Made by a program: the position numbers and the translations under genes. From assembly GCA_025800395.1 (NCBI GenBank), contig JAOXRU010000075.1, forward strand, positions 1-64,000: a stretch of 64,000 bases of DNA, read 5' to 3'. This DNA comes from Flavobacteriaceae bacterium (GTDB taxonomy: Bacteria > Bacteroidota > Bacteroidia > Flavobacteriales > Flavobacteriaceae). Below the pieces are notes generated by a model. It was not told where the DNA came from and searched no databases. It worked only from the letters and a program-made list of their open reading frames with translations. Within the stretch, counting starts at the first letter, position 1. Every line of letters begins with the position of its first letter. Of this stretch, positions 1-64,000 are shown one piece after another.

Positions 1-57
1 GGCACCGCCTTCACCAAATAGATTCTTGCCCGACATAAATTGATCAAGCACTTTTTT
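1..57 (-). pseudogene. Fragment possibly from a second IS256-type transposase, cut by window edge
   Basis: Read leftward from position 57, the edge encodes KKVLDQFMSGKNLFGEGGA in one open frame that runs off the window; a TAG stands at 58-60 just before it. The phrase resembles the N-terminal part of some Bacteroidota IS256-family transposases, where such a segment precedes the 'ALEGEMDSHL' region. Only 19 codons are visible, so this is a resemblance and not a firm assignment. It abuts the end of the neighbouring insertion sequence, so that element may have landed in or beside it. Confidence 0.3.
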
Positions 58-86
58 CTAGGACTATCGCATTAAGTGTCTAAGTT

Positions 87-122
87 AAAAAATATCGGGG
101 GTCATGACCCCCGATATTTTTT
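87..122. terminator. Perfect 36-bp palindrome inside the IS left end
   Basis: The arms AAAAAATATCGGGGGTCA (87-104) and its exact complement (105-122) form a GC-cored hairpin flanked by A and T runs, so it can act as a bidirectional rho-independent terminator. It lies between the left inverted repeat and the transposase start. Known insertion sequences use such hairpins to block transcription entering from outside; that role is inferred here. Confidence 0.7.
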
Positions 123-147
123 GTTTAACTTTAAATTTTTATACACA

Positions 148-1344
148 ATGAGAAAAGACGATTTATTATCCGACGAATTTTTAAAACAGTTTAAAACTGG
201 AGATGAACTTTCCGCATTTTTGAAGCAAATTCAAAAACGAGGTATAGAAAAAATGCTGGAAGGGGAGCTAGATGGACATTTGGATTATAGCAAACATGAA
301 AAATCATCCAACAAAAACTCCAGGAATGGCTATTCTTCTAAAAAAATTAAAACCTCCTTTGGAGAATCTGAGATTTCGGTTCCTAGAGATCGGGATGCTA
401 GTTTTAATCCCATCATAGTGCCTAAACGAGGTAATATGGTGGATGGCATCGAGAATGTTATTGTTTCTCTTTACGCCAAAGGAATGAGTAATGCAGATAT
501 CGAAGAACAAATTAGAGAGGTTTACAATTTTGATGTTTCTACCTCTACTATTTCTAGAATAACCGATAAGATAGCCAATGATATTGTTGCCTGGCAAAAC
601 AGGCCCTTAGAACCCGTTTATCTTATTGTTTGGATGGATGGCATTGTGTTTAAAGTTCGGGAGAACTCTAAGGTCATCAATAAAACCGTGTACATCGCTG
701 TAGGATTGCGTAGAGACGGCAAAAAGGAAGTGTTAGGTCTATGGCTAGGAAAGAATGAAACTGCTGCCTTTTGGATGCGTGTACTCACTGATATCAGAGC
801 TCGTGGCACAGAAGACATTCTTATCACTGCTACAGACAATCTGAATGGGTTTACGGACACCATTAAAAACGTTTTTCCAGAATCTAAAACCCAAATATGT
901 GTAGTGCATCAAATTAGAAATGCATCGCGTTATGTGGTATGGAAAGACAAGAAAGCCTTTACAGCCGACATGAAACATATTTATAATGCACCTAACCAAG
1001 ACGCAGCTAAAGCCGCTTTAGAGGACTTTGCTAACAAATGGAATGACAAGTATTCTTATGCCATTAAAAGCTGGCAAGACAACTGGGAAGAACTAACGGT
1101 CTTTTATGAGTTCCCCATCGAGATAAGAAAAATCATTTACACCACTAATCTGATAGAAAATCTAAATGGGAAAATTAGAAAATATACCAAAAACAAACTT
1201 TCATTCCCTACCGATGATGCTGTGATGAAATCCGTATATTTGGCTATCAGAGAAGCGACCAAAAAATGGTCGATGCCCATTAGAAATTGGGGCATCATTC
1301 TAAATCAGTTTCTAACGATCTATGAAAAAAGGGTCCGACTTTAA
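148..1344 (+). CDS. IS256-family transposase, intact
   Basis: Catalyses copy-out transposition of the surrounding element. The DDE triad is visible: Asp164 in WMDG, Asp230 in ATDN and Glu337 in TNLIENLN, with spacing typical of the family; the N-terminal part carries the '[12 protein letters not shown]' segment. I start it at the ATG at 148 (MRKDDLL). The open frame reaches back to a GTG at 76, but those codons run through the terminal repeat and the 36-bp palindrome and are unlikely to be translated. The product is 398 residues, near the family norm. No stop or frameshift is seen, so the element is probably still active. Confidence 0.93.
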
Positions 1345-1394
1345 GTAAAAGTCAAACCCTCGATAAATTTTGTTTACACAGTTTACGGGATAGT

Positions 1395-1556
1395 GTCGAT
1401 GTGGATTTAATATTTAACACCAATGGAAGTTGGATGCGTTCTGGAAATCCCTGTACTGTGGAAGACCCTATATCTTTTGTAGGCAATATGCTATCTAGAG
1501 AAGCGGTTTGTTATAATGTGGTATGGGTCTCGCAAACCCGATTTTTACCCTTATAA
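1395..1556 (+). pseudogene. Possible 3' remnant of an interrupted gene
   Basis: Immediately right of the IS an open frame of 53 codons runs to a TAA at 1554-1556 with protein-like composition (for example FNTNGSWMRSGNP). It has no start codon of its own and matches nothing I recognise. It may be the tail of a gene broken by the insertion, or a chance frame. Confidence 0.25.
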
Positions 1557-1652
1557 CCCTATAACTATCTCCAAAATTTAAACTTTACACTTCCAACTTT
1601 AAATACGTATAACTTTTTAACCCTATAACCTTTTCACCATATAACCTTTTTT
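1551..1652. repeat. Low-complexity repeats of (T)ATAACC
   Basis: The unit TAACCCTATAAC occurs twice (around 1553 and 1617), and shorter ATAACC/ATAACTT units fill the space between. The stretch separates the IS-flank remnant from the nrdA terminator and contains no gene. Confidence 0.5.
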
Positions 1653-1657
1653 CCAGC

Positions 1658-1692
1658 AAAAAAAACGCCCCACAACCATTGGTTGTAGGGCG
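1658..1692 (-). terminator. Rho-independent terminator after nrdA
   Basis: Stem CGCCC-CACAACC paired with GGTTGT-A-GGGCG, one mismatch, short AT loop. On the minus strand it is followed by a run of eight T. It sits 24 bp past the nrdA stop and would end the nrdB-nrdA transcript. Confidence 0.85.
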
Positions 1693-1716
1693 CAAATTTT
1701 TATAATCAAGAAAAGA

Positions 1717-3504
1717 CTATGCCTCGCAACTGCTACATATCTTTTGTTGTTTAAACTGTTGTGCGGCATTCATACTATGCTGATAGTAGAGCGATTTCAA
1801 TCCCATTTCCCATGCAGTTATATGCACCTTATTGATGTCCTTTATAGGCATATCCGGATGCACGATTATATTTACAGACTGTCCTTGGTCTATAAAGGCC
1901 TGGCGGGCTGCCGCCTGATACACCACATCCATCTGATTGAGCTCCGAATAGGTTTTGAATACCTCTTTCTCTTGCGCACTCAAAAAGTCCAAATGCTGTA
2001 CCGATCCATCTCTATCGCGCACACTACGCCATACCTCGTTGGTATTTTGCCCTTTTGCTTCTAGCAATTGTTCCAAATACGGATTCTTGATGGTCGTTTT
2101 TATTTTGGCAATATCCTTTACGTATATATTGGACCATATCGGCTCTATTCCCTGAGAAACCTGCCCCAGTATAAAGGCAGAAGAAGTGGTAGGCGCTACG
2201 GCATTTAGGGTCGTATTGCGACGTCCATAGCCTTGGAGCACTTTTGGCTCTCCAAACTTAGCTGCCAATTCCTCCGAAGCCTTATAGGATTTGGCTTGTA
2301 GGGTTTTAAATATAGCGTGGTTGAGATCGTATGCTTCTTTGCTGTCAAAAGACAACATCTTGGACTGCAATAGCGAATGCCAACCCAATACACCCAATCC
2401 CAATGCGCGATTGTCTTTGGCAAAATTATAAGCGCGTTCCATAAACAGGAAGGTTTGCTTGTCTTCTCTATCTTGTGAATCGCGATATACTTCCAATTTC
2501 TCCAAAAACTCGGTGATCACCGCATCCAAAAAGCACACCATGGTCTCTACCGCATCGGTATCTTTCCATTTGTCGAAATGCAATACATTCATACTCGACA
2601 ATACACATACAAAACTCCAATCGTTGTTGGATGGCAACATGATCTCCGTACAAAGATTACTCGCCAATATCGGCATTTGCTTATCTTTATATACATCGGC
2701 TGCGCCATTGTTGGCATTATCGGAGAAAAAGATATACGGATACCCCATTTCTTTTCTACGCTGTAGTACCTTTGCCCATACTTTTCGTTTGTCTACATCC
2801 CCGTCTATCATGGCACGCATCCAATCGCTCTCTACAGTCACCCCATGGGTAAGCTGTTGTATCGGATTTCCTTCGGTACCTATTTCCAAAAACTCCAATA
2901 TATCTGGATGCGATATCGGTAGATAAGGCGAAAAACGCCCCCTACGTACCGAACCCTGACTTACCACATCTACCATGGATTCGAACAACTGCATGATGTG
3001 CACTGCACCAGAAGCCTGACCATTGTTTTTTACTGCAGCACCTCTGTGGCGAATTTTTCCAAAATAACCCGAAGTTCCCCCACCGAGCTTCGACATCATA
3101 CCTACTTCCGATTGGGTGTACAATATGTTGCCCATATCGTCGTCTATATGCGATCCAAAGCAACTGATCGGCAATCCGCGCTCCTTTCCAAAATTGGACC
3201 ATACTGGAGAAGCCAACGAATAAAAACCTTCCGACATATAACCATAAAATTTGTCGGCATATCCCTCGATTTGCAAAATCTGTTCTGCTCGTTCTGCTAT
3301 CTCTCGGATACGCTGCTCTGGGGTAGTGCCCGGTATCAAATATCCCGACTCCAAAAACTTGCGACTAAATTCGTTCAACCACTCAAAGCCTTGTTGTTGT
3401 TCTTTCTGCTTTTGCAAACTCGCTTTTCGGGCTTGCAATAGCTGGTCTTGTAAGGAGGTAGTTTCTTGTGTTGTGGTTTGGTTTTCTAGTGTTCTTTGTT
3501 TCAT
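1717..3504 (-). CDS. nrdA: Ribonucleoside-diphosphate reductase, large (alpha) subunit
   Basis: Reduces ribonucleotides to deoxyribonucleotides in the cytoplasm together with NrdB. Class I landmarks are visible: Cys115 (LPISCFG) and Cys300 (WSFVC) as the redox pair, the thiyl site with Asn283, Cys285 and Glu287 in NLCTE, the paired Tyr573-Tyr574 of the radical pathway, and a C-terminal CSSC for re-reduction. At 595 residues it is short because the usual N-terminal ATP-cone is missing; that domain is found on the neighbouring NrdB instead. It follows nrdB after a single base, so the two are co-transcribed and probably translationally coupled. Confidence 0.95.
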   Translation of the reverse strand: MKQRTLENQTTTQETTSLQDQLLQARKASLQKQKEQQQGFEWLNEFSRKFLESGYLIPGTTPEQRIREIAERAEQILQIEGYADKFYGYMSEGFYSLASPVWSNFGKERGLPISCFGSHIDDDMGNILYTQSEVGMMSKLGGGTSGYFGKIRHRGAAVKNNGQASGAVHIMQLFESMVDVVSQGSVRRGRFSPYLPISHPDILEFLEIGTEGNPIQQLTHGVTVESDWMRAMIDGDVDKRKVWAKVLQRRKEMGYPYIFFSDNANNGAADVYKDKQMPILASNLCTEIMLPSNNDWSFVCVLSSMNVLHFDKWKDTDAVETMVCFLDAVITEFLEKLEVYRDSQDREDKQTFLFMERAYNFAKDNRALGLGVLGWHSLLQSKMLSFDSKEAYDLNHAIFKTLQAKSYKASEELAAKFGEPKVLQGYGRRNTTLNAVAPTTSSAFILGQVSQGIEPIWSNIYVKDIAKIKTTIKNPYLEQLLEAKGQNTNEVWRSVRDRDGSVQHLDFLSAQEKEVFKTYSELNQMDVVYQAAARQAFIDQGQSVNIIVHPDMPIKDINKVHITAWEMGLKSLYYQHSMNAAQQFKQQKICSSCEA

Positions 3505-3505
3505 A

Positions 3506-4780
3506 TTAAAATAAATCGTCGCTGGTTATACTTTGGGTTCTTTTGCTGTAGTTTATAGAGCGTTTCACAAAGAAATCGCCGTGCTTGGTACCGATGATCT
3601 CATCGTCAAACCATTCGGTTTTTGACAATATTTCCTCGTCTATCTCAAATATCTTTCCGATACCGATACTCTCGAGGGAATTGTTGAATCGGTTTTTGAT
3701 AAACATATCGATCACCTCCTTGGGTAAAAAGTCGAGCTCGCCTTCCTCAAATATCCAATCGATCAATTGACTTTCGGATAGGTAAGCCTCTTTACACACT
3801 TGTTGTATCATTTTTTCATAATCCTCATCAAACCACTCTGGGTTTTCCTTCTTGATAATGGCAATGATATCGATACCAAAATCACCGTGTATCTGCTCCT
3901 CCTTAGAGGTTGCCTCTACCACATTGGATATGCCCTTCAGCATGTTTTTGTGCTTATTGAAGGCCATGATGATCAAAAACTGAGAAAACAAAGACACATG
4001 CTCTATAAACAAAGAGAAAAGCAATATCGATTCTGCATATTCTTTGTTGCTATCGCTTTTGGCATTCTTTAAAGCACCTTCCAAATACTGCACCCGCTTC
4101 ATGATAACAGGCTTCTTTTTCAAATTCTCAAACTCCTCATTCAGCCCCAATATCTCCAACAAATGCGAGTAGGCATCGTGATGTCGTACCTCACTCTCGG
4201 CAAAGGTAGAGCCTACCGAACCAATCTCTGGCTTGGGCATACGATGGTAAATATCGCCCCAAAAGGTCTTTACCGCTACCTCTATCTGAGATATGGCAAG
4301 CATGGTATTCTTTATCGCACTCTTCTCTACTTGGGTCAACCTCGATTTGAAATCTTGTATATCGCTGGTAAAGTTAAACTCGGTATGTATCCAATAAGAA
4401 TGACGTATGGCAGATACATACTCGTAAAGTTCCGGATACTCATAAGGCTTCAAATTGATGCGCTTCTCAAAAATATTGGTCTCCCGCATCTGCGCACGCC
4501 TATTGCGATAGATGATATAGGCCTTGGCAGCGCCATGAAAAGCACTCTCCATCAGCTGATCTTCCACCACATCTTGCACCTCCTCCACTGTAGGAATGTA
4601 CTGGGCGTCTTTTTGCTTTCTCTCTAGCAAAATTTCATGCACTTTATTGGAAATATTTTCGGCATCCTCTGTACTGCCGTGCTCCACCGCTTTCATGGCC
4701 TTAAATATGGCCCGAGCGATCTTCTCCCTGTCGAAGGGTTTGGTGCTAAAATTTCTTTTAACGATATGTGTGATCTGCAT
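3506..4780 (-). CDS. nrdB: Ribonucleotide reductase small (beta) subunit with N-terminal ATP-cone
   Basis: Generates the radical used by NrdA. Residues 1 to about 95 form an ATP-cone (ITHIVKRNFSTKPFDREKI, then VEEVQDVVEDQL), the allosteric domain normally carried by NrdA. The ferritin-like core follows, with metal ligands Glu134, Glu197, His200, Glu260, Glu295 and His298 and the radical tyrosine Tyr204. The 424-residue length fits core plus cone. This swapped layout is known from Leeuwenhoekiella blandensis, where dATP inhibits through NrdB; the same mode of control is inferred here. It is the first gene of the nrdB-nrdA operon. Confidence 0.95.
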   Translation of the reverse strand: MQITHIVKRNFSTKPFDREKIARAIFKAMKAVEHGSTEDAENISNKVHEILLERKQKDAQYIPTVEEVQDVVEDQLMESAFHGAAKAYIIYRNRRAQMRETNIFEKRINLKPYEYPELYEYVSAIRHSYWIHTEFNFTSDIQDFKSRLTQVEKSAIKNTMLAISQIEVAVKTFWGDIYHRMPKPEIGSVGSTFAESEVRHHDAYSHLLEILGLNEEFENLKKKPVIMKRVQYLEGALKNAKSDSNKEYAESILLFSLFIEHVSLFSQFLIIMAFNKHKNMLKGISNVVEATSKEEQIHGDFGIDIIAIIKKENPEWFDEDYEKMIQQVCKEAYLSESQLIDWIFEEGELDFLPKEVIDMFIKNRFNNSLESIGIGKIFEIDEEILSKTEWFDDEIIGTKHGDFFVKRSINYSKRTQSITSDDLF

Positions 4781-5099
4781 ACAAATTGAATTTGGAAGTG
4801 TTCTAAAAAATAGAAATGTAAAATTCCCAATTTTTTAAACTTACCCGACGTAGACCGTTATATATTTCTCAACACGGTTATTAACAGAAACAAATACTTG
4901 TTTGACCTACAGTGTATTATGCGCAAAATAAAAATTCCTCAAAAAAACATACAAAAGCAGTTCTCGCCTCCAAAAAAATCGGCTAGTTTCTTTAAAAACC
5001 TAGGCTAAGACGACTTTTTGTGACCAAAAAAAATCGGTAAAAAAAGAACAATTTATTTTTTTATCTATAATTTTTTACCCCAATTATACGCCATAAATG
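4781..5099. other. Intergenic region upstream of nrdB
   Basis: AT-rich and without a credible gene. It must hold the nrdB promoter. I looked for an NrdR-type dyad and did not find a convincing one. Confidence 0.5.
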
Positions 5100-5461
5100 T
5101 AGCCGAAATGGAACATTGCTTTGTGGACTTTTTATACCGGCTAGCAACCCAAAATCCTTCCAATTTTTATAAGCCGGGATTTGGTGTCTTTGGAACTGCG
5201 TTTCTAAATCGCTTGACTACATATTTTTGTAGGTAAAATCTTTCTTTTTTAAATGTGCTTTGATACAGCGAAATATCCTCAATTGGCAATAGTGTGCTTT
5301 ACTGCTGTTGTAGGTGCATTGTTTACATCTATTCGCTCTCTTACAAGGTGTGCTATTCTACGTAAGTTTGATACAAATTATTTGCGCAAAAGCTTTAGGC
5401 ATAGTGAGATTGGATCTAAAAAAACATGGCCCAAACCCTGAATACCGTTTCTAGTTCGAAA
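5100..5461. repeat. Diverged dispersed repeat, copy A
   Basis: The last ~70 bp (5390-5461) align with 30089-30161, sharing the 17-mer GCATAGTGAGATTGGAT (5399-5415) and the flanking AAACCCT-AATACC-TTTCTA words. A second shared block near 5119 (CTTTGTGGA, then CGGC-AGCA) matches sequence near 29979. Copy B is shorter between these blocks. There is no open frame of quality in either copy, so this may be the remains of a mobile element or a repeated non-coding unit. Confidence 0.5.
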
Positions 5462-5465
5462 TGGT

Positions 5466-6296
5466 TTAATTTTTAAAATCTTGGACAAGGTATTGGGCAT
5501 TTGCTGGTGTCATTCTGCCGAGACCTAAAATTATCCAGTCGATGTTTCCTTTAAAAGGATACGTGCCTGCACTGGAGAAACCGATGTTTATATTGTTGTT
5601 GTTACCGGCATAATTATCTATGCTAAATGTTTCGAGATTTATAGTGGTTTCTGGGCCGTTGTTTAGTTGTACGTAGAAATTATTGTCGCCAATAGGGGGG
5701 GTGAAGCCTTCGTATCTGTAATATAAAACATTCCAAACATTGGCTTTTACTTCGATATTGGTGTCTTTTACAATATTGCTGTTTTTGGTTCTCATGCTTA
5801 TCTTACCGTTCCAAACCATTAAGTCTAAAAACCTTGGGTTAAGTCCAAATGAAAGCAATGTATAGGTGAGAGCTTCGTTTGGATCTTGGATGATCTTAAA
5901 TTTAATTGCACCAGAAAAATAACGTTGCTGCGCTAATCCGCCTTGTTTGGCATTTATGAGTTGTACTCTGTTTTTTTCGAAATCGTTGGGCGTAGCTGTT
6001 TTGTCTATCACAAGACCGTCTTGGTTATAATGGAATCCTACTCCATGAATAAACCAATTGCCACTTCTGCCTGGTATGCCTTTACCAACGGCATTTGTTC
6101 CGTTCTGGACAAAATCCCAAAAACCTATAGTGCCAGAAAAAGTATCGTCTGGAGCCACGGGATCTGGTTGTGCAATATTTGTTGGATCTGCTGGTTCTGA
6201 TGGATTGTCGTCGTTATTACCACATGCGGTAAAACAAATAGCTGTTGTAATAACCAATGCTAAAACCAGTGTTATTGTCTTCTTGTTCATCTTCAT
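5466..6296 (-). CDS. Lipoprotein with a LamG/concanavalin-like beta-sandwich
   Basis: A 276-residue protein with a lipoprotein signal peptide: charged start, hydrophobic stretch, then FTAC, with the acylated Cys at about residue 26. An acidic Asn/Asp/Pro-rich tether follows. The remainder alternates short beta strands with Trp and aromatic residues (GFWDFVQNG, GAIKFKI, WNVLYYRYEG, GNIDWIILG), as in laminin-G or pentraxin-like folds that bind glycans. Probably surface-exposed or outer-membrane anchored. I recognise no enzyme motif. The start could also be the second Met (MNKK). Confidence 0.7.
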   Translation of the reverse strand: MKMNKKTITLVLALVITTAICFTACGNNDDNPSEPADPTNIAQPDPVAPDDTFSGTIGFWDFVQNGTNAVGKGIPGRSGNWFIHGVGFHYNQDGLVIDKTATPNDFEKNRVQLINAKQGGLAQQRYFSGAIKFKIIQDPNEALTYTLLSFGLNPRFLDLMVWNGKISMRTKNSNIVKDTNIEVKANVWNVLYYRYEGFTPPIGDNNFYVQLNNGPETTINLETFSIDNYAGNNNNINIGFSSAGTYPFKGNIDWIILGLGRMTPANAQYLVQDFKN

Positions 6297-6365
6297 TTAA
6301 TTTTTTTTTAAAAAGGCGCAAAAATAGTTTGTTTTTATTACGTGGGCAAGGTTTTTTGAGGGACG

Positions 6366-6480
6366 CAAAAGGGGGGGCGCAAGGATTAAGGGGCGCAATG
6401 AATTGCGCCCATACGGATTGCGCCCAAACGGATTGCAAGCGTACGTTTCTTGGGTTGGGGGCGTTCGGATTGCGCCCGTA
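6366..6480. repeat. Cluster of GCGCAAT/ATTGCGC palindromic units
   Basis: The clearest unit is GGGCGCAATGAATTGCGCCC at 6391-6410, with 9-bp perfect arms and a 2-nt loop. Further right, CGGATTGCGCCC recurs twice in degraded form. The same core appears as a longer palindrome at 14980-15023. The cluster lies between two leftward genes and resembles REP-type dispersed palindromes. Confidence 0.6.
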
Positions 6481-6503
6481 CAGCCGCCCAAAACAACTTT
6501 CTA

Positions 6504-7235
6504 CTAGTTGTTGGCAAGTTGCTGCTTTAAATCTTCTAAATGCCCACTGCCGTAAAGCAGTACTATCTTGTTGCTCTTGCTCTGTGCGATAAACTCTTTT
6601 AATATGGTATTGCGATAGCCAACCACATAGGTTTTTCTAAATTCTGTTTTGCTGGTACTGCCCTGGTAACAGGGATAGCTAAACTGGGTAAGGGGTGTTG
6701 CTATATCGCAACTGTCTAATTCTATGGCTCCGTGCTCTTTTTCGTACTTGTCTACTAGTTGTTGTACGCTAACATCTGCCGCTACTGCCTGTAGAGAATC
6801 TACGCCCATTTTGGAGACTTTGGGCTGGTTGGTGAGCAAGTGTCTGCCCTTGTACTTATACCTGCCCAAAAGCACTTTTTGCACCGTATCGTAATAGGGA
6901 ATGTTGAGCGATACGCCTAGCATTCTACGCAACTTGCGATCGTTGGTGTCTTGCGCCTCTTTAGATAGGTTGTTATTGGGATGTACCCCTTCATAATACA
7001 CTACAAAGCCTTGTTTTTGCAAGGAATCTAAGGTTTTGCCTACTTGCTTATAAAACAGCGGACGCCCAATATGGTGCATGGGTAAAAAGAGGACTTCTTT
7101 GTCTGTTACTTCCAACGGAATTAACCGCACTTGGGTGTCGAAAGCATGCATTCTTTTCAAAGCTTTGTTTACTAGTATGGATTTGCAAGAGAATAATCCG
7201 AAAAGCAGAAAGAAATAGAGAAACAATCTTCGCAT
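6504..7235 (-). CDS. Lipoprotein of TraB/ChaN-like type (tentative)
   Basis: A 243-residue protein with an N-terminal signal ending in LFSC, a lipoprotein cleavage site at about residue 17. Motifs VVYYEGVHP (about 80) and VLLYGSGHLEDL near the C-terminus match the pattern of TraB/PrgY and ChaN-like proteins, in which conserved Glu and His residues near these positions are thought to bind a metal or haem. No substrate can be named. It is probably a separate leftward unit, with the palindrome cluster downstream. Confidence 0.5.
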   Translation of the reverse strand: MRRLFLYFFLLFGLFSCKSILVNKALKRMHAFDTQVRLIPLEVTDKEVLFLPMHHIGRPLFYKQVGKTLDSLQKQGFVVYYEGVHPNNNLSKEAQDTNDRKLRRMLGVSLNIPYYDTVQKVLLGRYKYKGRHLLTNQPKVSKMGVDSLQAVAADVSVQQLVDKYEKEHGAIELDSCDIATPLTQFSYPCYQGSTSKTEFRKTYVVGYRNTILKEFIAQSKSNKIVLLYGSGHLEDLKQQLANN

Positions 7236-7423
7236 AGGTGGTTAGGTTTTTAGTTTTAGCAAGTGATGCAAGTTTTGTGCCAAGCTTGGCTAATGCGGTA
7301 GATAAAAAATTGTGTTACTACTGGTTTTTCAAAATACATTGACACATTTCTGCTTAGATACCATATAAATGTCCTCCATTTAAAAAAATACGCTACACTA
7401 GCAAAACATCTTATTCTATATCT

Positions 7424-7431
7424 TATTTTTG
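7424..7431 (+). promoter_or_regulatory. TAnnTTTG -7 element before the AraC gene
   Basis: TATTTTTG fits the Bacteroidota -7 consensus and ends only 4 bp before the GTG at 7436. If used, the transcript would be leaderless or begin inside the first codons. Confidence 0.4.
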
Positions 7432-7435
7432 TATT

Positions 7436-8305
7436 GTGACAGAGCAAATTAAAATACATACCCTTTGTGCCAAATTCAACAATCCATTAGTATTGGATTT
7501 TGGTATGAAGTATTTTGGGGACTTACAACACCACCCAAATAACTTACACAGTAGTTTGCCCCATAGCCACGATAGCTATTTTATAAAATACCTCAGCCAC
7601 GGAGAAGGCACGCATACCATAGATTTTGTAGACTACAAAGTGAAACCAGGTGCTTTGTTTTTTCTATCGCCAGGTCAGGTTCACTCTTTTTCTATTAGAG
7701 GCGCCAAGGGTTTTGTAATGTACTTTAAAAAAGAACTTCTGGCCTTTGGAGACCTGCCTTTTTTTAATTACTCTTTTAATTCTCCAGCCCTGTATTGCGA
7801 CTTGCAAAAAAATTCTATAATTGCTCTTTTGATGGAAAAGCTTTATAAGGAGTTTTCCAACGATCTATTACACAAAAACGAACTTATTCAAGTATACCTG
7901 CAAGCATTGGTAATAGAGATAGGACGCTTGTATAAAGCATCGCCACAAACCATAGAACATTGGGCTGGAAGCAAATTTGCCTTATTAAAAAAGCTAGAAG
8001 ACCTCATTGAACAAAACTACAAAGAAACCAGATCGGTTTCTTTCTATGCTAACCAATTACACCTATCGGTTAGACATCTGAACACCATACTAAACGAGAA
8101 TACCAAAACATCTATTTCGAACCTCATAAAAAAAAGACTGCTCACCGAAATAAAAAGAGAATTATTGTATACCAACAAAAGCATACGTGAAATAGCTTAC
8201 GATTTTAACTTTAACGATCCTTCTTATTTTCACAAGTTTTTTAAGAAAAATACCCAGCAAACCCCGGAGGCTTTTAGGTTGATATGTAATACTATGTCTA
8301 AATAA
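7436..8305 (+). CDS. AraC-family transcriptional regulator with N-terminal cupin sensor
   Basis: A 289-residue regulator. The N-terminal half has an AraC-type cupin (LPHSHDSYFIKYLSHGEG, then LFFLSPGQVHSF) that usually senses a small molecule. The C-terminal ~100 residues hold two helix-turn-helix units (SVSFYANQLHLSVRHLN and SIREIAYDFNFNDPSYFH-FF). It begins with GTG; a later in-frame ATG at codon 24 would remove the first strand. It is followed in the same direction by the Tat-exported cupin protein, a plausible target. Confidence 0.88.
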   Translation: MTEQIKIHTLCAKFNNPLVLDFGMKYFGDLQHHPNNLHSSLPHSHDSYFIKYLSHGEGTHTIDFVDYKVKPGALFFLSPGQVHSFSIRGAKGFVMYFKKELLAFGDLPFFNYSFNSPALYCDLQKNSIIALLMEKLYKEFSNDLLHKNELIQVYLQALVIEIGRLYKASPQTIEHWAGSKFALLKKLEDLIEQNYKETRSVSFYANQLHLSVRHLNTILNENTKTSISNLIKKRLLTEIKRELLYTNKSIREIAYDFNFNDPSYFHKFFKKNTQQTPEAFRLICNTMSK

Positions 8306-8427
8306 TACCAGTTATTGTTTGAAATTACTGTAATAAACACCACCTCCCAAAAGTACACTTCTTACACCATATTGTGCCATACATCTGGGGGGTTATATCC
8401 GAAATTTGCGGTATAAACCTAAAAGAT

Positions 8428-9186
8428 ATGGAAAACAACAACAGCAGAAGAAAGTTCTTTGGTCAGGCCTTGGCGGTTTTGGCCCTATCGTCTACATTTA
8501 CCTATGCACAACATACCGATTTTTGGAAACGTAGTCCTACCTCGGATCTAAACATACTGTTTGCAGAACTAGACAAACTTACCAAAACATTTCTCCAAGG
8601 ACATGTATCGGGTGAAGAATGGATCTATTATTTCGATAAGCTTATGAAAAGGCACTGGAAAAAAGATACCATACAAGATCTTCTTACTTTAATTGATTTT
8701 GAGAAAGTAGCCAAGCATTACGATTTTACCAAAAAAGGAAGATCGCATTACGAGGTACAAACTCCGCTATTGTACGAAAAAGGGAACCAAAAAATACACA
8801 CCAAACTTATAGGTATATCTAATGGCCATAACGTTCCGCCACATGCACACGAAAATATGGGCAGTACTTCTATTGTGCTCTCTGGGAATGTTCGGGTACG
8901 CAGTTACGATCGGGTTGAGACCAATGCAGACGGACTACTTATTCGCCCACTTACAGACCAGCACCAAACGGTAGGCGATTGGTCTAGCATCTCTTCCGAA
9001 AAATCGAACATTCATTGGTTTAACACCATGAACTCGGATGTATTTCTATTAAATGTAAACGTAGAAGGCATAAGTGGTAAAGCCACACCTGGAATTCGCA
9101 TAGATCCGAAGCCAATATCTCCCGATACTGGATTAATAGACGCCAAATACCTTAGCAAACAAGAGGCAGAGGAAAAATATGGGTAA
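8428..9186 (+). CDS. Tat-exported cupin-fold protein
   Basis: I start this at the ATG at 8428, which gives a twin-arginine signal SRRKFFGQALAVLALSS and a cleavage site near FTYAQ; the open frame reaches back to 8374. The mature part contains a cupin core with possible metal ligands in HNVPPHAHENMGS and a later HWF. The closest broad family is cupin_2-like periplasmic proteins; the substrate is unknown. It follows the AraC regulator on the same strand with a 122-bp gap, so it may be its target. Confidence 0.65.
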   Translation: MENNNSRRKFFGQALAVLALSSTFTYAQHTDFWKRSPTSDLNILFAELDKLTKTFLQGHVSGEEWIYYFDKLMKRHWKKDTIQDLLTLIDFEKVAKHYDFTKKGRSHYEVQTPLLYEKGNQKIHTKLIGISNGHNVPPHAHENMGSTSIVLSGNVRVRSYDRVETNADGLLIRPLTDQHQTVGDWSSISSEKSNIHWFNTMNSDVFLLNVNVEGISGKATPGIRIDPKPISPDTGLIDAKYLSKQEAEEKYG

Positions 9187-9340
9187 GCTTGCGTATAAAG
9201 CAATCATATATAGCCAAATTAAACACTTTTATAAGACTGCTATAAAACATTTTAGGGTTTCTGCACGTACACCCCTTGTTTTAAACCTCCCTTTTAAATA
9301 AAGCGCTTCCCTGCTATTTTAACCAAGTCTGTTTCCGCGG

Positions 9341-9419
9341 CAGGGATGGAACGGTCCTATGCAATAGGGGTTATTGGAGCTCTTTTTTATGCAAAAAAAA
9401 AGCGACTAGTGAGAGCCTG
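9341..9419 (+). ncRNA. Candidate structured RNA or repeat element, copy 1
   Basis: Shares three conserved blocks with 27692-27769: AGGGATGGAACGG, TTGGAGCTCT and GCGACTAGTGAGAGCC, in the same order and with variable segments between. The last variable segment folds as a hairpin here (CTTTTTT/AAAAAAG), and also in copy 2 with a different sequence. The block GCTCT can pair with AGAGC, and the ends CAGG/CCTG can close the structure. It lies after the cupin gene, and no real gene fits it. It resembles in style the flavobacterial RNA motifs found by comparative genomics (for example Flavo-1), but I cannot confirm identity. Strand chosen by analogy. Confidence 0.55.
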
Positions 9420-9536
9420 GTGGCCAAGCAAGGCGCTCTTGGTTTGTACTGGCATCTTTTGGCCAGCCGCCCAAAACCACTTTATTAGGATTATGGGTTG
9501 TTGGCTATTGCTGTACAAAACTAATACGCTTCCTCC

Positions 9537-11348
9537 CTAAGGTAGTTTGGGCAACATGACTTCTTTTTTCTCGTGATTGGCTTCGTTTTTAGACAAAATG
9601 GTGTGTAGTAAACCTATGGCTCTATGTATATACGGGCCTTTGTTTAGCATGATGCACTCGGCATGTAAGGCTGCTGTGGCATCGGTGATTTCCGAGCGCG
9701 ATGGCAAGCCTTTCTTTGCCAAATTCTCTAGCACCTGTGTAGCCCATACCACGGGTATATGTGCCGCAGCACACAATACCAAAATGTCTTCTTGTATCCT
9801 ACCAATATTGTCCCAACCGGTTTCTACGGCTAAGTCGCCACGCGCTATCATTACCCCTACTTGACTAGATTGCATGGCGGTAAGCAAAATGTCTTTTAAA
9901 TTGGCTACTGCGGTTTTGGTTTCTATTTTTAAAATCACCCCCAGTTTGTCCAATGCCCCCAGATCGGTGAGTTCGCTGTATAATTCCGTTACATCTTCGG
10001 GTGTATTTACAAAAGAAAAATTAACCATATCGGCATGTTTGGCCACAAAGGGTAAATCTTCTTTATCTTTTTGTGTAAGTCCACTAATACCCAAGTTGGT
10101 ATCGGGGAAATTAATCCCTTTTTCAGCCTTTAACTTACTGCCTTGTTCTTTGGCCATTAGCACCTTTACCGCAAAACTATCCGACTTTAGGTTTTGTATC
10201 TGGCCTTCTATCTTACCATCGTCAAACAGTATGGTTTGCCCTTCTTGTATATGGGTAAACACCTCTGGCAACTGACACGAAATTTGCGCAGGAAACTCCA
10301 ACTCCCCATCCTCGTTTATAATAGCCGGCTTGCCATCTATAGCTTCTTTGGTAATGGTAAACACATCGCCTTTGCGCAACATTAGTGCCTGCTCTACGGG
10401 GGGCATGTCTCCTACTTCCAATACAAAATCATCTTGCGTATGCTGCAACTGCATGCCCGTAGCTATATAGCTAGTCTCATAGGCATGTGCCACTATGCCG
10501 TAGGCATTGCTGTCTATTATTTTTAGCTGCCGAATCTTCCCCCTGGCATCTTCAAACCGAAACCGATCTCCCATTTTTAGCTGCTCTAAACCCGCAGGGG
10601 CAATTGGTAGTGCGTTTTCTGGAGAAAATTTGTCTAAGGCTGGCACCAACAATAGCTGCGCTGGTTTTACAATCTGACCTATAACGTCTCTCTCGGGTTT
10701 AAACTTCTTTACTTTAGGCCCTGGTGCTATACGGCCAGTGCGTATTTTTGGCCCAGCTAAGTCCATAGCAATTTTTATTTGTCGACCTACTGCTTTACCA
10801 GCCTTGCGCACTTGGGCAATAATCTTCTCCCAGACTTCCGCATCGTCATGGGCACAGTTTATTCGAGCCACATTCATGCCTTCTTGCACCATGCGCAATA
10901 CCAAATCGTAGTCGTAAGCCGCCTCGTTTGGCATGGTTACCATAATGCGTACCCGCCTCCCCTTAGACCTGTAGCCCAATAACGACTTGGTGTTTTTGGT
11001 AAGGGTGCGCCGACCTTTTTTTATAGATAAATTGGACTTTGGCAAAGGGTAAGCTTCCGCATCCAATACCCGCTTTAATAAAAAATTGGTGTTTTGTACA
11101 CTGGCCAAAATATGCCCCTCTGCATTGGCAAAACGGGTAAGACCCAAATTGCGCAATTTCTTTTGGCAGTTGCGCAAATCAAACTGTCTAAAAGCAGCAT
11201 AATGTATAAGATTAGCAGCGCTATTTCTGTATGATGGATGAATTTTCTGTAAAGCTTCTTGCTGTTTTCCCTCCTCGATCTGCATACTAGTTGCCCAGGT
11301 ATCGAGCTGGGTAATTATGGCGGCTATCTTCTCTCTTTTTATTTTCAT
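9537..11348 (-). CDS. Divergent pyruvate-kinase-like enzyme
   Basis: Predicted to interconvert phosphoenolpyruvate/ADP and pyruvate/ATP, or a related phosphotransfer. Pyruvate kinase landmarks are present but altered: NVARINCAHDD (usual VARLNFSHG), AMDLAGPKIRTG (usual DTKGPEIRTG), VILKIET (catalytic Lys), VMIARGDLAVE, and WATQVLENL followed by PSRSEITDA. About 130 N-terminal residues precede the barrel, and the B-domain region between AMDLAGPKIRTG and FPDTNLG is about twice normal size. The usual C-terminal allosteric domain is missing, as the chain ends soon after the barrel. At 603 residues it is longer than standard Pyk (470-480). It stands alone on the minus strand. Confidence 0.8.
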   Translation of the reverse strand: MKIKREKIAAIITQLDTWATSMQIEEGKQQEALQKIHPSYRNSAANLIHYAAFRQFDLRNCQKKLRNLGLTRFANAEGHILASVQNTNFLLKRVLDAEAYPLPKSNLSIKKGRRTLTKNTKSLLGYRSKGRRVRIMVTMPNEAAYDYDLVLRMVQEGMNVARINCAHDDAEVWEKIIAQVRKAGKAVGRQIKIAMDLAGPKIRTGRIAPGPKVKKFKPERDVIGQIVKPAQLLLVPALDKFSPENALPIAPAGLEQLKMGDRFRFEDARGKIRQLKIIDSNAYGIVAHAYETSYIATGMQLQHTQDDFVLEVGDMPPVEQALMLRKGDVFTITKEAIDGKPAIINEDGELEFPAQISCQLPEVFTHIQEGQTILFDDGKIEGQIQNLKSDSFAVKVLMAKEQGSKLKAEKGINFPDTNLGISGLTQKDKEDLPFVAKHADMVNFSFVNTPEDVTELYSELTDLGALDKLGVILKIETKTAVANLKDILLTAMQSSQVGVMIARGDLAVETGWDNIGRIQEDILVLCAAAHIPVVWATQVLENLAKKGLPSRSEITDATAALHAECIMLNKGPYIHRAIGLLHTILSKNEANHEKKEVMLPKLP

Positions 11349-11693
11349 AGGCTGGACTAAATATTAACCATAAAGATAAGTATTCCTCTTCTTTTCCTTC
11401 TTTTTTGGGCATGTAATCGGGCTATTCATTATAGTTTTTGCCTGCCAGGCCAGCTTTACTAGGGCTGCGGGGGCTCCCAAGGTCGCCTCCTTACCCAAGT
11501 GCAGCTACACCTGTCTTGCAAAAAGCTGCCATTGCTATCCCGCATGCACTCTATGAATTCCTATATTTTTCTCCACTACAAGAAAAACTGGATAACAAAT
11601 CAACCAACAGCCTATATATTAGCCTTATAAACAACAACTGGCGATGCAGCGCTATTTACAAACCAAGCCTATTCGCCTTAAACTTTTAACTCT
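11349..11693. other. Intergenic region without a recognised feature
   Basis: Between the divergent pyruvate-kinase-like gene and the small membrane protein. An open frame at 11438-11689 is Pro/Ala/Leu-rich with no family character. I see no firm promoter or terminator. Confidence 0.5.
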
Positions 11694-12041
11694 ATGGAAA
11701 TTGCAATCTCAAAAGAAATAAACCCAGAAACCCTTAAAAACGACCTCCAATTGCAATTCCCTCATTGGGAGGTGAAACACGCCTTTATGAATAAAAAAAT
11801 GATTCGTTTGGTACATGGCCCTTGCCAAGTACTGGTAGGCCCTATTAAAGACCGTAAATTTCCTTGCTTGGGCAATTTAAATATGCTAAACCTAAAGTTC
11901 TTTATTCCTTTTGTATTACTTCTCTCCTTTTTCCTCATCGGTGGCTTTGTGTTTTTGTTTATCATGACCAGAAAACACCGTGCCACCTACAAACAAATGG
12001 AACAAGAAGTGCGCGATTTTATACAGCGTAAGTATGCTTAA
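11694..12041 (+). CDS. Small single-pass membrane protein, unknown function
   Basis: A 115-residue protein. The N-terminal ~65 residues look soluble (EIAISKEINPETLKNDLQLQF), one strong transmembrane helix follows (FFIPFVLLLSFFLIGGFVFL), and a short basic C-terminal tail (MTRKHRATYKQME) suggests an N-out/C-in or double-sided peripheral arrangement. I do not recognise the family. A decayed paralogue lies at 27260-27606 in this window, so the gene was duplicated or is part of a dispersed unit. Confidence 0.7.
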   Translation: MEIAISKEINPETLKNDLQLQFPHWEVKHAFMNKKMIRLVHGPCQVLVGPIKDRKFPCLGNLNMLNLKFFIPFVLLLSFFLIGGFVFLFIMTRKHRATYKQMEQEVRDFIQRKYA

Positions 12042-12121
12042 GGCAAGCAGGTGTTGTCGACTTTTTTGGGTTTGAGGAGGCAGGTGCGAAACCTGCGCGC
12101 AAACCAAAAAACTATAGTAAT

Positions 12122-12149
12122 GTAGGGGCGTATTGCTATACGCCTCTAC
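12122..12149. repeat. REP-like palindrome
   Basis: GTAGGGGCGTAT pairs with ATACGCCTCTAC across a 4-nt loop, with one G-T pair. It lies 80 bp after the small membrane protein gene and resembles the other GC-rich palindromes in this window. Confidence 0.6.
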
Positions 12150-12386
12150 TCAAAAAAAACCTTGTAACCCCACCAAGCCCCTTATAAACACCCATTCCAA
12201 ACTCTTGAATGCGCTTACCATATCTTGTGGGTATAAACCGCATTATAAATGCCCTCTCTACATCTTGTTTTGTGCATGAGCAAGTTGCACAAAAAAACAC
12301 AAACCTTTCTTTTACAACACTATAGCGCACTTTCACAACAAAAATATTATATAGAAGGAATTTTCTTACTATTTTTTGATGCAAGC

Positions 12387-12400
12387 TCCCGATATCGGGA
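12387..12400. promoter_or_regulatory. Perfect 14-bp palindrome before the basic protein gene
   Basis: TCCCGATATCGGGA ends 15 bp before the ATG at 12416. It could be an operator or a hairpin that hides the ribosome binding region. Confidence 0.3.
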
Positions 12401-12415
12401 ATAATTCATCACAAA

Positions 12416-13192
12416 ATGGCATTAGGAAACAACAGTAATACAAAAAAGAAAAAGCGAAACAACACTACGACAAAATTGGAAAACCGTATAGAGAAAGCCC
12501 AAAAATTTTTAGTGACTATGGAGAAGTTTCCGGATTTTAAAAAAACTGAAGCATCTACGGTAAAAGAGCTGACCGATTTATTTGCCAGCTGCGAGCAATT
12601 AATTCACAAACAAATAATTACCAAGAGCACGAAACAAAGCTTAGTGGCCCTAAGGGCAAAACGATATACCGAAGATGCAGACGGATTAAACAAATGCCTT
12701 ACCAGGGTAAGTGGCTATATAAAAAACAAAAAAGGGGTGCCACAAGCTACTATAGATTTGGTAGCTGTGCTCATACGGGTTACCCGCAATAGCGGAAAAA
12801 ACAAGCTGCGCAAAGAGGAAGAAACTAGGTTGGCCGCAGACCCCGAGGCAATGGCTGCATTAGGCAAATTTATCCAACATGGTGGCACCTACACTAACCG
12901 CTTGGCTATCCTAGAGTATATTATGGGGCTATTGGATAATCTTGGTACGATTTATATCCCAAACAACAAAAACATTAAACTGCCACGTCTTGGCAAATTG
13001 TACCAAGAATTGGTTGCCCTAAACAAAAAAGTAAAGGTCGCTAAGGAGGTGTATAAGCAAAATTTAAGTAAGGTTACCACCAGCAGTAAAAAGCTTATGG
13101 TACTTTGTAGTAAAGTCCATAACCTGCTTCTTGCCGAATTGGAAGAGAACGACCCACGTGCCAGCATCTTAAAAGGATATGAGTTTGTGTAA
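12416..13192 (+). CDS. Highly basic helical protein, unknown function
   Basis: 258 residues, opening with a Lys/Asn/Thr-rich tail (NTKKKKRNNTTTK) and continuing as predicted alpha helices rich in Lys, Leu and Glu. No signal peptide, membrane segment or enzyme motif is visible. The basic tail would suit binding to nucleic acid or acidic surfaces, but that is only a guess from composition. A short palindrome lies just upstream of its start. It is a single gene facing a convergent serine hydrolase. Confidence 0.65.
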   Translation: MALGNNSNTKKKKRNNTTTKLENRIEKAQKFLVTMEKFPDFKKTEASTVKELTDLFASCEQLIHKQIITKSTKQSLVALRAKRYTEDADGLNKCLTRVSGYIKNKKGVPQATIDLVAVLIRVTRNSGKNKLRKEEETRLAADPEAMAALGKFIQHGGTYTNRLAILEYIMGLLDNLGTIYIPNNKNIKLPRLGKLYQELVALNKKVKVAKEVYKQNLSKVTTSSKKLMVLCSKVHNLLLAELEENDPRASILKGYEFV

Positions 13193-13284
13193 TGTCGTTT
13201 CTGGTTTCAAAATTTGTTGGGGCGCAACCAAAGCACGCTCAACCTAAGAAATCCTAACTTTTTATTTTTTCAGGGATATGGAAT

Positions 13285-14934
13285 TTATATTTTTTTAAAC
13301 AAGATCCCCATTATTTCCAAACCTGTAATCTGTTGGTTTTTATCTCTTTTAAAGACAATGGGTTTAAATGAAATATCGAATATGTCTTTGGATAAAGGTG
13401 CCATTTCATCTTTCCAAGCGCCATTTCTATAGTAGAAATATAGTTTGCCTTGGTGTAACTTTATTTTTTTGCTTATTTGCAAATCTGCGTTAAAATACTG
13501 CCCTTCAAATTCTTTTAACTCCTCTTTTATATATTGGTAAGGAGTATAGGTTTGAAATAACCAAGGTAACTGGTTATCAGAATCATAATATTTGTAGTTT
13601 TTTCTGTCTGATTTTATATCAAATTCTACCCGCTTATCGTTGAATAGAAACCGATGATTTCCCAGTGATTTTAATTTTGTAATTACCTCGCCATCTAAGG
13701 TAAGTACAGCTAAATTGTTGTCTATAAGTTTTATGGTGTTTAATTTTCTGTCTTCATCATCGCTGCCTATAAATAAATAATTGCCTTCATATTGCTTTAA
13801 TTCTTTTCTTGAAAGATGCACTTCTTTTTGTGGTTTGGTTTCTTGTGTGTGTTTAGAACTGTTTTTTTGTGCAATGTATACATCTACCAATTGAAAAAAT
13901 CGGTCTTCAAAATCTTCTTCAAAGGTGTTTTGCGTTGTAAAAAAGGCCATGTCTAATTCGGGAAAATAAAGATACTTTGAAACAAAGCCACCTATTATCA
14001 TTCCATCAAATCCCATTGCTTGGTATCCGTTGTGCGTTTCAAACTCAACGCCTAATCCGTAATTCACTTTTGAGCCGTTATTTAACCTTGCCTTGGTGTG
14101 CATTTTTTTATAGAGCCTAGGATACTGCTCTTTTATTTTTTTTAACCCCATATGCCATTTAAACATATCTCTTGCTGTGGTTAGCACTTGCCCGTCTCCG
14201 TTGTAAATAAATGCATGTAGATGTGCTTTATAAAATTGACCTTGGTCTTCTTTATAACCAATGGCTCTATTTTTTATAATGGAATAGGTGCTTGTTTTCT
14301 TAATGGTATTTTCCATTTTAAATGGTTTAAAAACATCTTCATGCAAAAAATCGGCAAAGGATTTTCCAGAAGCATTGGCAACAATTTCTGCAAGCAACAC
14401 ATAATTTGTATTGGTGTACTGAAAGTAATCTCCTGGTGCAAAATTTAGGGTTTTTACTTTGGTGATAAAATTTAGCATTTGAGACTGACTTAGCATATCT
14501 TGCATATTGAAATCGGCTATTCCTGCTATAAGGTCTACTTCTCGTATACCACTTGTTTGGTTAAGTAACTGCTCTATAGTTGGGTCTCCTTTTTGGTAAC
14601 GAGGTAGGTTTTGTATATAGGTATACGCTGGCTCTTTTATAGATAATTTACCTTGTTCTTCTAATAAAAGTATGGCTAATGCGGTAAATTGTTTGGCAAT
14701 GGAACCTACATCGAAAAGTGTTTTGGGTGTTATAGGAATGTTATAATCGAGGTTTGCGCTTCCGTATTGTTTTTCTAAAATAATTTTATTGCCCTGATAT
14801 ACTGCTATGGAAAAACCTGGTTCGCCCTCTTTTACTTGGTACAGGTTATCTATTTTAGATTCTACATTTTGGGAATATCCTATTTTGGTAAGTAGTACGA
14901 GTAGGATACCTATTTTAAATAGTTTGTTACGCAT
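13285..14934 (-). CDS. Periplasmic serine hydrolase, class C beta-lactamase fold
   Basis: A 549-residue exported protein (signal peptide to about residue 22). The penicillin-binding/beta-lactamase fold is shown by the SxxK motif SIAK (FDVGSIAKQF, about residue 80) and the YxN motif in QYTNTNYVLL. The domain ends near residue 350 and a ~180-residue beta-rich C-terminal region follows (from LSRKELKQYEGNY), as in many Bacteroidota 'serine hydrolase' proteins. It likely acts as a D-amino-peptidase or esterase and not as a resistance beta-lactamase; the substrate is unknown. Confidence 0.85.
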   Translation of the reverse strand: MRNKLFKIGILLVLLTKIGYSQNVESKIDNLYQVKEGEPGFSIAVYQGNKIILEKQYGSANLDYNIPITPKTLFDVGSIAKQFTALAILLLEEQGKLSIKEPAYTYIQNLPRYQKGDPTIEQLLNQTSGIREVDLIAGIADFNMQDMLSQSQMLNFITKVKTLNFAPGDYFQYTNTNYVLLAEIVANASGKSFADFLHEDVFKPFKMENTIKKTSTYSIIKNRAIGYKEDQGQFYKAHLHAFIYNGDGQVLTTARDMFKWHMGLKKIKEQYPRLYKKMHTKARLNNGSKVNYGLGVEFETHNGYQAMGFDGMIIGGFVSKYLYFPELDMAFFTTQNTFEEDFEDRFFQLVDVYIAQKNSSKHTQETKPQKEVHLSRKELKQYEGNYLFIGSDDEDRKLNTIKLIDNNLAVLTLDGEVITKLKSLGNHRFLFNDKRVEFDIKSDRKNYKYYDSDNQLPWLFQTYTPYQYIKEELKEFEGQYFNADLQISKKIKLHQGKLYFYYRNGAWKDEMAPLSKDIFDISFKPIVFKRDKNQQITGLEIMGILFKKI

Positions 14935-14979
14935 AGATTTTGCTTTTTTTTAAAAGACTTAATTGTTTTTAGTTTGTTA

Positions 14980-15023
14980 CACAATTTTTAGGGGCGCAAT
15001 GAATTGCGCCCCTAAAAATTGTG
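14980..15023. repeat. Perfect palindrome with 21-bp arms and 2-nt loop
   Basis: The left arm 14980-15000 starts CACAATTTTTAGGGGCGCAAT and the right arm 15003-15023 is its exact complement, separated by GA. The core matches the unit at 6391-6410. Its position, 31 bp past the end of the gene at 15055-15951, means that it can end that transcript, while its repeat nature points to a REP-like family. Confidence 0.8.
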
Positions 15024-15054
15024 CGCTCACAAGTTGCGACATTTATAACTAGTA

Positions 15055-15951
15055 TTATAGCCATTCTGCTTGTATTCCCATATTGTTTAACTCGTCTATT
15101 ACGTTTTCTTTTGCATAACATAATACGGCTTTTTTTAGGTTTGGAAATTGTTTTGCATCTGCTGTGTTTTCTATATCCCAATAGTCTTCCCCTCCTTCTC
15201 CAAATCGCAAGAGTTGCATATAAACTTGATTTCCTCCGTCTTGATAGATTTGGGTGATCTCCGATGCCAATTTCTTGGGAATTTGTAAATCTTTAAAATA
15301 CTGGGTTACTTCTGGTATTGGCTCGTAGCCTTCTTCTTCTAAGTTTATGCTTCTTTTGCTGTACCAGTCTACAAACTCATACAGATCGAATTTTGGTTCT
15401 AAAAGCTCTTGGTTATACATTAATTCTTGAATAATGGACAGCTTGAATCCAAAATCTTTAAATTCTAGTACGTCTTCCTTTGGCTGTTTTATTACATATT
15501 TATCTTTTGGTACATCTACAGTATAAAAGAAATTTAGACCTATAGAAATGGTATAAGGTTGTGCTTCTCCCTCGTAAGTATTCTTACTTACTTCGTACTT
15601 TTTTAGCTTTATTTCTTTAAAATTTTCTTGGGTTACTTCTTGGTTGTCTACTTTTATTTGTCCGCAAAAAAACTTTTTTGGAAAATATTTTAGCTGATGC
15701 TTGTTGGATAGTAGAAATCGTATATAAAAAATGGCATCCGAGGTTGCATATTCTGTGTAAATACCTAATTTGTCCCAAATTACTTGCCAGACTACATCGT
15801 GTTCTTCTCTTGAAGGTTTTCCAAAAATTTCGACAAGTGTATCATAATCTATTGGAAACGATACTTCTCTGCCATTTATTTTTATCTGATTGGTATGGGA
15901 TTCTACTATAATATTACTGCTCGAATTTCTTTTCTTTTTAAAAATACGCAT
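15055..15951 (-). CDS. Two-domain protein of unknown function (DUF7738/DUF6892-like)
   Basis: 298 residues, cytoplasmic, acidic and aromatic-rich. The N-terminal part has IKINGREVSFPIDYDTLVE-FGKPSR-WDKLGIY, a pattern I associate with DUF7738. The C-terminal part (YFKDLQIPKKLASEI, then WDIENTADAKQFPNLK) resembles DUF6892. Proteins of this type often sit near polymorphic-toxin immunity genes, but no toxin gene is seen nearby. The family names are from memory and unverified. Confidence 0.55.
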   Translation of the reverse strand: MRIFKKKRNSSSNIIVESHTNQIKINGREVSFPIDYDTLVEIFGKPSREEHDVVWQVIWDKLGIYTEYATSDAIFYIRFLLSNKHQLKYFPKKFFCGQIKVDNQEVTQENFKEIKLKKYEVSKNTYEGEAQPYTISIGLNFFYTVDVPKDKYVIKQPKEDVLEFKDFGFKLSIIQELMYNQELLEPKFDLYEFVDWYSKRSINLEEEGYEPIPEVTQYFKDLQIPKKLASEITQIYQDGGNQVYMQLLRFGEGGEDYWDIENTADAKQFPNLKKAVLCYAKENVIDELNNMGIQAEWL

Positions 15952-16256
15952 CGTTCTTCTGTGTTTGTTTTTATTGGCTACTAGGATGGTTTGCCTCAGT
16001 AAATACTGCTTTTTGTTTTAAAACGAATTTTATGCATAAATATAGCTATATCCTCATAAAATACCAGGCATATTTTGCGTAAAAAAATAAATTTTTATGG
16101 TTCAATTTTTTGTCTGGAACTTTGCCTTTTTACTTTTAAAATCTACTATGGCATTTTATATTCATTTAGCTATAAAGAAAAAAATCATCGGTTTCTTTTA
16201 AGGGCATTTTAAAATAACCACCCCAATAAACAGCCTTTTTTCCTTTCTATTTCAGA
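15952..16256. other. Intergenic region without a recognised feature
   Basis: AT-rich; must contain the promoter of the leftward two-domain gene. No gene or clear motif was seen. Confidence 0.45.
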
Positions 16257-16295
16257 ACAAAAAGACTGCCTCCTCTAACCAAAATGGAGACAGCC
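16257..16295 (-). terminator. Probable terminator of the hmuT-U-V-S operon
   Basis: On the minus strand, GGCTGTCTCC pairs with GGAGGCAGTC (two G-U pairs) across a 12-nt loop and is followed by TTTTT. It lies 138 bp past the hmuS stop. Confidence 0.7.
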
Positions 16296-16309
16296 TAAAA
16301 AACTAGTTT

Positions 16310-16375
16310 AGACCGTTGCAAAGGGATACAAAACTAACGAACTAACTAAACGGGAAAATCGTGTTGCAACGGTCT
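16310..16375. repeat. Long-loop inverted repeat downstream of hmuS
   Basis: AGACCGTTGCAA at 16310-16321 pairs exactly with TTGCAACGGTCT at 16364-16375 across 42 nt that hold ACTAACGAACTAACT-type direct repeats. It lies between the hmuS stop and the T-tailed terminator. It may protect the mRNA end; no known family is recognised. Confidence 0.5.
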
Positions 16376-16432
16376 TGAGCTAGGATTTAATTAAAGTGAT
16401 TTTCCTGCTTGTTTTTAATGGTTTTTTATTTT

Positions 16433-19400
16433 TTATTCCTGCTCTCTTTTTCTTTTAATCACACCCCAAGTAATGGCGCCCCCAATAAGTAGCACCAATA
16501 ATAGTATGGTGTTTAAATTGTCTTTTAGTACCTGAACTATTGGTTCTTTTTGTACTACTTCTTTTTCTAATACCATTCCCTCTTTATTGGCATTTTCTTT
16601 TGTGGCACCCGTTTTAACTGCATCTATAGCATCTTGGTACTTGGCTTGCATATCGTCTTCTAAAAGAGCAGCTATCATTTCACGAAGCTTGGAGTTGTCG
16701 CAAACAAAACCACTGCATCCGGCTTGGTGTTCTGCAATTAGGTTTGCATGTAAATTGGCGATGTCTTTGGTAACCGCCTGCGTGGGTTGCCAATACCCTT
16801 TGCGAATGGTTTCTAGCATTACTGCCGTCATCTCTTGCAAAGCATAGGGATTGGTGCTTTTAAAAAACTCTAAGGTGCCGTAGTTCTTTTTGTCTTTTAC
16901 ATAAATATCGTAATAGCCTTCCCAAATTTCTTTATCTATAGCAGCTGGCTTCATTACATTCCACCCATAGGTGTCGCGGAAACTCTCTGCAAAATTCTCT
17001 GCAGCGGTTTCTCCTTCTTGCATTTGTGCTTTAATAAACTTTGGGTTAAACAAATTGGTTCGGGTCTCGGTCCAAATGGCTTCTTTAAGGGTTTGTGCTT
17101 TTGGATTGTATCTGTTTCTATAATCGTTAAAATACCCATCTGGGTCTTTTCCTGTGGTTACCCGTATACTAGCGGTTAGTCCGCCCATAAACTCGTATAC
17201 GTGGTCTAGAGATATTGGTCCTGTATCGTTAGAAGACCTAGGGTGCACTACAATTTCGGTATTAGACATCATGGTTTCGAACATGCCTTTTTTGTAAAAA
17301 GCCCAATTATCGCTTCCATAAATTGCTCCCATATTGTTTATATAGGTAGCTGCTATATCTTGCTCTGTTTCCCATTTGTCTCCTTGCTCTACCAAGCCCA
17401 TAATAGCGGTTCCGTAGTTTCCGTTTAATCCGCCAAACACACGAGCGGTAGAAAAACGCTGGGCTTCTTCTGGGGTAAATCCTTTTTCTTTGAGCTGGGC
17501 CTCTGCCAAGAGTACTCCTTCTTTTACATAATTCTTATACGCCTGGTCGTCCTCGGCCTCGGCCGCCAACTTTACCGCCTTATTTATGAGATCTATTCTC
17601 GAAGCGGCCAGATCTCTAAACTGACCCGAGGTTTGCACCAATACATCTATACGTGGTCGTTTTAGTTTTTCGATAGGAATGAGTTTTACATCGTGTACCC
17701 TACCGTAATGGTTGCGCACTGGCTCTACTCCAAGCATATAAAATATTTGTCCGATATTCATCCCTTGGTTTCTAATAAACTCTCCTCCCCATAAGGAGTA
17801 CGCTATTTTCTTGGGAAACTCGCCATGCTTGGCAATATGTTTCTGAAGAATTTGTTCTGCTAAAAGCTGCCCTGTTTCGTAGGCTTCTTTTGTTGGCGTT
17901 ACCTGCTCGTTTATCGCATATAAATTTTTGCCAGTTGGTACAGACAGTGGATTAGAAACGGGATCTCCACCAGAAGAAGGCGCTATATATCCACCATCCA
18001 TACCTTTGACAAATGCATCCAATTCTAAGGTTGGAGATATTCCAATACCTTCTTTGTAATGGTGTATGTCCCAAAGACTGCTTTTGAGCTGCAATAGGGC
18101 AGCAAATATGTTTTTCTCTCTTTGGGTTTCTTTCTCTATACGGTTTTTTACCAATTGTAATTTGGTCTCCAAAGTCTCCGTTGCCGCATTGCTGGAAAGC
18201 AATTGTTTAATAACCGCAATATCGCCCTCATCTCCCGCATTGGCAACAATAGCTTCTTTGTTGTTGCCATAGTATTTAAGCTGACTATGAAGCTCTTTTG
18301 CCTCTACACGATTGTATTTTTGTAGTTGCTTACGCCATTTTTCAGTTTCGGTTCTATAAGCCGTTAACAAGGAATTCATCCTTGGTTTTTCACTTGCTTT
18401 TTTTAGGATATAAGCATCTAACTTGTTTCTGTAGGAAGTAATTTTGTCTTTGGTTTCTTTATTTTCCAAACTGGCAAATACCTGCGCTCTACTTACGCTA
18501 TCTTGAACAAATTGTAGAAATTTTACAAAAGACTGGTTCTCGAAAACAGCTACTTTCCAAGTTACTTTTTTGTTGAAACTTGCAGCAGTTTTAAACTGCT
18601 TAAGACTTTTCTTGTCTAATAGACCACTAAGCTCTTTAAATCCATCCTTTGTTTGTAAATATGCTAAGGCTTTGGCTGTTTTTCTACTTGCCGCCAAATG
18701 CACCATTATTTTCTTTGCCTGCTCTACATCTAATTGCTCCGATTGTCCACTAGACTTAGGTACCATTTTATGTGTTTTTGAATCGTATACCATTGCTTTT
18801 TTGGCAGTAGATTTCTTGTCTTGCGCAGCTGTTTTTTTGCGGGCATAGCTTCCACCATAGTATTCGGATATGGCTGTTTTCTCTAATGCACCGTATTCAT
18901 TTTGCATTTGTTTTAGCAAATTGGTGTTTTCCTTTCCAAACATGGCTTGCGGGGTAGTTTTTCCTGCCAATATTTGCTGAATCATAAAACTTGCTTGTGC
19001 GGTAAAATCCGTAGGGTCTATATCTTCCAAACGACGTACCTGATGATGGTGGTGGTGCCAATGTTTACGCTTCTTGTTCTTGTAGGTGTCTAATTCTTTT
19101 AAAGCGCTGGCTATGGGGTCTATTGCCATCATACGCACTGTTTCTACTTGCTCCTCTTTGGTCTGATTTACACCAAAAGTATGCAAGCCCATAGTAATTT
19201 TCTCTTCTTCCACTTCGTGCAAATAATGGTGTATTCGAGCAACGGTTTCGTTGTTTAAATCGGCTATTTCTTCTTTGGTTAAACCCATATCCTTTTCTAG
19301 ATGCAAGGAATCGATTACCGATAGTATTTTTCTTCTATATGTCTGTTTTAATGCGCCCTCTTGAATGCCATCGTATTTGTGCAGCACTTCTGCTATTTCT

Positions 19401-21232
19401 TGCAACTCTCCATAGAGTTCGGCATCGGAATATGGTGGGGTAAGATGAGAAATCATGGTGGCGTACGTTCTTCTTTTTGCCATCATAGCCTCGCCAATAT
19501 TATCTATAGAATAAATATACAAATGCGGTACTGGTGTTATAAGAGATTCTGGCCAATCTTGCAAAGACAACACTAACTGTTTCCAGGGTGTAAATTCTAC
19601 AGAGCCATGTGCCCCAAAATGTGCAACCACATCTGCTTTAAAACCTTTTCTTGCCCACAAATAAGAGGCAATATATGCATGTGGTGGTGCTTTTTTTACC
19701 CCGTGTACTAACTTAAATTCGCTTTCTCCAAAAGCAGCTGGCAACACAGGCATTAATACCACATTTCCAAATTGTACCCTTGGTATAGCAAGATAGCTAG
19801 AGTTGTCTTTGGTAGTGCTTAAATAATCTCCCGGTGCTGGGCCATAGGTAGCCACTACTTCTTCGTAGCTTTTTGGATCTAACTCGCTTTTGCACCAAGA
19901 CACATAATCCTGGGTAGGCACCATAGCTGGCTTGCCTTCTTCTAAGAAAGTCTCGAAGGTGCCTTTGGCATAGTCTCCCAATAAAGGACCTTCTTTTTGT
20001 ATGCGCGCTATAAAAGATTCGTAATCTGCTAAATTACCCAAGTCGTATCCAGCTGCTTTTAGTTTCTGAAGCAAACTATAAATAGACTGCCCTACTTCTA
20101 ATCCACCAGCTACTAGGGCGTTCTTCCCTGCACCTTTGTAGTAGTATATGACTAGTTTTTTTTCGGCATTGGCTTTGTTTCGTAAAGACAACCAACGAGT
20201 TGCTGTTTCGCAAAATCGCTCGATACGCCCAGGAATTGGTTTAAAAGTATGGTAGCCCTCCTGGGTAACATACTGGGCTGCAATAGCAAAAGGCTGTATG
20301 GCACCATCTAACTCTGGTACCACAATATTTTGCCCCATAATACCTCCGGATATTCCTTGCTGGTCTTCTAACCACTCCTTTTCTTTCTGATATACCAACT
20401 GAGGCGTGAGATACAATATGTTGTTTTTCTTTAACCAATCTACACTGGTATCTCCTTTTGCCAATCTGCCATGCGGAAAAGCAATAACCATTTGCGGATT
20501 TAAGGCTTTTAAATTTTCTAGTTTCTTTTTGCGACCAGCCAAGCAAACCACATTAAATTCTCGCCGTTCTAGCTCTAATATCATTTCGTCTAAATATGAA
20601 CGAAACTGCGATTGCGGACCATTGTTAGCACTCATTAAAACAATAGTTGGTCTATTGTTTTTGTACCAACCGTTTTCTTTATAATAATTCCAATACTCGG
20701 AAACTTCTTCGAAGTAGTCGTTTGTACCTATGCGATAGCATACATCTTTTGGAAAGATTTTAGCAGGAGTTACCTCGGTGGTAAACCAGGATTTTTGATG
20801 CAAAACTTTTCTGGAATAATTGAGCCAACGCTTGGTGTTTTCAACCCCATTGTTGTCGAAACAGTCTTTAATATATTTTAGGTCTTCTCCTGTAATATTA
20901 CTAAAATCGTTTTCCTTACTGGTAGCCATAAGTACATGCACCTTGCTGCCGCCATCCATAGCCTTTTTAATATTTTCTTTTTGTTCTGGACTTAGAATAC
21001 TAATATGAAATAGATAAATAACGGGCATATCTACCAGCTCGGAAAAATCGCTTGTTTCCGGATCTATTTGCACTGTCTTAATAAACTTATTGTCGTTAGA
21101 TTTGGCAATTTCTGCCATTTGTGCATCTCTAAAATTTACCAACCCAATAGTGGTAATCTGGGTGGTATAGAATGTATATAGCCCTAATACAATTAAGGCT
21201 ATAGCTACAATTGTAAAAATTAGTTTTTTCAT
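16433..21232 (-). CDS. hmuS: HmuS, membrane-anchored CobN/Mg-chelatase-H-like protein
   Basis: 1599 residues, homologous to the large subunit of cobalt and magnesium chelatases (GAHGSVEFTPWKQ; WGGEFIRNQGMNIGQIFYMLG; NDTGPISLDHVYEFMGG). In haem-uptake operons of Bacteroidota this protein is HmuS, proposed to remove iron from haem. It has an N-terminal membrane segment (residues 5-23) and a C-terminal one before RKREQE, so it is membrane-bound, unlike soluble CobN. A Lys-rich insert from about residue 700 to 1060 carries a natural HWHHHHH at 724-730. I start it at MKKLIFT, 7 bp after the hmuV stop; a longer frame to 21274 would overlap hmuV. No cobST genes are nearby, which argues against B12 synthesis. 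Confidence 0.88.
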   Translation of the reverse strand: MKKLIFTIVAIALIVLGLYTFYTTQITTIGLVNFRDAQMAEIAKSNDNKFIKTVQIDPETSDFSELVDMPVIYLFHISILSPEQKENIKKAMDGGSKVHVLMATSKENDFSNITGEDLKYIKDCFDNNGVENTKRWLNYSRKVLHQKSWFTTEVTPAKIFPKDVCYRIGTNDYFEEVSEYWNYYKENGWYKNNRPTIVLMSANNGPQSQFRSYLDEMILELERREFNVVCLAGRKKKLENLKALNPQMVIAFPHGRLAKGDTSVDWLKKNNILYLTPQLVYQKEKEWLEDQQGISGGIMGQNIVVPELDGAIQPFAIAAQYVTQEGYHTFKPIPGRIERFCETATRWLSLRNKANAEKKLVIYYYKGAGKNALVAGGLEVGQSIYSLLQKLKAAGYDLGNLADYESFIARIQKEGPLLGDYAKGTFETFLEEGKPAMVPTQDYVSWCKSELDPKSYEEVVATYGPAPGDYLSTTKDNSSYLAIPRVQFGNVVLMPVLPAAFGESEFKLVHGVKKAPPHAYIASYLWARKGFKADVVAHFGAHGSVEFTPWKQLVLSLQDWPESLITPVPHLYIYSIDNIGEAMMAKRRTYATMISHLTPPYSDAELYGELQEIAEVLHKYDGIQEGALKQTYRRKILSVIDSLHLEKDMGLTKEEIADLNNETVARIHHYLHEVEEEKITMGLHTFGVNQTKEEQVETVRMMAIDPIASALKELDTYKNKKRKHWHHHHHQVRRLEDIDPTDFTAQASFMIQQILAGKTTPQAMFGKENTNLLKQMQNEYGALEKTAISEYYGGSYARKKTAAQDKKSTAKKAMVYDSKTHKMVPKSSGQSEQLDVEQAKKIMVHLAASRKTAKALAYLQTKDGFKELSGLLDKKSLKQFKTAASFNKKVTWKVAVFENQSFVKFLQFVQDSVSRAQVFASLENKETKDKITSYRNKLDAYILKKASEKPRMNSLLTAYRTETEKWRKQLQKYNRVEAKELHSQLKYYGNNKEAIVANAGDEGDIAVIKQLLSSNAATETLETKLQLVKNRIEKETQREKNIFAALLQLKSSLWDIHHYKEGIGISPTLELDAFVKGMDGGYIAPSSGGDPVSNPLSVPTGKNLYAINEQVTPTKEAYETGQLLAEQILQKHIAKHGEFPKKIAYSLWGGEFIRNQGMNIGQIFYMLGVEPVRNHYGRVHDVKLIPIEKLKRPRIDVLVQTSGQFRDLAASRIDLINKAVKLAAEAEDDQAYKNYVKEGVLLAEAQLKEKGFTPEEAQRFSTARVFGGLNGNYGTAIMGLVEQGDKWETEQDIAATYINNMGAIYGSDNWAFYKKGMFETMMSNTEIVVHPRSSNDTGPISLDHVYEFMGGLTASIRVTTGKDPDGYFNDYRNRYNPKAQTLKEAIWTETRTNLFNPKFIKAQMQEGETAAENFAESFRDTYGWNVMKPAAIDKEIWEGYYDIYVKDKKNYGTLEFFKSTNPYALQEMTAVMLETIRKGYWQPTQAVTKDIANLHANLIAEHQAGCSGFVCDNSKLREMIAALLEDDMQAKYQDAIDAVKTGATKENANKEGMVLEKEVVQKEPIVQVLKDNLNTILLLVLLIGGAITWGVIKRKREQE

Positions 21233-21239
21233 TATGATA

Positions 21240-21524
21240 CTATTTATCTTCTGGTATGTAAATAATCTCTCCATTCTCTAGTTGGTAAGCAGTTCCTACT
21301 TTACGGCCTTTTCCTTTGGAAGATTTCCCTTTGGTTCCTTTATATTTTTCTATGGTTTTTCCTTTCTTTTTAATAATTTCCATATTGGGTTTACCGGGGT
21401 TTTTAACCAGGGTAAAATCTTCATCGGATATCATTTCAGATACATTAAAACGGGTTACCAATGCTACCATAAGTGCAACGGCAAACACCATTGCCAGATC
21501 GAACAAATTTGCCATTCCAGACAT
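21240..21524 (-). CDS. hmuV: HmuV, DUF2149 ExbD-like small membrane protein
   Basis: A 94-residue protein with one membrane helix near the start holding an acidic residue (NLFDLAMVFAVALMVALV), as in ExbD/TolR stator proteins, then a Lys/Gly-rich linker and a short C-terminal domain (YQLENGEIIYIPEDK). It likely pairs with HmuU to form a proton-driven motor for HmuS. The first ATG is at 21524, but in-frame upstream codons from an ATA at 21569 encode RRGKFLKNTEDEDP, which looks like the conserved family N-terminus. True initiation may be at that ATA. Confidence 0.78.
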   Translation of the reverse strand: MSGMANLFDLAMVFAVALMVALVTRFNVSEMISDEDFTLVKNPGKPNMEIIKKKGKTIEKYKGTKGKSSKGKGRKVGTAYQLENGEIIYIPEDK

Positions 21525-21561
21525 TGGATCCTCATCTTCAGTGTTTTTTAAAAACTTTCCT

Positions 21562-22149
21562 CTACGTATGCTTGTCCGATTGTATTAGATTGGCTATATA
21601 TTCTAAGTTGTTGAGATCGGCCACGAACCACCGCTGTTTTACCAACTGGGTAACATAGCCTATTGCGCCTGCAAATAAGCCTACTACGGTAGTTGAAAAT
21701 GCTACTTGCATATTTTGCGCCATAGAAGCAATGTCTCCTTGGGCCAAACCAACAAGAGCTGGCCCCATAGGTATGAGCGTACCCATTAGTCCAATCATTG
21801 GACCAAGCTTTGCCAAAGATTTGGAACTACTAAGTTCCTTTTCGGATGCTATTTCGAAATCTGCCAACACCTTTTCGATGCCGACAGCTTGTTTTTGGGC
21901 GTTTAAAATGCGTTGTAAATGCGTATTAAACAGTTTGTTTCCCTTTATCTGCCCCGTATCGACTTGTTGTGTTTCCAATTCGGCAATCAATTGTTGTTGC
22001 TGCTTTTCATTTTTAACCCTACCGATATACATGCCAAAAAAACCTCCTAACAGCATTAGGGCACGAACAAAACCAAAGAGCAATAAGGCAATTACAGGTA
22101 TTAGTAAACCTGTAGAAATCCAATATAAAATGTTGGTTATACTATTCAT
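21562..22149 (-). CDS. hmuU: HmuU, MotA/TolQ/ExbB-family proton channel
   Basis: 195 residues with membrane helices near residues 8-38, about 112-135 and 150-172. The ExbB/TolQ signature is clear: KLGPMIGLMGTLIPMGPAL and then MAQNMQVAFSTTVVGL. ExbB-like subunits use proton flow to drive a partner; here the partners are HmuV and presumably HmuS. Its start overlaps the end of the upstream membrane gene by 4 bp and its stop overlaps the coding potential of hmuV, so the operon is tightly coupled. The hmuU name follows the hmuYRSTUV layout of Porphyromonas. Confidence 0.85.
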   Translation of the reverse strand: MNSITNILYWISTGLLIPVIALLLFGFVRALMLLGGFFGMYIGRVKNEKQQQQLIAELETQQVDTGQIKGNKLFNTHLQRILNAQKQAVGIEKVLADFEIASEKELSSSKSLAKLGPMIGLMGTLIPMGPALVGLAQGDIASMAQNMQVAFSTTVVGLFAGAIGYVTQLVKQRWFVADLNNLEYIANLIQSDKHT

Positions 22150-22826
22150 ATATAATTTTTGTTTTTGCGATTATAATATTGAAACCCGATAGCCATACCC
22201 AATAAGACAATACCGATGGAGAAGCATATCGAAAAGGAATCGATGGTAATTTGAGAAAAGGCAAGCTTTTGCCCCCTAGCTAGGAGTGGTAAAAACATGG
22301 CTAAGAGTAATTGAAACAATCCTATTAAAGCCTGCATCTCCGCCCGTTGCTCCCACTTTGGAATTCCTTTCTGAAAAAGAAAAGCCAAAAGCCACAGTAG
22401 TAGCATTACAACTATAAAAAAACCAATAGCAACACCTAGCAAGTTGTAGCCGTGTACGTTTAGCATTAAAAAAGTTTGAAAAAACACCATAGAGAACACT
22501 AATTGCAGCATGGGAAGTAGAGAAATCCATTTCCAGAGTTTGCTTCGCAGAAGTCCGTAATAACTTTTTATTTGCACTATGGTTAAAAAAACGATAAGTA
22601 TGGCTTCGAATGTTAACAATATAGCGATACCAGAAACTAGGTTTTGCTGACTAAGAAGCCACTCCATCATCTGGTTGTTTTGCGCAATGGAAAATTTATA
22701 AAAGCTTGCAGTTATTAGACTAGGAATCAGCACACCATACAACAGCACCTTTCCTTTGAGCAAAGAAAGTCTCGTAATTCCAAGCAAGAGAACACCTCCA
22801 AAGTAAAGTATTAAAAAAAAGTTCAA
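22146..22826 (-). CDS. Polytopic membrane protein, HmuT-like by position
   Basis: A 226-residue, very hydrophobic protein with about six membrane helices (first FFLILYFGGVLLLGI, last FSIGIVLLGMAIGFQYY). No catalytic motif is visible. It heads the leftward haem operon and probably corresponds to HmuT of the hmuYRSTUV operon; this rests on context. It starts with TTG at 22826, since the next ATG would remove the first two helices. Loss of a strong start may reduce its expression relative to its neighbours. Confidence 0.65.
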   Translation of the reverse strand: MNFFLILYFGGVLLLGITRLSLLKGKVLLYGVLIPSLITASFYKFSIAQNNQMMEWLLSQQNLVSGIAILLTFEAILIVFLTIVQIKSYYGLLRSKLWKWISLLPMLQLVFSMVFFQTFLMLNVHGYNLLGVAIGFFIVVMLLLWLLAFLFQKGIPKWEQRAEMQALIGLFQLLLAMFLPLLARGQKLAFSQITIDSFSICFSIGIVLLGMAIGFQYYNRKNKNYI

Positions 22827-22838
22827 AATAATTTATTT

Positions 22839-22861
22839 TTATTTAGATCGTTTCCAAATAA
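22839..22861. promoter_or_regulatory. Operator-like dyad in the hmu divergent promoter
   Basis: TTATTTAGA, 5-bp spacer, TCCAAATAA: 9-bp arms with one mismatch. It ends 4 bp before the hmuR -7 element and 12 bp upstream of the leftward start codon, so one repressor bound here could control both arms. Iron- or haem-dependent control is inferred. Confidence 0.5.
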
Positions 22862-22865
22862 CTTA

Positions 22866-22873
22866 TATCTTTG
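22866..22873 (+). promoter_or_regulatory. -7 element of hmuR-hmuY
   Basis: TATCTTTG matches TAnnTTTG, 17 bp before the hmuR ATG. No good TTG lies at the usual distance; the dyad occupies that place. Confidence 0.55.
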
Positions 22874-22890
22874 CGGCAAATCTATTAAGA

Positions 22891-24969
22891 ATGGGTCTAA
22901 ATAAAAAAGGTTTCAAGGTTTATTTTTTATTTTTTTTGTTTTGTGTTGGTTTTGCTTTCGGACAAGAAACTAAAAAACAAGACTCTTTAAAAATCAGACA
23001 ATTAAAAGAAGTTATTGTTTCTGCTACACGAACGGTGCGGCAACTGTCTTCTATTCCTTTACCGGCTCAGATTGTATCTAAGAAAGAAATACAGCGTATC
23101 AACTCTCAAAGATTGGACGAAATTTTAACCGAACAAACGGGTTTGGTTTTGGTAAACGATCATGGTGTTGGTGTACAAATGCAAGGTATGGATTCGGACT
23201 ACACCCTAATTATGATAGATGGGGTGCCACTTGTTGGTAGAACTGCTGGCACTTTCGACCTTAGTCGAATATCGGTTGGAAATATTAAGCAATTAGAAAT
23301 TGTAAAAGGTGCTTCCTCTTCCTTGTATGGTAGTGAGGCGATGGCTGGAGTTATAAATATCATTACCGAAAACCCAATCGATGGCTTTGGTGGCAATATA
23401 AAATACAGGTTTAGTACTTTTAGTACCCACGACCTTAATTTAAGTGCGCATTACAAAGAGGACAAATTTGATATTAGTGGTTTTGTAAATAGATACTGTA
23501 CCGAAGGCTATACTATACTGCCAGAAAGCAGCACCCAGACAGTGGATCCGTTCTACAATTATACTATTAGTTTAAAGGCCAATTATCGTTTTAACGAAAA
23601 CACATCTTTACAGGTGTACAATAGAATCTATAACGAATTTGCCGACTATATTGCCTCGGAAAGTTTGCAGGGAGAAGCAAATACCAAAGAATGGAATGGT
23701 CGTATTAAACTAGATCATCATTTTAATGCAAAGTGGCGTGGCTACTTAGATTTATACGCTACCCGTTATCAGGCGGATAATTTTTTAAATAATCCCGATA
23801 AAAGTCGCTATAGCGAAAGCGATTACGACCAATGGATGATTAGGCCCGAATGGCGCATGACCTATCAACTATCTAAAAAAAGCAATTTTGTTGGTGGTGT
23901 TGGTTTAACCCACGAAACGTTGGATCGCACCTATTTCACAAACAAACCAGAATTTAATGCTCCTTATGCTTATGTACAATTGGATAGTAGGCCTTTGGAA
24001 AAACTAAACCTCATTCTAGGTGCACGTTTCGATGCACATAATGCTTACAAATCGCAATTCAGCCCAAAATTTGCTGCTAGATATGATTTTAATACTAAAA
24101 TTGCACTAAAGGCATCTGCAGGCTATGGCTATAAAGCGCCGGCATTTCGACAGTTGTATCTCGATTTTACAAATCCTACAGCCGGATATACGGTAATCGG
24201 ATACAACAGAGTAGCAGAAGTACTTCCCCGATTGGAAGCAGAAGGACAAATAGCCAATATAACACTACCTATTTCTGCTTTCTCTGGAGATTTAAACCCA
24301 GAAAGCTCGCTAAGTTTTAATGTAGGATTCCATCTTAAACCACTCCCGAAATTACAACTAGATGTAAATGTGTTTCGAAACAATATAAGCGATCTCATTG
24401 ATACGCGAGCCATTGCAAGAAAGACCAATGGACAGAATGTATTTAGTTATCAAAACTTCAACGAGGTTTACACCCAAGGATTAGAGGCAACTGCCTCTTG
24501 GAAACCAAATGAAAATATTACACTTTCTGCTGGTTATCAATTGCTATATGCCAAAGATAAAGATGCCGAAAATGCGTTTGAGAATGGCGAAGTTTTTGCT
24601 AGAACAGATGTAAGTTCCCCCTCGTTTCAACTAAACAAAGAAGATTACTTCGGACTCTACAATAGATCTAGACATAGTGCCAATGCAAAAATATTTTACA
24701 GTTTTCCTAAATGGGGAATAGACGCCAACATTAGAGCAACATATAGAAGTAAATACGGTATTCGCGACTCGAATAGCAACGGTTATCTAGACCAATACGA
24801 TACGTTTGTAGACGGCTATAGTATTTTGGACTTTGCAATAAATAAGACGTTTTATAAAAAATACACTCTTGGTTTAGGTATAGACAATTTTACAGATTTT
24901 ACCGACGGACAAAACATTAGTAATATTCCGGGTAGAATCTTGTACGTAACATGCAACATACAATTCTAA
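22891..24969 (+). CDS. hmuR: TonB-dependent haem receptor HmuR
   Basis: A 692-residue outer-membrane protein with signal peptide (cut near FAFGQ), TonB box region (QLKEVIVSATRT), plug domain (PLPAQIVSKKEIQRI to GVINIITENP) and a 22-strand-type barrel ending in the aromatic CNIQF. In the barrel, GYKAPAFRQLYLDFTNP and LNPESSLSFNVG correspond to the YRAP and NPDL-type motifs of haem receptors. It takes up haem in exchange for energy from TonB. hmuY follows after 22 bp, which together with the CobN-type gene across the promoter supports haem as substrate. Confidence 0.92.
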   Translation: MGLNKKGFKVYFLFFLFCVGFAFGQETKKQDSLKIRQLKEVIVSATRTVRQLSSIPLPAQIVSKKEIQRINSQRLDEILTEQTGLVLVNDHGVGVQMQGMDSDYTLIMIDGVPLVGRTAGTFDLSRISVGNIKQLEIVKGASSSLYGSEAMAGVINIITENPIDGFGGNIKYRFSTFSTHDLNLSAHYKEDKFDISGFVNRYCTEGYTILPESSTQTVDPFYNYTISLKANYRFNENTSLQVYNRIYNEFADYIASESLQGEANTKEWNGRIKLDHHFNAKWRGYLDLYATRYQADNFLNNPDKSRYSESDYDQWMIRPEWRMTYQLSKKSNFVGGVGLTHETLDRTYFTNKPEFNAPYAYVQLDSRPLEKLNLILGARFDAHNAYKSQFSPKFAARYDFNTKIALKASAGYGYKAPAFRQLYLDFTNPTAGYTVIGYNRVAEVLPRLEAEGQIANITLPISAFSGDLNPESSLSFNVGFHLKPLPKLQLDVNVFRNNISDLIDTRAIARKTNGQNVFSYQNFNEVYTQGLEATASWKPNENITLSAGYQLLYAKDKDAENAFENGEVFARTDVSSPSFQLNKEDYFGLYNRSRHSANAKIFYSFPKWGIDANIRATYRSKYGIRDSNSNGYLDQYDTFVDGYSILDFAINKTFYKKYTLGLGIDNFTDFTDGQNISNIPGRILYVTCNIQF

Positions 24970-24991
24970 ATATTACACAAATAATTAAATT

Positions 24992-25951
24992 ATGAAAACA
25001 ATTAAATTATTAAGCCTTATTGCCTTATTTATAGGTTTTACTTCTTGCGACAGTGATGACGACCCTGTTACTGGCGGAGATATTTTAAGCTTTGAAGGCA
25101 CCTTTAGCAGAGAATTCTCGGTAGGAAACAGTCCGCAGAGAGCTACGTATACCATTGCGCAAGACAAAATTTCCTATGCTTTAGATGGTGGTTTTGCTAG
25201 CACTACTTACGATATTAAAAAAGAGTATTTCTCTAAAAGCGACAACCGATGGGTCGGTTTTCGCGAAAGCAACGACACATACTATGTATTATTTTTTAAA
25301 GATATTTCTGAAACCGAATTTTCTTTATACAAAAAGAAGGTAGCTTCGTTGGAAGCAGGGAAAACGGAGCCTGTTCCTGCTGCCGATAATACCGAAAACT
25401 ACGGGTGGAATGTGTACAAAAAAGACTTAGCAAGTAGTGGCAAAATGTCTAATTTACACGCGCCACAAGTTGGTGGGCACGGAGCACCAATATCTGGTGA
25501 GTTTACCAAATTTAGTTTTGCCACTGGAGAGATTACGGATAGCGACACCGAATGGGATATCGCCTTTAGAGCCACAACTGTAATTATAAATGGTGGTTCT
25601 TCTGCTGGCACTACAGACGAACCAGACAGAAACGGAGATGGTGCTGCCTATATCGCTTCTGGAACCATGGACCAAATCACCTCTGTAGATACGAGCAAGT
25701 TTGCTCAGGATAGCGAATCTGGTTTGGCAATTCCAACAGGAAGTGGCAATGGCTGGTACAATTACACCGGAAGCCCAGATCATAAAATTTTGCCTATAGC
25801 AGGAAAAATATTGGTAATTAAAACCCATGATGGCAAATATGCTAAAGTAGAAATACTAAGCTATTACAAAGATGCAGATACAGCCAACGACTCTAAGTAC
25901 TATACTTTTAATTATGCTTACCAGTCTAAAGAAGGAATTACTTCGTTCTAA
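24992..25951 (+). CDS. hmuY: HmuY-family haem-binding lipoprotein
   Basis: 319 residues, signal peptide ending FTSC, so a lipoprotein probably shown on the cell surface. The HmuY domain occupies the C-terminal ~190 residues (FTKFSFATGEI-DSDTEWDIAFRATTVIINGGSSAGT; then YKDADTANDSKYYTFNYAYQ). About 110 residues precede it as an extra beta-rich region. HmuY proteins bind haem and pass it to HmuR. His-rich NLHAPQVGGHGA near residue 155 may take part in ligand binding, but the ligand pair cannot be fixed by eye. Last gene before a strong terminator. Confidence 0.92.
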   Translation: MKTIKLLSLIALFIGFTSCDSDDDPVTGGDILSFEGTFSREFSVGNSPQRATYTIAQDKISYALDGGFASTTYDIKKEYFSKSDNRWVGFRESNDTYYVLFFKDISETEFSLYKKKVASLEAGKTEPVPAADNTENYGWNVYKKDLASSGKMSNLHAPQVGGHGAPISGEFTKFSFATGEITDSDTEWDIAFRATTVIINGGSSAGTTDEPDRNGDGAAYIASGTMDQITSVDTSKFAQDSESGLAIPTGSGNGWYNYTGSPDHKILPIAGKILVIKTHDGKYAKVEILSYYKDADTANDSKYYTFNYAYQSKEGITSF

Positions 25952-26006
25952 CATAGAACTCTTTCATATATTTAAAGCACAATTTTTATTGTGTTAGTTT
26001 GTAGTT

Positions 26007-26041
26007 AGGGCGTAGGTTATATAACAGACGCCCTTTTTTTT
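26007..26041 (+). terminator. Terminator of hmuR-hmuY
   Basis: AGGGCGT pairs with ACGCCCT across 14 nt and is followed by eight T. It separates the haem genes from the next small gene. Confidence 0.9.
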
Positions 26042-26059
26042 ACTCTATTAAAAAACTAT

Positions 26060-26398
26060 ATGCGATTATTATACAAAAACGATTATGCCTCCACCTTTAA
26101 AGTAACTTTAGACGGTGGTTTTTCCTATAAAATTCAGTTAGTTATAGACAATATTGGTGTGTTTTACAGCGAAACAGATCTTATTTATCTTTTAGAAATC
26201 GTACGAGATTCGCACAAACCATGTAATTGCAAAAATTGTAAAGGGAAAAACGGCAGTAAAATTTGGACCACAGGAACGCTAGCAGACGTTTGTTTTAAAA
26301 TTGACCCAGATCGATTAAAACAGCTTGAAGATGCTATTTTGGGCACCCAATTTATGTTACAAATGGATGCGACATTAGAAAAAAACCAAATACAATAA
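26060..26398 (+). CDS. Small cytoplasmic protein with CxCxxC motif, unknown
   Basis: 112 residues. A beta-rich first half (KVTLDGGFSYKIQLVIDNIGVFYSETDL) resembles the DUF6686-like pattern of Flavobacteriia. A central CNCKNCKGKNG could bind zinc, and an acidic helical tail follows. It starts 18 bp after the hmuR-hmuY terminator and runs into the methyltransferase gene after 4 bp, so those two form an operon. Read-through from hmuY could add it to the haem regulon, but this is only a possibility. Confidence 0.6.
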   Translation: MRLLYKNDYASTFKVTLDGGFSYKIQLVIDNIGVFYSETDLIYLLEIVRDSHKPCNCKNCKGKNGSKIWTTGTLADVCFKIDPDRLKQLEDAILGTQFMLQMDATLEKNQIQ

Positions 26399-26402
26399 CA
26401 AC

Positions 26403-27077
26403 ATGGTAAACCAAGTTCTAGAAAAAGAAAATCTAAGAGAAATTGCGCATCAACTGCGTTGCCCAAAAGGTGAAGAAGGAATAAAAATGGGAGATTTACT
26501 GAGTGAATCTAATAAAGGAATGATCTACGAAAGTATTCAGAACATCCCAATAAAAAGTAAAAACCGCATACTCGAATTGGGACATGGTAATGGGGCTCAC
26601 GTCGGTTATATACTCAAACGGGCCTCGCAACTAGGTTTTTTCGGATTAGAAATATCCGATACGATGATCAAAGAAGCCAAACGCATCAATTTTCACCATA
26701 TAAAAAACAGAAAAGCAGTTTTCCTACCCTACAACGGTATAGATATTCCTTATGCTCAAGGATTTTTTCATCAGCTGCTTTGCGTAAATACTATTTATTT
26801 CTGGGACAAGCCACTACGCAATCTACACGAAATCTATCGGGTATTGAAGCCTGAAGGACATTGCATTCTTTGCTTTGCAAAAGAAGGATTTATGAAAGAA
26901 CTTCCTTTTGTGCATAGTACGAATACCTTTGAACTATACAGCAACGATAAACTAATAGCACTTTTAAAACAAACCGATTTTACCGTAGTACGTATGATTG
27001 ACAAATCGGAGTCCATAAAAAGCAAAACAGGTATTTGGGTAGAACGAGATTACACCATCGCAATATTGCGCAAATAG
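26403..27077 (+). CDS. SAM-dependent methyltransferase, class I
   Basis: 224 residues with the class I fold motifs: motif I RILELGHGNGAHVGYIL (about residue 55), motif II-like FGLEISDTMIKEA, and motif III-like YRVLKPEGHCILCFAKEG, a Methyltransf_11 pattern. The acceptor is unknown. It lies 4 bp after the small Cys-motif protein and probably works with it. No other enzymes nearby suggest a pathway. Confidence 0.82.
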   Translation: MVNQVLEKENLREIAHQLRCPKGEEGIKMGDLLSESNKGMIYESIQNIPIKSKNRILELGHGNGAHVGYILKRASQLGFFGLEISDTMIKEAKRINFHHIKNRKAVFLPYNGIDIPYAQGFFHQLLCVNTIYFWDKPLRNLHEIYRVLKPEGHCILCFAKEGFMKELPFVHSTNTFELYSNDKLIALLKQTDFTVVRMIDKSESIKSKTGIWVERDYTIAILRK

Positions 27078-27259
27078 CAACTCCTGGAGACCTATGCTCT
27101 TGGTAAACTTATACTTCTATCTTTGCATTCCTTTATTTATTTAAACCACAAAAAAAATGAGATAATAAATTCATCAAAAGCCTGTAATTCTATCTTATAA
27201 ACAACTAATGGATAATCTCTTATACACATCGAGCTTTTTTGCCTTTATACTATTATCCA

Positions 27260-27606
27260 ATGGAAATTGCGATCTCAAAAGAAATAAACCCAGTAAGCCT
27301 CAAAAGCCAATTATAAGATCAGTCCCCAAGGTCCGAAGTGAAATACGCCTTTATGAATAAAAAAATGATCCGATTGGTACATGGTCCTTGTTAATTATAG
27401 GTTGGTCTGGTAAAGCAACAAAATCTCTGTGTATTAGCATCTCCATAGGTTACTACCAAAAATGTTTATTCCTTTTTGTATTCCTCCTATCCTTCTTCCT
27501 TATCGGAGTTTTTTTCTTTTTGTTTTTCATCACCAGAAAACTCCCTTCTGCCTATAATCAAACGAAACAGGAAGTAAGGGATTCTATCCAAAACATGCAG
27601 CTTTAA
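27260..27606 (+). pseudogene. Decayed copy of the small membrane protein gene at 11694
   Basis: DNA from the ATG at 27260 aligns over its whole length with 11694-12041, for example identical TTTATGAATAAAAAAATGAT and EIAISKEINP. The frame breaks at codon 19 (TTA TAA) and again by frameshift; the length is not a multiple of three. The transmembrane part remains readable (FLFVFLLSFFLIGVFFFLFF). It is a disabled duplicate, and it stands 90 bp before the second copy of the structured element. Confidence 0.85.
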
Positions 27607-27691
27607 AAAAATGTAAAAGAAGTAGGAAATACTTACGAAAAGTAGCGTTCTATGTAATTTCTAACTATTGATATGGGCTGTTTTTTTGCGC

Positions 27692-27769
27692 TAGGGATGG
27701 AACGGCCTGTTGGAGCTCTCGCCAAAACCGACCTTAGGAGGTTTTGACGAAGCGACTAGTGAGAGCCCG
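27692..27769 (+). ncRNA. Candidate structured RNA or repeat element, copy 2
   Basis: Has the same ordered blocks as 9341-9419 (AGGGATGGAACGG, TTGGAGCTCT, GCGACTAGTGAGAGCC). The variable segment between the last two folds as CGCCAAAACC (27720-27729) with GGTTTTGACG (27740-27749), a sequence unlike that in copy 1, so the pairing and not the bases is kept. The first variable segment is much shorter than in copy 1. Confidence 0.55.
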
Positions 27770-27952
27770 ATAGGCATTTTGCCACAAAAACCAAAGCTAG
27801 CTTCTTATAGGATGCGGCAAAGGAGCTATAGGTAGGAATTATTCAAGCCTAAGCGCCCAAACGGAACAAAAATACCAATAAGTTGCAAAAACAATAGTTT
27901 TTTCTGTGCGTATTTTCTATAAAAATCGTAACTTAATCTTTCATTAATAGGT

Positions 27953-29914
27953 ATGTATTTTAAGTTTATTCTTCCAAATCGGATGTGGTGCTTGCTTTGC
28001 TGTATTCCCAGTATGCTGCTAGGACAAGAACAACAAATGGATAGTCTAAAGGCCTTGTTGCAAGAAGATATTTCGGATAGTGTGCGGGTCCAAACCTATA
28101 GCGATTTGTGTAATTATTTTGGAAAGATAGCGCAAGATTCGGCTTTGAAATATGGGCGATTGGCTATAAAACTTGCCACACGCACCCAAAACCAAAGTGG
28201 CTTGGCACAGGCATATAACGACTTGGGGGGGCTGTACTATAAAGCGGGTGATTTTGATCGGGCTCTGACTGCCTATCGTGATGCACTATACTTGCGATTG
28301 CAGCAACAAGACAGCTTGGCTATGGCCAGACTATATCACAAATTGGGTATCGGGTTTCAACGCAAATTCCTTATGGATTCGGCCTTGGTGTATCATCACA
28401 AGGCGCTGGAAATATATCAAGCAAAGCCCCAGAAACAATATGTAGCCTTGCTCCGCAATCATATTGCCAACATCTACTATCATCGAAAGCAATACAGCAA
28501 AGCATTAAATGAGCATCTGGCAGTACTCCATATACGCACCAAACTAGAGGATCACCAGGGTTTGGTGCATTCGTATACCAATGTGGGTAATGTATACCTT
28601 CATCTACAAGATACCTCCAAAAGTTTGGCCTATTACCAAAAGGGTATCGATGTGGGAGAGAGCTATGAGTTTTTGCCTGAGCTTGCCACTTTATACAACC
28701 ATTTTGGCAGCATCCAAAAAGAAAAGGGCAAACCGACCACTGCCAAGGAATATTTGCACAAGGCCTTGCAATTGCACCAAGCACAACAAAATGTATACGG
28801 CATCGCTTCGGTTTTGCTCCATCTCGGAGAATTGGATCTGAGAAATGGTGATATAACAGCAGCTAGGAGCAAGCTCTATCGCGGGTTGTATTTGGCAAAA
28901 AAAACCATGGCACAACAAAAAATAGCCGATGCCTATGCGTTTCTCTTGGAGTACCATGCCCATAGAAAGCACACAGATAGCGTCTTGCACTATCAGCAAC
29001 AGCAAAACAAGCTACAGCAACAAATATTGGAAACACACAAGACCAAAGAAATCGCCGAAATACAGAAAAAATTTCGATATGCAGCAAAGGAAAAAGAAAC
29101 CCTACTACAACGAACTTCTATAGCGGAGAAGAAACTGAAACTGCAACAAAAGAAACTTTGGCTTTATGGCCTTGGGGTATTTTCTGTTTTGTTTCTTGTA
29201 TTGTTGTATTATATGTACAAACACCACAGGCTTAAAAACAGCCAAATACGACAAGAAACAGCACTAAATAATGCCTTGACTGCTTTGGAAGCCAAGCACC
29301 AACTACAAGACCAACGCTTGCGTATTTCTAGAGAATTACACGATAATATAGGCGCTCAACTGACCTATATTGTATCTGCCCTAGACAAATTGCGATTTCG
29401 ATTGCACTTTCCCAAGATCAAAATCAACGGCAAGCTACAAGATCTAAGTGCTTATGCAAAAAATACTATAGCCGAACTCCACGATTCCATATGGGCGATA
29501 CATAAGGAGCAAATTTCCATGAAAGATTTGCAAATAAGAATTTCTAAATTGGTTGAACAAGCTGATCTTGCTTCTCAGGGCATCGATTTTAGCTTTCAAT
29601 CCGATGGCAAAATCTCCGACAACTACAGCCTAGATACGGTATCGGGTATGCATGTATACCGAATTTTGCAAGAAGGGATTCGCAATGCAGCCGAGCACGC
29701 TAAGGCCACACGTATTGCTATAGCGGTTTTTTTGGAAACAAACCATCTCAGTATACAGCTGAGTGACAATGGAAAGGGCTTTGACACGGGACACAATTTA
29801 TATGGAAATGGTATCAACATTATGGAAAAACGCGCTCTAGAAATGGGAGCAGACTGGAAATTGCATTCTACCGAAGGCCAAGGCACCAGAATAGAGTTGC
29901 GTATACCCTCATAA
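27953..29914 (+). CDS. TPR-containing sensor histidine kinase (HisKA_3 type), orphan
   Basis: 653 residues: signal peptide (cut near LLGQ), about six tetratricopeptide repeats in the periplasm (for example AQAYNDLGGLYYKAGDFDRAL), a coiled coil, one membrane helix at about residue 400 (LWLYGLGVFSVLFLVLLYYMY), then a NarX/DesK-type dimerisation domain with the phospho-His in ISRELHDNIGAQL and an ATPase domain (GIRNAAEHAKA; SDNGKGFD). Such kinases usually pair with a LuxR-type response regulator next door. None is found here, so its partner lies elsewhere. Confidence 0.9.
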   Translation: MYFKFILPNRMWCLLCCIPSMLLGQEQQMDSLKALLQEDISDSVRVQTYSDLCNYFGKIAQDSALKYGRLAIKLATRTQNQSGLAQAYNDLGGLYYKAGDFDRALTAYRDALYLRLQQQDSLAMARLYHKLGIGFQRKFLMDSALVYHHKALEIYQAKPQKQYVALLRNHIANIYYHRKQYSKALNEHLAVLHIRTKLEDHQGLVHSYTNVGNVYLHLQDTSKSLAYYQKGIDVGESYEFLPELATLYNHFGSIQKEKGKPTTAKEYLHKALQLHQAQQNVYGIASVLLHLGELDLRNGDITAARSKLYRGLYLAKKTMAQQKIADAYAFLLEYHAHRKHTDSVLHYQQQQNKLQQQILETHKTKEIAEIQKKFRYAAKEKETLLQRTSIAEKKLKLQQKKLWLYGLGVFSVLFLVLLYYMYKHHRLKNSQIRQETALNNALTALEAKHQLQDQRLRISRELHDNIGAQLTYIVSALDKLRFRLHFPKIKINGKLQDLSAYAKNTIAELHDSIWAIHKEQISMKDLQIRISKLVEQADLASQGIDFSFQSDGKISDNYSLDTVSGMHVYRILQEGIRNAAEHAKATRIAIAVFLETNHLSIQLSDNGKGFDTGHNLYGNGINIMEKRALEMGADWKLHSTEGQGTRIELRIPS

Positions 29915-29959
29915 TAAAACGCTTATAAACCTATGCAGAGACAAAGATAGCTCCATCGC

Positions 29960-30161
29960 TAAGGGAAAAACCAGAATACTTTGTGGATCGTCCAGCGGCA
30001 AGCACTCCAAAGGTTTTGACATCCTTTTTCATTTAAAGCTAGTTGTCAAAAACAAATAAGGTGCGTTTGGTTTAAATTCTTTTCACAGAAGCCTTATGCA
30101 TAGTGAGATTGGATTTAAAAATACGCAGCATAAACCCTCAATACCATTTCTAATTTAAAAT
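29960..30161. repeat. Diverged dispersed repeat, copy B
   Basis: Matches the 5100-5461 copy in two blocks: CTTTGTGGA...CGGC-AGCA near 29979 and the 30089-30161 block with GCATAGTGAGATTGGAT. The sequence between the blocks is shorter than in copy A. Confidence 0.5.
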
Positions 30162-30206
30162 CAACCCTTTGCGTTTCTGGCCTAAAGTAAAAACGAATGG
30201 CCCTGC

Positions 30207-30230
30207 AGAGACGAACGGACGTTGGTCTCT
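30207..30230. repeat. Palindrome overlapping the acr3 stop
   Basis: The left arm AGAGACGAACGG pairs with the right arm CGTTGGTCTCT-type sequence, one internal mismatch. It shares GACGAACGG with the palindrome at 31936-31953 after arsR, and sits exactly at the 3' end of the gene, so it may end or stabilise the transcript. Confidence 0.6.
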
Positions 30231-31263
30231 AGGGGTAATATTTCTTTTTTAACCAAAAAGACACCCGCACCAACAAAATTAGCGCTGGCACCTCTACTAG
30301 CGGGCCAATTACTCCCGCAAATGCTTGCCCAGAATGAATACCAAATACAGCTATGGCTACTGCTATAGCCAGCTCAAAATTATTGCCAGCTGCCGTAAAT
30401 GCCACCGAGGCTACCTTATCATAGCTGGCACCCACCCATTTTGATAAGAAAAAACCAATAACAAACATCAGCACAAAATAAATGAGCAACGGAATGGCAA
30501 TACGCACCACATCCATTGGTATTTCTACAATTAATTGTCCTTTTAAAGAAAACATGACTACTATAGTAAACAAAAGTGCTATAAGGGTCATGGGCGAAAT
30601 GGTTGGAATAAACACCTGGTTATACCATGTTTCTCCCTTCTGCCCTATGAGCAGCTTTCTACTTACAATTCCCATTAGAAACGGAATACCCAAATAAATA
30701 AGCACACTCTCTGCAATAGTCATGATATCTATATCTACTATAGCGCCTTCCATACCAAAAAATGGCGGCAGTTTGGTAATAAACAACCAAGCATAAAAAC
30801 TATAGGCTACTACCTGAAACACACTGTTTAATGCCACTAAACCGGCACCGTATTCGCTGCTTCCTTCGGCCAAATCGTTCCACACTAGTACCATGGCTAT
30901 ACATCGCGCTAGCCCAATTAAAATTAAACCAATCATATACTCGGGATAGTCTTGCAAAAATGTTAGAGCCAACACAAACATTAGTATTGGTCCAATTATC
31001 CAATTTAGAATTAGGGAAACCAAAAGTATTTTGGTATGCTTAAATACCTTTGGCAACAAGCTATAGTTGACTTTTGCCAGGGGTGGATACATCATTAATA
31101 TTAAGCCAATGGCTATAGGAATATTGGTGCTACCCACCTGCATGCTATTTACCACCTCTTGTATATTGGGCATAAAATACCCTAGGCCTACGCCCAGTAT
31201 CATGGCTAGGAAAATCCATAAGGTTAGGTTCTTATCTAGGAAACGCATTTTTTTCATGGTCAT
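30229..31263 (-). CDS. acr3: ACR3-type arsenite efflux transporter
   Basis: 344 residues, ten membrane helices expected. The ACR3 signature with the substrate Cys is present in [18 protein letters not shown] (about residue 120), and [16 protein letters not shown] near residue 295 carries the conserved Glu. It exports arsenite formed by arsenate reductase. It follows the arsC-like gene after 6 bp and completes the arsR/arsC/acr3 set. Confidence 0.94.
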
Positions 31264-31269
31264 GAGTTT

Positions 31270-31881
31270 TTATGTTAAAGAAGAAAAAACAAAATACAAT
31301 TCACTGGCAATTTGTATGCTACGCTCCAAGTACTTTAGTTCTTGCTCTGGGCTATAGTCAAAGGCCTTTGGGTCTTCATACCTAATAGGCAAACGCACCT
31401 CTGCCCCAGGTATAAACGGGCAGCCTTCATCTGCCTGCGCACAGGTCATAATTGCAGCAAAACCACTAGACGGATTAAAAGCAGTATCGTATTTTTTGGA
31501 AAAAGCAATGATTGGATGCGCATTAGGAGCACACTTTATGGCGTATACCGGATTATCACCCTCACTCAATTTGGCAATAGCAAAACCTTGCCTTACCAAA
31601 GTCTCTGCCACCTTGGGGTACATGGCGGTTTCCTCTGTACCACCCGAGTAGCAGTACACTCTCTTTATCCCAAAATAATATGCCATAGTTTGTGCCCATA
31701 CTTGCCCCAAATGACTGCGACGCGAGTTGTGGGTACAAATAAAATTTAGCCGTATAGGCTTCTCGGCTACTCGTCTTTTCTGCATATAATCTACCAATGG
31801 CAACAGCGTCTCCTTACGCTCCTCTGGTATAGAAGCGCCTTTGAGCTGCTGAATAGTAGATTCTAAAATTTCAAAGTCCAT
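31270..31881 (-). CDS. arsC: Arsenate reductase of the low-MW phosphatase family (ArsC-like)
   Basis: 203 residues. The phosphatase loop C-X5-R is FICTHNSRRSHLGQVWA near residue 49, and Cys residues in AIKCAPNAH and MTCAQADEGCPF could form the relay. About 40 residues precede the loop, an extension common in Bacteroidota. It reduces arsenate to arsenite for Acr3. An operator-like site lies 15 bp upstream of the start, so it has its own regulated promoter separate from arsR. Confidence 0.85.
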   Translation of the reverse strand: MDFEILESTIQQLKGASIPEERKETLLPLVDYMQKRRVAEKPIRLNFICTHNSRRSHLGQVWAQTMAYYFGIKRVYCYSGGTEETAMYPKVAETLVRQGFAIAKLSEGDNPVYAIKCAPNAHPIIAFSKKYDTAFNPSSGFAAIMTCAQADEGCPFIPGAEVRLPIRYEDPKAFDYSPEQELKYLERSIQIASELYFVFSSLT

Positions 31882-31896
31882 ATACTTAATTAGTTT

Positions 31897-31912
31897 ATTG
31901 CAATAATACGAT
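31897..31912. promoter_or_regulatory. ArsR operator-like dyad before arsC
   Basis: ATTGCAATAATACGAT; differs by one base from the site at 32299-32314 before arsR. It is a partly symmetric 16-mer. Confidence 0.6.
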
Positions 31913-31935
31913 GAAGAAAAGAAAAAAACCGTAAA

Positions 31936-31953
31936 GACGAACGGCCGTTCGTC
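31936..31953. terminator. Perfect 18-bp palindrome after arsR
   Basis: GACGAACGGCCGTTCGTC touches the arsR stop codon and is followed on the minus strand by a T-rich stretch (TTTACGGTTTTTTT). It can act as terminator and belongs to the same sequence type as 30207-30230. Confidence 0.65.
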
Positions 31954-32286
31954 TCAACAGCAATCGTTTTTCTTTTCTATATCTGTGCTTACAAACTCTC
32001 CTAATACCACTTGCATTTGCGCCCAACCTTGCTCATTGATACAGTAGCACACGCTAGTGCCCTCTATGGTTCCTTGCACCAAGCCAGCGTTTTTCAACTC
32101 CTTTAAATGCTGCGATATGGTGGGTTGCGCCAGTCCAATTACATCTACCAAACTTCCGCAAAAGCAACTCTTCATTTTAAACAACTCTTGTAATATAGCC
32201 ACTCGTGCCGGATGCCCCAACACCTTGGCATATCGTGCAACCTCGTTCTGCTTGTTGTTAAAAATTTGTGATTTTGTGGTTCCCAT
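31954..32286 (-). CDS. arsR: ArsR-family arsenic-responsive repressor
   Basis: 110 residues with a winged helix (LAQPTISQHLKELKNAGLVQG). The metalloid site probably involves KSCFCGSLVD (Cys-Phe-Cys at the start of the sensor helix, similar to ELCVCDL) and the C-terminal NDCC. Binding of arsenite would release it from DNA. It stands at the head of the locus, with matching dyads before itself and before arsC. Confidence 0.92.
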   Translation of the reverse strand: MGTTKSQIFNNKQNEVARYAKVLGHPARVAILQELFKMKSCFCGSLVDVIGLAQPTISQHLKELKNAGLVQGTIEGTSVCYCINEQGWAQMQVVLGEFVSTDIEKKNDCC

Positions 32287-32298
32287 TCTTGTTTATTC

Positions 32299-32314
32299 AT
32301 TGCAATATTACGAT
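32299..32314. promoter_or_regulatory. ArsR operator-like dyad before arsR
   Basis: ATTGCAATATTACGAT, identical to its own reverse complement at 12 of 16 positions, begins 13 bp before the arsR start, the proper place for autoregulation. Confidence 0.6.
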
Positions 32315-32478
32315 AATAGCAGCGGTTGCACAAATATTTATTACCCTTTTGTCATATCAAGACAAGGAAAAATAGAATATTCCATCATAGTGTATTTCAA
32401 AAGATACGTAAATGATAGTAATCGTAAGCGAGGCATTTATTCTCTTCTCCTTGGAGTAATGCCCAGAGGAAGGAGGAA

Positions 32479-33177
32479 TTATTCCGCGAGCTCTATAAAC
32501 TGATGAATGCGGATCAATTCTGCCAAAGTACGCACATCGAGCTTTTCATATATATATTTTAGATGGGTTTTCACGGTATGTGTCGATAGGTGTAATTGTC
32601 CCCCTATCTGTTTGTTATCCATACCTTTTGATAGCATATCAATCATTTCACGCGCGCTATCGCTCAACAATCGGTAGCGCTTCCATAATAGATGATGTTT
32701 TCTTTCCAAAGGGCGCAATATCTTTGCTGCCATACCCTCCAATTTCCCAAGTTCTGGCAAAAAACAAATCATATTCAAATAAATAGAACCTTGCAAAAAG
32801 TATTTGGTTGTATGCAAATCTGTCATCTCCCCATTGATACGAATTTGCTGTAGATAGGACAATCCGGCTTTCTCAATGGATTGTTTATAATAATTCTGAA
32901 TCTTATTATTTAGGAAACGAAGTAATTCTACATTGGATATTTCTGGCAAATACTCCATGCCTTTTTCTACTAGAATTTCTATTTCCCTCCCCTTTCCTAT
33001 AAGCTTGGCATCCATGGCCTCATACTGGCTATTCTCTTTGTTGTTGAGATAATATCCGTATGGCAAATAATCCATCAGCTCCTTGAACTTACCAACATCT
33101 TTCCAGTACAAATTTCTCAATCTGTAGGTATTATATTCCAAGTTCAACAATTGTTCTTTTTCTGTATGTAGTTTCAT
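32479..33177 (-). CDS. LuxR-type DNA-binding protein without receiver domain
   Basis: 232 residues. The C-terminal ~60 form a LuxR helix-turn-helix (LSKGMDNKQIGGQLHLSTHTVKTHLKYIYEKLDV). The first ~160 residues are helical and match no sensor family I know; a phosphoacceptor receiver is absent. It starts 3 bp after the alpha/beta-hydrolase stop, so the two are co-expressed, with the regulator second. Confidence 0.83.
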   Translation of the reverse strand: MKLHTEKEQLLNLEYNTYRLRNLYWKDVGKFKELMDYLPYGYYLNNKENSQYEAMDAKLIGKGREIEILVEKGMEYLPEISNVELLRFLNNKIQNYYKQSIEKAGLSYLQQIRINGEMTDLHTTKYFLQGSIYLNMICFLPELGKLEGMAAKILRPLERKHHLLWKRYRLLSDSAREMIDMLSKGMDNKQIGGQLHLSTHTVKTHLKYIYEKLDVRTLAELIRIHQFIELAE

Positions 33178-33180
33178 CGG

Positions 33181-34038
33181 TTATGAAAAACTAGTTTGAA
33201 TCGCCTTTTTCAAAAAAGTATAAAATATATTGCTTTGTTCCAAACTTGGATAATGCCCACATTTTGGTACAATTTCCAACACACTATTTTGCGCCAGTTG
33301 ATGTATCTCTTCTAAATATTCCAAAGACACCAATGGGTCTAAAGCACCATGGAGCATAAACTTCGGCTTATTTGAACCCAAAAACAATGCTCTTTGATCG
33401 CTCCACACGCCATCCATTAGAGATGCGCCTATTCTAGTTCTTACTATTGGTTGTGTCTTACGAAAATCGGATAATATCGTCCCAAGATGTTCTTGGTCGC
33501 ATACTAGTTTTTTCATAAAACCCACAATTTCCTCTCCTTGTTCTCTTGCTTCAAATAGGGGACTGACGTCAAAATCTTTGCGAAATGCATTGGGTAAATC
33601 TCTGGGAATTTCCATTGGTGGTGTTCCCATCAGCACCAGCCCTTTTACCTCTTTTAGGTTTAAACATTCCACGGCCAAATGTCCACCTAGAGAATTGCCT
33701 ACCAACAAACAGTCTCCAATACCATGAATAGTCGTTTGCACCCACTTCAAATAAGTGGCAACTTGTACGGCCTTGGGTGCATCCTCTCTCCCTTTTTCTC
33801 CATGCCCTGGCAGTTCCAAAGCCAATAATGCAGCATCCTCCATACCGCGCTCCAACAAATTTTTATACACCATTCGACTAGACGAATTGCCATGCAACAA
33901 CAATACAGTTCCCTTCGAATCCGATGATGCAGGCACAAAGGTAAGTCTTCCAAAAGAAGCTAATTCTGTAAGTAGCATGTCATTCATTTCTTGATAAACT
34001 ATACACTCAAACATAAAAGAAATGTAGGTAAAATACAA
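33181..34038 (-). CDS. Alpha/beta hydrolase
   Basis: About 268-285 residues. Oxyanion strand TVLLLHGNSSS, nucleophile elbow LVGNSLGGHLA (Ser in the G-N-S-L-G-G context), an acid in HGALDPLVSLEY and the catalytic His in VPKCGHYPSLEQ complete the triad. Substrate unknown. The frame opens at 34038, but the internal ATGs (at 33987 MNDMLLTEL) may be the true start, since the first residues add nothing to the fold. Upstream gene of a pair with the LuxR-type regulator. Confidence 0.85.
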   Translation of the reverse strand: MYFTYISFMFECIVYQEMNDMLLTELASFGRLTFVPASSDSKGTVLLLHGNSSSRMVYKNLLERGMEDAALLALELPGHGEKGREDAPKAVQVATYLKWVQTTIHGIGDCLLVGNSLGGHLAVECLNLKEVKGLVLMGTPPMEIPRDLPNAFRKDFDVSPLFEAREQGEEIVGFMKKLVCDQEHLGTILSDFRKTQPIVRTRIGASLMDGVWSDQRALFLGSNKPKFMLHGALDPLVSLEYLEEIHQLAQNSVLEIVPKCGHYPSLEQSNIFYTFLKKAIQTSFS

Positions 34039-34112
34039 TTTTTATGTGTTATTTCTACCATATTGAGGTCTCATTCTACTTAAATATCGTTTTTACACAA
34101 ATAAAGCTGCTG

Positions 34113-37103
34113 CTACATATCCAATTGCTGGGACCTACCAATAGCAAAACGCGTATCTTCCACCAAAGCTTGTTTTTCCATGCTTTGAATTTCTATACTA
34201 AAAAAACCAAATTCCTCTACCACCTTTCCTGTCAATTTATAGATACCGTGTCCTCGAAAGGGATACTTCTTTACTACTGGAGGAAAATGCACCGTATCTA
34301 TCCAGTCTCCCCAAGCGTCTAGGAAGGTACCAAACACCATTCTCTTACCGTCGGAAGTCTTGGTGTTTTTTAGAGTCACCGAATATCCGTATATGGTTAT
34401 TATCTTCCCTACAAAAAGACACAATTTGGTTGCCTTCAAGCCTTTTTTTAAAGGATACAACAACAGCATAAAGGGATGTTGCAATGCAAAGCCCAACAAT
34501 TCTATTTCATCAAAACAATCTTCAAATCGCTGTAGCGGCAAATCAGGTATCTGAAAAGGTTTTTGCTGTGCTTTAAACAACAATTGCTGTTTCAATTTGG
34601 GGCGTTTTTGCAACAACAAACGCGCATGCCACAAAAGTTTTCGTTTATTGATTTGGGTAAATCGAAATGCATTGATACGAATGAGCACATCCAATTGTTC
34701 GATACTTATAGATACTCTTTCGACAAAATTTTCCAAAGAAGTAAAACTTCCGTTCACTTCTCGTTCGGCAACCAGTTCGGTAACCAATCGATGGTGCAAC
34801 CCTTGTAAAAAATGGAATCCTAGATAAATTGTTTTTCCTGTTATGCTTGTTTCATATCTACTACAATTGATATCTGGTGCTTCGATAATTCCCCCAGACC
34901 TTCGCGCCTCATGCACATAAATTTCTGGTCGATAAAATCCGCCACCGTTGTTGATGGTTGCTACCATATACTCCAAAGGAAAGTAACATTTCAAATACAG
35001 GCTCTGGTAGCTTTCTACAGCATAACTAGCCGAATGTCCTTTGGCAAAGGCATAACCAGCAAAGCTCTCTATCTGTTTCCAAATTTCTGCTACTACGGCA
35101 TCGGGTTCTCCTTGTGCTGCACAATGGGCAAAAAATTTGTCTTTAACCTTATCAAACTCTTCTCTGGAACGATACTTTCCACTCATTCCTCTTCGCAATA
35201 CATCTGCTTCTCCCAAAGACAATCCTCCATAATAATGTGCCACTTTGATCACATCTTCCTGATACACCATAATACCATAGGTATCGGGCATCAAATCCCA
35301 CAAAACTGGATGCGCGTTTTGGCGACGTTCTGGATTTTTGTGCCGCATGATATACTCACGCATCATACCACTCTTAGCCACCCCTGGGCGAATAATTGAG
35401 CTTGCCGCTACCAACCCCAAGTAATTGTCTACCTCTAGCTTGCGCAATAGCATCCGCATGGCAGGAGATTCTACATAAAAACAACCTATACATTGGGCCC
35501 GACTCACCATCTGATTCACATTTTTGTCGGCCATAAACCATTTGACTCTATGCAAATCAATGCTAGGCATATTCGGATGGTTCTTTTGTATGAGTTGTAC
35601 GGCATCTTTGATTTTGGCCAAACCACGTTGTCCAAGTATATCGTATTTGTACAAACCAACATCCTCAGAAATTACCATATCAAAATGCGTGGTTGGATAT
35701 CCTTTGGGTGGAAGATTGGTAGCGGTGAAATAATGTATCGGTTTTTCTGATATCAAAATTCCACCTGCATGTATACTCAGATAGTTGGGCATTCCTTGTA
35801 TATAATTTGCGTACCGATGTGTAAGTTGTGAAGTCGTATCTAGAGTTTCGTACCGATACCTTCCTTTGCTGAGTACATCTATCTCGTGTTTGGGTAATCC
35901 AAACACTTTTCCCAACTCACGCACTGCAGCACTATGCCCAAAGGTATTGTATGTAGCCAATAGGGCTACCTGTCCATTACCTCCAAAGCGCTCGAATATA
36001 TACCGGGTCACATCATCTCTATCGCGCCAAGAAAAATCCAAATCAAAATCGGGCGGATTGGCACGATACAGATTTAGAAAACGCTCAAAATACAAATCCA
36101 GATCGATAGGATCTACATCGGTAATACCAAGCAAATATGCAACTATACTATTGGCTCCACTTCCCCTACCCACATGAAAGTAGCCTTTGCTCTTGGCGTA
36201 TTGTACGATATCCCAATTGATCAGAAAAAACGAAACAAAACCCATTTTGACTATCAAATCCAACTCCTTGGCAATCCGACGACGAATTTTGTCTGTTGTT
36301 TTCTCATATCGATATGCCAAACCTTTATCGCACAGTATTTTTAACTGTCTCCAATCCGATGCTGCATCAGCTCCATAATGCAGTTTGTTTTGTGGTTTTC
36401 GACCTGCCGAAAAATCGAATTCTATCCTACAATGCTCCAGCATTCTTTGACTGTTGTTTAGGATAAAAGCATCCTGCGCAAAATACGCAAGCATTTTTTC
36501 TTTGGAAATCATAGTATCTTCGATACGACCACAGTCCTCTTCCGAGAGTTTGCTCAGTAATATATTTTGATCAATAGCCCGAAACAAACGGTGGATATTA
36601 TAATCTTTCTTATTGCGAAAGCTCACCGTCTGCAATACCACCAGCTTTTCTTTTAGATGATAGAAACCAGAGAATCGCAATTTATTGAGATCTTGCCAAC
36701 GCACTCCTATATACTCGTTGGCAGCAAACTGAGTTTTGTCGATTTCCAATACTTGCTCTAGCGGATATATGATATAACAATCCTCTAGCGGGGGTGCCTG
36801 TTCGGGTATGGCCTTTTTCTCGGACAGATAGGTGGACAAAAACTGGTTTAATTGCATAAAACCAGCATTGTTTTTGGCAATACCAACAAAGTGTTGTTTT
36901 GCTCCCGTTCTAAAATCGATTCCCAATATAGGACGTAGCCCGTACTTAGATGCTAGGCGTACAAAATTGAGACAAGCCGAAGTACTGTTGATATCGGTTA
37001 GCACCAATTGCTCATAGCCATTTTGCTGGGCTAACTCCAACAAGCGCTCCTCCGAGAAAGTTCCGTATCGCAAGGAATAATATGTATGGGTATTGAGCAG
37101 CAC
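34113..37103 (-). CDS. dnaE2: Second DNA polymerase III alpha subunit, DnaE2/error-prone type
   Basis: 996 residues, shorter than replicative DnaE (~1160). The PHP domain has lost metal ligands: NTHTYYSL in place of HxH, and TDINST in place of TDH, so no proofreading nuclease is expected. The polymerase core is intact, with RGSGANSIVAYLLG, the catalytic Asp pair in PDFDLDF and the third Asp in KYDILGQRGL. It is the last gene of the polIV-SRAP-dnaE operon, 3 bp after SRAP. This context matches damage-induced mutagenesis cassettes (imuB-dnaE2 type), so translesion synthesis is inferred. Confidence 0.88.
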   Translation of the reverse strand: MLLNTHTYYSLRYGTFSEERLLELAQQNGYEQLVLTDINSTSACLNFVRLASKYGLRPILGIDFRTGAKQHFVGIAKNNAGFMQLNQFLSTYLSEKKAIPEQAPPLEDCYIIYPLEQVLEIDKTQFAANEYIGVRWQDLNKLRFSGFYHLKEKLVVLQTVSFRNKKDYNIHRLFRAIDQNILLSKLSEEDCGRIEDTMISKEKMLAYFAQDAFILNNSQRMLEHCRIEFDFSAGRKPQNKLHYGADAASDWRQLKILCDKGLAYRYEKTTDKIRRRIAKELDLIVKMGFVSFFLINWDIVQYAKSKGYFHVGRGSGANSIVAYLLGITDVDPIDLDLYFERFLNLYRANPPDFDLDFSWRDRDDVTRYIFERFGGNGQVALLATYNTFGHSAAVRELGKVFGLPKHEIDVLSKGRYRYETLDTTSQLTHRYANYIQGMPNYLSIHAGGILISEKPIHYFTATNLPPKGYPTTHFDMVISEDVGLYKYDILGQRGLAKIKDAVQLIQKNHPNMPSIDLHRVKWFMADKNVNQMVSRAQCIGCFYVESPAMRMLLRKLEVDNYLGLVAASSIIRPGVAKSGMMREYIMRHKNPERRQNAHPVLWDLMPDTYGIMVYQEDVIKVAHYYGGLSLGEADVLRRGMSGKYRSREEFDKVKDKFFAHCAAQGEPDAVVAEIWKQIESFAGYAFAKGHSASYAVESYQSLYLKCYFPLEYMVATINNGGGFYRPEIYVHEARRSGGIIEAPDINCSRYETSITGKTIYLGFHFLQGLHHRLVTELVAEREVNGSFTSLENFVERVSISIEQLDVLIRINAFRFTQINKRKLLWHARLLLQKRPKLKQQLLFKAQQKPFQIPDLPLQRFEDCFDEIELLGFALQHPFMLLLYPLKKGLKATKLCLFVGKIITIYGYSVTLKNTKTSDGKRMVFGTFLDAWGDWIDTVHFPPVVKKYPFRGHGIYKLTGKVVEEFGFFSIEIQSMEKQALVEDTRFAIGRSQQLDM

Positions 37104-37106
37104 TAT

Positions 37107-37916
37107 CTAGTCAAATAAATCTCTTCGTTGCCGTGCTCTGGTTTCTCCCATTCCCAAGAGTTCCAATACCTCTACCGCTTCAATATGCGTAATTTTTTTT
37201 ATCGCTTCTCCTGTTGGACGCAAAGTCTGAAGATCCTTGTTTCTAGGATTTTTGATGCTTTTATCTATCGGAAATGCATTCCATTGTTTTGTATCTTGAG
37301 GTCGCAACAAGGCCAATGCCTCATCCAAAGGCGTCTTCGGGTCGAGCCAAATATTGCGATCGGCCTCTGCAATAACTATCGGTATTCTAGCATGATCTAT
37401 CATTTTTGTAGCAGCATTAGGAGCTGCGGTGGTGATAATAGCAAAAGAAGAAACAATTTCCCCAGTATTTACATCTACCCATTGGTCGTAAATTCCTGCA
37501 AAGGTAAAGCAACTGAAATCGTTTTTAAATACCAAATAAGGCTCGTTGAGCTTCGCTACACTAGGCCCTTCTATATAGCTACTAGCGATGACCAAGCAAC
37601 GCTGTGAACGTATTGGCTTTCGAAACATTGGTTTTTGAATAATTCCTTTAGCTCCACGATAAGCCGCACTATTTTCTTTGTTGAAATCGCCTTCCGTACG
37701 TGCGTTGAATACATACATGCGTTTTTTTGCCCAATGAGGGGTAAGTCCAAACTGAAACCATTGTTCGCAAGTCGCATCTGGATAACACAATACTGGTGCC
37801 ATACTCCCAGGCCCCAAATTGACCAAGCCATCAAACAAATGCTTTTCGATAATGCGAATCGACAATTCTTTTTCTACAGTTTCTATCTTTTTTGTAATAT
37901 TATACCTTCCACACAT
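37107..37916 (-). CDS. SRAP-domain protein (YedK/HMCES family)
   Basis: 269 residues. The SRAP family cross-links its N-terminal Cys to abasic sites in single-stranded DNA and so shields them. All key residues are seen: Cys2 in MCGRYN, Asn/Arg/Glu in FNARTEGD, Glu in ASSYIEGP and His in DHARIPIVI. Between two translesion polymerases, it would protect lesions met by the fork. Gap to polymerase IV 9 bp and to dnaE 3 bp, so one transcript. Confidence 0.92.
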   Translation of the reverse strand: MCGRYNITKKIETVEKELSIRIIEKHLFDGLVNLGPGSMAPVLCYPDATCEQWFQFGLTPHWAKKRMYVFNARTEGDFNKENSAAYRGAKGIIQKPMFRKPIRSQRCLVIASSYIEGPSVAKLNEPYLVFKNDFSCFTFAGIYDQWVDVNTGEIVSSFAIITTAAPNAATKMIDHARIPIVIAEADRNIWLDPKTPLDEALALLRPQDTKQWNAFPIDKSIKNPRNKDLQTLRPTGEAIKKITHIEAVEVLELLGMGETRARQRRDLFD

Positions 37917-37925
37917 AGCTGTTTT

Positions 37926-39140
37926 TTAGCGGGTTCGATGTGCCAATACTATTGGCGGTTCTCCATTGAAAGGATCAAAATCATTTCCAATGCTACGTGC
38001 TCCAAAAGTACTCGCACGCATTACTGTTCTACTTCCATATCGTTCTCGAATACGATCCATAGCCCGATACAATTGTACCGTTTTGCTGGCATCCTCAAAA
38101 AGAGATATCTGATAATTGCCTCCTGTAAGATCGCTAAATCGAACTCCTATCAGACGAATACGCAATCGACGATCATACAATTTGTGAAACAATTCCAAGG
38201 TAGTGGGCAACAAAATATGATCCGCTGCTGTATAAGGAATCTTCTGTTGTTTGCTATAGGTATTAAAATCCGAATAGCGGATTTTTACCGATACACAGGC
38301 TGCTACTTTATTGGCCTTTCGCAACTTATAGGCCAGATTTTCTACCATAGCCGATAAGGTGGTTTCCAATTTGGGAATATCGATGGTGTCTTTGCCAAAA
38401 GTGCGTTCGTTCGAAATCGACTTGCGCTCATGATAAGCCACTACAGGACTCTTATCGACGCCATTGGCACGCTCCCACATGAGCAAACCATGCTTCCCAA
38501 ACACTTGCTGCATGGCTTCTACTGGCATTTGCTGTATATGGGACACCTGTTTTAGACCCAAATTGCACAATTGTTGAAACGTCTTGTCTCCTATCATCGG
38601 AATTTTTTTCACAGACAATGGTGCCAAAAAAATTTTCTCCAATCCGTGCGCCACTTTTAGCTGGTTGTTGGGTTTTGCCTCGTTGGTTGCTACCTTGGAT
38701 ACCGTTTTGTTGACAGCCAAACCAAAGGAAATAGGCAAACCCGTTTCTTTAATAACCGCTTGTCGCATCTCGCTAGCATACTTATAAATTCCATGAAAAC
38801 GATCCATGCCCGTCATATCCGCATAAAACTCATCAATACTAGATTTTTCCAATAGAGGCACCCGCTCCCTCAAAATATCGGTTACTTCTCTAGAAAACTT
38901 GGTATAAGTTCCTGCATTGCCCCGTATGACAACAGCCTCCGGACAAAGTACTCTCGCCATTTTCATCGGCATACCAGAATGCACGCCAAAAGGACGCGCC
39001 TCATAACTGGCCGCAGATACCACTCCCCTACCGCCAGTACCCCCTATAAGCACTGGCCTCCCCTGTAAACGACTGTCTAACAGACGCTCGCAAGAAACAA
39101 AAAAGGCATCCAAATCCATATGTAATATCGAACGATCCAT
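37926..39140 (-). CDS. dinB: Y-family DNA polymerase IV
   Basis: 404 residues. Catalytic acids are retained (Asp9 in HMDLDAFF; Asp103-Glu104 in SIDEFY), so it is an active polymerase and not an ImuB-type non-catalytic partner. The palm, thumb (helix-hairpin-helix around IPMIGDKTFQQL) and little-finger domains follow in order. QISLFED near residue 350 is a beta-clamp binding motif. The gene starts at 39140, only 4 bp beyond its -7 element, which implies a leaderless or near-leaderless mRNA. First gene of the cassette. Confidence 0.92.
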   Translation of the reverse strand: MDRSILHMDLDAFFVSCERLLDSRLQGRPVLIGGTGGRGVVSAASYEARPFGVHSGMPMKMARVLCPEAVVIRGNAGTYTKFSREVTDILRERVPLLEKSSIDEFYADMTGMDRFHGIYKYASEMRQAVIKETGLPISFGLAVNKTVSKVATNEAKPNNQLKVAHGLEKIFLAPLSVKKIPMIGDKTFQQLCNLGLKQVSHIQQMPVEAMQQVFGKHGLLMWERANGVDKSPVVAYHERKSISNERTFGKDTIDIPKLETTLSAMVENLAYKLRKANKVAACVSVKIRYSDFNTYSKQQKIPYTAADHILLPTTLELFHKLYDRRLRIRLIGVRFSDLTGGNYQISLFEDASKTVQLYRAMDRIRERYGSRTVMRASTFGARSIGNDFDPFNGEPPIVLAHRTR

Positions 39141-39144
39141 GATA

Positions 39145-39175
39145 CAAAACTAAGTACTTTTTGGATTATTTCCAA
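39145..39175 (-). promoter_or_regulatory. Leftward promoter of the dinB-SRAP-dnaE operon
   Basis: On the minus strand TTG (39175-39173), 20 bp, TAGTTTTG (39152-39145). This is near the Bacteroidota consensus. The distal TTG lies inside operator 1. Confidence 0.7.
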
Positions 39176-39177
39176 AA
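39159..39177. promoter_or_regulatory. Operator 1 of the LexA-like switch
   Basis: TTTTGGA-N5-TCCAAAA, perfect 7-bp arms. It covers the distal element of the dinB promoter. Its centre lies 19 bp from that of operator 2. Confidence 0.8.
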
Positions 39178-39179
39178 TT

Positions 39180-39194
39180 TTGGATATATTCCAA
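39180..39194. promoter_or_regulatory. Operator 2 of the LexA-like switch
   Basis: TTGGA-TATAT-TCCAA, same half-sites as operator 1. It covers the distal TTG of the rightward promoter of the repressor gene. Confidence 0.8.
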
Positions 39195-39210
39195 TTTATT
39201 TCTATATTTG
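39180..39210 (+). promoter_or_regulatory. Rightward promoter of the LexA-like repressor gene
   Basis: TTG (39180-39182), 20 bp, TATATTTG (39203-39210). The same geometry as the dinB promoter, mirrored. A second -7-like TATTTTTG occurs at 39257-39264. Confidence 0.65.
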
Positions 39211-39343
39211 AATATCGCTTTCCTATTGAAAAGCAAATCATTTGATCGGGAATCTATATTTTTGTGTTTTTTCTGTATTTGAAATATTCTACCAATTGTG
39301 GAATGGTACAAAAATGCCCATCACGATATTAATTTTTTCACCA

Positions 39344-40096
39344 ATGGACACTAGCATCACACAACAGCGATTTAAGGAAGTTCGAGAGCAACTACAGCTA
39401 ACCCAAGCGGCTTTTGGCAAACATCTTGGACTCAGTTCCTCTACAGCCGATATAGAAAGAGGGCGCACCAAGATTTCTGGAGAGGTCACTATGTTACTTC
39501 TAAAAGACTACCATATCAATCCTTTATGGTTATTTGGACATAGCAACAAGAAACTGCTCAATCCGTCTTCGGTAGACACCATGCCCAAAGCCATTACCGT
39601 AGATCAAGATGGACACGAAAACATTGTAATGGTACCTGCAAAAGCTGCCGCTGGCTATGGTAACAATATAGGAGATAGCACCTATATGAATCGATTACCT
39701 GCTTTTAGCTTTCCCCTTCCAGAATACCGCAACGCATCATTTAGAGGTTTTCAAATTAGTGGCGATAGCATGACGCCCTTGGTCAACTCTGGAGATTGGG
39801 TATTGGCAAAAGCAGTTGCATCTTTTCAAGAAGTTGTAGATAATCAGGTGTACATTATTGTAGAAAGTGATAGTATCCGCCTCAAAAAACTCCAAAAACA
39901 AGAACAGGGAAAGGTGTTAAACCTTATTTCTCTCAACCCAGAATATGCACCAACTGCTACAGCCTCCGAAAACATATTGGAGCTATGGGAATACCATTCT
40001 AAGATTAGTTTTGGCATAGAAAAGATACAGGGGCTCACCTTAGAAAAAGTATATGATGAGGTAAAAGAGATAAAAGCCAAGGTAGAAAGGCTCTAA
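39344..40096 (+). CDS. LexA/CI-like self-cleaving repressor (XRE HTH plus S24 peptidase)
   Basis: 251 residues from the ATG at 39344 (MDTSITQQ); the open frame extends to 39242, but that part lacks domain character. N-terminal XRE helix-turn-helix (LQLTQAAFGKHLGLSSSTADIERG), then an S24 domain with cleavage site Ala103-Gly104 (KAAAGYG), nucleophile Ser142 (SGDSMTP) and Lys181 (IRLKKL), at spacings like those in LexA. On RecA-ssDNA signals it is expected to cut itself and free the DNA. It faces the mutagenesis operon, and twin operators lie between them, so it very probably represses both. Confidence 0.9.
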   Translation: MDTSITQQRFKEVREQLQLTQAAFGKHLGLSSSTADIERGRTKISGEVTMLLLKDYHINPLWLFGHSNKKLLNPSSVDTMPKAITVDQDGHENIVMVPAKAAAGYGNNIGDSTYMNRLPAFSFPLPEYRNASFRGFQISGDSMTPLVNSGDWVLAKAVASFQEVVDNQVYIIVESDSIRLKKLQKQEQGKVLNLISLNPEYAPTATASENILELWEYHSKISFGIEKIQGLTLEKVYDEVKEIKAKVERL

Positions 40097-40128
40097 TTGC
40101 TTCAAAGCACAAAGGCATATGTGTGTTT

Positions 40129-40602
40129 TCACATCTCCTCTTTTGCATAAACCAACTCAAAATAAATACACACTATAGTCATATCTTCGGAAAATTGCGC
40201 TCCGTGAGACTCCATTTCTCTGGTGTAAAATGCTTGATGTACTTTTTTCCAATACGCCAAAGATTTGTCTCCCTCTCCTTCTGCAAAGGCAAAATCGGCA
40301 TCTATTTTTTTATAGGGTCGGTAGATGAGGTCGGTAATTTGTATGATTGCCATTGCCCTGCCATCCCAATTGGTGACTATTTCCAAATCTCCGATTTGAG
40401 GTAAAGGTTCTTTTTCGTTTTCAAACCACCACAACGAAGGAGCAGTAGCGCATTTGTCGCCCGACAGCACCAAGTTTGCACAATCGTCGGCATCGTACTG
40501 GTTGTCGCAAAAATAATAAGAAATTGGCAGTTCTCTATTGGCATATTTCGGATGCTTGGCTACAAATGCCTCCCACATCTTATGCACGCTTGGATCCACC
40601 AC
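40129..40602 (-). CDS. ASCH-domain protein
   Basis: 157 residues. ASCH proteins have a PUA-like beta barrel and are thought to bind RNA or act on modified nucleosides. Family features: LSGDKCATAPSLWWFE, then EPLPQIGDLEIVTNWDGRAMAIIQI and a late FAFAEGEGDKSLAYWKKVH. It starts with GTG overlapping the glutathione peroxidase stop by one base, so the two are coupled. Function in the cell is unknown. Confidence 0.85.
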   Translation of the reverse strand: MVDPSVHKMWEAFVAKHPKYANRELPISYYFCDNQYDADDCANLVLSGDKCATAPSLWWFENEKEPLPQIGDLEIVTNWDGRAMAIIQITDLIYRPYKKIDADFAFAEGEGDKSLAYWKKVHQAFYTREMESHGAQFSEDMTIVCIYFELVYAKEEM

Positions 40603-41135
40603 TACTGCAAATGTTTCAGGATTTTATTGCTCAACGGACCAGTAAAAGAATACCAATAATCTACCAGATTACCTTGTGGATCTATCAAATACTTTTGAAA
40701 ATTCCACTTCACCGATGAATTCTTTTTTCCATTCTTTTCCTTCTTGGTGAGCCATGTATACAAAGGATGTTGTTCTTGTCCTTTCACTGCAATTTTTTCG
40801 GTAATCGGAAAAGACACTCCATAATTGGCTTCGCAAAAGGTTTGTATCTCTTGGGCACTTCCAGGTTCTTGCTTCCCAAATTGGTTGCAAGGCACTCCGA
40901 TGACCACTAATTTGTCCTCAAATCGCTCGTATAAAGTCTGTAGATCCTTATACTGGGGTGTAAAACCACATTTGGAGGCAACATTTACAAACAAAATGTA
41001 CTTTTCTTTGAAGCCACCAAGATCCATAGGCTTCCCAGTCAAACTATTTATTTTTATTTCATAAATAGTTTGGGACTGCGCATTGAACGGTAATGTCATT
41101 GAAAAAACAATTACTAATAATATTAATCTCCTCAT
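40602..41135 (-). CDS. Glutathione peroxidase-family thiol peroxidase, exported
   Basis: 177 residues from the internal ATG at 41135 (MRRLILLVIVFSMTLPFNAQS), which gives a clear signal peptide; the open frame starts at 41162. Peroxidatic Cys in NVASKCGFTPQY, second motif VIGVPCNQFGKQEPG and the Trp in WNFQKY define the GPx family; a Cys replaces selenocysteine. It removes peroxides, most likely with thioredoxin as reductant, in the periplasm. Coupled with the ASCH gene. Confidence 0.92.
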   Translation of the reverse strand: MRRLILLVIVFSMTLPFNAQSQTIYEIKINSLTGKPMDLGGFKEKYILFVNVASKCGFTPQYKDLQTLYERFEDKLVVIGVPCNQFGKQEPGSAQEIQTFCEANYGVSFPITEKIAVKGQEQHPLYTWLTKKEKNGKKNSSVKWNFQKYLIDPQGNLVDYWYSFTGPLSNKILKHLQ

Positions 41136-41222
41136 AGCTAAAAACACTTTAGTGAAGTGCAAGCTACTAAAAATAAAAGATAATGAAAATACTCTAAAGT
41201 AGTTTTATACCATACAACACCA

Positions 41223-41348
41223 TTAAATAATTCCTGTAACTGACAAACCGATACATACAACCACGCTTACCAAAACCAATACCAAAACACCAACCATCAG
41301 GCTCAGTGTCGTATTCAAAATTCTCGTTCCAAAAGATAGTGTACTCAT
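41223..41348 (-). CDS. Putative 41-residue single-pass membrane protein
   Basis: Starts with ATG, ends TAA. A soluble N-terminal MSTLSFGTRILNTTLSL leads into the helix MVGVLVLVLVSVVVCIGLSV. It lies in an otherwise gene-poor stretch and is below usual length limits. Composition suits a real small membrane protein, but it may be chance; no family is recognised. Confidence 0.4.
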   Translation of the reverse strand: MSTLSFGTRILNTTLSLMVGVLVLVLVSVVVCIGLSVTGII

Positions 41349-41622
41349 AATGATTCTATTAGTTTATATTAAAAATACAACCAATCCAGACTATTGCCTA
41401 AAAAGGTCTCGATTATTAGATATCTGGCAAAAAATGACAGACCAGTACCATTCTCTAGTAGTTACTAGTAGACAAAAGGTAATTTCTATGGGTATATTAT
41501 ACCCTACTCGTGACAAGTAATCAAAAGACTATGATAGGTATTCTCTTCCTGCAATTTATTATAAAAATTGGAGAAATAAGATACCTTATTTTTTGCAAAT
41601 AAGCAAATGATACCGAAAAACG
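41349..41622. other. AT-rich region with no recognised gene
   Basis: Sequence between the putative small protein and the galE terminator. I see no open frame of quality and no clear dyads. Confidence 0.4.
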
Positions 41623-41623
41623 A

Positions 41624-41660
41624 CAAAAAAACGCAGTCAAAATTGCAATTTTGACTGCGT
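41624..41660 (-). terminator. Terminator downstream of galE
   Basis: A perfect 30-bp palindrome (arms ACGCAGTCAAAATTG and its complement) at 41631-41660, with a T run of seven on the minus strand (41630-41624). It lies 60 bp past the galE stop. Confidence 0.85.
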
Positions 41661-41719
41661 CTGTACTATTGTTTTTTCAACAAAGCCTAGTGGCTGTTGC
41701 CATATTATGTCGGCAAATA

Positions 41720-42736
41720 CTAACTTCTAATCTTTTGTTCCCACTTCCATGCAGAGGACATCGCTTGATCTAAAGAGGAAACTGCCTGCCAACCCAACTC
41801 TGTATTGGCCTTGGTAGTATCGGCATAGGCCTCCATAATATCGCCAGCTCTACGACCGACAACCTTATAAGGCAATTTGGTTCCAGAAACTTTTTCGAAA
41901 CTTTCTATCACTTCCATTACCGAACTTCCCTTACCCGTACCTACATTGAATACTTCGTAATTGGTCTTATTCTGATTCTCCAACAATCTTTCCAAAGCCA
42001 CCACATGGGCTTTTGCCAAATCTACCACATGTATGTAATCGCGTATAGCGGTACCATCTGGGGTGTCATAATCCTCGCCAAAAACCTGCAATTCTTCACG
42101 AAGCCCCACTCCTGTTTGGGTGATAAACGGCACCAAATTTTGTGGAACTCCTTTAGGTAATTCCCCTATTTCGGCAGAAGGATGACTTCCCATAGGATTA
42201 AAATATCGCAAGGCTATAGCTTTTAGCTGTTGATTAACTGCACAAGTATCTCGAATAATTTCCTCTCCAATTTGCTTGGTATTACCATATGGCGATTCGG
42301 CCACCTTTACTGGAGCATCCTCCGTTATTGGCATTTTATCGGCCTGACCATATACGGTACAAGAAGAGCTAAATATAAAACTCGCTTCCTCTTTGGCTTG
42401 CAACTCTTGTAGCAAATACACCAAAGTGTTGATATTGTTTTCATAATACATCAAAGGTTGTTCTACACTTTCTCCTACCGCTTTTGAAGCAGCAAAATGA
42501 ATCACTCCTCGTATATCGTTGTGGGTGCTGAAAAACTTTTGCACTGCGCTTTTTTCCCTTAAATCCATTTTGACAAACACTGGCTTCTTGCCAGAGATAG
42601 CCGCAATACCGTCCAATACAGCCTCGTCGGAATTGGATAAATCATCGACTATAATCACTTCAAAACCTTTGGCTTGCAATTCCACCACTGTATGTGACCC
42701 AATAAAACCTAAACCACCAGTTACTAATATTTTCAT
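41720..42736 (-). CDS. galE: UDP-glucose 4-epimerase
   Basis: 338 residues, near the standard length. NAD-binding GGLGFIGSHTV at the N-terminus, SSSCTVYGQ with Ser, and the catalytic Tyr-x3-Lys in SPYGNTKQIGEE. Interconverts UDP-glucose and UDP-galactose for envelope sugars. It follows the DegT aminotransferase on the same strand, 117 bp apart, and ends at a strong terminator. Confidence 0.96.
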   Translation of the reverse strand: MKILVTGGLGFIGSHTVVELQAKGFEVIIVDDLSNSDEAVLDGIAAISGKKPVFVKMDLREKSAVQKFFSTHNDIRGVIHFAASKAVGESVEQPLMYYENNINTLVYLLQELQAKEEASFIFSSSCTVYGQADKMPITEDAPVKVAESPYGNTKQIGEEIIRDTCAVNQQLKAIALRYFNPMGSHPSAEIGELPKGVPQNLVPFITQTGVGLREELQVFGEDYDTPDGTAIRDYIHVVDLAKAHVVALERLLENQNKTNYEVFNVGTGKGSSVMEVIESFEKVSGTKLPYKVVGRRAGDIMEAYADTTKANTELGWQAVSSLDQAMSSAWKWEQKIRS

Positions 42737-42853
42737 ATATATTATTTGAGTTTCAACAAAATCATTACCGTGTACTATTATACCTCATAATTCCTGCCGA
42801 AAAATAAGCACAATTTTTAATTGGGAACAATTTCTGTTGCAATACTCTACAGA

Positions 42854-43993
42854 TTAACCGTTATTTTCGATAAAATCAATTACAGTCTTCGCTATAAATG
42901 CAATTTGCTCCTCCTCCAATTCGGTATGCATTGGCAAAGAAATCACCTCTTGCACCAAACGATTGGTCACTTCAAAATCGGATTCTACAAAACGGTCCGA
43001 AGCATATGCTTTTTGACTATGTAAGGGTATCGGATAATACACACCACAAGGAATATTGTTTTCTTGTAGATGCGTTACCAAAGCATCTCTCTTCCCATTT
43101 TTAATCAACAAAGTATATTGATGAAATACATGCGAATCCGCATTTCCATATCGGTAAGGAGTAACTATATGTTTGGTATTGGCAAAAGCCTGGTCATAGG
43201 CATCTGCAGCAGCACTTCTTTTTTGATTGTATGCATCCAAATTGGGGAGTTTGGCTCGCAAAACTACTGCTTGTAAAGAATCCAAACGAGAATTTACTCC
43301 CACCACATCATGGTGGTATCTCTTATACATTCCATGGTTCACCATACCTCTAATAGTGTGGGCCAAATCGTCATCATTGGTAAATATGGCGCCTCCATCT
43401 CCATAACAGCCCAAATTTTTGGACGGGAAAAAGGAAGTAGCACCTACTGTACCAATTGCTCCCGTTTTTTTTGTACTCCCATCCGAAAAAGTATAAGTAG
43501 CCCCAATACCTTGGGCATTATCCTCTACAACAGCTACTTTGTGTTTGCTCGCTACTTCCATAATGGCATCCATGTTTGCACATTGCCCAAATAAATGCAC
43601 AGGCACGATAGCTTTGGTTTTTGGCGTGATGGCAGCCTCTACAGCCTTTGGATCGATATTGAAAGTATCTGGCTCTACATCTACCAAAACTGGGGTAAAC
43701 CCCAATAGGGCAATAACTTCTACCGTAGCAGCAAAAGTAAAGTCGGCTGTGATTACCTCATCGCCAGGGCGCAAACCCAATCCCATCATTGCAATCTGCA
43801 GAGCATCGGTACCATTGGCACATGGTATCACATGTTTTACCCCTAAATAGGACTCCAATTCTGCCTGAAATGCATGTACTTCAGGTCCATTTATAAATGC
43901 ACTAGACTCCAATACTTCTGTAAACTTTGTATTGATCTGATCTTTTATTCCTTGATATTGGCCTTTTAAATCGACCATTTGGATTTTTTTCAT
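42854..43993 (-). CDS. DegT/DnrJ/EryC1/StrS-family sugar aminotransferase
   Basis: 379 residues from the ATG at 43993 (MKKIQMVDLKGQY); the frame opens at 44053. PLP-dependent: the lysine that holds PLP is in SFFPSKNLGCYGDGGA; VVEDNAQGIGA carries the Asp that binds the ring nitrogen. Transfers an amino group to a nucleotide-linked keto sugar for LPS or O-antigen. Neighbouring galE, waaA and rfbCD support an envelope role. It is divergent from waaA. Confidence 0.93.
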   Translation of the reverse strand: MKKIQMVDLKGQYQGIKDQINTKFTEVLESSAFINGPEVHAFQAELESYLGVKHVIPCANGTDALQIAMMGLGLRPGDEVITADFTFAATVEVIALLGFTPVLVDVEPDTFNIDPKAVEAAITPKTKAIVPVHLFGQCANMDAIMEVASKHKVAVVEDNAQGIGATYTFSDGSTKKTGAIGTVGATSFFPSKNLGCYGDGGAIFTNDDDLAHTIRGMVNHGMYKRYHHDVVGVNSRLDSLQAVVLRAKLPNLDAYNQKRSAAADAYDQAFANTKHIVTPYRYGNADSHVFHQYTLLIKNGKRDALVTHLQENNIPCGVYYPIPLHSQKAYASDRFVESDFEVTNRLVQEVISLPMHTELEEEQIAFIAKTVIDFIENNG

Positions 43994-44079
43994 GAAGTGT
44001 AAGTTTGATATGCAAAAATAAACAACTCCGACAAAGGATTTATCAAAAAGCAACGTATTTTAGCTCCAAAGAACTGCAA

Positions 44080-45330
44080 ATGCTATTTTTATACACTTTT
44101 CTTAGCTTTATTGCCTGGCAAATCGTACAAATTGCAGCCATTTGGAATCCAAAGTTGAAAAAATTTGTTGCTGGTAGAAAAAAGAGTTTTGCTATTTTAG
44201 AACATTCGGTAGACCACAACAAAAAACTCCTTTGGATACATGCTGCATCTTTGGGCGAATACGAGCAAGGCTTACCTATTCTACGGCAGTTAAAATTGGC
44301 ATATCCCAAGCACCAAATTCTCATGAGTCTGTTCTCTCCTTCTGGTTATGAGGCAGTCAAAGATTCCAAAGAGGCAGATATTTATGTTTATCTCCCATGG
44401 GACAGCCCTTCGAAAGTAAAACGCTTTCTCGCCTTGGCCCGACCACAAATGGCCGTTTTTGTAAAATACGAATTTTGGCCACACTATCTGCATCAAATAT
44501 ACCAGCAACAAATTCCTTGTCTATTGGTCTCTGCTTTGTTTAGAGAAAAACACATTTTTTTTAAATGGTATGGTGGTTTTATGAGAAAACACTTGAGAAG
44601 TTTTGAACAACTATTTGTGCAAGATCTAGCTTCCAAAACCCTGCTTTCACAAATAGGTGTTTCCAATACCACCCATGCTGGAGACACCCGATTTGATCGT
44701 GTAATAGAACGCAAAATTGCCACCAAACCGCTCGATTTTATTCAAAAATTTAAAGGAGATAAAAAATTAGTCGTTTTTGGAAGCAGTTGGCCAGAAGATG
44801 AGAATTGGTATACGGAGTGGGTAAAACATCAGACAGCCTATAGGATTTTGATTGCTCCTCACCAGATCAAGCCAAAAAAAATAGCCCGTCTTATACAAAA
44901 TTTACATCCCAAAAAGTGTATTCGGTATACACAATTGGACTCCAATCCAAACATAGAGGACTTTGATGTCTTTATATTAGACACTATCGGTCTATTGGGT
45001 GCAGCCTATGCAGATGCAGATTTGGCTTTCATAGGTGGCGGCGTAGGGGACACGGGACTGCACAACACTTTGGAAGCAGCGGTATATGGCATCCCTATTG
45101 TAATTGGACCAAAATACGCACATTTTAAAGAGGCTGAAGACCTAGTGGCGCTAGGCGGGATATATTCGGCAAAAAATGCTAAAGATTGCGGTATGCAATT
45201 AGAGGATATCCTAAAAAACCAGAAGCGTTATGCCGAGATGCAGCAGATCAATTTGGACTATATAGGCCAATATGCTGGAGCTACCAAAAAAGTAGTGGAT
45301 TATATTAAAAAGAAAAAATTACTTTCATAA
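44080..45330 (+). CDS. waaA: 3-deoxy-D-manno-octulosonic acid (Kdo) transferase
   Basis: 416 residues from the ATG at 44080 (MLFLYTFLSFIAWQ), which gives the N-terminal membrane anchor. GT-B glycosyltransferase: the base Glu in HAASLGEYEQGL, KYEFWPHYL, and the C-terminal sugar-nucleotide site FIGGGVGDTGLHNTLEAAVYG. Attaches Kdo to lipid A at the inner face of the cytoplasmic membrane. It is essential for LPS core formation in Gram-negative cells. Confidence 0.94.
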   Translation: MLFLYTFLSFIAWQIVQIAAIWNPKLKKFVAGRKKSFAILEHSVDHNKKLLWIHAASLGEYEQGLPILRQLKLAYPKHQILMSLFSPSGYEAVKDSKEADIYVYLPWDSPSKVKRFLALARPQMAVFVKYEFWPHYLHQIYQQQIPCLLVSALFREKHIFFKWYGGFMRKHLRSFEQLFVQDLASKTLLSQIGVSNTTHAGDTRFDRVIERKIATKPLDFIQKFKGDKKLVVFGSSWPEDENWYTEWVKHQTAYRILIAPHQIKPKKIARLIQNLHPKKCIRYTQLDSNPNIEDFDVFILDTIGLLGAAYADADLAFIGGGVGDTGLHNTLEAAVYGIPIVIGPKYAHFKEAEDLVALGGIYSAKNAKDCGMQLEDILKNQKRYAEMQQINLDYIGQYAGATKKVVDYIKKKKLLS

Positions 45331-45402
45331 TCGACATAATTCCTTACTTTTAAAGAAACTAACCTAAAGCCAATATCGTTTTGGCCGCAAAAAACTACAC
45401 AA

Positions 45403-46680
45403 ATGAAAAAAATACTGTTCCTCATTGTTTTGATGAGCACCACTGTAATTATGGCCCAAAAAACCTATCTCCATTGTGGCACCATAGTGGATGTAGAAAA
45501 AGGAAAAACGAGCACCAACAAGACCATCGTGGTAGAAGGTAATCGCATTGTACAAATTGCCAATGGTTTTCTAAAAGGCGATGATAAAGATGTAACCGTA
45601 GTGGATCTGAAGAATATGACCGTAATGCCTGGGTTTATAGACATGCATGTACATATCGAAGGAGAATACAACAAAAACTCTTACCTCAAACGTTTTACAG
45701 ATAACGATGCTGACACCGCCTTCGAATCCACCGTATTTGCGGAGCGCACCCTACAAGCAGGCTTTACTAGCGTAAGAGACTTAGGAGGATCTGGAGTAAA
45801 TATTGCTTTAAAAAAAGCTATTGATCGCGGATTGGTTTCTGGCCCAAGGGTATATACTGCAGGAAAAGCTATAGGAACCACTGGTGGGCATGCGGATCCC
45901 ACCAATGGTATGAAAAAATTGTTTATGGGAGATCCTGGCCCAAGACAAGGCGTTATCAATTCGGCAGACGAAGCACGAAAAGCAGTACGTCAACGCTATA
46001 AAGATGGTGCTGACTGTATCAAAATTACAGCTACTGGTGGTGTATTGAGTGTGGCAAAAAACGGGCACAATCCACAGTTTACCATGGAAGAACTCCAAGC
46101 CATCGTATCCACTGCTAAAGACTACGGATTTTTGACAGCTGCTCACGCACATGGTGATGAAGGTATGCAAAGAGCGGTAAAAGCAGGTATACATACCATA
46201 GAGCACGGTACCTTTATGAGCGAAACTACCATGAAATTGATGAAAGAAAAAGGTACCTATTTGGTAGCCACCATCAGCGCTGGAAAACAAGTAGCGCTCA
46301 AGGCAGACGAAAAAGGATTTTACCCGGCAGTAGTTGCCAAAAAAGCCAAGGAAGTTGGACCTCAAATCCAAAACACCTTTGCCAGAGCATACAAAATGGG
46401 GGTTCCTATAGCATTTGGCACCGATGCTGGTGTTTTTCCACACGGACTCAATGCAATAGAGTTTGGATATATGGTAGAAGCAGGAATGCCAGAAATAGAG
46501 GCCATTCAATCGGCAACCATTGTAAACGCCAAACTACTTGGGGAACATGACAATTTGGGACAACTCAAAACTGGATTCCTAGCAGATATCGTTGCTGTGA
46601 AAGGTAACCCCTTAAAAAACATCAAACTGCTGGAGAACATCCATTTTGTAATGAAAAACGGAGCCATTTATAAGCAATAA
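45403..46680 (+). CDS. Exported metal-dependent amidohydrolase
   Basis: 425 residues, signal peptide cut near VIMAQ. Metal site: His-x-His in MPGFIDMHVHIEGEY, Lys or carbamylated residue in CIKITATGG, His in AAHAHGDEG and TIEHGT, and Asp in FGTDAGVFPHG. This is the imidazolonepropionase-like/Xaa-Pro dipeptidase branch of the amidohydrolases, which often act on dipeptides. It follows waaA on the same strand but ends in its own terminator, so it may not be part of the LPS set. Confidence 0.88.
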   Translation: MKKILFLIVLMSTTVIMAQKTYLHCGTIVDVEKGKTSTNKTIVVEGNRIVQIANGFLKGDDKDVTVVDLKNMTVMPGFIDMHVHIEGEYNKNSYLKRFTDNDADTAFESTVFAERTLQAGFTSVRDLGGSGVNIALKKAIDRGLVSGPRVYTAGKAIGTTGGHADPTNGMKKLFMGDPGPRQGVINSADEARKAVRQRYKDGADCIKITATGGVLSVAKNGHNPQFTMEELQAIVSTAKDYGFLTAAHAHGDEGMQRAVKAGIHTIEHGTFMSETTMKLMKEKGTYLVATISAGKQVALKADEKGFYPAVVAKKAKEVGPQIQNTFARAYKMGVPIAFGTDAGVFPHGLNAIEFGYMVEAGMPEIEAIQSATIVNAKLLGEHDNLGQLKTGFLADIVAVKGNPLKNIKLLENIHFVMKNGAIYKQ

Positions 46681-46711
46681 GCCTTGATGCTTCCGCTTCA
46701 GAAAAATAAAA

Positions 46712-46744
46712 AAGCCGTTTCTTAGGACAAGAAACGGCTTTTTC
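46712..46744. terminator. Bidirectional terminator after the amidohydrolase
   Basis: AAGCCGTTTCTT (46712-46723) pairs with AAGAAACGGCTT (46729-46740) across 5 nt; A run before and T run after. Confidence 0.9.
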
Positions 46745-46803
46745 GATCATAACTCAAAAAATCACTAAATCAAATACTAATAATAACTCTCTATTAAAAG
46801 TAA

Positions 46804-46926
46804 TCAGCCTATTTCTAATATAAGCTCATTACCCCTGACATAGAACTTACTAAATACGATCAGTTCTCTTGAGTCCAATTGCTCTATAAATCCTATAACT
46901 TTATCATCTTCCCACTTAATATCCAT
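46804..46926 (-). CDS. Possible 40-residue ORF or gene remnant
   Basis: MDIKWEDDKVIGFIEQLDSRELIVFSKFY and 11 more codons end in TGA, preceded by an open frame without ATG to about 47040. Charged and helical, so it may be the 3' end of a lost gene. The rest of 46745-47144 is AT-rich and shows nothing else. Confidence 0.25.
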   Translation of the reverse strand: MDIKWEDDKVIGFIEQLDSRELIVFSKFYVRGNELILEIG

Positions 46927-47144
46927 TCTTTTGCTATACGATTTATAGTTTATATCAATTTTGTTTAGTTTCCACAGTAAAAGTAGAATAACAACTTTAA
47001 TAATGGCTGATATTTTCGATTGAAGTACTATTAAGTATAGTCGAATGAAGCTTAAGTTTAGGTAAAAGAAAAAGCCACCTTATGCAGGAGATACAAATAT
47101 TTTTGAGACAAAAACCTAAGTTGATGTAAAAAAGCGGTTAGCCA

Positions 47145-48008
47145 CTATAACTTTATCAGCATAGAATGGAGGGACTTTTGCCAGGGTTTGGATTTTAATT
47201 GCAATTGGTCGCGTATTTTTTTTGTATTCAAAACCGAATATGCTGGGCGAATAGCAGCTGTTGGTCTTTGGGCACTCGGAATTGGATAAATCGGCAATAG
47301 AATCTGTTTCTGGTTCAGTATTTCTTTGGCAAAATCATACCAGGAAATTGCCGCATCATCGCTATAGTGATAGACCCCAAAGGGTATTTGATTTTGAATA
47401 CTTTTCAGAATAACTGCCGCAAAATTCTCCGCATGGGTTGGACTCCCTATTTGATCGTCTACCACTTCCAATTTAGTTTGGGATTCTGCCAATTGGAGAA
47501 TGGTTTTTACAAAATTGTGTCCATAGACAGAATACAACCAAGAAGTACGAAAAATATAGTATTTTTCTAGCGCTGACTGTATACTCATTTCCCCTTTCCA
47601 TTTGGTGTTTCCATACACGCCCAACGGCTTGGGCTTATCCGTTTCTACATAAGGTATATTGGACTTCCCGTCAAATACGAAATCGGTAGAAATATGTACC
47701 AAAACAATATGGTTTTTTTTACATAATTGGGCAAGATGACGTACCGCTTTATGATTGATGGCTTCCGCCTTATCCTCTTGATTTTCTGCTAGATCCACTT
47801 GAGTGAAAGCTGCACAATTGATCACATGGGTATAATCCTTACCTGTAAGCAGTTTTTCTAGTTGTTCTTTGTCACAAATATCTATTTGTGCGCGATCAAA
47901 ACCACTTAATTCAACACCAGCAACGCTCTGAGACAATAGACTTTTTCCCAACTGACCAGCGGCACCCAAAACAGCTATTTTTATCGCGCCTTCCATTTTA
48001 CTGCTCAT
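47145..48008 (-). CDS. rfbD: dTDP-4-dehydrorhamnose reductase
   Basis: 287 residues; last step of dTDP-L-rhamnose synthesis. NADPH-binding VLGAAGQLGKSL, HISTDFVFDG and catalytic YGNTKWKGE (Tyr-x3-Lys). Start uncertain: ATG at 48008 overlaps rfbC by 11 bp, whereas ATG at 47996 (MEGAIKIAV) follows the rfbC stop directly. In an operon with rfbC; rfbA and rfbB are not in this window. Confidence 0.93.
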   Translation of the reverse strand: MSSKMEGAIKIAVLGAAGQLGKSLLSQSVAGVELSGFDRAQIDICDKEQLEKLLTGKDYTHVINCAAFTQVDLAENQEDKAEAINHKAVRHLAQLCKKNHIVLVHISTDFVFDGKSNIPYVETDKPKPLGVYGNTKWKGEMSIQSALEKYYIFRTSWLYSVYGHNFVKTILQLAESQTKLEVVDDQIGSPTHAENFAAVILKSIQNQIPFGVYHYSDDAAISWYDFAKEILNQKQILLPIYPIPSAQRPTAAIRPAYSVLNTKKIRDQLQLKSKPWQKSLHSMLIKL

Positions 48009-48567
48009 CTACAAAAGATACATTCGACGACAACAAAGGCCATTTCAAATCCCTTTCCGAAAGCAGCAATTGTTCTGTATCTACAGTCCAATCTATATGC
48101 AAAGCAGGATCGTTGAAACGCAATCCTCTTTCTGCATTGCTATCATAAAAATTGTCGCATTTATACACAAAAGTTGCCGTATCGCTCAATACCAAATAAC
48201 CATGTGCAAAACCTCGTGGAATAAAGAGTTGATCTCCTTTGCTCGCCTGTAGTTTTTGGCTTATATGCTGTAGGTAAGTAGGAGAGTCTTTTCGCAAATC
48301 TATTACCACATCCAAAACCTCTCCCTCTAGCACCCGTACCAATTTTGCCTGAGCCGCTTCTCCTATCTGAAAATGCAAGCCCCGCAATACGCCTTTGCTA
48401 GAAACCGATACATTGTCTTGTACAAAAGTTACCTTACGACCCAATGCCGCTTCAAACTGCCTCTGATTGAATGACTCCTCAAAATAACCCCTATTGTCAA
48501 AAAAACGTCGTCCTTGGATATAGTAACATCCCTCAAGTCTGGTTTCTTCAAATATGCTGTAATTCAT
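47998..48567 (-). CDS. rfbC: dTDP-4-dehydrorhamnose 3,5-epimerase
   Basis: 189 residues from the ATG at 48567 (MNYSIFEETRLEGCYYI); the open frame reaches 48690 but adds no family sequence. Cupin-type epimerase with the active His and Asp/Tyr motifs GVLRGLHFQ, FIPRGFAHGYLVLSD and VYKCDNFYDSNAERGL. Acts just before RfbD in dTDP-rhamnose synthesis; one transcript with rfbD. Confidence 0.95.
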   Translation of the reverse strand: MNYSIFEETRLEGCYYIQGRRFFDNRGYFEESFNQRQFEAALGRKVTFVQDNVSVSSKGVLRGLHFQIGEAAQAKLVRVLEGEVLDVVIDLRKDSPTYLQHISQKLQASKGDQLFIPRGFAHGYLVLSDTATFVYKCDNFYDSNAERGLRFNDPALHIDWTVDTEQLLLSERDLKWPLLSSNVSFVDEQ

Positions 48568-48660
48568 GCAACTCTTCTTTAAATACTTTGCGTATACCTC
48601 TATATGTAAAAATGGCGTGGTTTGATCTCCAAACCATTTGTTTTTCGCAAGTAAAGAAAC

Positions 48661-48693
48661 AAAAAAAAACCTAGTATTATTTAGAAACACTAG
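48661..48693 (-). terminator. Terminator after the LytTR regulator
   Basis: CCTAGTATT (48669-48677) pairs with AACACTAGG (48685-48693), one G-U pair; followed on the minus strand by eight T (48668-48661). It ends the phosphorelay operon. Confidence 0.75.
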
Positions 48694-48715
48694 GGATTTG
48701 CATTTTGTATTATAA

Positions 48716-49432
48716 TTAAAGTAGATTTAGTCTTCGCATTAAATCTGGCCTATTGCTTCTACTGATAGGGATAACATCTTTTCCGATTAAAACGCTATTG
48801 TCTTCTATATCTATTATTTTAAGAAAATTGATGATGTAAGATCTGTGAATTTGCAGAAACCTATTTTCTGGTAGTTTTTCATATATCTTTTTCAAGGTAG
48901 AATGTACCGTAAAACTTTCGGTATCCGTCTTTATATTGATATAATCGCCTTTTGCTTCTATAATGGAAATATCATCTAAATTGAGTTTTATCAATCTTCT
49001 ATCGATATTGACGTAAATTTCTTTTACATTAGGAGATTCCAAGGCTGCCTCTTTTTGGGGTGCTCCAGTTTTTTCCTTTTCAATGATTTTTTCCAATTTG
49101 TTTAAGGCCTTATCAAAACGAGATTTTTGGATCGGTTTCACCAAATAATCGATTACCGCTTCGTATTCGTAAGCCTGCAAGGCAAACTTTTTATCGGAAG
49201 TAATCAAAATAATCTTTGGTGGCTCTTTCACCGTTTGTGCAAAATCTAGCCCAGTAAAACCTGGCATATGAATATCTAAAAAAACCACATCTACATCGTG
49301 ATTGTTTAGATATATCATAGCGTCTATAGCATTGCTAAACTCTTCTACTATTTCGAGTTTCTCACTAAATACACAAAGCTGGCTAACTATTGCTCTTGAT
49401 GCTTCTTCGTCGTCAACTATTATACACTTCAT
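48716..49432 (-). CDS. LytTR-family response regulator
   Basis: 238 residues: receiver domain with the phosphoacceptor Asp in VDVVFLDIHMPG and Lys in VIDYLVKPI, then a LytTR DNA-binding domain (VNIDRRLIKLNLDDI; LPENRFLQIHRSYIIN). It is the only clear DNA-binding output of the six-gene phosphorelay; its likely binding site is the triple direct repeat at 54092-54145. A 107-bp gap upstream may hold an extra promoter. Confidence 0.94.
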   Translation of the reverse strand: MKCIIVDDEEASRAIVSQLCVFSEKLEIVEEFSNAIDAMIYLNNHDVDVVFLDIHMPGFTGLDFAQTVKEPPKIILITSDKKFALQAYEYEAVIDYLVKPIQKSRFDKALNKLEKIIEKEKTGAPQKEAALESPNVKEIYVNIDRRLIKLNLDDISIIEAKGDYINIKTDTESFTVHSTLKKIYEKLPENRFLQIHRSYIINFLKIIDIEDNSVLIGKDVIPISRSNRPDLMRRLNLL

Positions 49433-49539
49433 AATTCCCCCATAATTTTTTATCGCTTCGCTAAAATTAAAAATATTTTTGGTTAAATATGCTATTTACT
49501 TACAAAAATGATGTGAAAACGCCCTATAATGTTGTGTAA

Positions 49540-49860
49540 TTATATATCCGATATATATTGATCCATTACACCTAATATTCGGACAAATTTCTCATACAAA
49601 TCTGTTTTACCCTCGTGTAAATCTCTTTCAAAATTTTGAGACAATTCGTAAGATTTATTTAGTCCAAGCAATATTACCTTATGCTTGATCTTATGCACCA
49701 AATTGGCAGCATCTATATAAAAACCAGACTCATAGCGATCTATAAAAGCTTGTTTTTCTTTTACAAACTCTCTTTTCATAATTGCGATTAGTTTTTCTTC
49801 AAAAACCGCATCACCTGCTGATAGGTTTCTTATATATGTAAGATTTGGGTATTCTTTCAT
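49540..49860 (-). CDS. Histidine phosphotransfer (HPt) protein
   Basis: 106 residues, all alpha-helical. The four-helix HPt pattern is seen, with the phospho-His in AANLVHKIKHKVILLGL (canonical AHxLKG) near residue 55. It can carry phosphate from the hybrid or sensor kinases to the receiver proteins of the cluster. Between the second kinase and the LytTR gene. Confidence 0.8.
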   Translation of the reverse strand: MKEYPNLTYIRNLSAGDAVFEEKLIAIMKREFVKEKQAFIDRYESGFYIDAANLVHKIKHKVILLGLNKSYELSQNFERDLHEGKTDLYEKFVRILGVMDQYISDI

Positions 49861-49930
49861 CTTGTAAGAAATTTTTAAATTTGATTCAAGGCTTGAATCA
49901 TTAATGCTCGTAAACTGCGTAATTATTTCA

Positions 49931-51040
49931 CTATATTTTTGATTTATTGTTAAGATGTTTACTAATGGTAAAGCTAAAAATTGCTCCTTCTCCTTCTTTG
50001 GAAATCACGTCAATTCTTCCGCCCAAAACCATCACGATTCCTTTGGCGATCGAAAGCCCCATGCCACTTCCTTCTGAACCACTATCCAATTTTTGGAACA
50101 ATTCAAAAATTCGGCTTTGGTAACGTTCTTCTATTCCAATACCATTGTCACTCACGCTAAAGTGATGATGATCTGGCAGATCTTTATGATTGATTTCTAT
50201 TTTCCCATTCTTCTCCCCAATAGACCTCACCGCATTGGATATCAGGTTACTAAAAATAATCTCCATACCATACCGACATCCGGTAATCGTCGGAAAATCG
50301 GCTTGCTTTTGAATACTTATATGTGACGGAATCTGTTTTTCTATAAGATTATCCAATATTCGCTCCAAGTTTACCATCGGATACATCCCTTTATGATTCC
50401 CAATAGAATAGTAAATGAGTATATCTATAAGCAAGTTGTTGATTCGTTCGGCATTATTCATTGCCATTTCCAAATTTTCCTTACCCGATGCTGTCATTCT
50501 ACCTGCTTCCCCCTCTAGTGTCCATTGTAGTAGGGTGTTGATATTTTGCAAAGGTGCTTTGAGCTCGTGAGACACCATATGAGCAAAACCATTGAGATAA
50601 TCGATCTGACGCTGTAAGCCAGAGATTCTATTTTCTTGCTCCATAGATGCCTGCAAAACATTTTGTACGATTTGCTCCAAGTTGTTTACTTTTTGCAACA
50701 CACTCATAGAGTCTGAAAATGACTCTGTTTTTTTGTTTGGTATGGCTTTTTGTAACATGCGAAAAACATTGTTGAGTGAGGAATGTATCGCTTTTTTATT
50801 TTGCTTGCCCTCACTGCATCGCATATTAAATTCATAAAGCTCCTGGGCATTTATGGCATATGCCATTTGCGACATGCGCAATTGCTCCTCATAATCTTCA
50901 TATGAATTGCTAACCGCCTCCAAAAAATTGGAAAAATTATTTCCTTTCACGGCCCCTCCTTTAAAATAGCTCTTTAGCTGTAATCGCAACAATCCATTGA
51001 TATGGATTCTTAATTTATTGATATCAAATTCTGTAATCAT
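49931..51040 (-). CDS. Cytoplasmic sensor histidine kinase
   Basis: 369 residues, no membrane segment. N-terminal ~130 residues are helical and unknown in function; a coiled coil leads to HisKA with phospho-His in AHMVSHELKAPLQNIN (about residue 158) and a HATPase_c domain (FSNLISNAVRSIGEKN; DNGIGIEERYQ; GSGMGLSIAKG). Probably senses through its N-terminal part or through binding to its neighbours. Gap to the PAS kinase is 15 bp. Confidence 0.9.
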   Translation of the reverse strand: MITEFDINKLRIHINGLLRLQLKSYFKGGAVKGNNFSNFLEAVSNSYEDYEEQLRMSQMAYAINAQELYEFNMRCSEGKQNKKAIHSSLNNVFRMLQKAIPNKKTESFSDSMSVLQKVNNLEQIVQNVLQASMEQENRISGLQRQIDYLNGFAHMVSHELKAPLQNINTLLQWTLEGEAGRMTASGKENLEMAMNNAERINNLLIDILIYYSIGNHKGMYPMVNLERILDNLIEKQIPSHISIQKQADFPTITGCRYGMEIIFSNLISNAVRSIGEKNGKIEINHKDLPDHHHFSVSDNGIGIEERYQSRIFELFQKLDSGSEGSGMGLSIAKGIVMVLGGRIDVISKEGEGAIFSFTISKHLNNKSKI

Positions 51041-51055
51041 AACATCTAGATTGGT

Positions 51056-53059
51056 TTATTTGGGTTTTTGTTCAAGCTTCCTTATTGTAAAATAAAAGGT
51101 AGTTCCCTTGTGGCGTTTACTTTCCAACCATATTTCTCCTTTATAGATTTCTACAATTTTTTTTACTATAGAAAGACCAATACCAGTGGACTGTTCTTTG
51201 TTGCCTACCGATTCGAAGATCTTAAAAATCTTCTTATGATATTCTGGAGCAATACCCACACCATTGTCCTGTATCGAAAATTGCCAATGGGTCTTGGTTG
51301 ATTCATAATCGATAAGCACCAAACCAGGATCTTTTTCTATATGCACCACGGCATTGCTAATAATGTTTTGGAACAATTGGCGAAAACGTGTTTCGTCTCC
51401 ATATATTTTGGGCAAGGGTTTCACCACTTTCACGATCACATGCGCTGGAATATAAATCACTCCTTTTATTTCTTTAATGAGTCGATTGAGATTGACTTTT
51501 TGTTTTTTTAAGCTCTCTTTATTAATAGAACTATAATTGAGAATCCCGCCTATAAGTTTATCCATAGATTCTATTTTCTCCTGCATCATGGTGAGATTGT
51601 ACTTGCCATTATCATCCAATACATCTTTATAGTCTTCGTACATCCATGTAGCCAAAGCGCTAATACTTCTCAAAGGCGACTTGAGATCGTGCGATACCAC
51701 ATGCGCATATTCTTTTAGGCTCTGATTGCTGCTTTCCAATTGCCCTATCAACATGCGCTCCTGTTCCTTCAAAGCGATCTCGTCCGTAATGTCTTCTATA
51801 ATGATTACCTGATAAAGAATAAAACCCTCATTGGAACGCACATCACTTACCACGGTCCGCCCAATCACTTCTTCTCCATTCTTTCGGGTAAATTCTACTA
51901 CATACTCTGTTTTATCTTCTTCTATCTCGTCGTCAGAAGATTTGGCCCAATTGCCTATAAAAGAAGTGATATTGTTTCCTATCAATTCTTTTTCTGCATA
52001 GCCAGTCATTCCCTGAAATGTTTTGTTTGCCTTAATAATCGCATCATCGATAAGTAAAACCACACCTAGAGGTGAGTTTTCTACGATGATTTTCAACTGT
52101 TTTTGTTGCTCTTCTATTTTTCTTTGTGAGCGAATCTCATCGGATATATCTTGTGCCAATACAATTTCAAATTCAATTTCGCCCTTTCGATTGCGCACTA
52201 CGGATACCGTGAGTCTTCCCCAAAGCCAACTGCCATCTCTTCGCATAAAGCGTTTGATCATACTAAAACTATCTACAACACCTTTTTGCAGCTGTTTCAT
52301 CTTGTGTATAAGCAAAGGCATGTCCTCTTTGTGAGACAAAATACGGTAACTATCCAAATGTTTCAATTCGTGCAAACCATAGCCCGTGAGGTCTTCAAAG
52401 GCCTGATTGATTTTCACCAAGGTCTTTCCCTTGGTGAGCGCTATCGCTATAGGCGATTTATTCACAATCACATCCAACTCCCGTCTTTGTGTTGCCAACA
52501 ATTCCTTAATCTGATTTTCTTTGGTAATATCTTTCACTATGCCTTGGGCAGCAATAGGATTGCGATATCTATCATAAATAATACTGGCATTTACAGAGAG
52601 TAGTTTTTCTTCGTTGTTGCGCGTCTGTATGGTAAAAGTTAGATTGGGCAATGCGCCCAAAGTTTGTAGCTTTTTAAACGATTTTTTGGTTTCCTGAAAA
52701 TAATCTTCATGCACCAATTCCAAAAGATTGATATTGGACCGTCCTTTAACCCCAAAAAGATCGATTGCGGCATTGTTCATTTTTATCACATTGCCGTACA
52801 AATCTATAACCATATAGGCATCTAATATATTGAGAAAAACACCTTCAAGCTCCGAAGTTTTCTCCATTAGCAGCCCTTCCAATTTGGCATTGGTTTCCTT
52901 CAATTGTTGGGTGAGATTGTAGTGCTCCAAATACTTCTCTTCCAAGATGCGTTCTGCCTCTTTTCTAGCTTTTTTTTGACGCTCCAACTCTTTTTCCAAC
53001 AAAAGCTCCCGCTTAGTCGGCTGCTTGTCTTGAAATGCTGAATTTGACTCTCGTTCCAT
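51056..53059 (-). CDS. Cytoplasmic multi-PAS sensor histidine kinase
   Basis: 667 residues. A charged coiled coil (1-75) is followed by three PAS domains (about 75-190, 200-320, 325-440), HisKA with phospho-His in AHVVSHDLKSPLRSISA and HATPase_c (FQNIISNAVVHIEKD; IQDNGVGIAPEYHKK; GIGLSIVKKIVE). No membrane segments, so it senses a cytoplasmic signal. Its first 47 bp overlap the end of the H-NOX-like gene, which suggests translational coupling and physical partnership, as in known H-NOX/kinase pairs. Confidence 0.92.
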   Translation of the reverse strand: MERESNSAFQDKQPTKRELLLEKELERQKKARKEAERILEEKYLEHYNLTQQLKETNAKLEGLLMEKTSELEGVFLNILDAYMVIDLYGNVIKMNNAAIDLFGVKGRSNINLLELVHEDYFQETKKSFKKLQTLGALPNLTFTIQTRNNEEKLLSVNASIIYDRYRNPIAAQGIVKDITKENQIKELLATQRRELDVIVNKSPIAIALTKGKTLVKINQAFEDLTGYGLHELKHLDSYRILSHKEDMPLLIHKMKQLQKGVVDSFSMIKRFMRRDGSWLWGRLTVSVVRNRKGEIEFEIVLAQDISDEIRSQRKIEEQQKQLKIIVENSPLGVVLLIDDAIIKANKTFQGMTGYAEKELIGNNITSFIGNWAKSSDDEIEEDKTEYVVEFTRKNGEEVIGRTVVSDVRSNEGFILYQVIIIEDITDEIALKEQERMLIGQLESSNQSLKEYAHVVSHDLKSPLRSISALATWMYEDYKDVLDDNGKYNLTMMQEKIESMDKLIGGILNYSSINKESLKKQKVNLNRLIKEIKGVIYIPAHVIVKVVKPLPKIYGDETRFRQLFQNIISNAVVHIEKDPGLVLIDYESTKTHWQFSIQDNGVGIAPEYHKKIFKIFESVGNKEQSTGIGLSIVKKIVEIYKGEIWLESKRHKGTTFYFTIRKLEQKPK

Positions 53060-53561
53060 CCTCCTCTATTAAATCAATTTGCACCTTGCATTGACTTCCA
53101 AAATATTTAAAAACCATTTCCACCAAGGCAACCGCGTATAGGTATAAACCATCGGTAGAACTATAGACCACAACTATGCTATCTTCGTATCGTTCTAGCA
53201 AATGATAGGTTGGAAAATCAACATCCGGATATTGTTGCCTGAGATTTACATAAACCAAATCTTCAAACGACAACAACATGAGAATCGGATCTTCGAACAT
53301 ATCAAAAAATTGATAATATGTCTTGCGCAAATACCCAAAAAAATGCTTTCCGTATATATACATCAATTCATTTGCCGTCTTATCCGTATAAGCACTGAGG
53401 GCATCATTTAAAGCATACAACTCTCTATAGTCATATTCTCCAACAGAGGTATACACCCCCTTTGAGGCCAATTGCGAATTTTCCAAAATAAAATCCACAG
53501 CCTCCAAACCAAAATACATTTCGGTCATCTCCAAATACTCTGTAAAAACGATACCTTTCAC
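53013..53561 (-). CDS. H-NOX-like protein lacking the haem-ligating histidine
   Basis: 182 residues with the H-NOX fold pattern: MKGIVFTEYLEM start, a central LRQQYPDVDFPTY and a C-terminal IVVVYSSTDGLYLYAVALVEMVFKYFG. The proximal haem His (residue 102 in the Thermoanaerobacter protein), which lies seven residues before the Tyr-Pro, is Tyr104 here. The YxSxR haem-propionate motif reads Y133-S-S-T-D137, so Arg is replaced by Asp. It therefore probably does not bind haem in the usual way, and may sense something else or act only as adaptor for the PAS kinase gene that overlaps it. Confidence 0.75.
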   Translation of the reverse strand: MKGIVFTEYLEMTEMYFGLEAVDFILENSQLASKGVYTSVGEYDYRELYALNDALSAYTDKTANELMYIYGKHFFGYLRKTYYQFFDMFEDPILMLLSFEDLVYVNLRQQYPDVDFPTYHLLERYEDSIVVVYSSTDGLYLYAVALVEMVFKYFGSQCKVQIDLIEEDGTRVKFSISRQAAD

Positions 53562-53566
53562 TATTT

Positions 53567-53582
53567 GTAGTATTTAAACTAC
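53567..53582. promoter_or_regulatory. Short dyad just before the H-NOX-like gene
   Basis: GTAGT-ATTTAA-ACTAC, perfect 5-bp arms, 5 bp upstream of the start codon. It may be an operator or a start-site hairpin. Confidence 0.25.
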
Positions 53583-53635
53583 TTAAAGTATGGAAAATTG
53601 CACAACTTCTTTGTTTTTCGACAAACAGTTGCTTC

Positions 53636-54043
53636 CTACACTTTTATTAGTTCATTTAACGTCCAGTACCGAAGCAATGCTTCGATACGTTCTTCGTACG
53701 CTTCTAAGCGCAATGGTTTAACAATATATCCTGCTATACCTATTTGATAGCATTTAATTAGGTCTTGCTGATTTAGAGAAGTAGTAACAATAATGGTAGG
53801 AATATAACGCAAAAAGTCGTCGTTTTTGAGCTTGGTTAAAAACTCAATACCATTAACTCTCGGCATATTGAGATCCAACAATATTAAGTCAGGCAAATCG
53901 TCTTTCTTTTCCAATTGACGCCATGCCTCCTCTCCGTTGTTTGCTTCGATTATGTCGTGATGTAATTTTAATTTTCCGACGGTACGATGAAATTTCATAA
54001 CTTCTATCGCATCATCTTCTATGAGAAGAATTTTTAAGGCCAT
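53636..54043 (-). CDS. Single-domain response regulator (CheY/Rcp1-like)
   Basis: 135 residues from the ATG at 54043 (MALKILLIEDD); the open frame starts at 54073. Acid pocket IEDD, phospho-Asp in LILLDLNMPRVNG, Thr in VTTS and Lys in YIVKPL are all present. No output domain, so it works by protein contact or as phosphate sink. First gene of the phosphorelay operon. Confidence 0.93.
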   Translation of the reverse strand: MALKILLIEDDAIEVMKFHRTVGKLKLHHDIIEANNGEEAWRQLEKKDDLPDLILLDLNMPRVNGIEFLTKLKNDDFLRYIPTIIVTTSLNQQDLIKCYQIGIAGYIVKPLRLEAYEERIEALLRYWTLNELIKV

Positions 54044-54091
54044 GATAGAATGATTTTCTATAAAATTACCCAAAAACAGCCTAATAGGGGG

Positions 54092-54145
54092 TTATCCTTA
54101 GACCAAAACCCCTTTATCCTTCGACCAATGGCAAATAACCTTCGA
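54092..54145 (-). promoter_or_regulatory. Three direct repeats upstream of the phosphorelay operon
   Basis: On the plus strand TATCCTTAGA (54093), TATCCTTCGA (54115) and TAACCTTCGA (54136) recur at 22 and 21 bp. This fits LytTR binding sites, direct ~9-10-bp repeats two helical turns apart. They lie 49-102 bp before the first gene, upstream of a TAATTTTA -7-like element. Confidence 0.6.
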
Positions 54146-54153
54146 TAAGAATT

Positions 54154-55401
54154 TTAGAAAATGCGGTTAGGATCGTAATAATCTAATATGATACTTGGCT
54201 TTCTGTCGGATATTATCTCTGATACAAGTTTCCCTGTAGCAGGCCCCAAACTCCATCCCATCATGGCATGGCCTGCAGCAATACACAAATTGTCGTATTT
54301 GCTCGTTCTACCAATATATGGTAAGCCATCTGGACTACAAGGACGCAGACCACAACTTGCCTGCTCACGGGCTTCTTGCCCTATCTCTAAGCCTTTATAA
54401 TACCTGGCTCCTGCATCGGCTATAGCGTTTACTCGCACAGGATTGATTTGGTGATTGATTCCTCCTATTTCCATAGTGCCAGCAAATCGAGTGTAGCCCT
54501 GCATAGGCGTTACCGCCACCTTAGCTTCCATCAATATAGCTGGCATTTGAATACCCGTAGCTTTATCTACATTGATGCGATAGCCTTTTCCTGCTTGTAT
54601 CGGGATATCTACCCCCAATTTCTTAGCCAAAATTGGACTCCAAGATCCGGCTGCCAAAACCACCTCATCGGCCTCATAACGCGATTTGTTCGTGATCACT
54701 TCACGGAGTTCCCTACCGCTTTTTACAATATCCGCTACGGCCTCCTCTTGGTGAATCTTCACTCCTTTGCCTATCAAATAGGTCTGCATCTTTTTCATAA
54801 ATTGGACTGGAGTCATATGTCCGTCACAGGCATAAAATACCGAGCCCTTTACATCCAAGTCTATTTGTGGCTCATAGGCTTGGGTTTCTTCTTTACTTAG
54901 CAATTTTGCCCCCAGACCTTCTTCGTTGGCACGCTGACCTATTTTCCATTCGGCTTCTCCAGCAGCATCGGTTTGAAACAACATCAACAATCCATTGCGT
55001 TCATAATGAAAATCGATATCCGATCCGGCATACATCTCCTCATACAAATCGCGACTCAGCAAATTGATATCTTTTATAGCCTTAATACTTGACTCCACTT
55101 TAGATACTGTAGCCGATTTTTTGAAATACCAGGCCCAACGCAAAAAATCGTAATCTAAACGGGGTTTTACATAAAATGGACTTGCAGAATTGAACATCCA
55201 CTTCAAGCCCTTGGTTATCATACCGGGAGCTGCCAAGGAAATAATATGACTCGGTGTGATATATCCTGCATTTACATAAGAGGCCCCGTCTTGCATATTG
55301 GACTGCTCGATTACCGATACCTCACAATCTTCTTTCTGCAGATAGTATGCACAACTCAATCCTACTATTCCACCTCCTATAACCACAACTTTTTTACCCA
55401 T
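54154..55401 (-). CDS. FAD-dependent D-amino-acid (D-hydroxyproline) dehydrogenase
   Basis: 415 residues of the DadA/glycine oxidase family: FAD-binding VVVIGGGIVGLSCAYYL at the N-terminus, ASYVNAGYITPS, and C-terminal LRPCSPDGLPYIGRTS. In this operon it should oxidise cis-4-hydroxy-D-proline, made by the epimerase, to 1-pyrroline-4-hydroxy-2-carboxylate. Last gene of the hydroxyproline operon, 1 bp after the S9 peptidase. Confidence 0.87.
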   Translation of the reverse strand: MGKKVVVIGGGIVGLSCAYYLQKEDCEVSVIEQSNMQDGASYVNAGYITPSHIISLAAPGMITKGLKWMFNSASPFYVKPRLDYDFLRWAWYFKKSATVSKVESSIKAIKDINLLSRDLYEEMYAGSDIDFHYERNGLLMLFQTDAAGEAEWKIGQRANEEGLGAKLLSKEETQAYEPQIDLDVKGSVFYACDGHMTPVQFMKKMQTYLIGKGVKIHQEEAVADIVKSGRELREVITNKSRYEADEVVLAAGSWSPILAKKLGVDIPIQAGKGYRINVDKATGIQMPAILMEAKVAVTPMQGYTRFAGTMEIGGINHQINPVRVNAIADAGARYYKGLEIGQEAREQASCGLRPCSPDGLPYIGRTSKYDNLCIAAGHAMMGWSLGPATGKLVSEIISDRKPSIILDYYDPNRIF

Positions 55402-55402
55402 C

Positions 55403-57661
55403 TTATTCCCATTTAAAATCCCAAATTGGTTTTTGTCCCAACAAGTGTTCTACAAAATAATTCCAACGTTTTTTAATAAAGTACTTTCTAAAATCACCTC
55501 TATAGCCATGATGCTGACTTGGCATGATGAGCAAATCAAAATCTTTATCGGCTTTTACCAAAGCTTCGGCCAGCTTGAAGGTAGCGGATGGATTCACATT
55601 CTCATCCATACCGCCGTGCACCAGTAAGAGCTTTCCTTCTAGCAAATGCGCATTGGTTATATTGGAAACTTGGTGGTATTTTTCATCTACAGGCCAGCCC
55701 ATATACATTTCTGGCCACCAAGCTTTTTCCATTCTAAAATCGTGATCGGCCGAACTTGCCACACCAACTTTGTAAGTTTTTGGATATACCAACATCGCTC
55801 TTCCTGTATCATATCCTCCAGCCGAATGCCCAAATATGCCTATTTTTTCTGCATCAATCCAGGGGTATGTTTCACTCAAATACTTTATTGCGCCAAGATG
55901 ATCTTCCAAATTGGCTCCCATATTCTGATAAGAATGATCGTGAAATGCCTTGGATCTTCCTGCGGTACCCAATCCGTCCACCATCATGACGACAAAGCCC
56001 AATTCTGCCAAAGATTGATTCATCAACGCCCTATCAAATGACTTGGGAAACATTTGGGTATGTGGACCACTATAAGAATGGTCTATTAATGGATATTTTT
56101 TGTTTGGGTCAAAATCGCTAGGCTTCCACAATGCGCCATACAAAGTTGTTTTTCCGTCTTTGGCTGTAAAACAAAAACTAGTAGGTGCTTTCCAGTTTTT
56201 TGCGAGCAATGCCTCTACATTGGCTTTTGCCAAAATACCATGGCTACTTCCATCTTTTGCAGATCGCCAAAGCGCAAGGGTTGGTTGCTGCACAGTGGAA
56301 TAATTATCTACAAAGCTTTTCCCGTTTTTTGCAAACTGGATCTGATGATGGGCTTTTTCGGGTGTCAACAATTGCATACTGCCATCTAATCCCACGCGGT
56401 ACAACTGTTGATGATACGGATTCATGCCCTTATCCTTACCCGAAATTAAAACAAAAATCTGGTTTTTTTCTTCGTCTACATAAACTATGCTATTTACCAC
56501 AAATTCGCCTTGGGTAAGTGATCTTATTTTGGCCGTATGGGTATCTACAACATATAACTGCTTCCAGCCACTTCGCTCAGACAAAAAAACCAACTTCTTG
56601 CCTTGGTGCATTTCTCTATAGGAAAACCCATCGATATTGGTGCTGCTGGTTTCGGTAATTATATCCTTGTTCTTTCCTGTTTTTAGATCCAGCCATTGCA
56701 CGATTTGTTTCTTATAGCCTCTTTCGGCCCAACTGGCTATGAGCTCTCCAGAGCCTCCACTCCACTCCACATTTACACTATTGATATGGGTGTTTTTGGG
56801 AAGTTTGGTCGCAATCTCTTTTTTGGTGGCTAATTCAAAAAATCTAGGTTGCTGATATACCATGGTGGTATCGCTCGGAGATCCTCTATAATACCCATAT
56901 AATTTGGGACGATACAAACTATCTACACTATAGTCTAGCAAATACATTTTTTCAGCTTTAGAAAAATCGACCACATTGGCCATTATATATTTGGAATCTG
57001 GAGACCATTCCACCCAGAAATGTGGTGGGCGATCGCCATTCTCGCCTTCAATCAGATCATACCAACCGTACCAAGTGGCATACTCAAATCCTTTTCTCCC
57101 GTCGGTAGTGAGGGCAAATTCTTTTGCTGTTGCTATCTCTCGAACGTACAAATTGTAATCTTTTACAAAGGCAACATATTTGCCATCGGGAGATAGGCTT
57201 TGATTGGGATTGTTTTTTTGTAGCTCCTTTTTCTCCAATTGCTGTACCCGTTTCCTTTTTGCATCCAATACGTAGCGATTTCCTCTATAGCTAATTTCCC
57301 ATTTACTTTTTCCTTTGGGCACTATATCTTTTGGTACAAATTCATCCAGAGACAACAAAGAATCCTGTCTTGCAAAAGCATCTTTTAAATCCGATAAATC
57401 AATAAGCTTTTGTACGCTTCTTCGTTGGTGATCTGCCCAGTATATCGTTTTGCTAGTTTTGGTGTGTTTGAGATACCAAAACCCACTGCCATCTTCAAAC
57501 CAGTTTACCTTGGTATATAAATGAAATGCCGTCTTGTTGTGATAATTGGCATACATATACTGTACCGCATTTGTGTAGTTTTTGGCTTGAATTTGACCTT
57601 CTGATTTTTGGCTAAAAAACCATATAGAGAGCAACAAAAGAATACGCGTATACTTAATCAT
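55403..57661 (-). CDS. S9-family prolyl dipeptidyl peptidase (DPP4-like), exported
   Basis: 752 residues, signal peptide cut near SEGQ. A beta-propeller N-terminal region (LSPDGKYVAFVKD; WSPDSKYIMANV) leads to a C-terminal alpha/beta hydrolase with nucleophile Ser in IGIFGHSAGGYDT, Asp in HGGMDENVNPS and His in SQHHGYRGD. S9B enzymes remove Xaa-Pro or Xaa-Hyp dipeptides. In this operon it probably releases hydroxyproline-containing dipeptides from collagen-like peptides. Confidence 0.88.
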   Translation of the reverse strand: MIKYTRILLLLSIWFFSQKSEGQIQAKNYTNAVQYMYANYHNKTAFHLYTKVNWFEDGSGFWYLKHTKTSKTIYWADHQRRSVQKLIDLSDLKDAFARQDSLLSLDEFVPKDIVPKGKSKWEISYRGNRYVLDAKRKRVQQLEKKELQKNNPNQSLSPDGKYVAFVKDYNLYVREIATAKEFALTTDGRKGFEYATWYGWYDLIEGENGDRPPHFWVEWSPDSKYIMANVVDFSKAEKMYLLDYSVDSLYRPKLYGYYRGSPSDTTMVYQQPRFFELATKKEIATKLPKNTHINSVNVEWSGGSGELIASWAERGYKKQIVQWLDLKTGKNKDIITETSSTNIDGFSYREMHQGKKLVFLSERSGWKQLYVVDTHTAKIRSLTQGEFVVNSIVYVDEEKNQIFVLISGKDKGMNPYHQQLYRVGLDGSMQLLTPEKAHHQIQFAKNGKSFVDNYSTVQQPTLALWRSAKDGSSHGILAKANVEALLAKNWKAPTSFCFTAKDGKTTLYGALWKPSDFDPNKKYPLIDHSYSGPHTQMFPKSFDRALMNQSLAELGFVVMMVDGLGTAGRSKAFHDHSYQNMGANLEDHLGAIKYLSETYPWIDAEKIGIFGHSAGGYDTGRAMLVYPKTYKVGVASSADHDFRMEKAWWPEMYMGWPVDEKYHQVSNITNAHLLEGKLLLVHGGMDENVNPSATFKLAEALVKADKDFDLLIMPSQHHGYRGDFRKYFIKKRWNYFVEHLLGQKPIWDFKWE

Positions 57662-57680
57662 ATCGAATCTATCTTTTGGA

Positions 57681-58694
57681 TTAAATTACTTGAAAGCCAT
57701 GAGCATAAGGATCGTCTTCTGTATCGATCCATATGGTATTGTACCCATATATTTTTGCCCATCCTTGTATACTCGGGAATATAGCAGGCAGACCATCTAG
57801 GGAAGTTTCCTCTGCAATTCGTCCTATAAACTTGGAGCCAATAAAACTCTCGTGCACAAATTCGTCTCCTGCTTTGAGCTTCCCTTTCGCATAAAGCTGA
57901 GCCATACGGGCAGAAGTTCCAGTGCCACAAGGAGAGCGATCTATAGCCTTGTCTCCATAAAAAACGGCATTTCTTCCGGACGAACTTGGATCGAGCGGAT
58001 CTCCAGTCCATAGCATATGACTTACATCTCTAATGGTATCATTTTCTGGATGTATAAAAGCATTGGGGTATTTCTCATTTATTCGTTTTCGTACCACCTG
58101 AGAATATTGAATCAGTTTGGCAGCAGTAAAAGCATGCATGCCTTCAAAATTTTCTTGGGGATCGACTATAGCATAGTAATTTCCTCCATAAGCCACATCA
58201 AAACGAATGTCTCCCAGTTCTGGACAGTTTATGGTAAGGCCTTCGGCTGCTAGGTAGGATTTTACATTTTTTAGTCTTACCCATTCCACCTTTCCTTGCG
58301 CATTCTGATGGTAATCAATCTCCACCAATCCAGCAGGTGCTTCCATCCTTATTTTCCCTGCTTGTTTTGGCTTTACCAACTCTTCTTCTACAGCAATGGT
58401 AATGGTACCTATGGTACCGTGGCCACACATGGGAAGACAACCAGAGGTTTCTATAAACAATATGGCAAAATCATTGTTTGGATCGTGAGGAGGATACAAT
58501 ATACTGCCGCTCATCATGTCGTGCCCTCTGGGTTCGAACATCAATCCTGTGCGCACCCAATCGTACTCTTTTAAAAAGTGCTGCCTTTTTTCGCTCATGG
58601 TATCCCCTACCAATTTCGGCCCACCAGTCTTTACAACGCGAACAGGGTTTCCACAAGTATGTGCATCTATGCAGTTATAGCTTGTCTTTGCCAT
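57681..58694 (-). CDS. lhpA: 4-hydroxyproline 2-epimerase (proline racemase family)
   Basis: 337 residues. Active-site Cys residues in CGHGTIGT (about 90) and SPCGTGTSA (about 250) are both present, which separates it from the Thr-containing dehydratases. Start DAHTCGNPVRVV is typical for the family. Converts trans-4-hydroxy-L-proline to cis-4-hydroxy-D-proline, the first catabolic step. Its start overlaps the DUF885 stop by 20 bp. Confidence 0.92.
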   Translation of the reverse strand: MAKTSYNCIDAHTCGNPVRVVKTGGPKLVGDTMSEKRQHFLKEYDWVRTGLMFEPRGHDMMSGSILYPPHDPNNDFAILFIETSGCLPMCGHGTIGTITIAVEEELVKPKQAGKIRMEAPAGLVEIDYHQNAQGKVEWVRLKNVKSYLAAEGLTINCPELGDIRFDVAYGGNYYAIVDPQENFEGMHAFTAAKLIQYSQVVRKRINEKYPNAFIHPENDTIRDVSHMLWTGDPLDPSSSGRNAVFYGDKAIDRSPCGTGTSARMAQLYAKGKLKAGDEFVHESFIGSKFIGRIAEETSLDGLPAIFPSIQGWAKIYGYNTIWIDTEDDPYAHGFQVI

Positions 58695-60411
58695 TTTGTG
58701 TACGGGTTATATAGTTGTTGATTCGTTGGTCTAGCAATTGTAAAGTCACCGTACCTTGTTCTAAGATTATTTGATGAAATTCTCTGATATCGAAAGCATC
58801 TCCCAAGGCATGCTCCGCTTTTTTTCGCAGCTCCCTTATTTGAATCTCTCCAAGCTTGTAAGACAAGGCCTGTCCTGGCCACGATATATATCTATCGGTT
58901 TCCGAATGGATTTCGTGCATCGACAAAGCCGTATTTTCGGCCATAAAGTCGACCACCTGCTCACGCGTCCAATTTTTGGCATGTATACCTGTATCTACTA
59001 CCAGTCTACAGGCACGCCACATTTCGTACGTAAGTTGTCCAAAACGTTCATACGGGGTTTTATACATACCCATTTCTGCACCTAAATATTCGGCATACAA
59101 GCCCCAGCCTTCTCCATAAGCAGAGATATACATATTTCTTCTAAACATGGGAATACTATCTCCCAATTCTTTATTGAGAGAGATCTGCAAATGATGCCCA
59201 GGCACAGCTTCATGCAGCGTAAGTGCAGGCAAAACATATAATGGTCTGCTAGGCAAATCGTAAGTATTCACCCAATAATACCCTGGATCGGTGCTTTCCA
59301 ATGGCGCTCCAATATACCTTCCTGTAGTATACTTGGGCGCTATGGCATCTGGCACTGGCGCCACTCCATATGGCTGCCTTGGCAATCGTTTGAAAAATCG
59401 TGGTAAATGCCCATCTATCTGCTTTGCCAAATTTCGAGCATAAGCCAATAAGTCTTCTTTGGATGTAGCGTAAAACTGGCTATCTGTTCGCAAATATTCT
59501 AAAAAGTCTCCGAATGTCCCTTTAAAAGACACCTCATCGATAATTTCCTCCATGGCCTTGCGTATACGAGCCACTTCGGACAATCCTATCCGATGTATGC
59601 TGTCTGCATCGATATCCAAGGTAGTGTAATAGGTAATTCTATTTTGGTAATATGCTTTGCCATTGGGGATATGAGAAGCCCCCAGACTACTGCGTGTTTT
59701 TGGCAAATACTCCATTTCCATAAACTCTTTTACAGCCCGAAAAGCTGGTGTAACCTTGTCGCGTATGGCTATTTCTGCCTGATATACCAAAGAATCTTTA
59801 TACTTCTGTGGCCAAGCTTCTGGCAATTGCAAAAACGGTCCAAAATAAAAATGATCTCGAACCGCTTTGTTTAGATGATCGTTATAGGTGGATTCATACC
59901 CCTCAAAAATAACTTTGGGTTGCGAATTGCCGTATTCCAATCCCTTGCGAAGCAAAACAATATGCTGATCGATATAGGTCGGCATCGCTTGAAGTTTTTT
60001 GAGGTAAGCTTCTCCTTGCTTTTTGGTGTAGATTGGACGCACCATATAAGCCAAGGAGTTGTGAAATCCAGCATCCGATAAGATTGGATTGAGGTAGGCT
60101 TTGTAAGTAAAATGGTCTACCTTTTCTTGCAATCGAAATCGCAGCAACTCTTTCGAAATCTGTTCGGTCTCTGAGAGTACCCTATCATCAATTTCCTCCA
60201 AAAGCCGAAGTTGCCTTTCTGCAAAGTCTGCTTCCTGAGAGAAAAATTCTTCTGTATGAAGCCCCAAGGGAAATTCGTTCTCATCATAAGCTTTGCGCTC
60301 TTCTACTGCTTTGATTACTTTCTTTAACTGCGAACTATACCCATTGGTTTTGTCGGTTTTACATCCAAAAAAAAAGAACAGTACGGATATATAGCAAAAA
60401 AAATGTTTCAT
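58675..60411 (-). CDS. DUF885-family metallo-hydrolase lipoprotein
   Basis: 578 residues, lipoprotein signal ending FFFGC (Cys about 17). The family motif HEAVPGHHLQ (about residue 395), a variant zinc site with a following Glu (AEYLG), is present. DUF885 proteins are thought to be peptidases; in this operon it would act on Hyp-containing peptides in the periplasm. That is inferred from neighbours. Overlaps the epimerase gene. Confidence 0.82.
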   Translation of the reverse strand: MKHFFCYISVLFFFFGCKTDKTNGYSSQLKKVIKAVEERKAYDENEFPLGLHTEEFFSQEADFAERQLRLLEEIDDRVLSETEQISKELLRFRLQEKVDHFTYKAYLNPILSDAGFHNSLAYMVRPIYTKKQGEAYLKKLQAMPTYIDQHIVLLRKGLEYGNSQPKVIFEGYESTYNDHLNKAVRDHFYFGPFLQLPEAWPQKYKDSLVYQAEIAIRDKVTPAFRAVKEFMEMEYLPKTRSSLGASHIPNGKAYYQNRITYYTTLDIDADSIHRIGLSEVARIRKAMEEIIDEVSFKGTFGDFLEYLRTDSQFYATSKEDLLAYARNLAKQIDGHLPRFFKRLPRQPYGVAPVPDAIAPKYTTGRYIGAPLESTDPGYYWVNTYDLPSRPLYVLPALTLHEAVPGHHLQISLNKELGDSIPMFRRNMYISAYGEGWGLYAEYLGAEMGMYKTPYERFGQLTYEMWRACRLVVDTGIHAKNWTREQVVDFMAENTALSMHEIHSETDRYISWPGQALSYKLGEIQIRELRKKAEHALGDAFDIREFHQIILEQGTVTLQLLDQRINNYITRTQNGKDKL

Positions 60412-60412
60412 T

Positions 60413-61936
60413 TTACTTCAAATAAGTTGGTAATAATTCGGTTGGAAAATCTTGATAAGAGAAAGGTCTTACCCACCTGTAAATGGCATGTACTCCGACC
60501 GCTGTAAATCTAGAGTCGGTTGAAGCAGGATATGGCCCACCATGCGTCATTCCGGCAGTTACTTCTACTCCCGTAGGTACGCCGTTAAAAATTATTCTTC
60601 CTACTCTGTGTTTTAAAACTTGTACCAATGGTTGTAGGCTAGCATATTCTTCTTTTTCTGCAATAATGGTTCCTGTTAACTGTCCTTCTAATCTACTTAC
60701 AATTTCCATCAATTCTGCCTGATCTTTACACTGAACGACCATAGAAAAAGGCCCAAAAACTTCTTGGTGTAACTTAGTGTTTTTTAAGAAAGTTCCCCCA
60801 CTAACTGTAACTATTTTTGCAGGTGCGTAATTAGATTGTACCTCGCTACCATAAGCCGCTACTATTTTAGCACCATCTTGACTACTCACAGATTCTCCAG
60901 CACGCACAAAGTTTTCTTTAATGTGTGGATGTAGCATACACTGAGGATCCGCAGCTATTGTCTTTGCCCCTAAATCTTCTATAAAAGCAGTAAACGCATC
61001 ACTTGCAACCCCTATTAATAAACCAGGGTTGGTACAAAACTGACCTGTACCCAAAGTAATAGAACCCGCATAAGTAGTTGCCAATGCTTCTGCTCTATTA
61101 GCAATAGCACCTTCACTAATAATTACCGGATTAATACTTCCCATTTCAGCAAAAACAGGAATTGGTTCTTCCCTGGTTGCCGCTAAGTCATATAAAGCAC
61201 GTCCACCGCGTATACTTCCGGTAAATCCAACTCCCTTCACCGCTGGATGCTTCACTAAAGCCTGCCCAACTTCTATTCCTTTACTATTTAAATTAGAGAA
61301 CACTCCTGCTGGCATTCCAGTTCTTTCTGCGGCTTTCACTATTGCTTTGGCCACCAACTCCCCAGTTGCTGCATGCATCGGATGTCCTTTTACGATTACC
61401 GGACAACCTGCCGCTAAAGCACTTGCAGTATCCCCTCCTGCGGTTGAGAATGCCAAAGGAAAATTACTCGCTCCAAATACTGCTATAGGTCCTAAAGGAA
61501 TATGTGTTTTACGTAAATCTGGTTTCGGCATTGGCTGTCTATCTGGTAATGCAGTTTCTATAGTTGCATTTCTCCAATCTTCATTCTCAATCATTGCTGC
61601 AAACGCACGCAATTGGCCAACAGTACGTCCTCTTTCGCCTTGAGCTCTTCCTATAGGCAACCCAGATTCTGCACTATACACTTCAAATAAACCATCGCCT
61701 AGGGCTTCAATTTCTTCAGCAATTGCTATTAAAAAAGCTGCACGTTCTTTACCCGATTTATTGCTGTAAATTGGAAATGCTTGTGCCGCCAATTCTGCAG
61801 CCGAATGAACTTCTGCAGTAGTTGCTTCAATTATCTCCCAAGGGTTTTGCTCATTCTTTTGCGGATTGATGGTTTTAAAACTAATTGTTCCTGCTGCCAT
61901 CAACTCGTTCCCAATAATATTTTTTCCAGTAATCAT
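60413..61936 (-). CDS. Alpha-ketoglutaric semialdehyde dehydrogenase
   Basis: 507 residues of the aldehyde dehydrogenase superfamily, closest to the 2,5-dioxovalerate branch. NAD(P)-binding VGFTGSIRGGRAL, catalytic Glu in FAEMGSINPVI and Cys in LGTGQFCTNPG. Oxidises 2,5-dioxopentanoate to 2-oxoglutarate, the last step of hydroxyproline breakdown. Separated from the dapA-like gene by 201 bp holding a stable hairpin; 1 bp from the DUF885 gene. Confidence 0.92.
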   Translation of the reverse strand: MITGKNIIGNELMAAGTISFKTINPQKNEQNPWEIIEATTAEVHSAAELAAQAFPIYSNKSGKERAAFLIAIAEEIEALGDGLFEVYSAESGLPIGRAQGERGRTVGQLRAFAAMIENEDWRNATIETALPDRQPMPKPDLRKTHIPLGPIAVFGASNFPLAFSTAGGDTASALAAGCPVIVKGHPMHAATGELVAKAIVKAAERTGMPAGVFSNLNSKGIEVGQALVKHPAVKGVGFTGSIRGGRALYDLAATREEPIPVFAEMGSINPVIISEGAIANRAEALATTYAGSITLGTGQFCTNPGLLIGVASDAFTAFIEDLGAKTIAADPQCMLHPHIKENFVRAGESVSSQDGAKIVAAYGSEVQSNYAPAKIVTVSGGTFLKNTKLHQEVFGPFSMVVQCKDQAELMEIVSRLEGQLTGTIIAEKEEYASLQPLVQVLKHRVGRIIFNGVPTGVEVTAGMTHGGPYPASTDSRFTAVGVHAIYRWVRPFSYQDFPTELLPTYLK

Positions 61937-62066
61937 AGTGAGTTATACGTTTATTTGGTGTTGCTGCAATTTACCAAAAATTGCTGTTTTTTTATGTTTA
62001 TTTCTTTTCAAACTTATAGTTTAAACAAATTACCATTTTTTCACTTTAGGTCTTGGATTCAAAAGA

Positions 62067-62097
62067 GGTATTGCTCCCGATTCGGGGAAGCAATACC
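62067..62097 (-). terminator. Intercistronic hairpin (possible attenuator)
   Basis: GGTATTGCT pairs exactly with AGCAATACC, with a further CCCGA/TCGGGG inner stem. On the minus strand it is followed by TCTTTTG, a weak T run. It may lower transcription past the first gene or protect its 3' end. Confidence 0.5.
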
Positions 62098-62137
62098 CAA
62101 ATTATTATAATCGATTATATGTTAACACAGTCTTTTC

Positions 62138-63055
62138 TTACAAGTTTTTATACGCTGGTAATTCCGGACGAACAGCCAATGCCTTTTCAATTACAGAAAC
62201 CACATGCGCTCTTTCTTCTCCAGACAATACCAATCTGGGTGGGCGAACTGCTTCCGAACCTATTTTGGTATACACCTCAGCCAATTTGATGTTTTGTACC
62301 AATTTTGGATTAATATCCAATTCCAACAATGGCAAAAACCAACGATATATCGCTATAGCTTCTTTTATTCTACCTGCTTTTTGTAATTGGTATATCGCAA
62401 CAGTCTCTGCTGGAAAAGCACAAACCAAACCTGCAACCCAACCATGAGCTCCCATCAACAAGCTTTCCAATGCTAGGGTGTCTACACCACATAATATTTG
62501 CAAACGATCGCCAAAACGATTGATTATACGTGTTACATTCGAAACATCACGAGTAGACTCCTTAACCGCTTCTATATTTGGACAAGCAGCCAAAAGTTCC
62601 TCAAACATATCCAAGGTCACCTCTATTTTATAATCCACAGGATTGTTGTAAATCATCAATGGTAACTTGGTACTATTCGCAACTGCTTTGAAATACGCTA
62701 CCACTTCTGCATCTCCTGCTTTGTATCGCATTGGAGGCAAAATCATCAATCCTGCTGCCCCGTCTTCTTCTGCTCTTTTTGCCGCAGCTATGGCTCCAGT
62801 AGTGGTTCCTTCTGCTATATTGATCAACACAGGCACCGCTCCGTCTACCAATTCTACGGTATAACGAGTTAGGCTACTTTTTTCCGCATCGGAAAGTGTA
62901 CTGGCTTCTCCCAAAGTTCCACCCAGAACTATACCATGTACTCCTGCATCCAATTGTGCTTTTATGTTTACTGCAAATAGATCTAAATCTAAAGTATCAT
63001 CTTCTTTGAACTTTGTAGTCACTGCGGGGAATACCCCATTCCAATTAATAGACAT
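62138..63055 (-). CDS. lhpC: DapA-like 1-pyrroline-4-hydroxy-2-carboxylate deaminase
   Basis: 305 residues of the dihydrodipicolinate synthase/N-acetylneuraminate lyase family. The Schiff-base Lys in AVKESTRDV, the Tyr in LMIYNNPVDY and the GTLGEASTLSD loop are present. In this operon it should deaminate 1-pyrroline-4-hydroxy-2-carboxylate to 2,5-dioxopentanoate. A lysine-biosynthetic role is less likely given the neighbours. First gene after the regulator, own -7 element TAATTTTG. Confidence 0.88.
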   Translation of the reverse strand: MSINWNGVFPAVTTKFKEDDTLDLDLFAVNIKAQLDAGVHGIVLGGTLGEASTLSDAEKSSLTRYTVELVDGAVPVLINIAEGTTTGAIAAAKRAEEDGAAGLMILPPMRYKAGDAEVVAYFKAVANSTKLPLMIYNNPVDYKIEVTLDMFEELLAACPNIEAVKESTRDVSNVTRIINRFGDRLQILCGVDTLALESLLMGAHGWVAGLVCAFPAETVAIYQLQKAGRIKEAIAIYRWFLPLLELDINPKLVQNIKLAEVYTKIGSEAVRPPRLVLSGEERAHVVSVIEKALAVRPELPAYKNL

Positions 63056-63083
63056 AAGAATGTGTTTTGTTTAATTTCTGGAT

Positions 63084-63091
63084 CAAAATTA
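63084..63091 (-). promoter_or_regulatory. -7 element of the hydroxyproline operon
   Basis: TAATTTTG on the minus strand, 28 bp before the dapA-like ATG. There is no TTG at the usual distance, which fits a need for an activator such as the divergent AraC protein. An inverted pair ATTACAA/TTGTAAT (63088-63094, 63110-63116) overlaps it. Confidence 0.5.
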
Positions 63092-63178
63092 CAAGCTTTA
63101 AACCTCCTTTTGTAATGGCTTTTTACTGGATAATGGTATTATTTTATCTTGATTTTCATATATTAGCAAAATTAGAGT

Positions 63179-63186
63179 TATTTTTG
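63179..63186 (+). promoter_or_regulatory. -7 element of the AraC gene
   Basis: TATTTTTG, with the ATG 7 bp after it; the predicted transcript would be leaderless or nearly so. Confidence 0.45.
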
Positions 63187-63193
63187 TATCGTT

Positions 63194-64000
63194 ATGAAGC
63201 AAGTACTGCCTTTTCAAATAGCCAAACCGGAAGACAAAAATTTGATTGTACAGGAGGACTATGTTCCCGTGTTTTACAACCAATTGCACCAACACGAAGA
63301 AATTCAGATCAGCCTGATTTTGGAAGGAGAGGGGTCTCTTTTTGCTGGAGACAGTATTACCCATTTTCAAACAAACGATATTTTTGTATTAGGAAGTAAA
63401 CTACCTCATGTTTTTATCAGTGAAGAAAAAGACCAGCAACTTTCTAAAATGATATCGGTATTCTTTAAAATGGACTCTTTGGGCTCCAATTTCTTTCAAT
63501 TGGCAGAGCTCAAGTACATCAGTCCATTATTTGCGGCATCTCTTGCGGGTTTCAAAATAGAAAACCCTAGTATAGAGCTATTGGAAAAACTGAAAAACAT
63601 GCCAGTATACCGCCCCATGGAAAGTGTGATTGTATTTCTACAATTGCTGAAAGAACTGCAAGAACATACCAAAAGTCAACTTTCCTCCATTATTTATGAC
63701 AAAAAAATAAATAAACACGAAGGGGAACGTATGCGCGAGGTATTTGAATATAGTATGCAAAATTACACCAGAGATATCAATTTGGACGAAATATCTAGAC
63801 ATGCAGCCATGACCAAAAATGCATTTTGCAGATATTTTAAAAAACACACCAACAAAACCTACATTACCTTTCTAAACGAATTGCGAATAGCACATGCCTG
63901 TAAATTGCTGATACAGAAGAAAGAAATGCCCATAGCGGAAATCTCCGAAAAATCGGGCTTTGTAAACATTTCTAATTTCAATCGAATTTTTAGAGCATCA
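63194..64000 (+). CDS. AraC-family regulator, cut by window end
   Basis: 269 codons are visible without a stop. N-terminal cupin (YNQLHQHEEIQISLILEGEG) and two C-terminal helix-turn-helix units (INLDEISRHAAMTKNAFCRYF; IAEISEKSGFVNISNFNRIF). The visible part nearly completes the HTH, so only a few residues are missing. Divergent from the hydroxyproline operon and its likely regulator, with hydroxyproline or an intermediate as effector. Confidence 0.9.
   Translation, partial: MKQVLPFQIAKPEDKNLIVQEDYVPVFYNQLHQHEEIQISLILEGEGSLFAGDSITHFQTNDIFVLGSKLPHVFISEEKDQQLSKMISVFFKMDSLGSNFFQLAELKYISPLFAASLAGFKIENPSIELLEKLKNMPVYRPMESVIVFLQLLKELQEHTKSQLSSIIYDKKINKHEGERMREVFEYSMQNYTRDINLDEISRHAAMTKNAFCRYFKKHTNKTYITFLNELRIAHACKLLIQKKEMPIAEISEKSGFVNISNFNRIFRAS

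Follow-up and report, generated by a model that had tools for sequence, protein, structure and literature searches.

A putative GGA-N5-TCC operator pair between a non-canonical LexA-type repressor gene and a dinB-SRAP-dnaE operon in a Flavobacteriaceae genome

Does the intergenic gap between a repressor gene and a divergent set of polymerase genes, at positions 39141–39343 of the window (the whole stretch of 64,000 nucleotides analysed), carry a switch for inducible mutagenesis and, if so, is the switch of a new kind? The earlier note proposed a self-contained LexA-like switch with a new box, in a phylum usually said to lack LexA. The latter statement is outdated, as Sanchez-Osuna et al. described in 2021 non-canonical LexA proteins of Bacteroidetes, in two groups, which combine a CI-like HTH with an S24 domain bearing Ala-Gly and Ser-Lys residues (PMC8565304). 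The GGA-N5-TCC box was published in the same work, with specific binding demonstrated by gel shifts and mutated boxes, and induction by mitomycin C was shown in Salegentibacter agarivorans (PMC8565304). The window sequence TTGGA-N5-TCCAA contains GGA-N5-TCC with its usual A/T-rich flanks, and it is therefore not a new box. In our view, the locus very probably represents this published kind of SOS switch. It comprises the following features:

39344..40096, + strand: XRE-S24 repressor (non-canonical LexA, GGA-N5-TCC group), 250 aa, with the Ala103-Gly104 scissile bond, Ser142 and Lys181
39203..39210, + strand: rightward -7 element TATATTTG, beginning 16 bp away from the box 2 centre
39180..39194, no strand: putative operator box 2 (TTGGA-TATAT-TCCAA), covering the TTG at -33 of the repressor's rightward promoter
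39159..39177, no strand: putative operator box 1 (TTTTGGA-TTATT-TCCAAAA), covering the TTG at -33 of dinB's leftward promoter
39145..39152, - strand: leftward -7 element TAGTTTTG, read from the sequence
37926..39140, - strand: dinB-type Y-family polymerase, 404 aa (PF00817, PF11799), carrying the active-enzyme motifs DxD and SxDE
37107..37916, - strand: SRAP (SOS response associated peptidase) protein, 269 aa (PF02586, 1.6e-36), 9 bp after dinB
34113..37103, - strand: DnaE-type DNA polymerase III alpha, 996 aa, with GTG as start codon, separated from the SRAP gene by 3 bp

The repressor has all the cleavage residues ascribed to it beforehand, and Ala103, Gly104, Ser142 and Lys181 are invariant across 14 orthologues. 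The S24 domain is C-terminal (PF00717, 9.5e-12), and the N-terminal region matches the CI/XRE-type HTH_3 family (PF01381, 1.5e-4) with 22.2 bits, just short of the gathering cut-off of 23.0. The winged helix LexA_DNA_bind (PF01726) was not found in the repressor, the N-terminal part of which matches the HTH_3 type only, and a profile search against solved structures returned weak HTH matches only, plus one lectin. In the phylogeny, which contained a Salegentibacter sp. orthologue (48% identity to the window protein) with the published reference protein itself left out, the repressor grouped in the GGA clade, together with the Salegentibacter and Mesonia proteins, and the close orthologues all fell on one side of a strongly supported branch (100/99). 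This clade spans many Flavobacteriaceae. The nearest relatives in the tree are from a Bacteroidota MAG (L077) and a genome of another family of the same order (L017), followed by Saprospiraceae, and in these, too, dinB adjoins the repressor gene.

The leftward operon had been described as encoding two error-prone polymerases and an SRAP protein. The Y-family polymerase, the SRAP protein and a DnaE-type polymerase are all present, but DnaE scored 453.8 bits against the NCBIfam error-prone subfamily PRK05672, under the 939-bit cut-off, and the label "error-prone" for dnaE therefore rests on context. The same dinB-SRAP-dnaE order was found in a Saprospiraceae MAG (L090). In the Saprospiraceae MAG L127, dnaE is placed outside the dinB operon, on the same side as the repressor gene.

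Both dyads lie between the divergent repressor and dinB-SRAP-dnaE genes as the earlier note had reported, with centres at 39168 and 39187, 19 bp apart. Conservation of the dyads in relatives, which that note had itself named as the test of its reading, was examined in two samples, and the dyads are kept in both. Strong orthologues (E below 1e-60) were identified in 13 of 60 related genomes, with 45–55% identity, and all 13 have two to five GGA-N5-TCC boxes upstream; none of the 16 weaker paralogues in this sample has such a box. A scan of genome contigs confirmed at least 584 related stretches, and in the best 80 loci of these, taken from named genomes, GGA-N5-TCC was present upstream in 78, the control patterns scoring 3 (AGG-N5-CCT) and 0 (N6 and N4 spacers) in the same 80. 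One of the two loci without a box (L122) has a run of N as its upstream region. CTAA-N5-TTAG was absent ahead of the repressor gene both at the window locus and in all of these best 80 loci. The 208 boxes collected have spacers and flanks almost entirely of A/T, with T the commonest base directly before GGA (172/208) and A directly after TCC in 139/208. In the arrays at the repressor gene, the spacings between centres are mainly 18 or 19, then 22 or 23 bp.

The divergent TTG-N20-TAnnTTTG promoters, with one TTG inside each box, also read as claimed: the rightward promoter consists of TTG at 39180–39182, N20 and TATATTTG at 39203–39210, and the leftward promoter of TTG at 39175–39173, N20 and TAGTTTTG at 39152–39145. 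At 66 of 92 loci, the start of TAnnTTTG is 13–17 bp away from the centre of the repressor-proximal box (16 bp in the window), other offsets being found 0–1 times. In the window, 28 bp separate the first box (box 1) from the dinB start, versus 30–33 bp in Dyadobacter. A transcript from the leftward TAGTTTTG would be expected to begin at, or a few bases from, the dinB ATG (39140). The end of this -7 element is 4 nt ahead of the start codon (window 39138–39152), and the dinB message may therefore be leaderless. The predicted repressor leader (window 39210–39344) is about 130 nt long, with most relatives having shorter ones; the actual start may lie elsewhere, since there is an in-frame ATG at 39314 and a further TAnnTTTG at 39257.

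A pattern requiring tandem boxes occurred at a single place in the 4.17-Mb genome, the window locus, with 0 for the reversed control, and in this genome the regulon therefore seems reduced to this one cassette, on a count that could miss sites because the assembly is fragmented (667 contigs, 94.6% complete, 7.7% contamination) and with a pattern that would overlook single boxes with unusual flanks. No boxes were found in this genome upstream of recA, the product of which is encoded there, or of the second dinB (C486). Two other patterns were rejected as guides to the genome-wide regulon: the exact 15-mer TTGGA-N5-TCCAA, for which 12 of the 13 other copies examined lay inside ORFs, and a looser AT-rich pattern, which gave 19 sites versus 7 for its control and, outside the locus, 13 sites in ORFs and 4 intergenic sites without an adjoining SOS gene. 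A GGA-N5-TCC-like site at G000:C36:10784-10800 (L053) sits roughly 200 bp into an ORF resembling RadC.

In the related genomes carrying an orthologue, up to four tandem-box places were found per genome, and the control gave zero in 40/40 genomes; G021, without a strong orthologue, has one match, which falls within a long ORF (L190). At the places read away from the repressor gene, tandem boxes stand upstream of dinB-dnaE (L189, L201) and of genes named by resemblance as SplB-like radical SAM genes (L184, L188, L202, L209) and a DnaQ-like exonuclease (L186). The targets match the published regulon, in which dinB is dominant, often with dnaE, alongside SRAP, SplB, a COG0847 exonuclease and the repressor itself (PMC8565304). 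The tandem boxes read away from the repressor gene are 19 or 20 bp apart, centre to centre, and mostly 19. The self-contained character that had been attributed to the switch is thus plausible in this genome, given the sole tandem-box site and the lack of boxes at recA and the second dinB, but the family as a whole does not share it, because several relatives hold more than one such locus.

Three other readings of the locus were weighed. The boxes could be chance AT-rich palindromes, and the genome does hold 18 copies of TTGGA-N5-TCCAA, mostly within ORFs among those examined; in the window there are 3 copies versus 0.11 expected, the third (18031–18045) within a long ORF. Chance is nevertheless hardly credible for the pair in the gap. 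Two copies of TTGGA-N5-TCCAA were obtained in 0 of 20,000 dinucleotide shuffles of 39141–39343, as against 35 of 20,000 for one copy, and two or more GGA-N5-TCC were obtained in 6 of 20,000. The tandem pair is unique in 4.17 Mb, and the conservation of the box in 78 of the best 80 relatives already contradicts this reading.

The repressor could alternatively belong to a prophage or mobile element, a CI-type protein with its own operators standing beside dinB by accident. Its N-terminal domain is indeed CI/XRE-like, and an ancient phage origin was proposed for these repressors by the 2021 authors (PMC8565304), but Dyadobacter, Saprospiraceae and Sinomicrobium show the repressor, boxes and dinB in the same arrangement, none of the ORFs at 32000–44000 is conspicuously phage-like, and the breadth of the clade across Flavobacteriaceae argues in the same direction, so that we regard this origin as very unlikely. 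Equally improbable, in our judgement, is that the boxes only autoregulate the repressor, with dinB transcribed free of its control. Most Flavobacteriaceae in the set do have boxes upstream of a repressor gene that dinB does not adjoin, and several of those inspected have instead, by sequence resemblance only, an apparent radical SAM/UDG-linked operon divergent from it (TIGR03916, for the UDG-linked radical SAM operon, gave no match in the genome studied here). Against autoregulation alone, box 1 lies over the TTG-N20-TAGTTTTG promoter at its short distance from the dinB start, Dyadobacter has its first box similarly placed, and where relatives have dinB at another place, it is preceded by its own pair of tandem boxes (L189, L201).

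The conservation of the protein, the boxes and the gene partners gives strong support, at the level of sequence, to a LexA-like, S24-controlled mutagenesis switch. In undamaged cells, repressor dimers would occupy both GGA-N5-TCC boxes, each covering the -33 region of one divergent promoter, and expression of both the repressor gene and dinB-SRAP-dnaE would be low. After DNA damage, RecA-ssDNA filaments would promote self-cleavage at Ala103-Gly104 by Ser142/Lys181, and the cleaved repressor would leave the DNA, allowing the translesion polymerases, SRAP and new repressor to be made; once repair is complete, fresh repressor would close both promoters. We infer RecA-driven cleavage, repression by promoter occlusion and joint occupancy of both boxes in this organism, and RecA-mediated cleavage was likewise inferred from residues in the 2021 paper (PMC8565304). 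A tentative extension, about which we are more doubtful than confident, is that the multi-box arrays, with their phased spacing (at the repressor gene 18/19 and then 22/23 bp, elsewhere mostly 19 bp), are cooperative units resembling lambda operators, and that the switch has been reduced in this genome to one locus at which each box shuts one divergent promoter.

The same genome contains a second XRE-S24-like gene (L157, G000:C66:63400-64158; L073 reversed), with CTAA-N5-TTAG boxes 61 and 153 bp upstream. Its product lacks the Ala-Gly bond, Ser and Lys and therefore looks unable to self-cleave. The cleavage residues are also absent from L158–L161, from four related genomes (40–69% identity), which have at least one CTAA-N5-TTAG upstream and, in one case, both boxes at the same distances. 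L157–L161 may possibly constitute a non-cleavable repressor family acting on the other SOS box.

The window locus is thus a good further example of a known system and overturns nothing, the LexA gap in Bacteroidota having been closed in 2021 (PMC8565304). The GGA-N5-TCC system was published mainly from Flavobacteriaceae, and conservation supports its occurrence in Saprospiraceae and Dyadobacter too, where repressor and dinB genes are arranged alike; the phased box arrays and the fixed place of the boxes relative to Bacteroidota promoters are small additions. The published GGA-N5-TCC group (S. agarivorans WP_075324850.1; PMC8565304) resembles the window in its HTH and S24 domains, its Ala-Gly/Ser/Lys residues, its boxes preceding both the repressor gene and dinB-dnaE, and the inclusion of SRAP in the network. 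It differs in that published Flavobacteriaceae regulons are large, whereas the window repressor is divergent from one dinB-SRAP-dnaE operon, the only tandem-box site. The CTAA-N5-TTAG group (Pontibacter actiniarum WP_025606010.1) shares the superfamily and regulatory logic but has a different box. Canonical LexA (E. coli, B. subtilis) is likewise an autoregulated repressor of translesion polymerases with an S24 domain and the same cleavage residues, but it binds another box through the winged LexA_DNA_bind domain rather than a lambda-repressor-like helix-turn-helix (HTH_3). HdiR (Lactococcus/Streptococcus), UmuDAb (Acinetobacter) and FddR (Francisella, PMC13148647) are S24 repressors of small SOS-like gene sets from separate lineages, and the Francisella proteins group apart from the Bacteroidetes regulators (PMC13148647); HdiR and UmuDAb, like the window system, are centred on error-prone polymerases.
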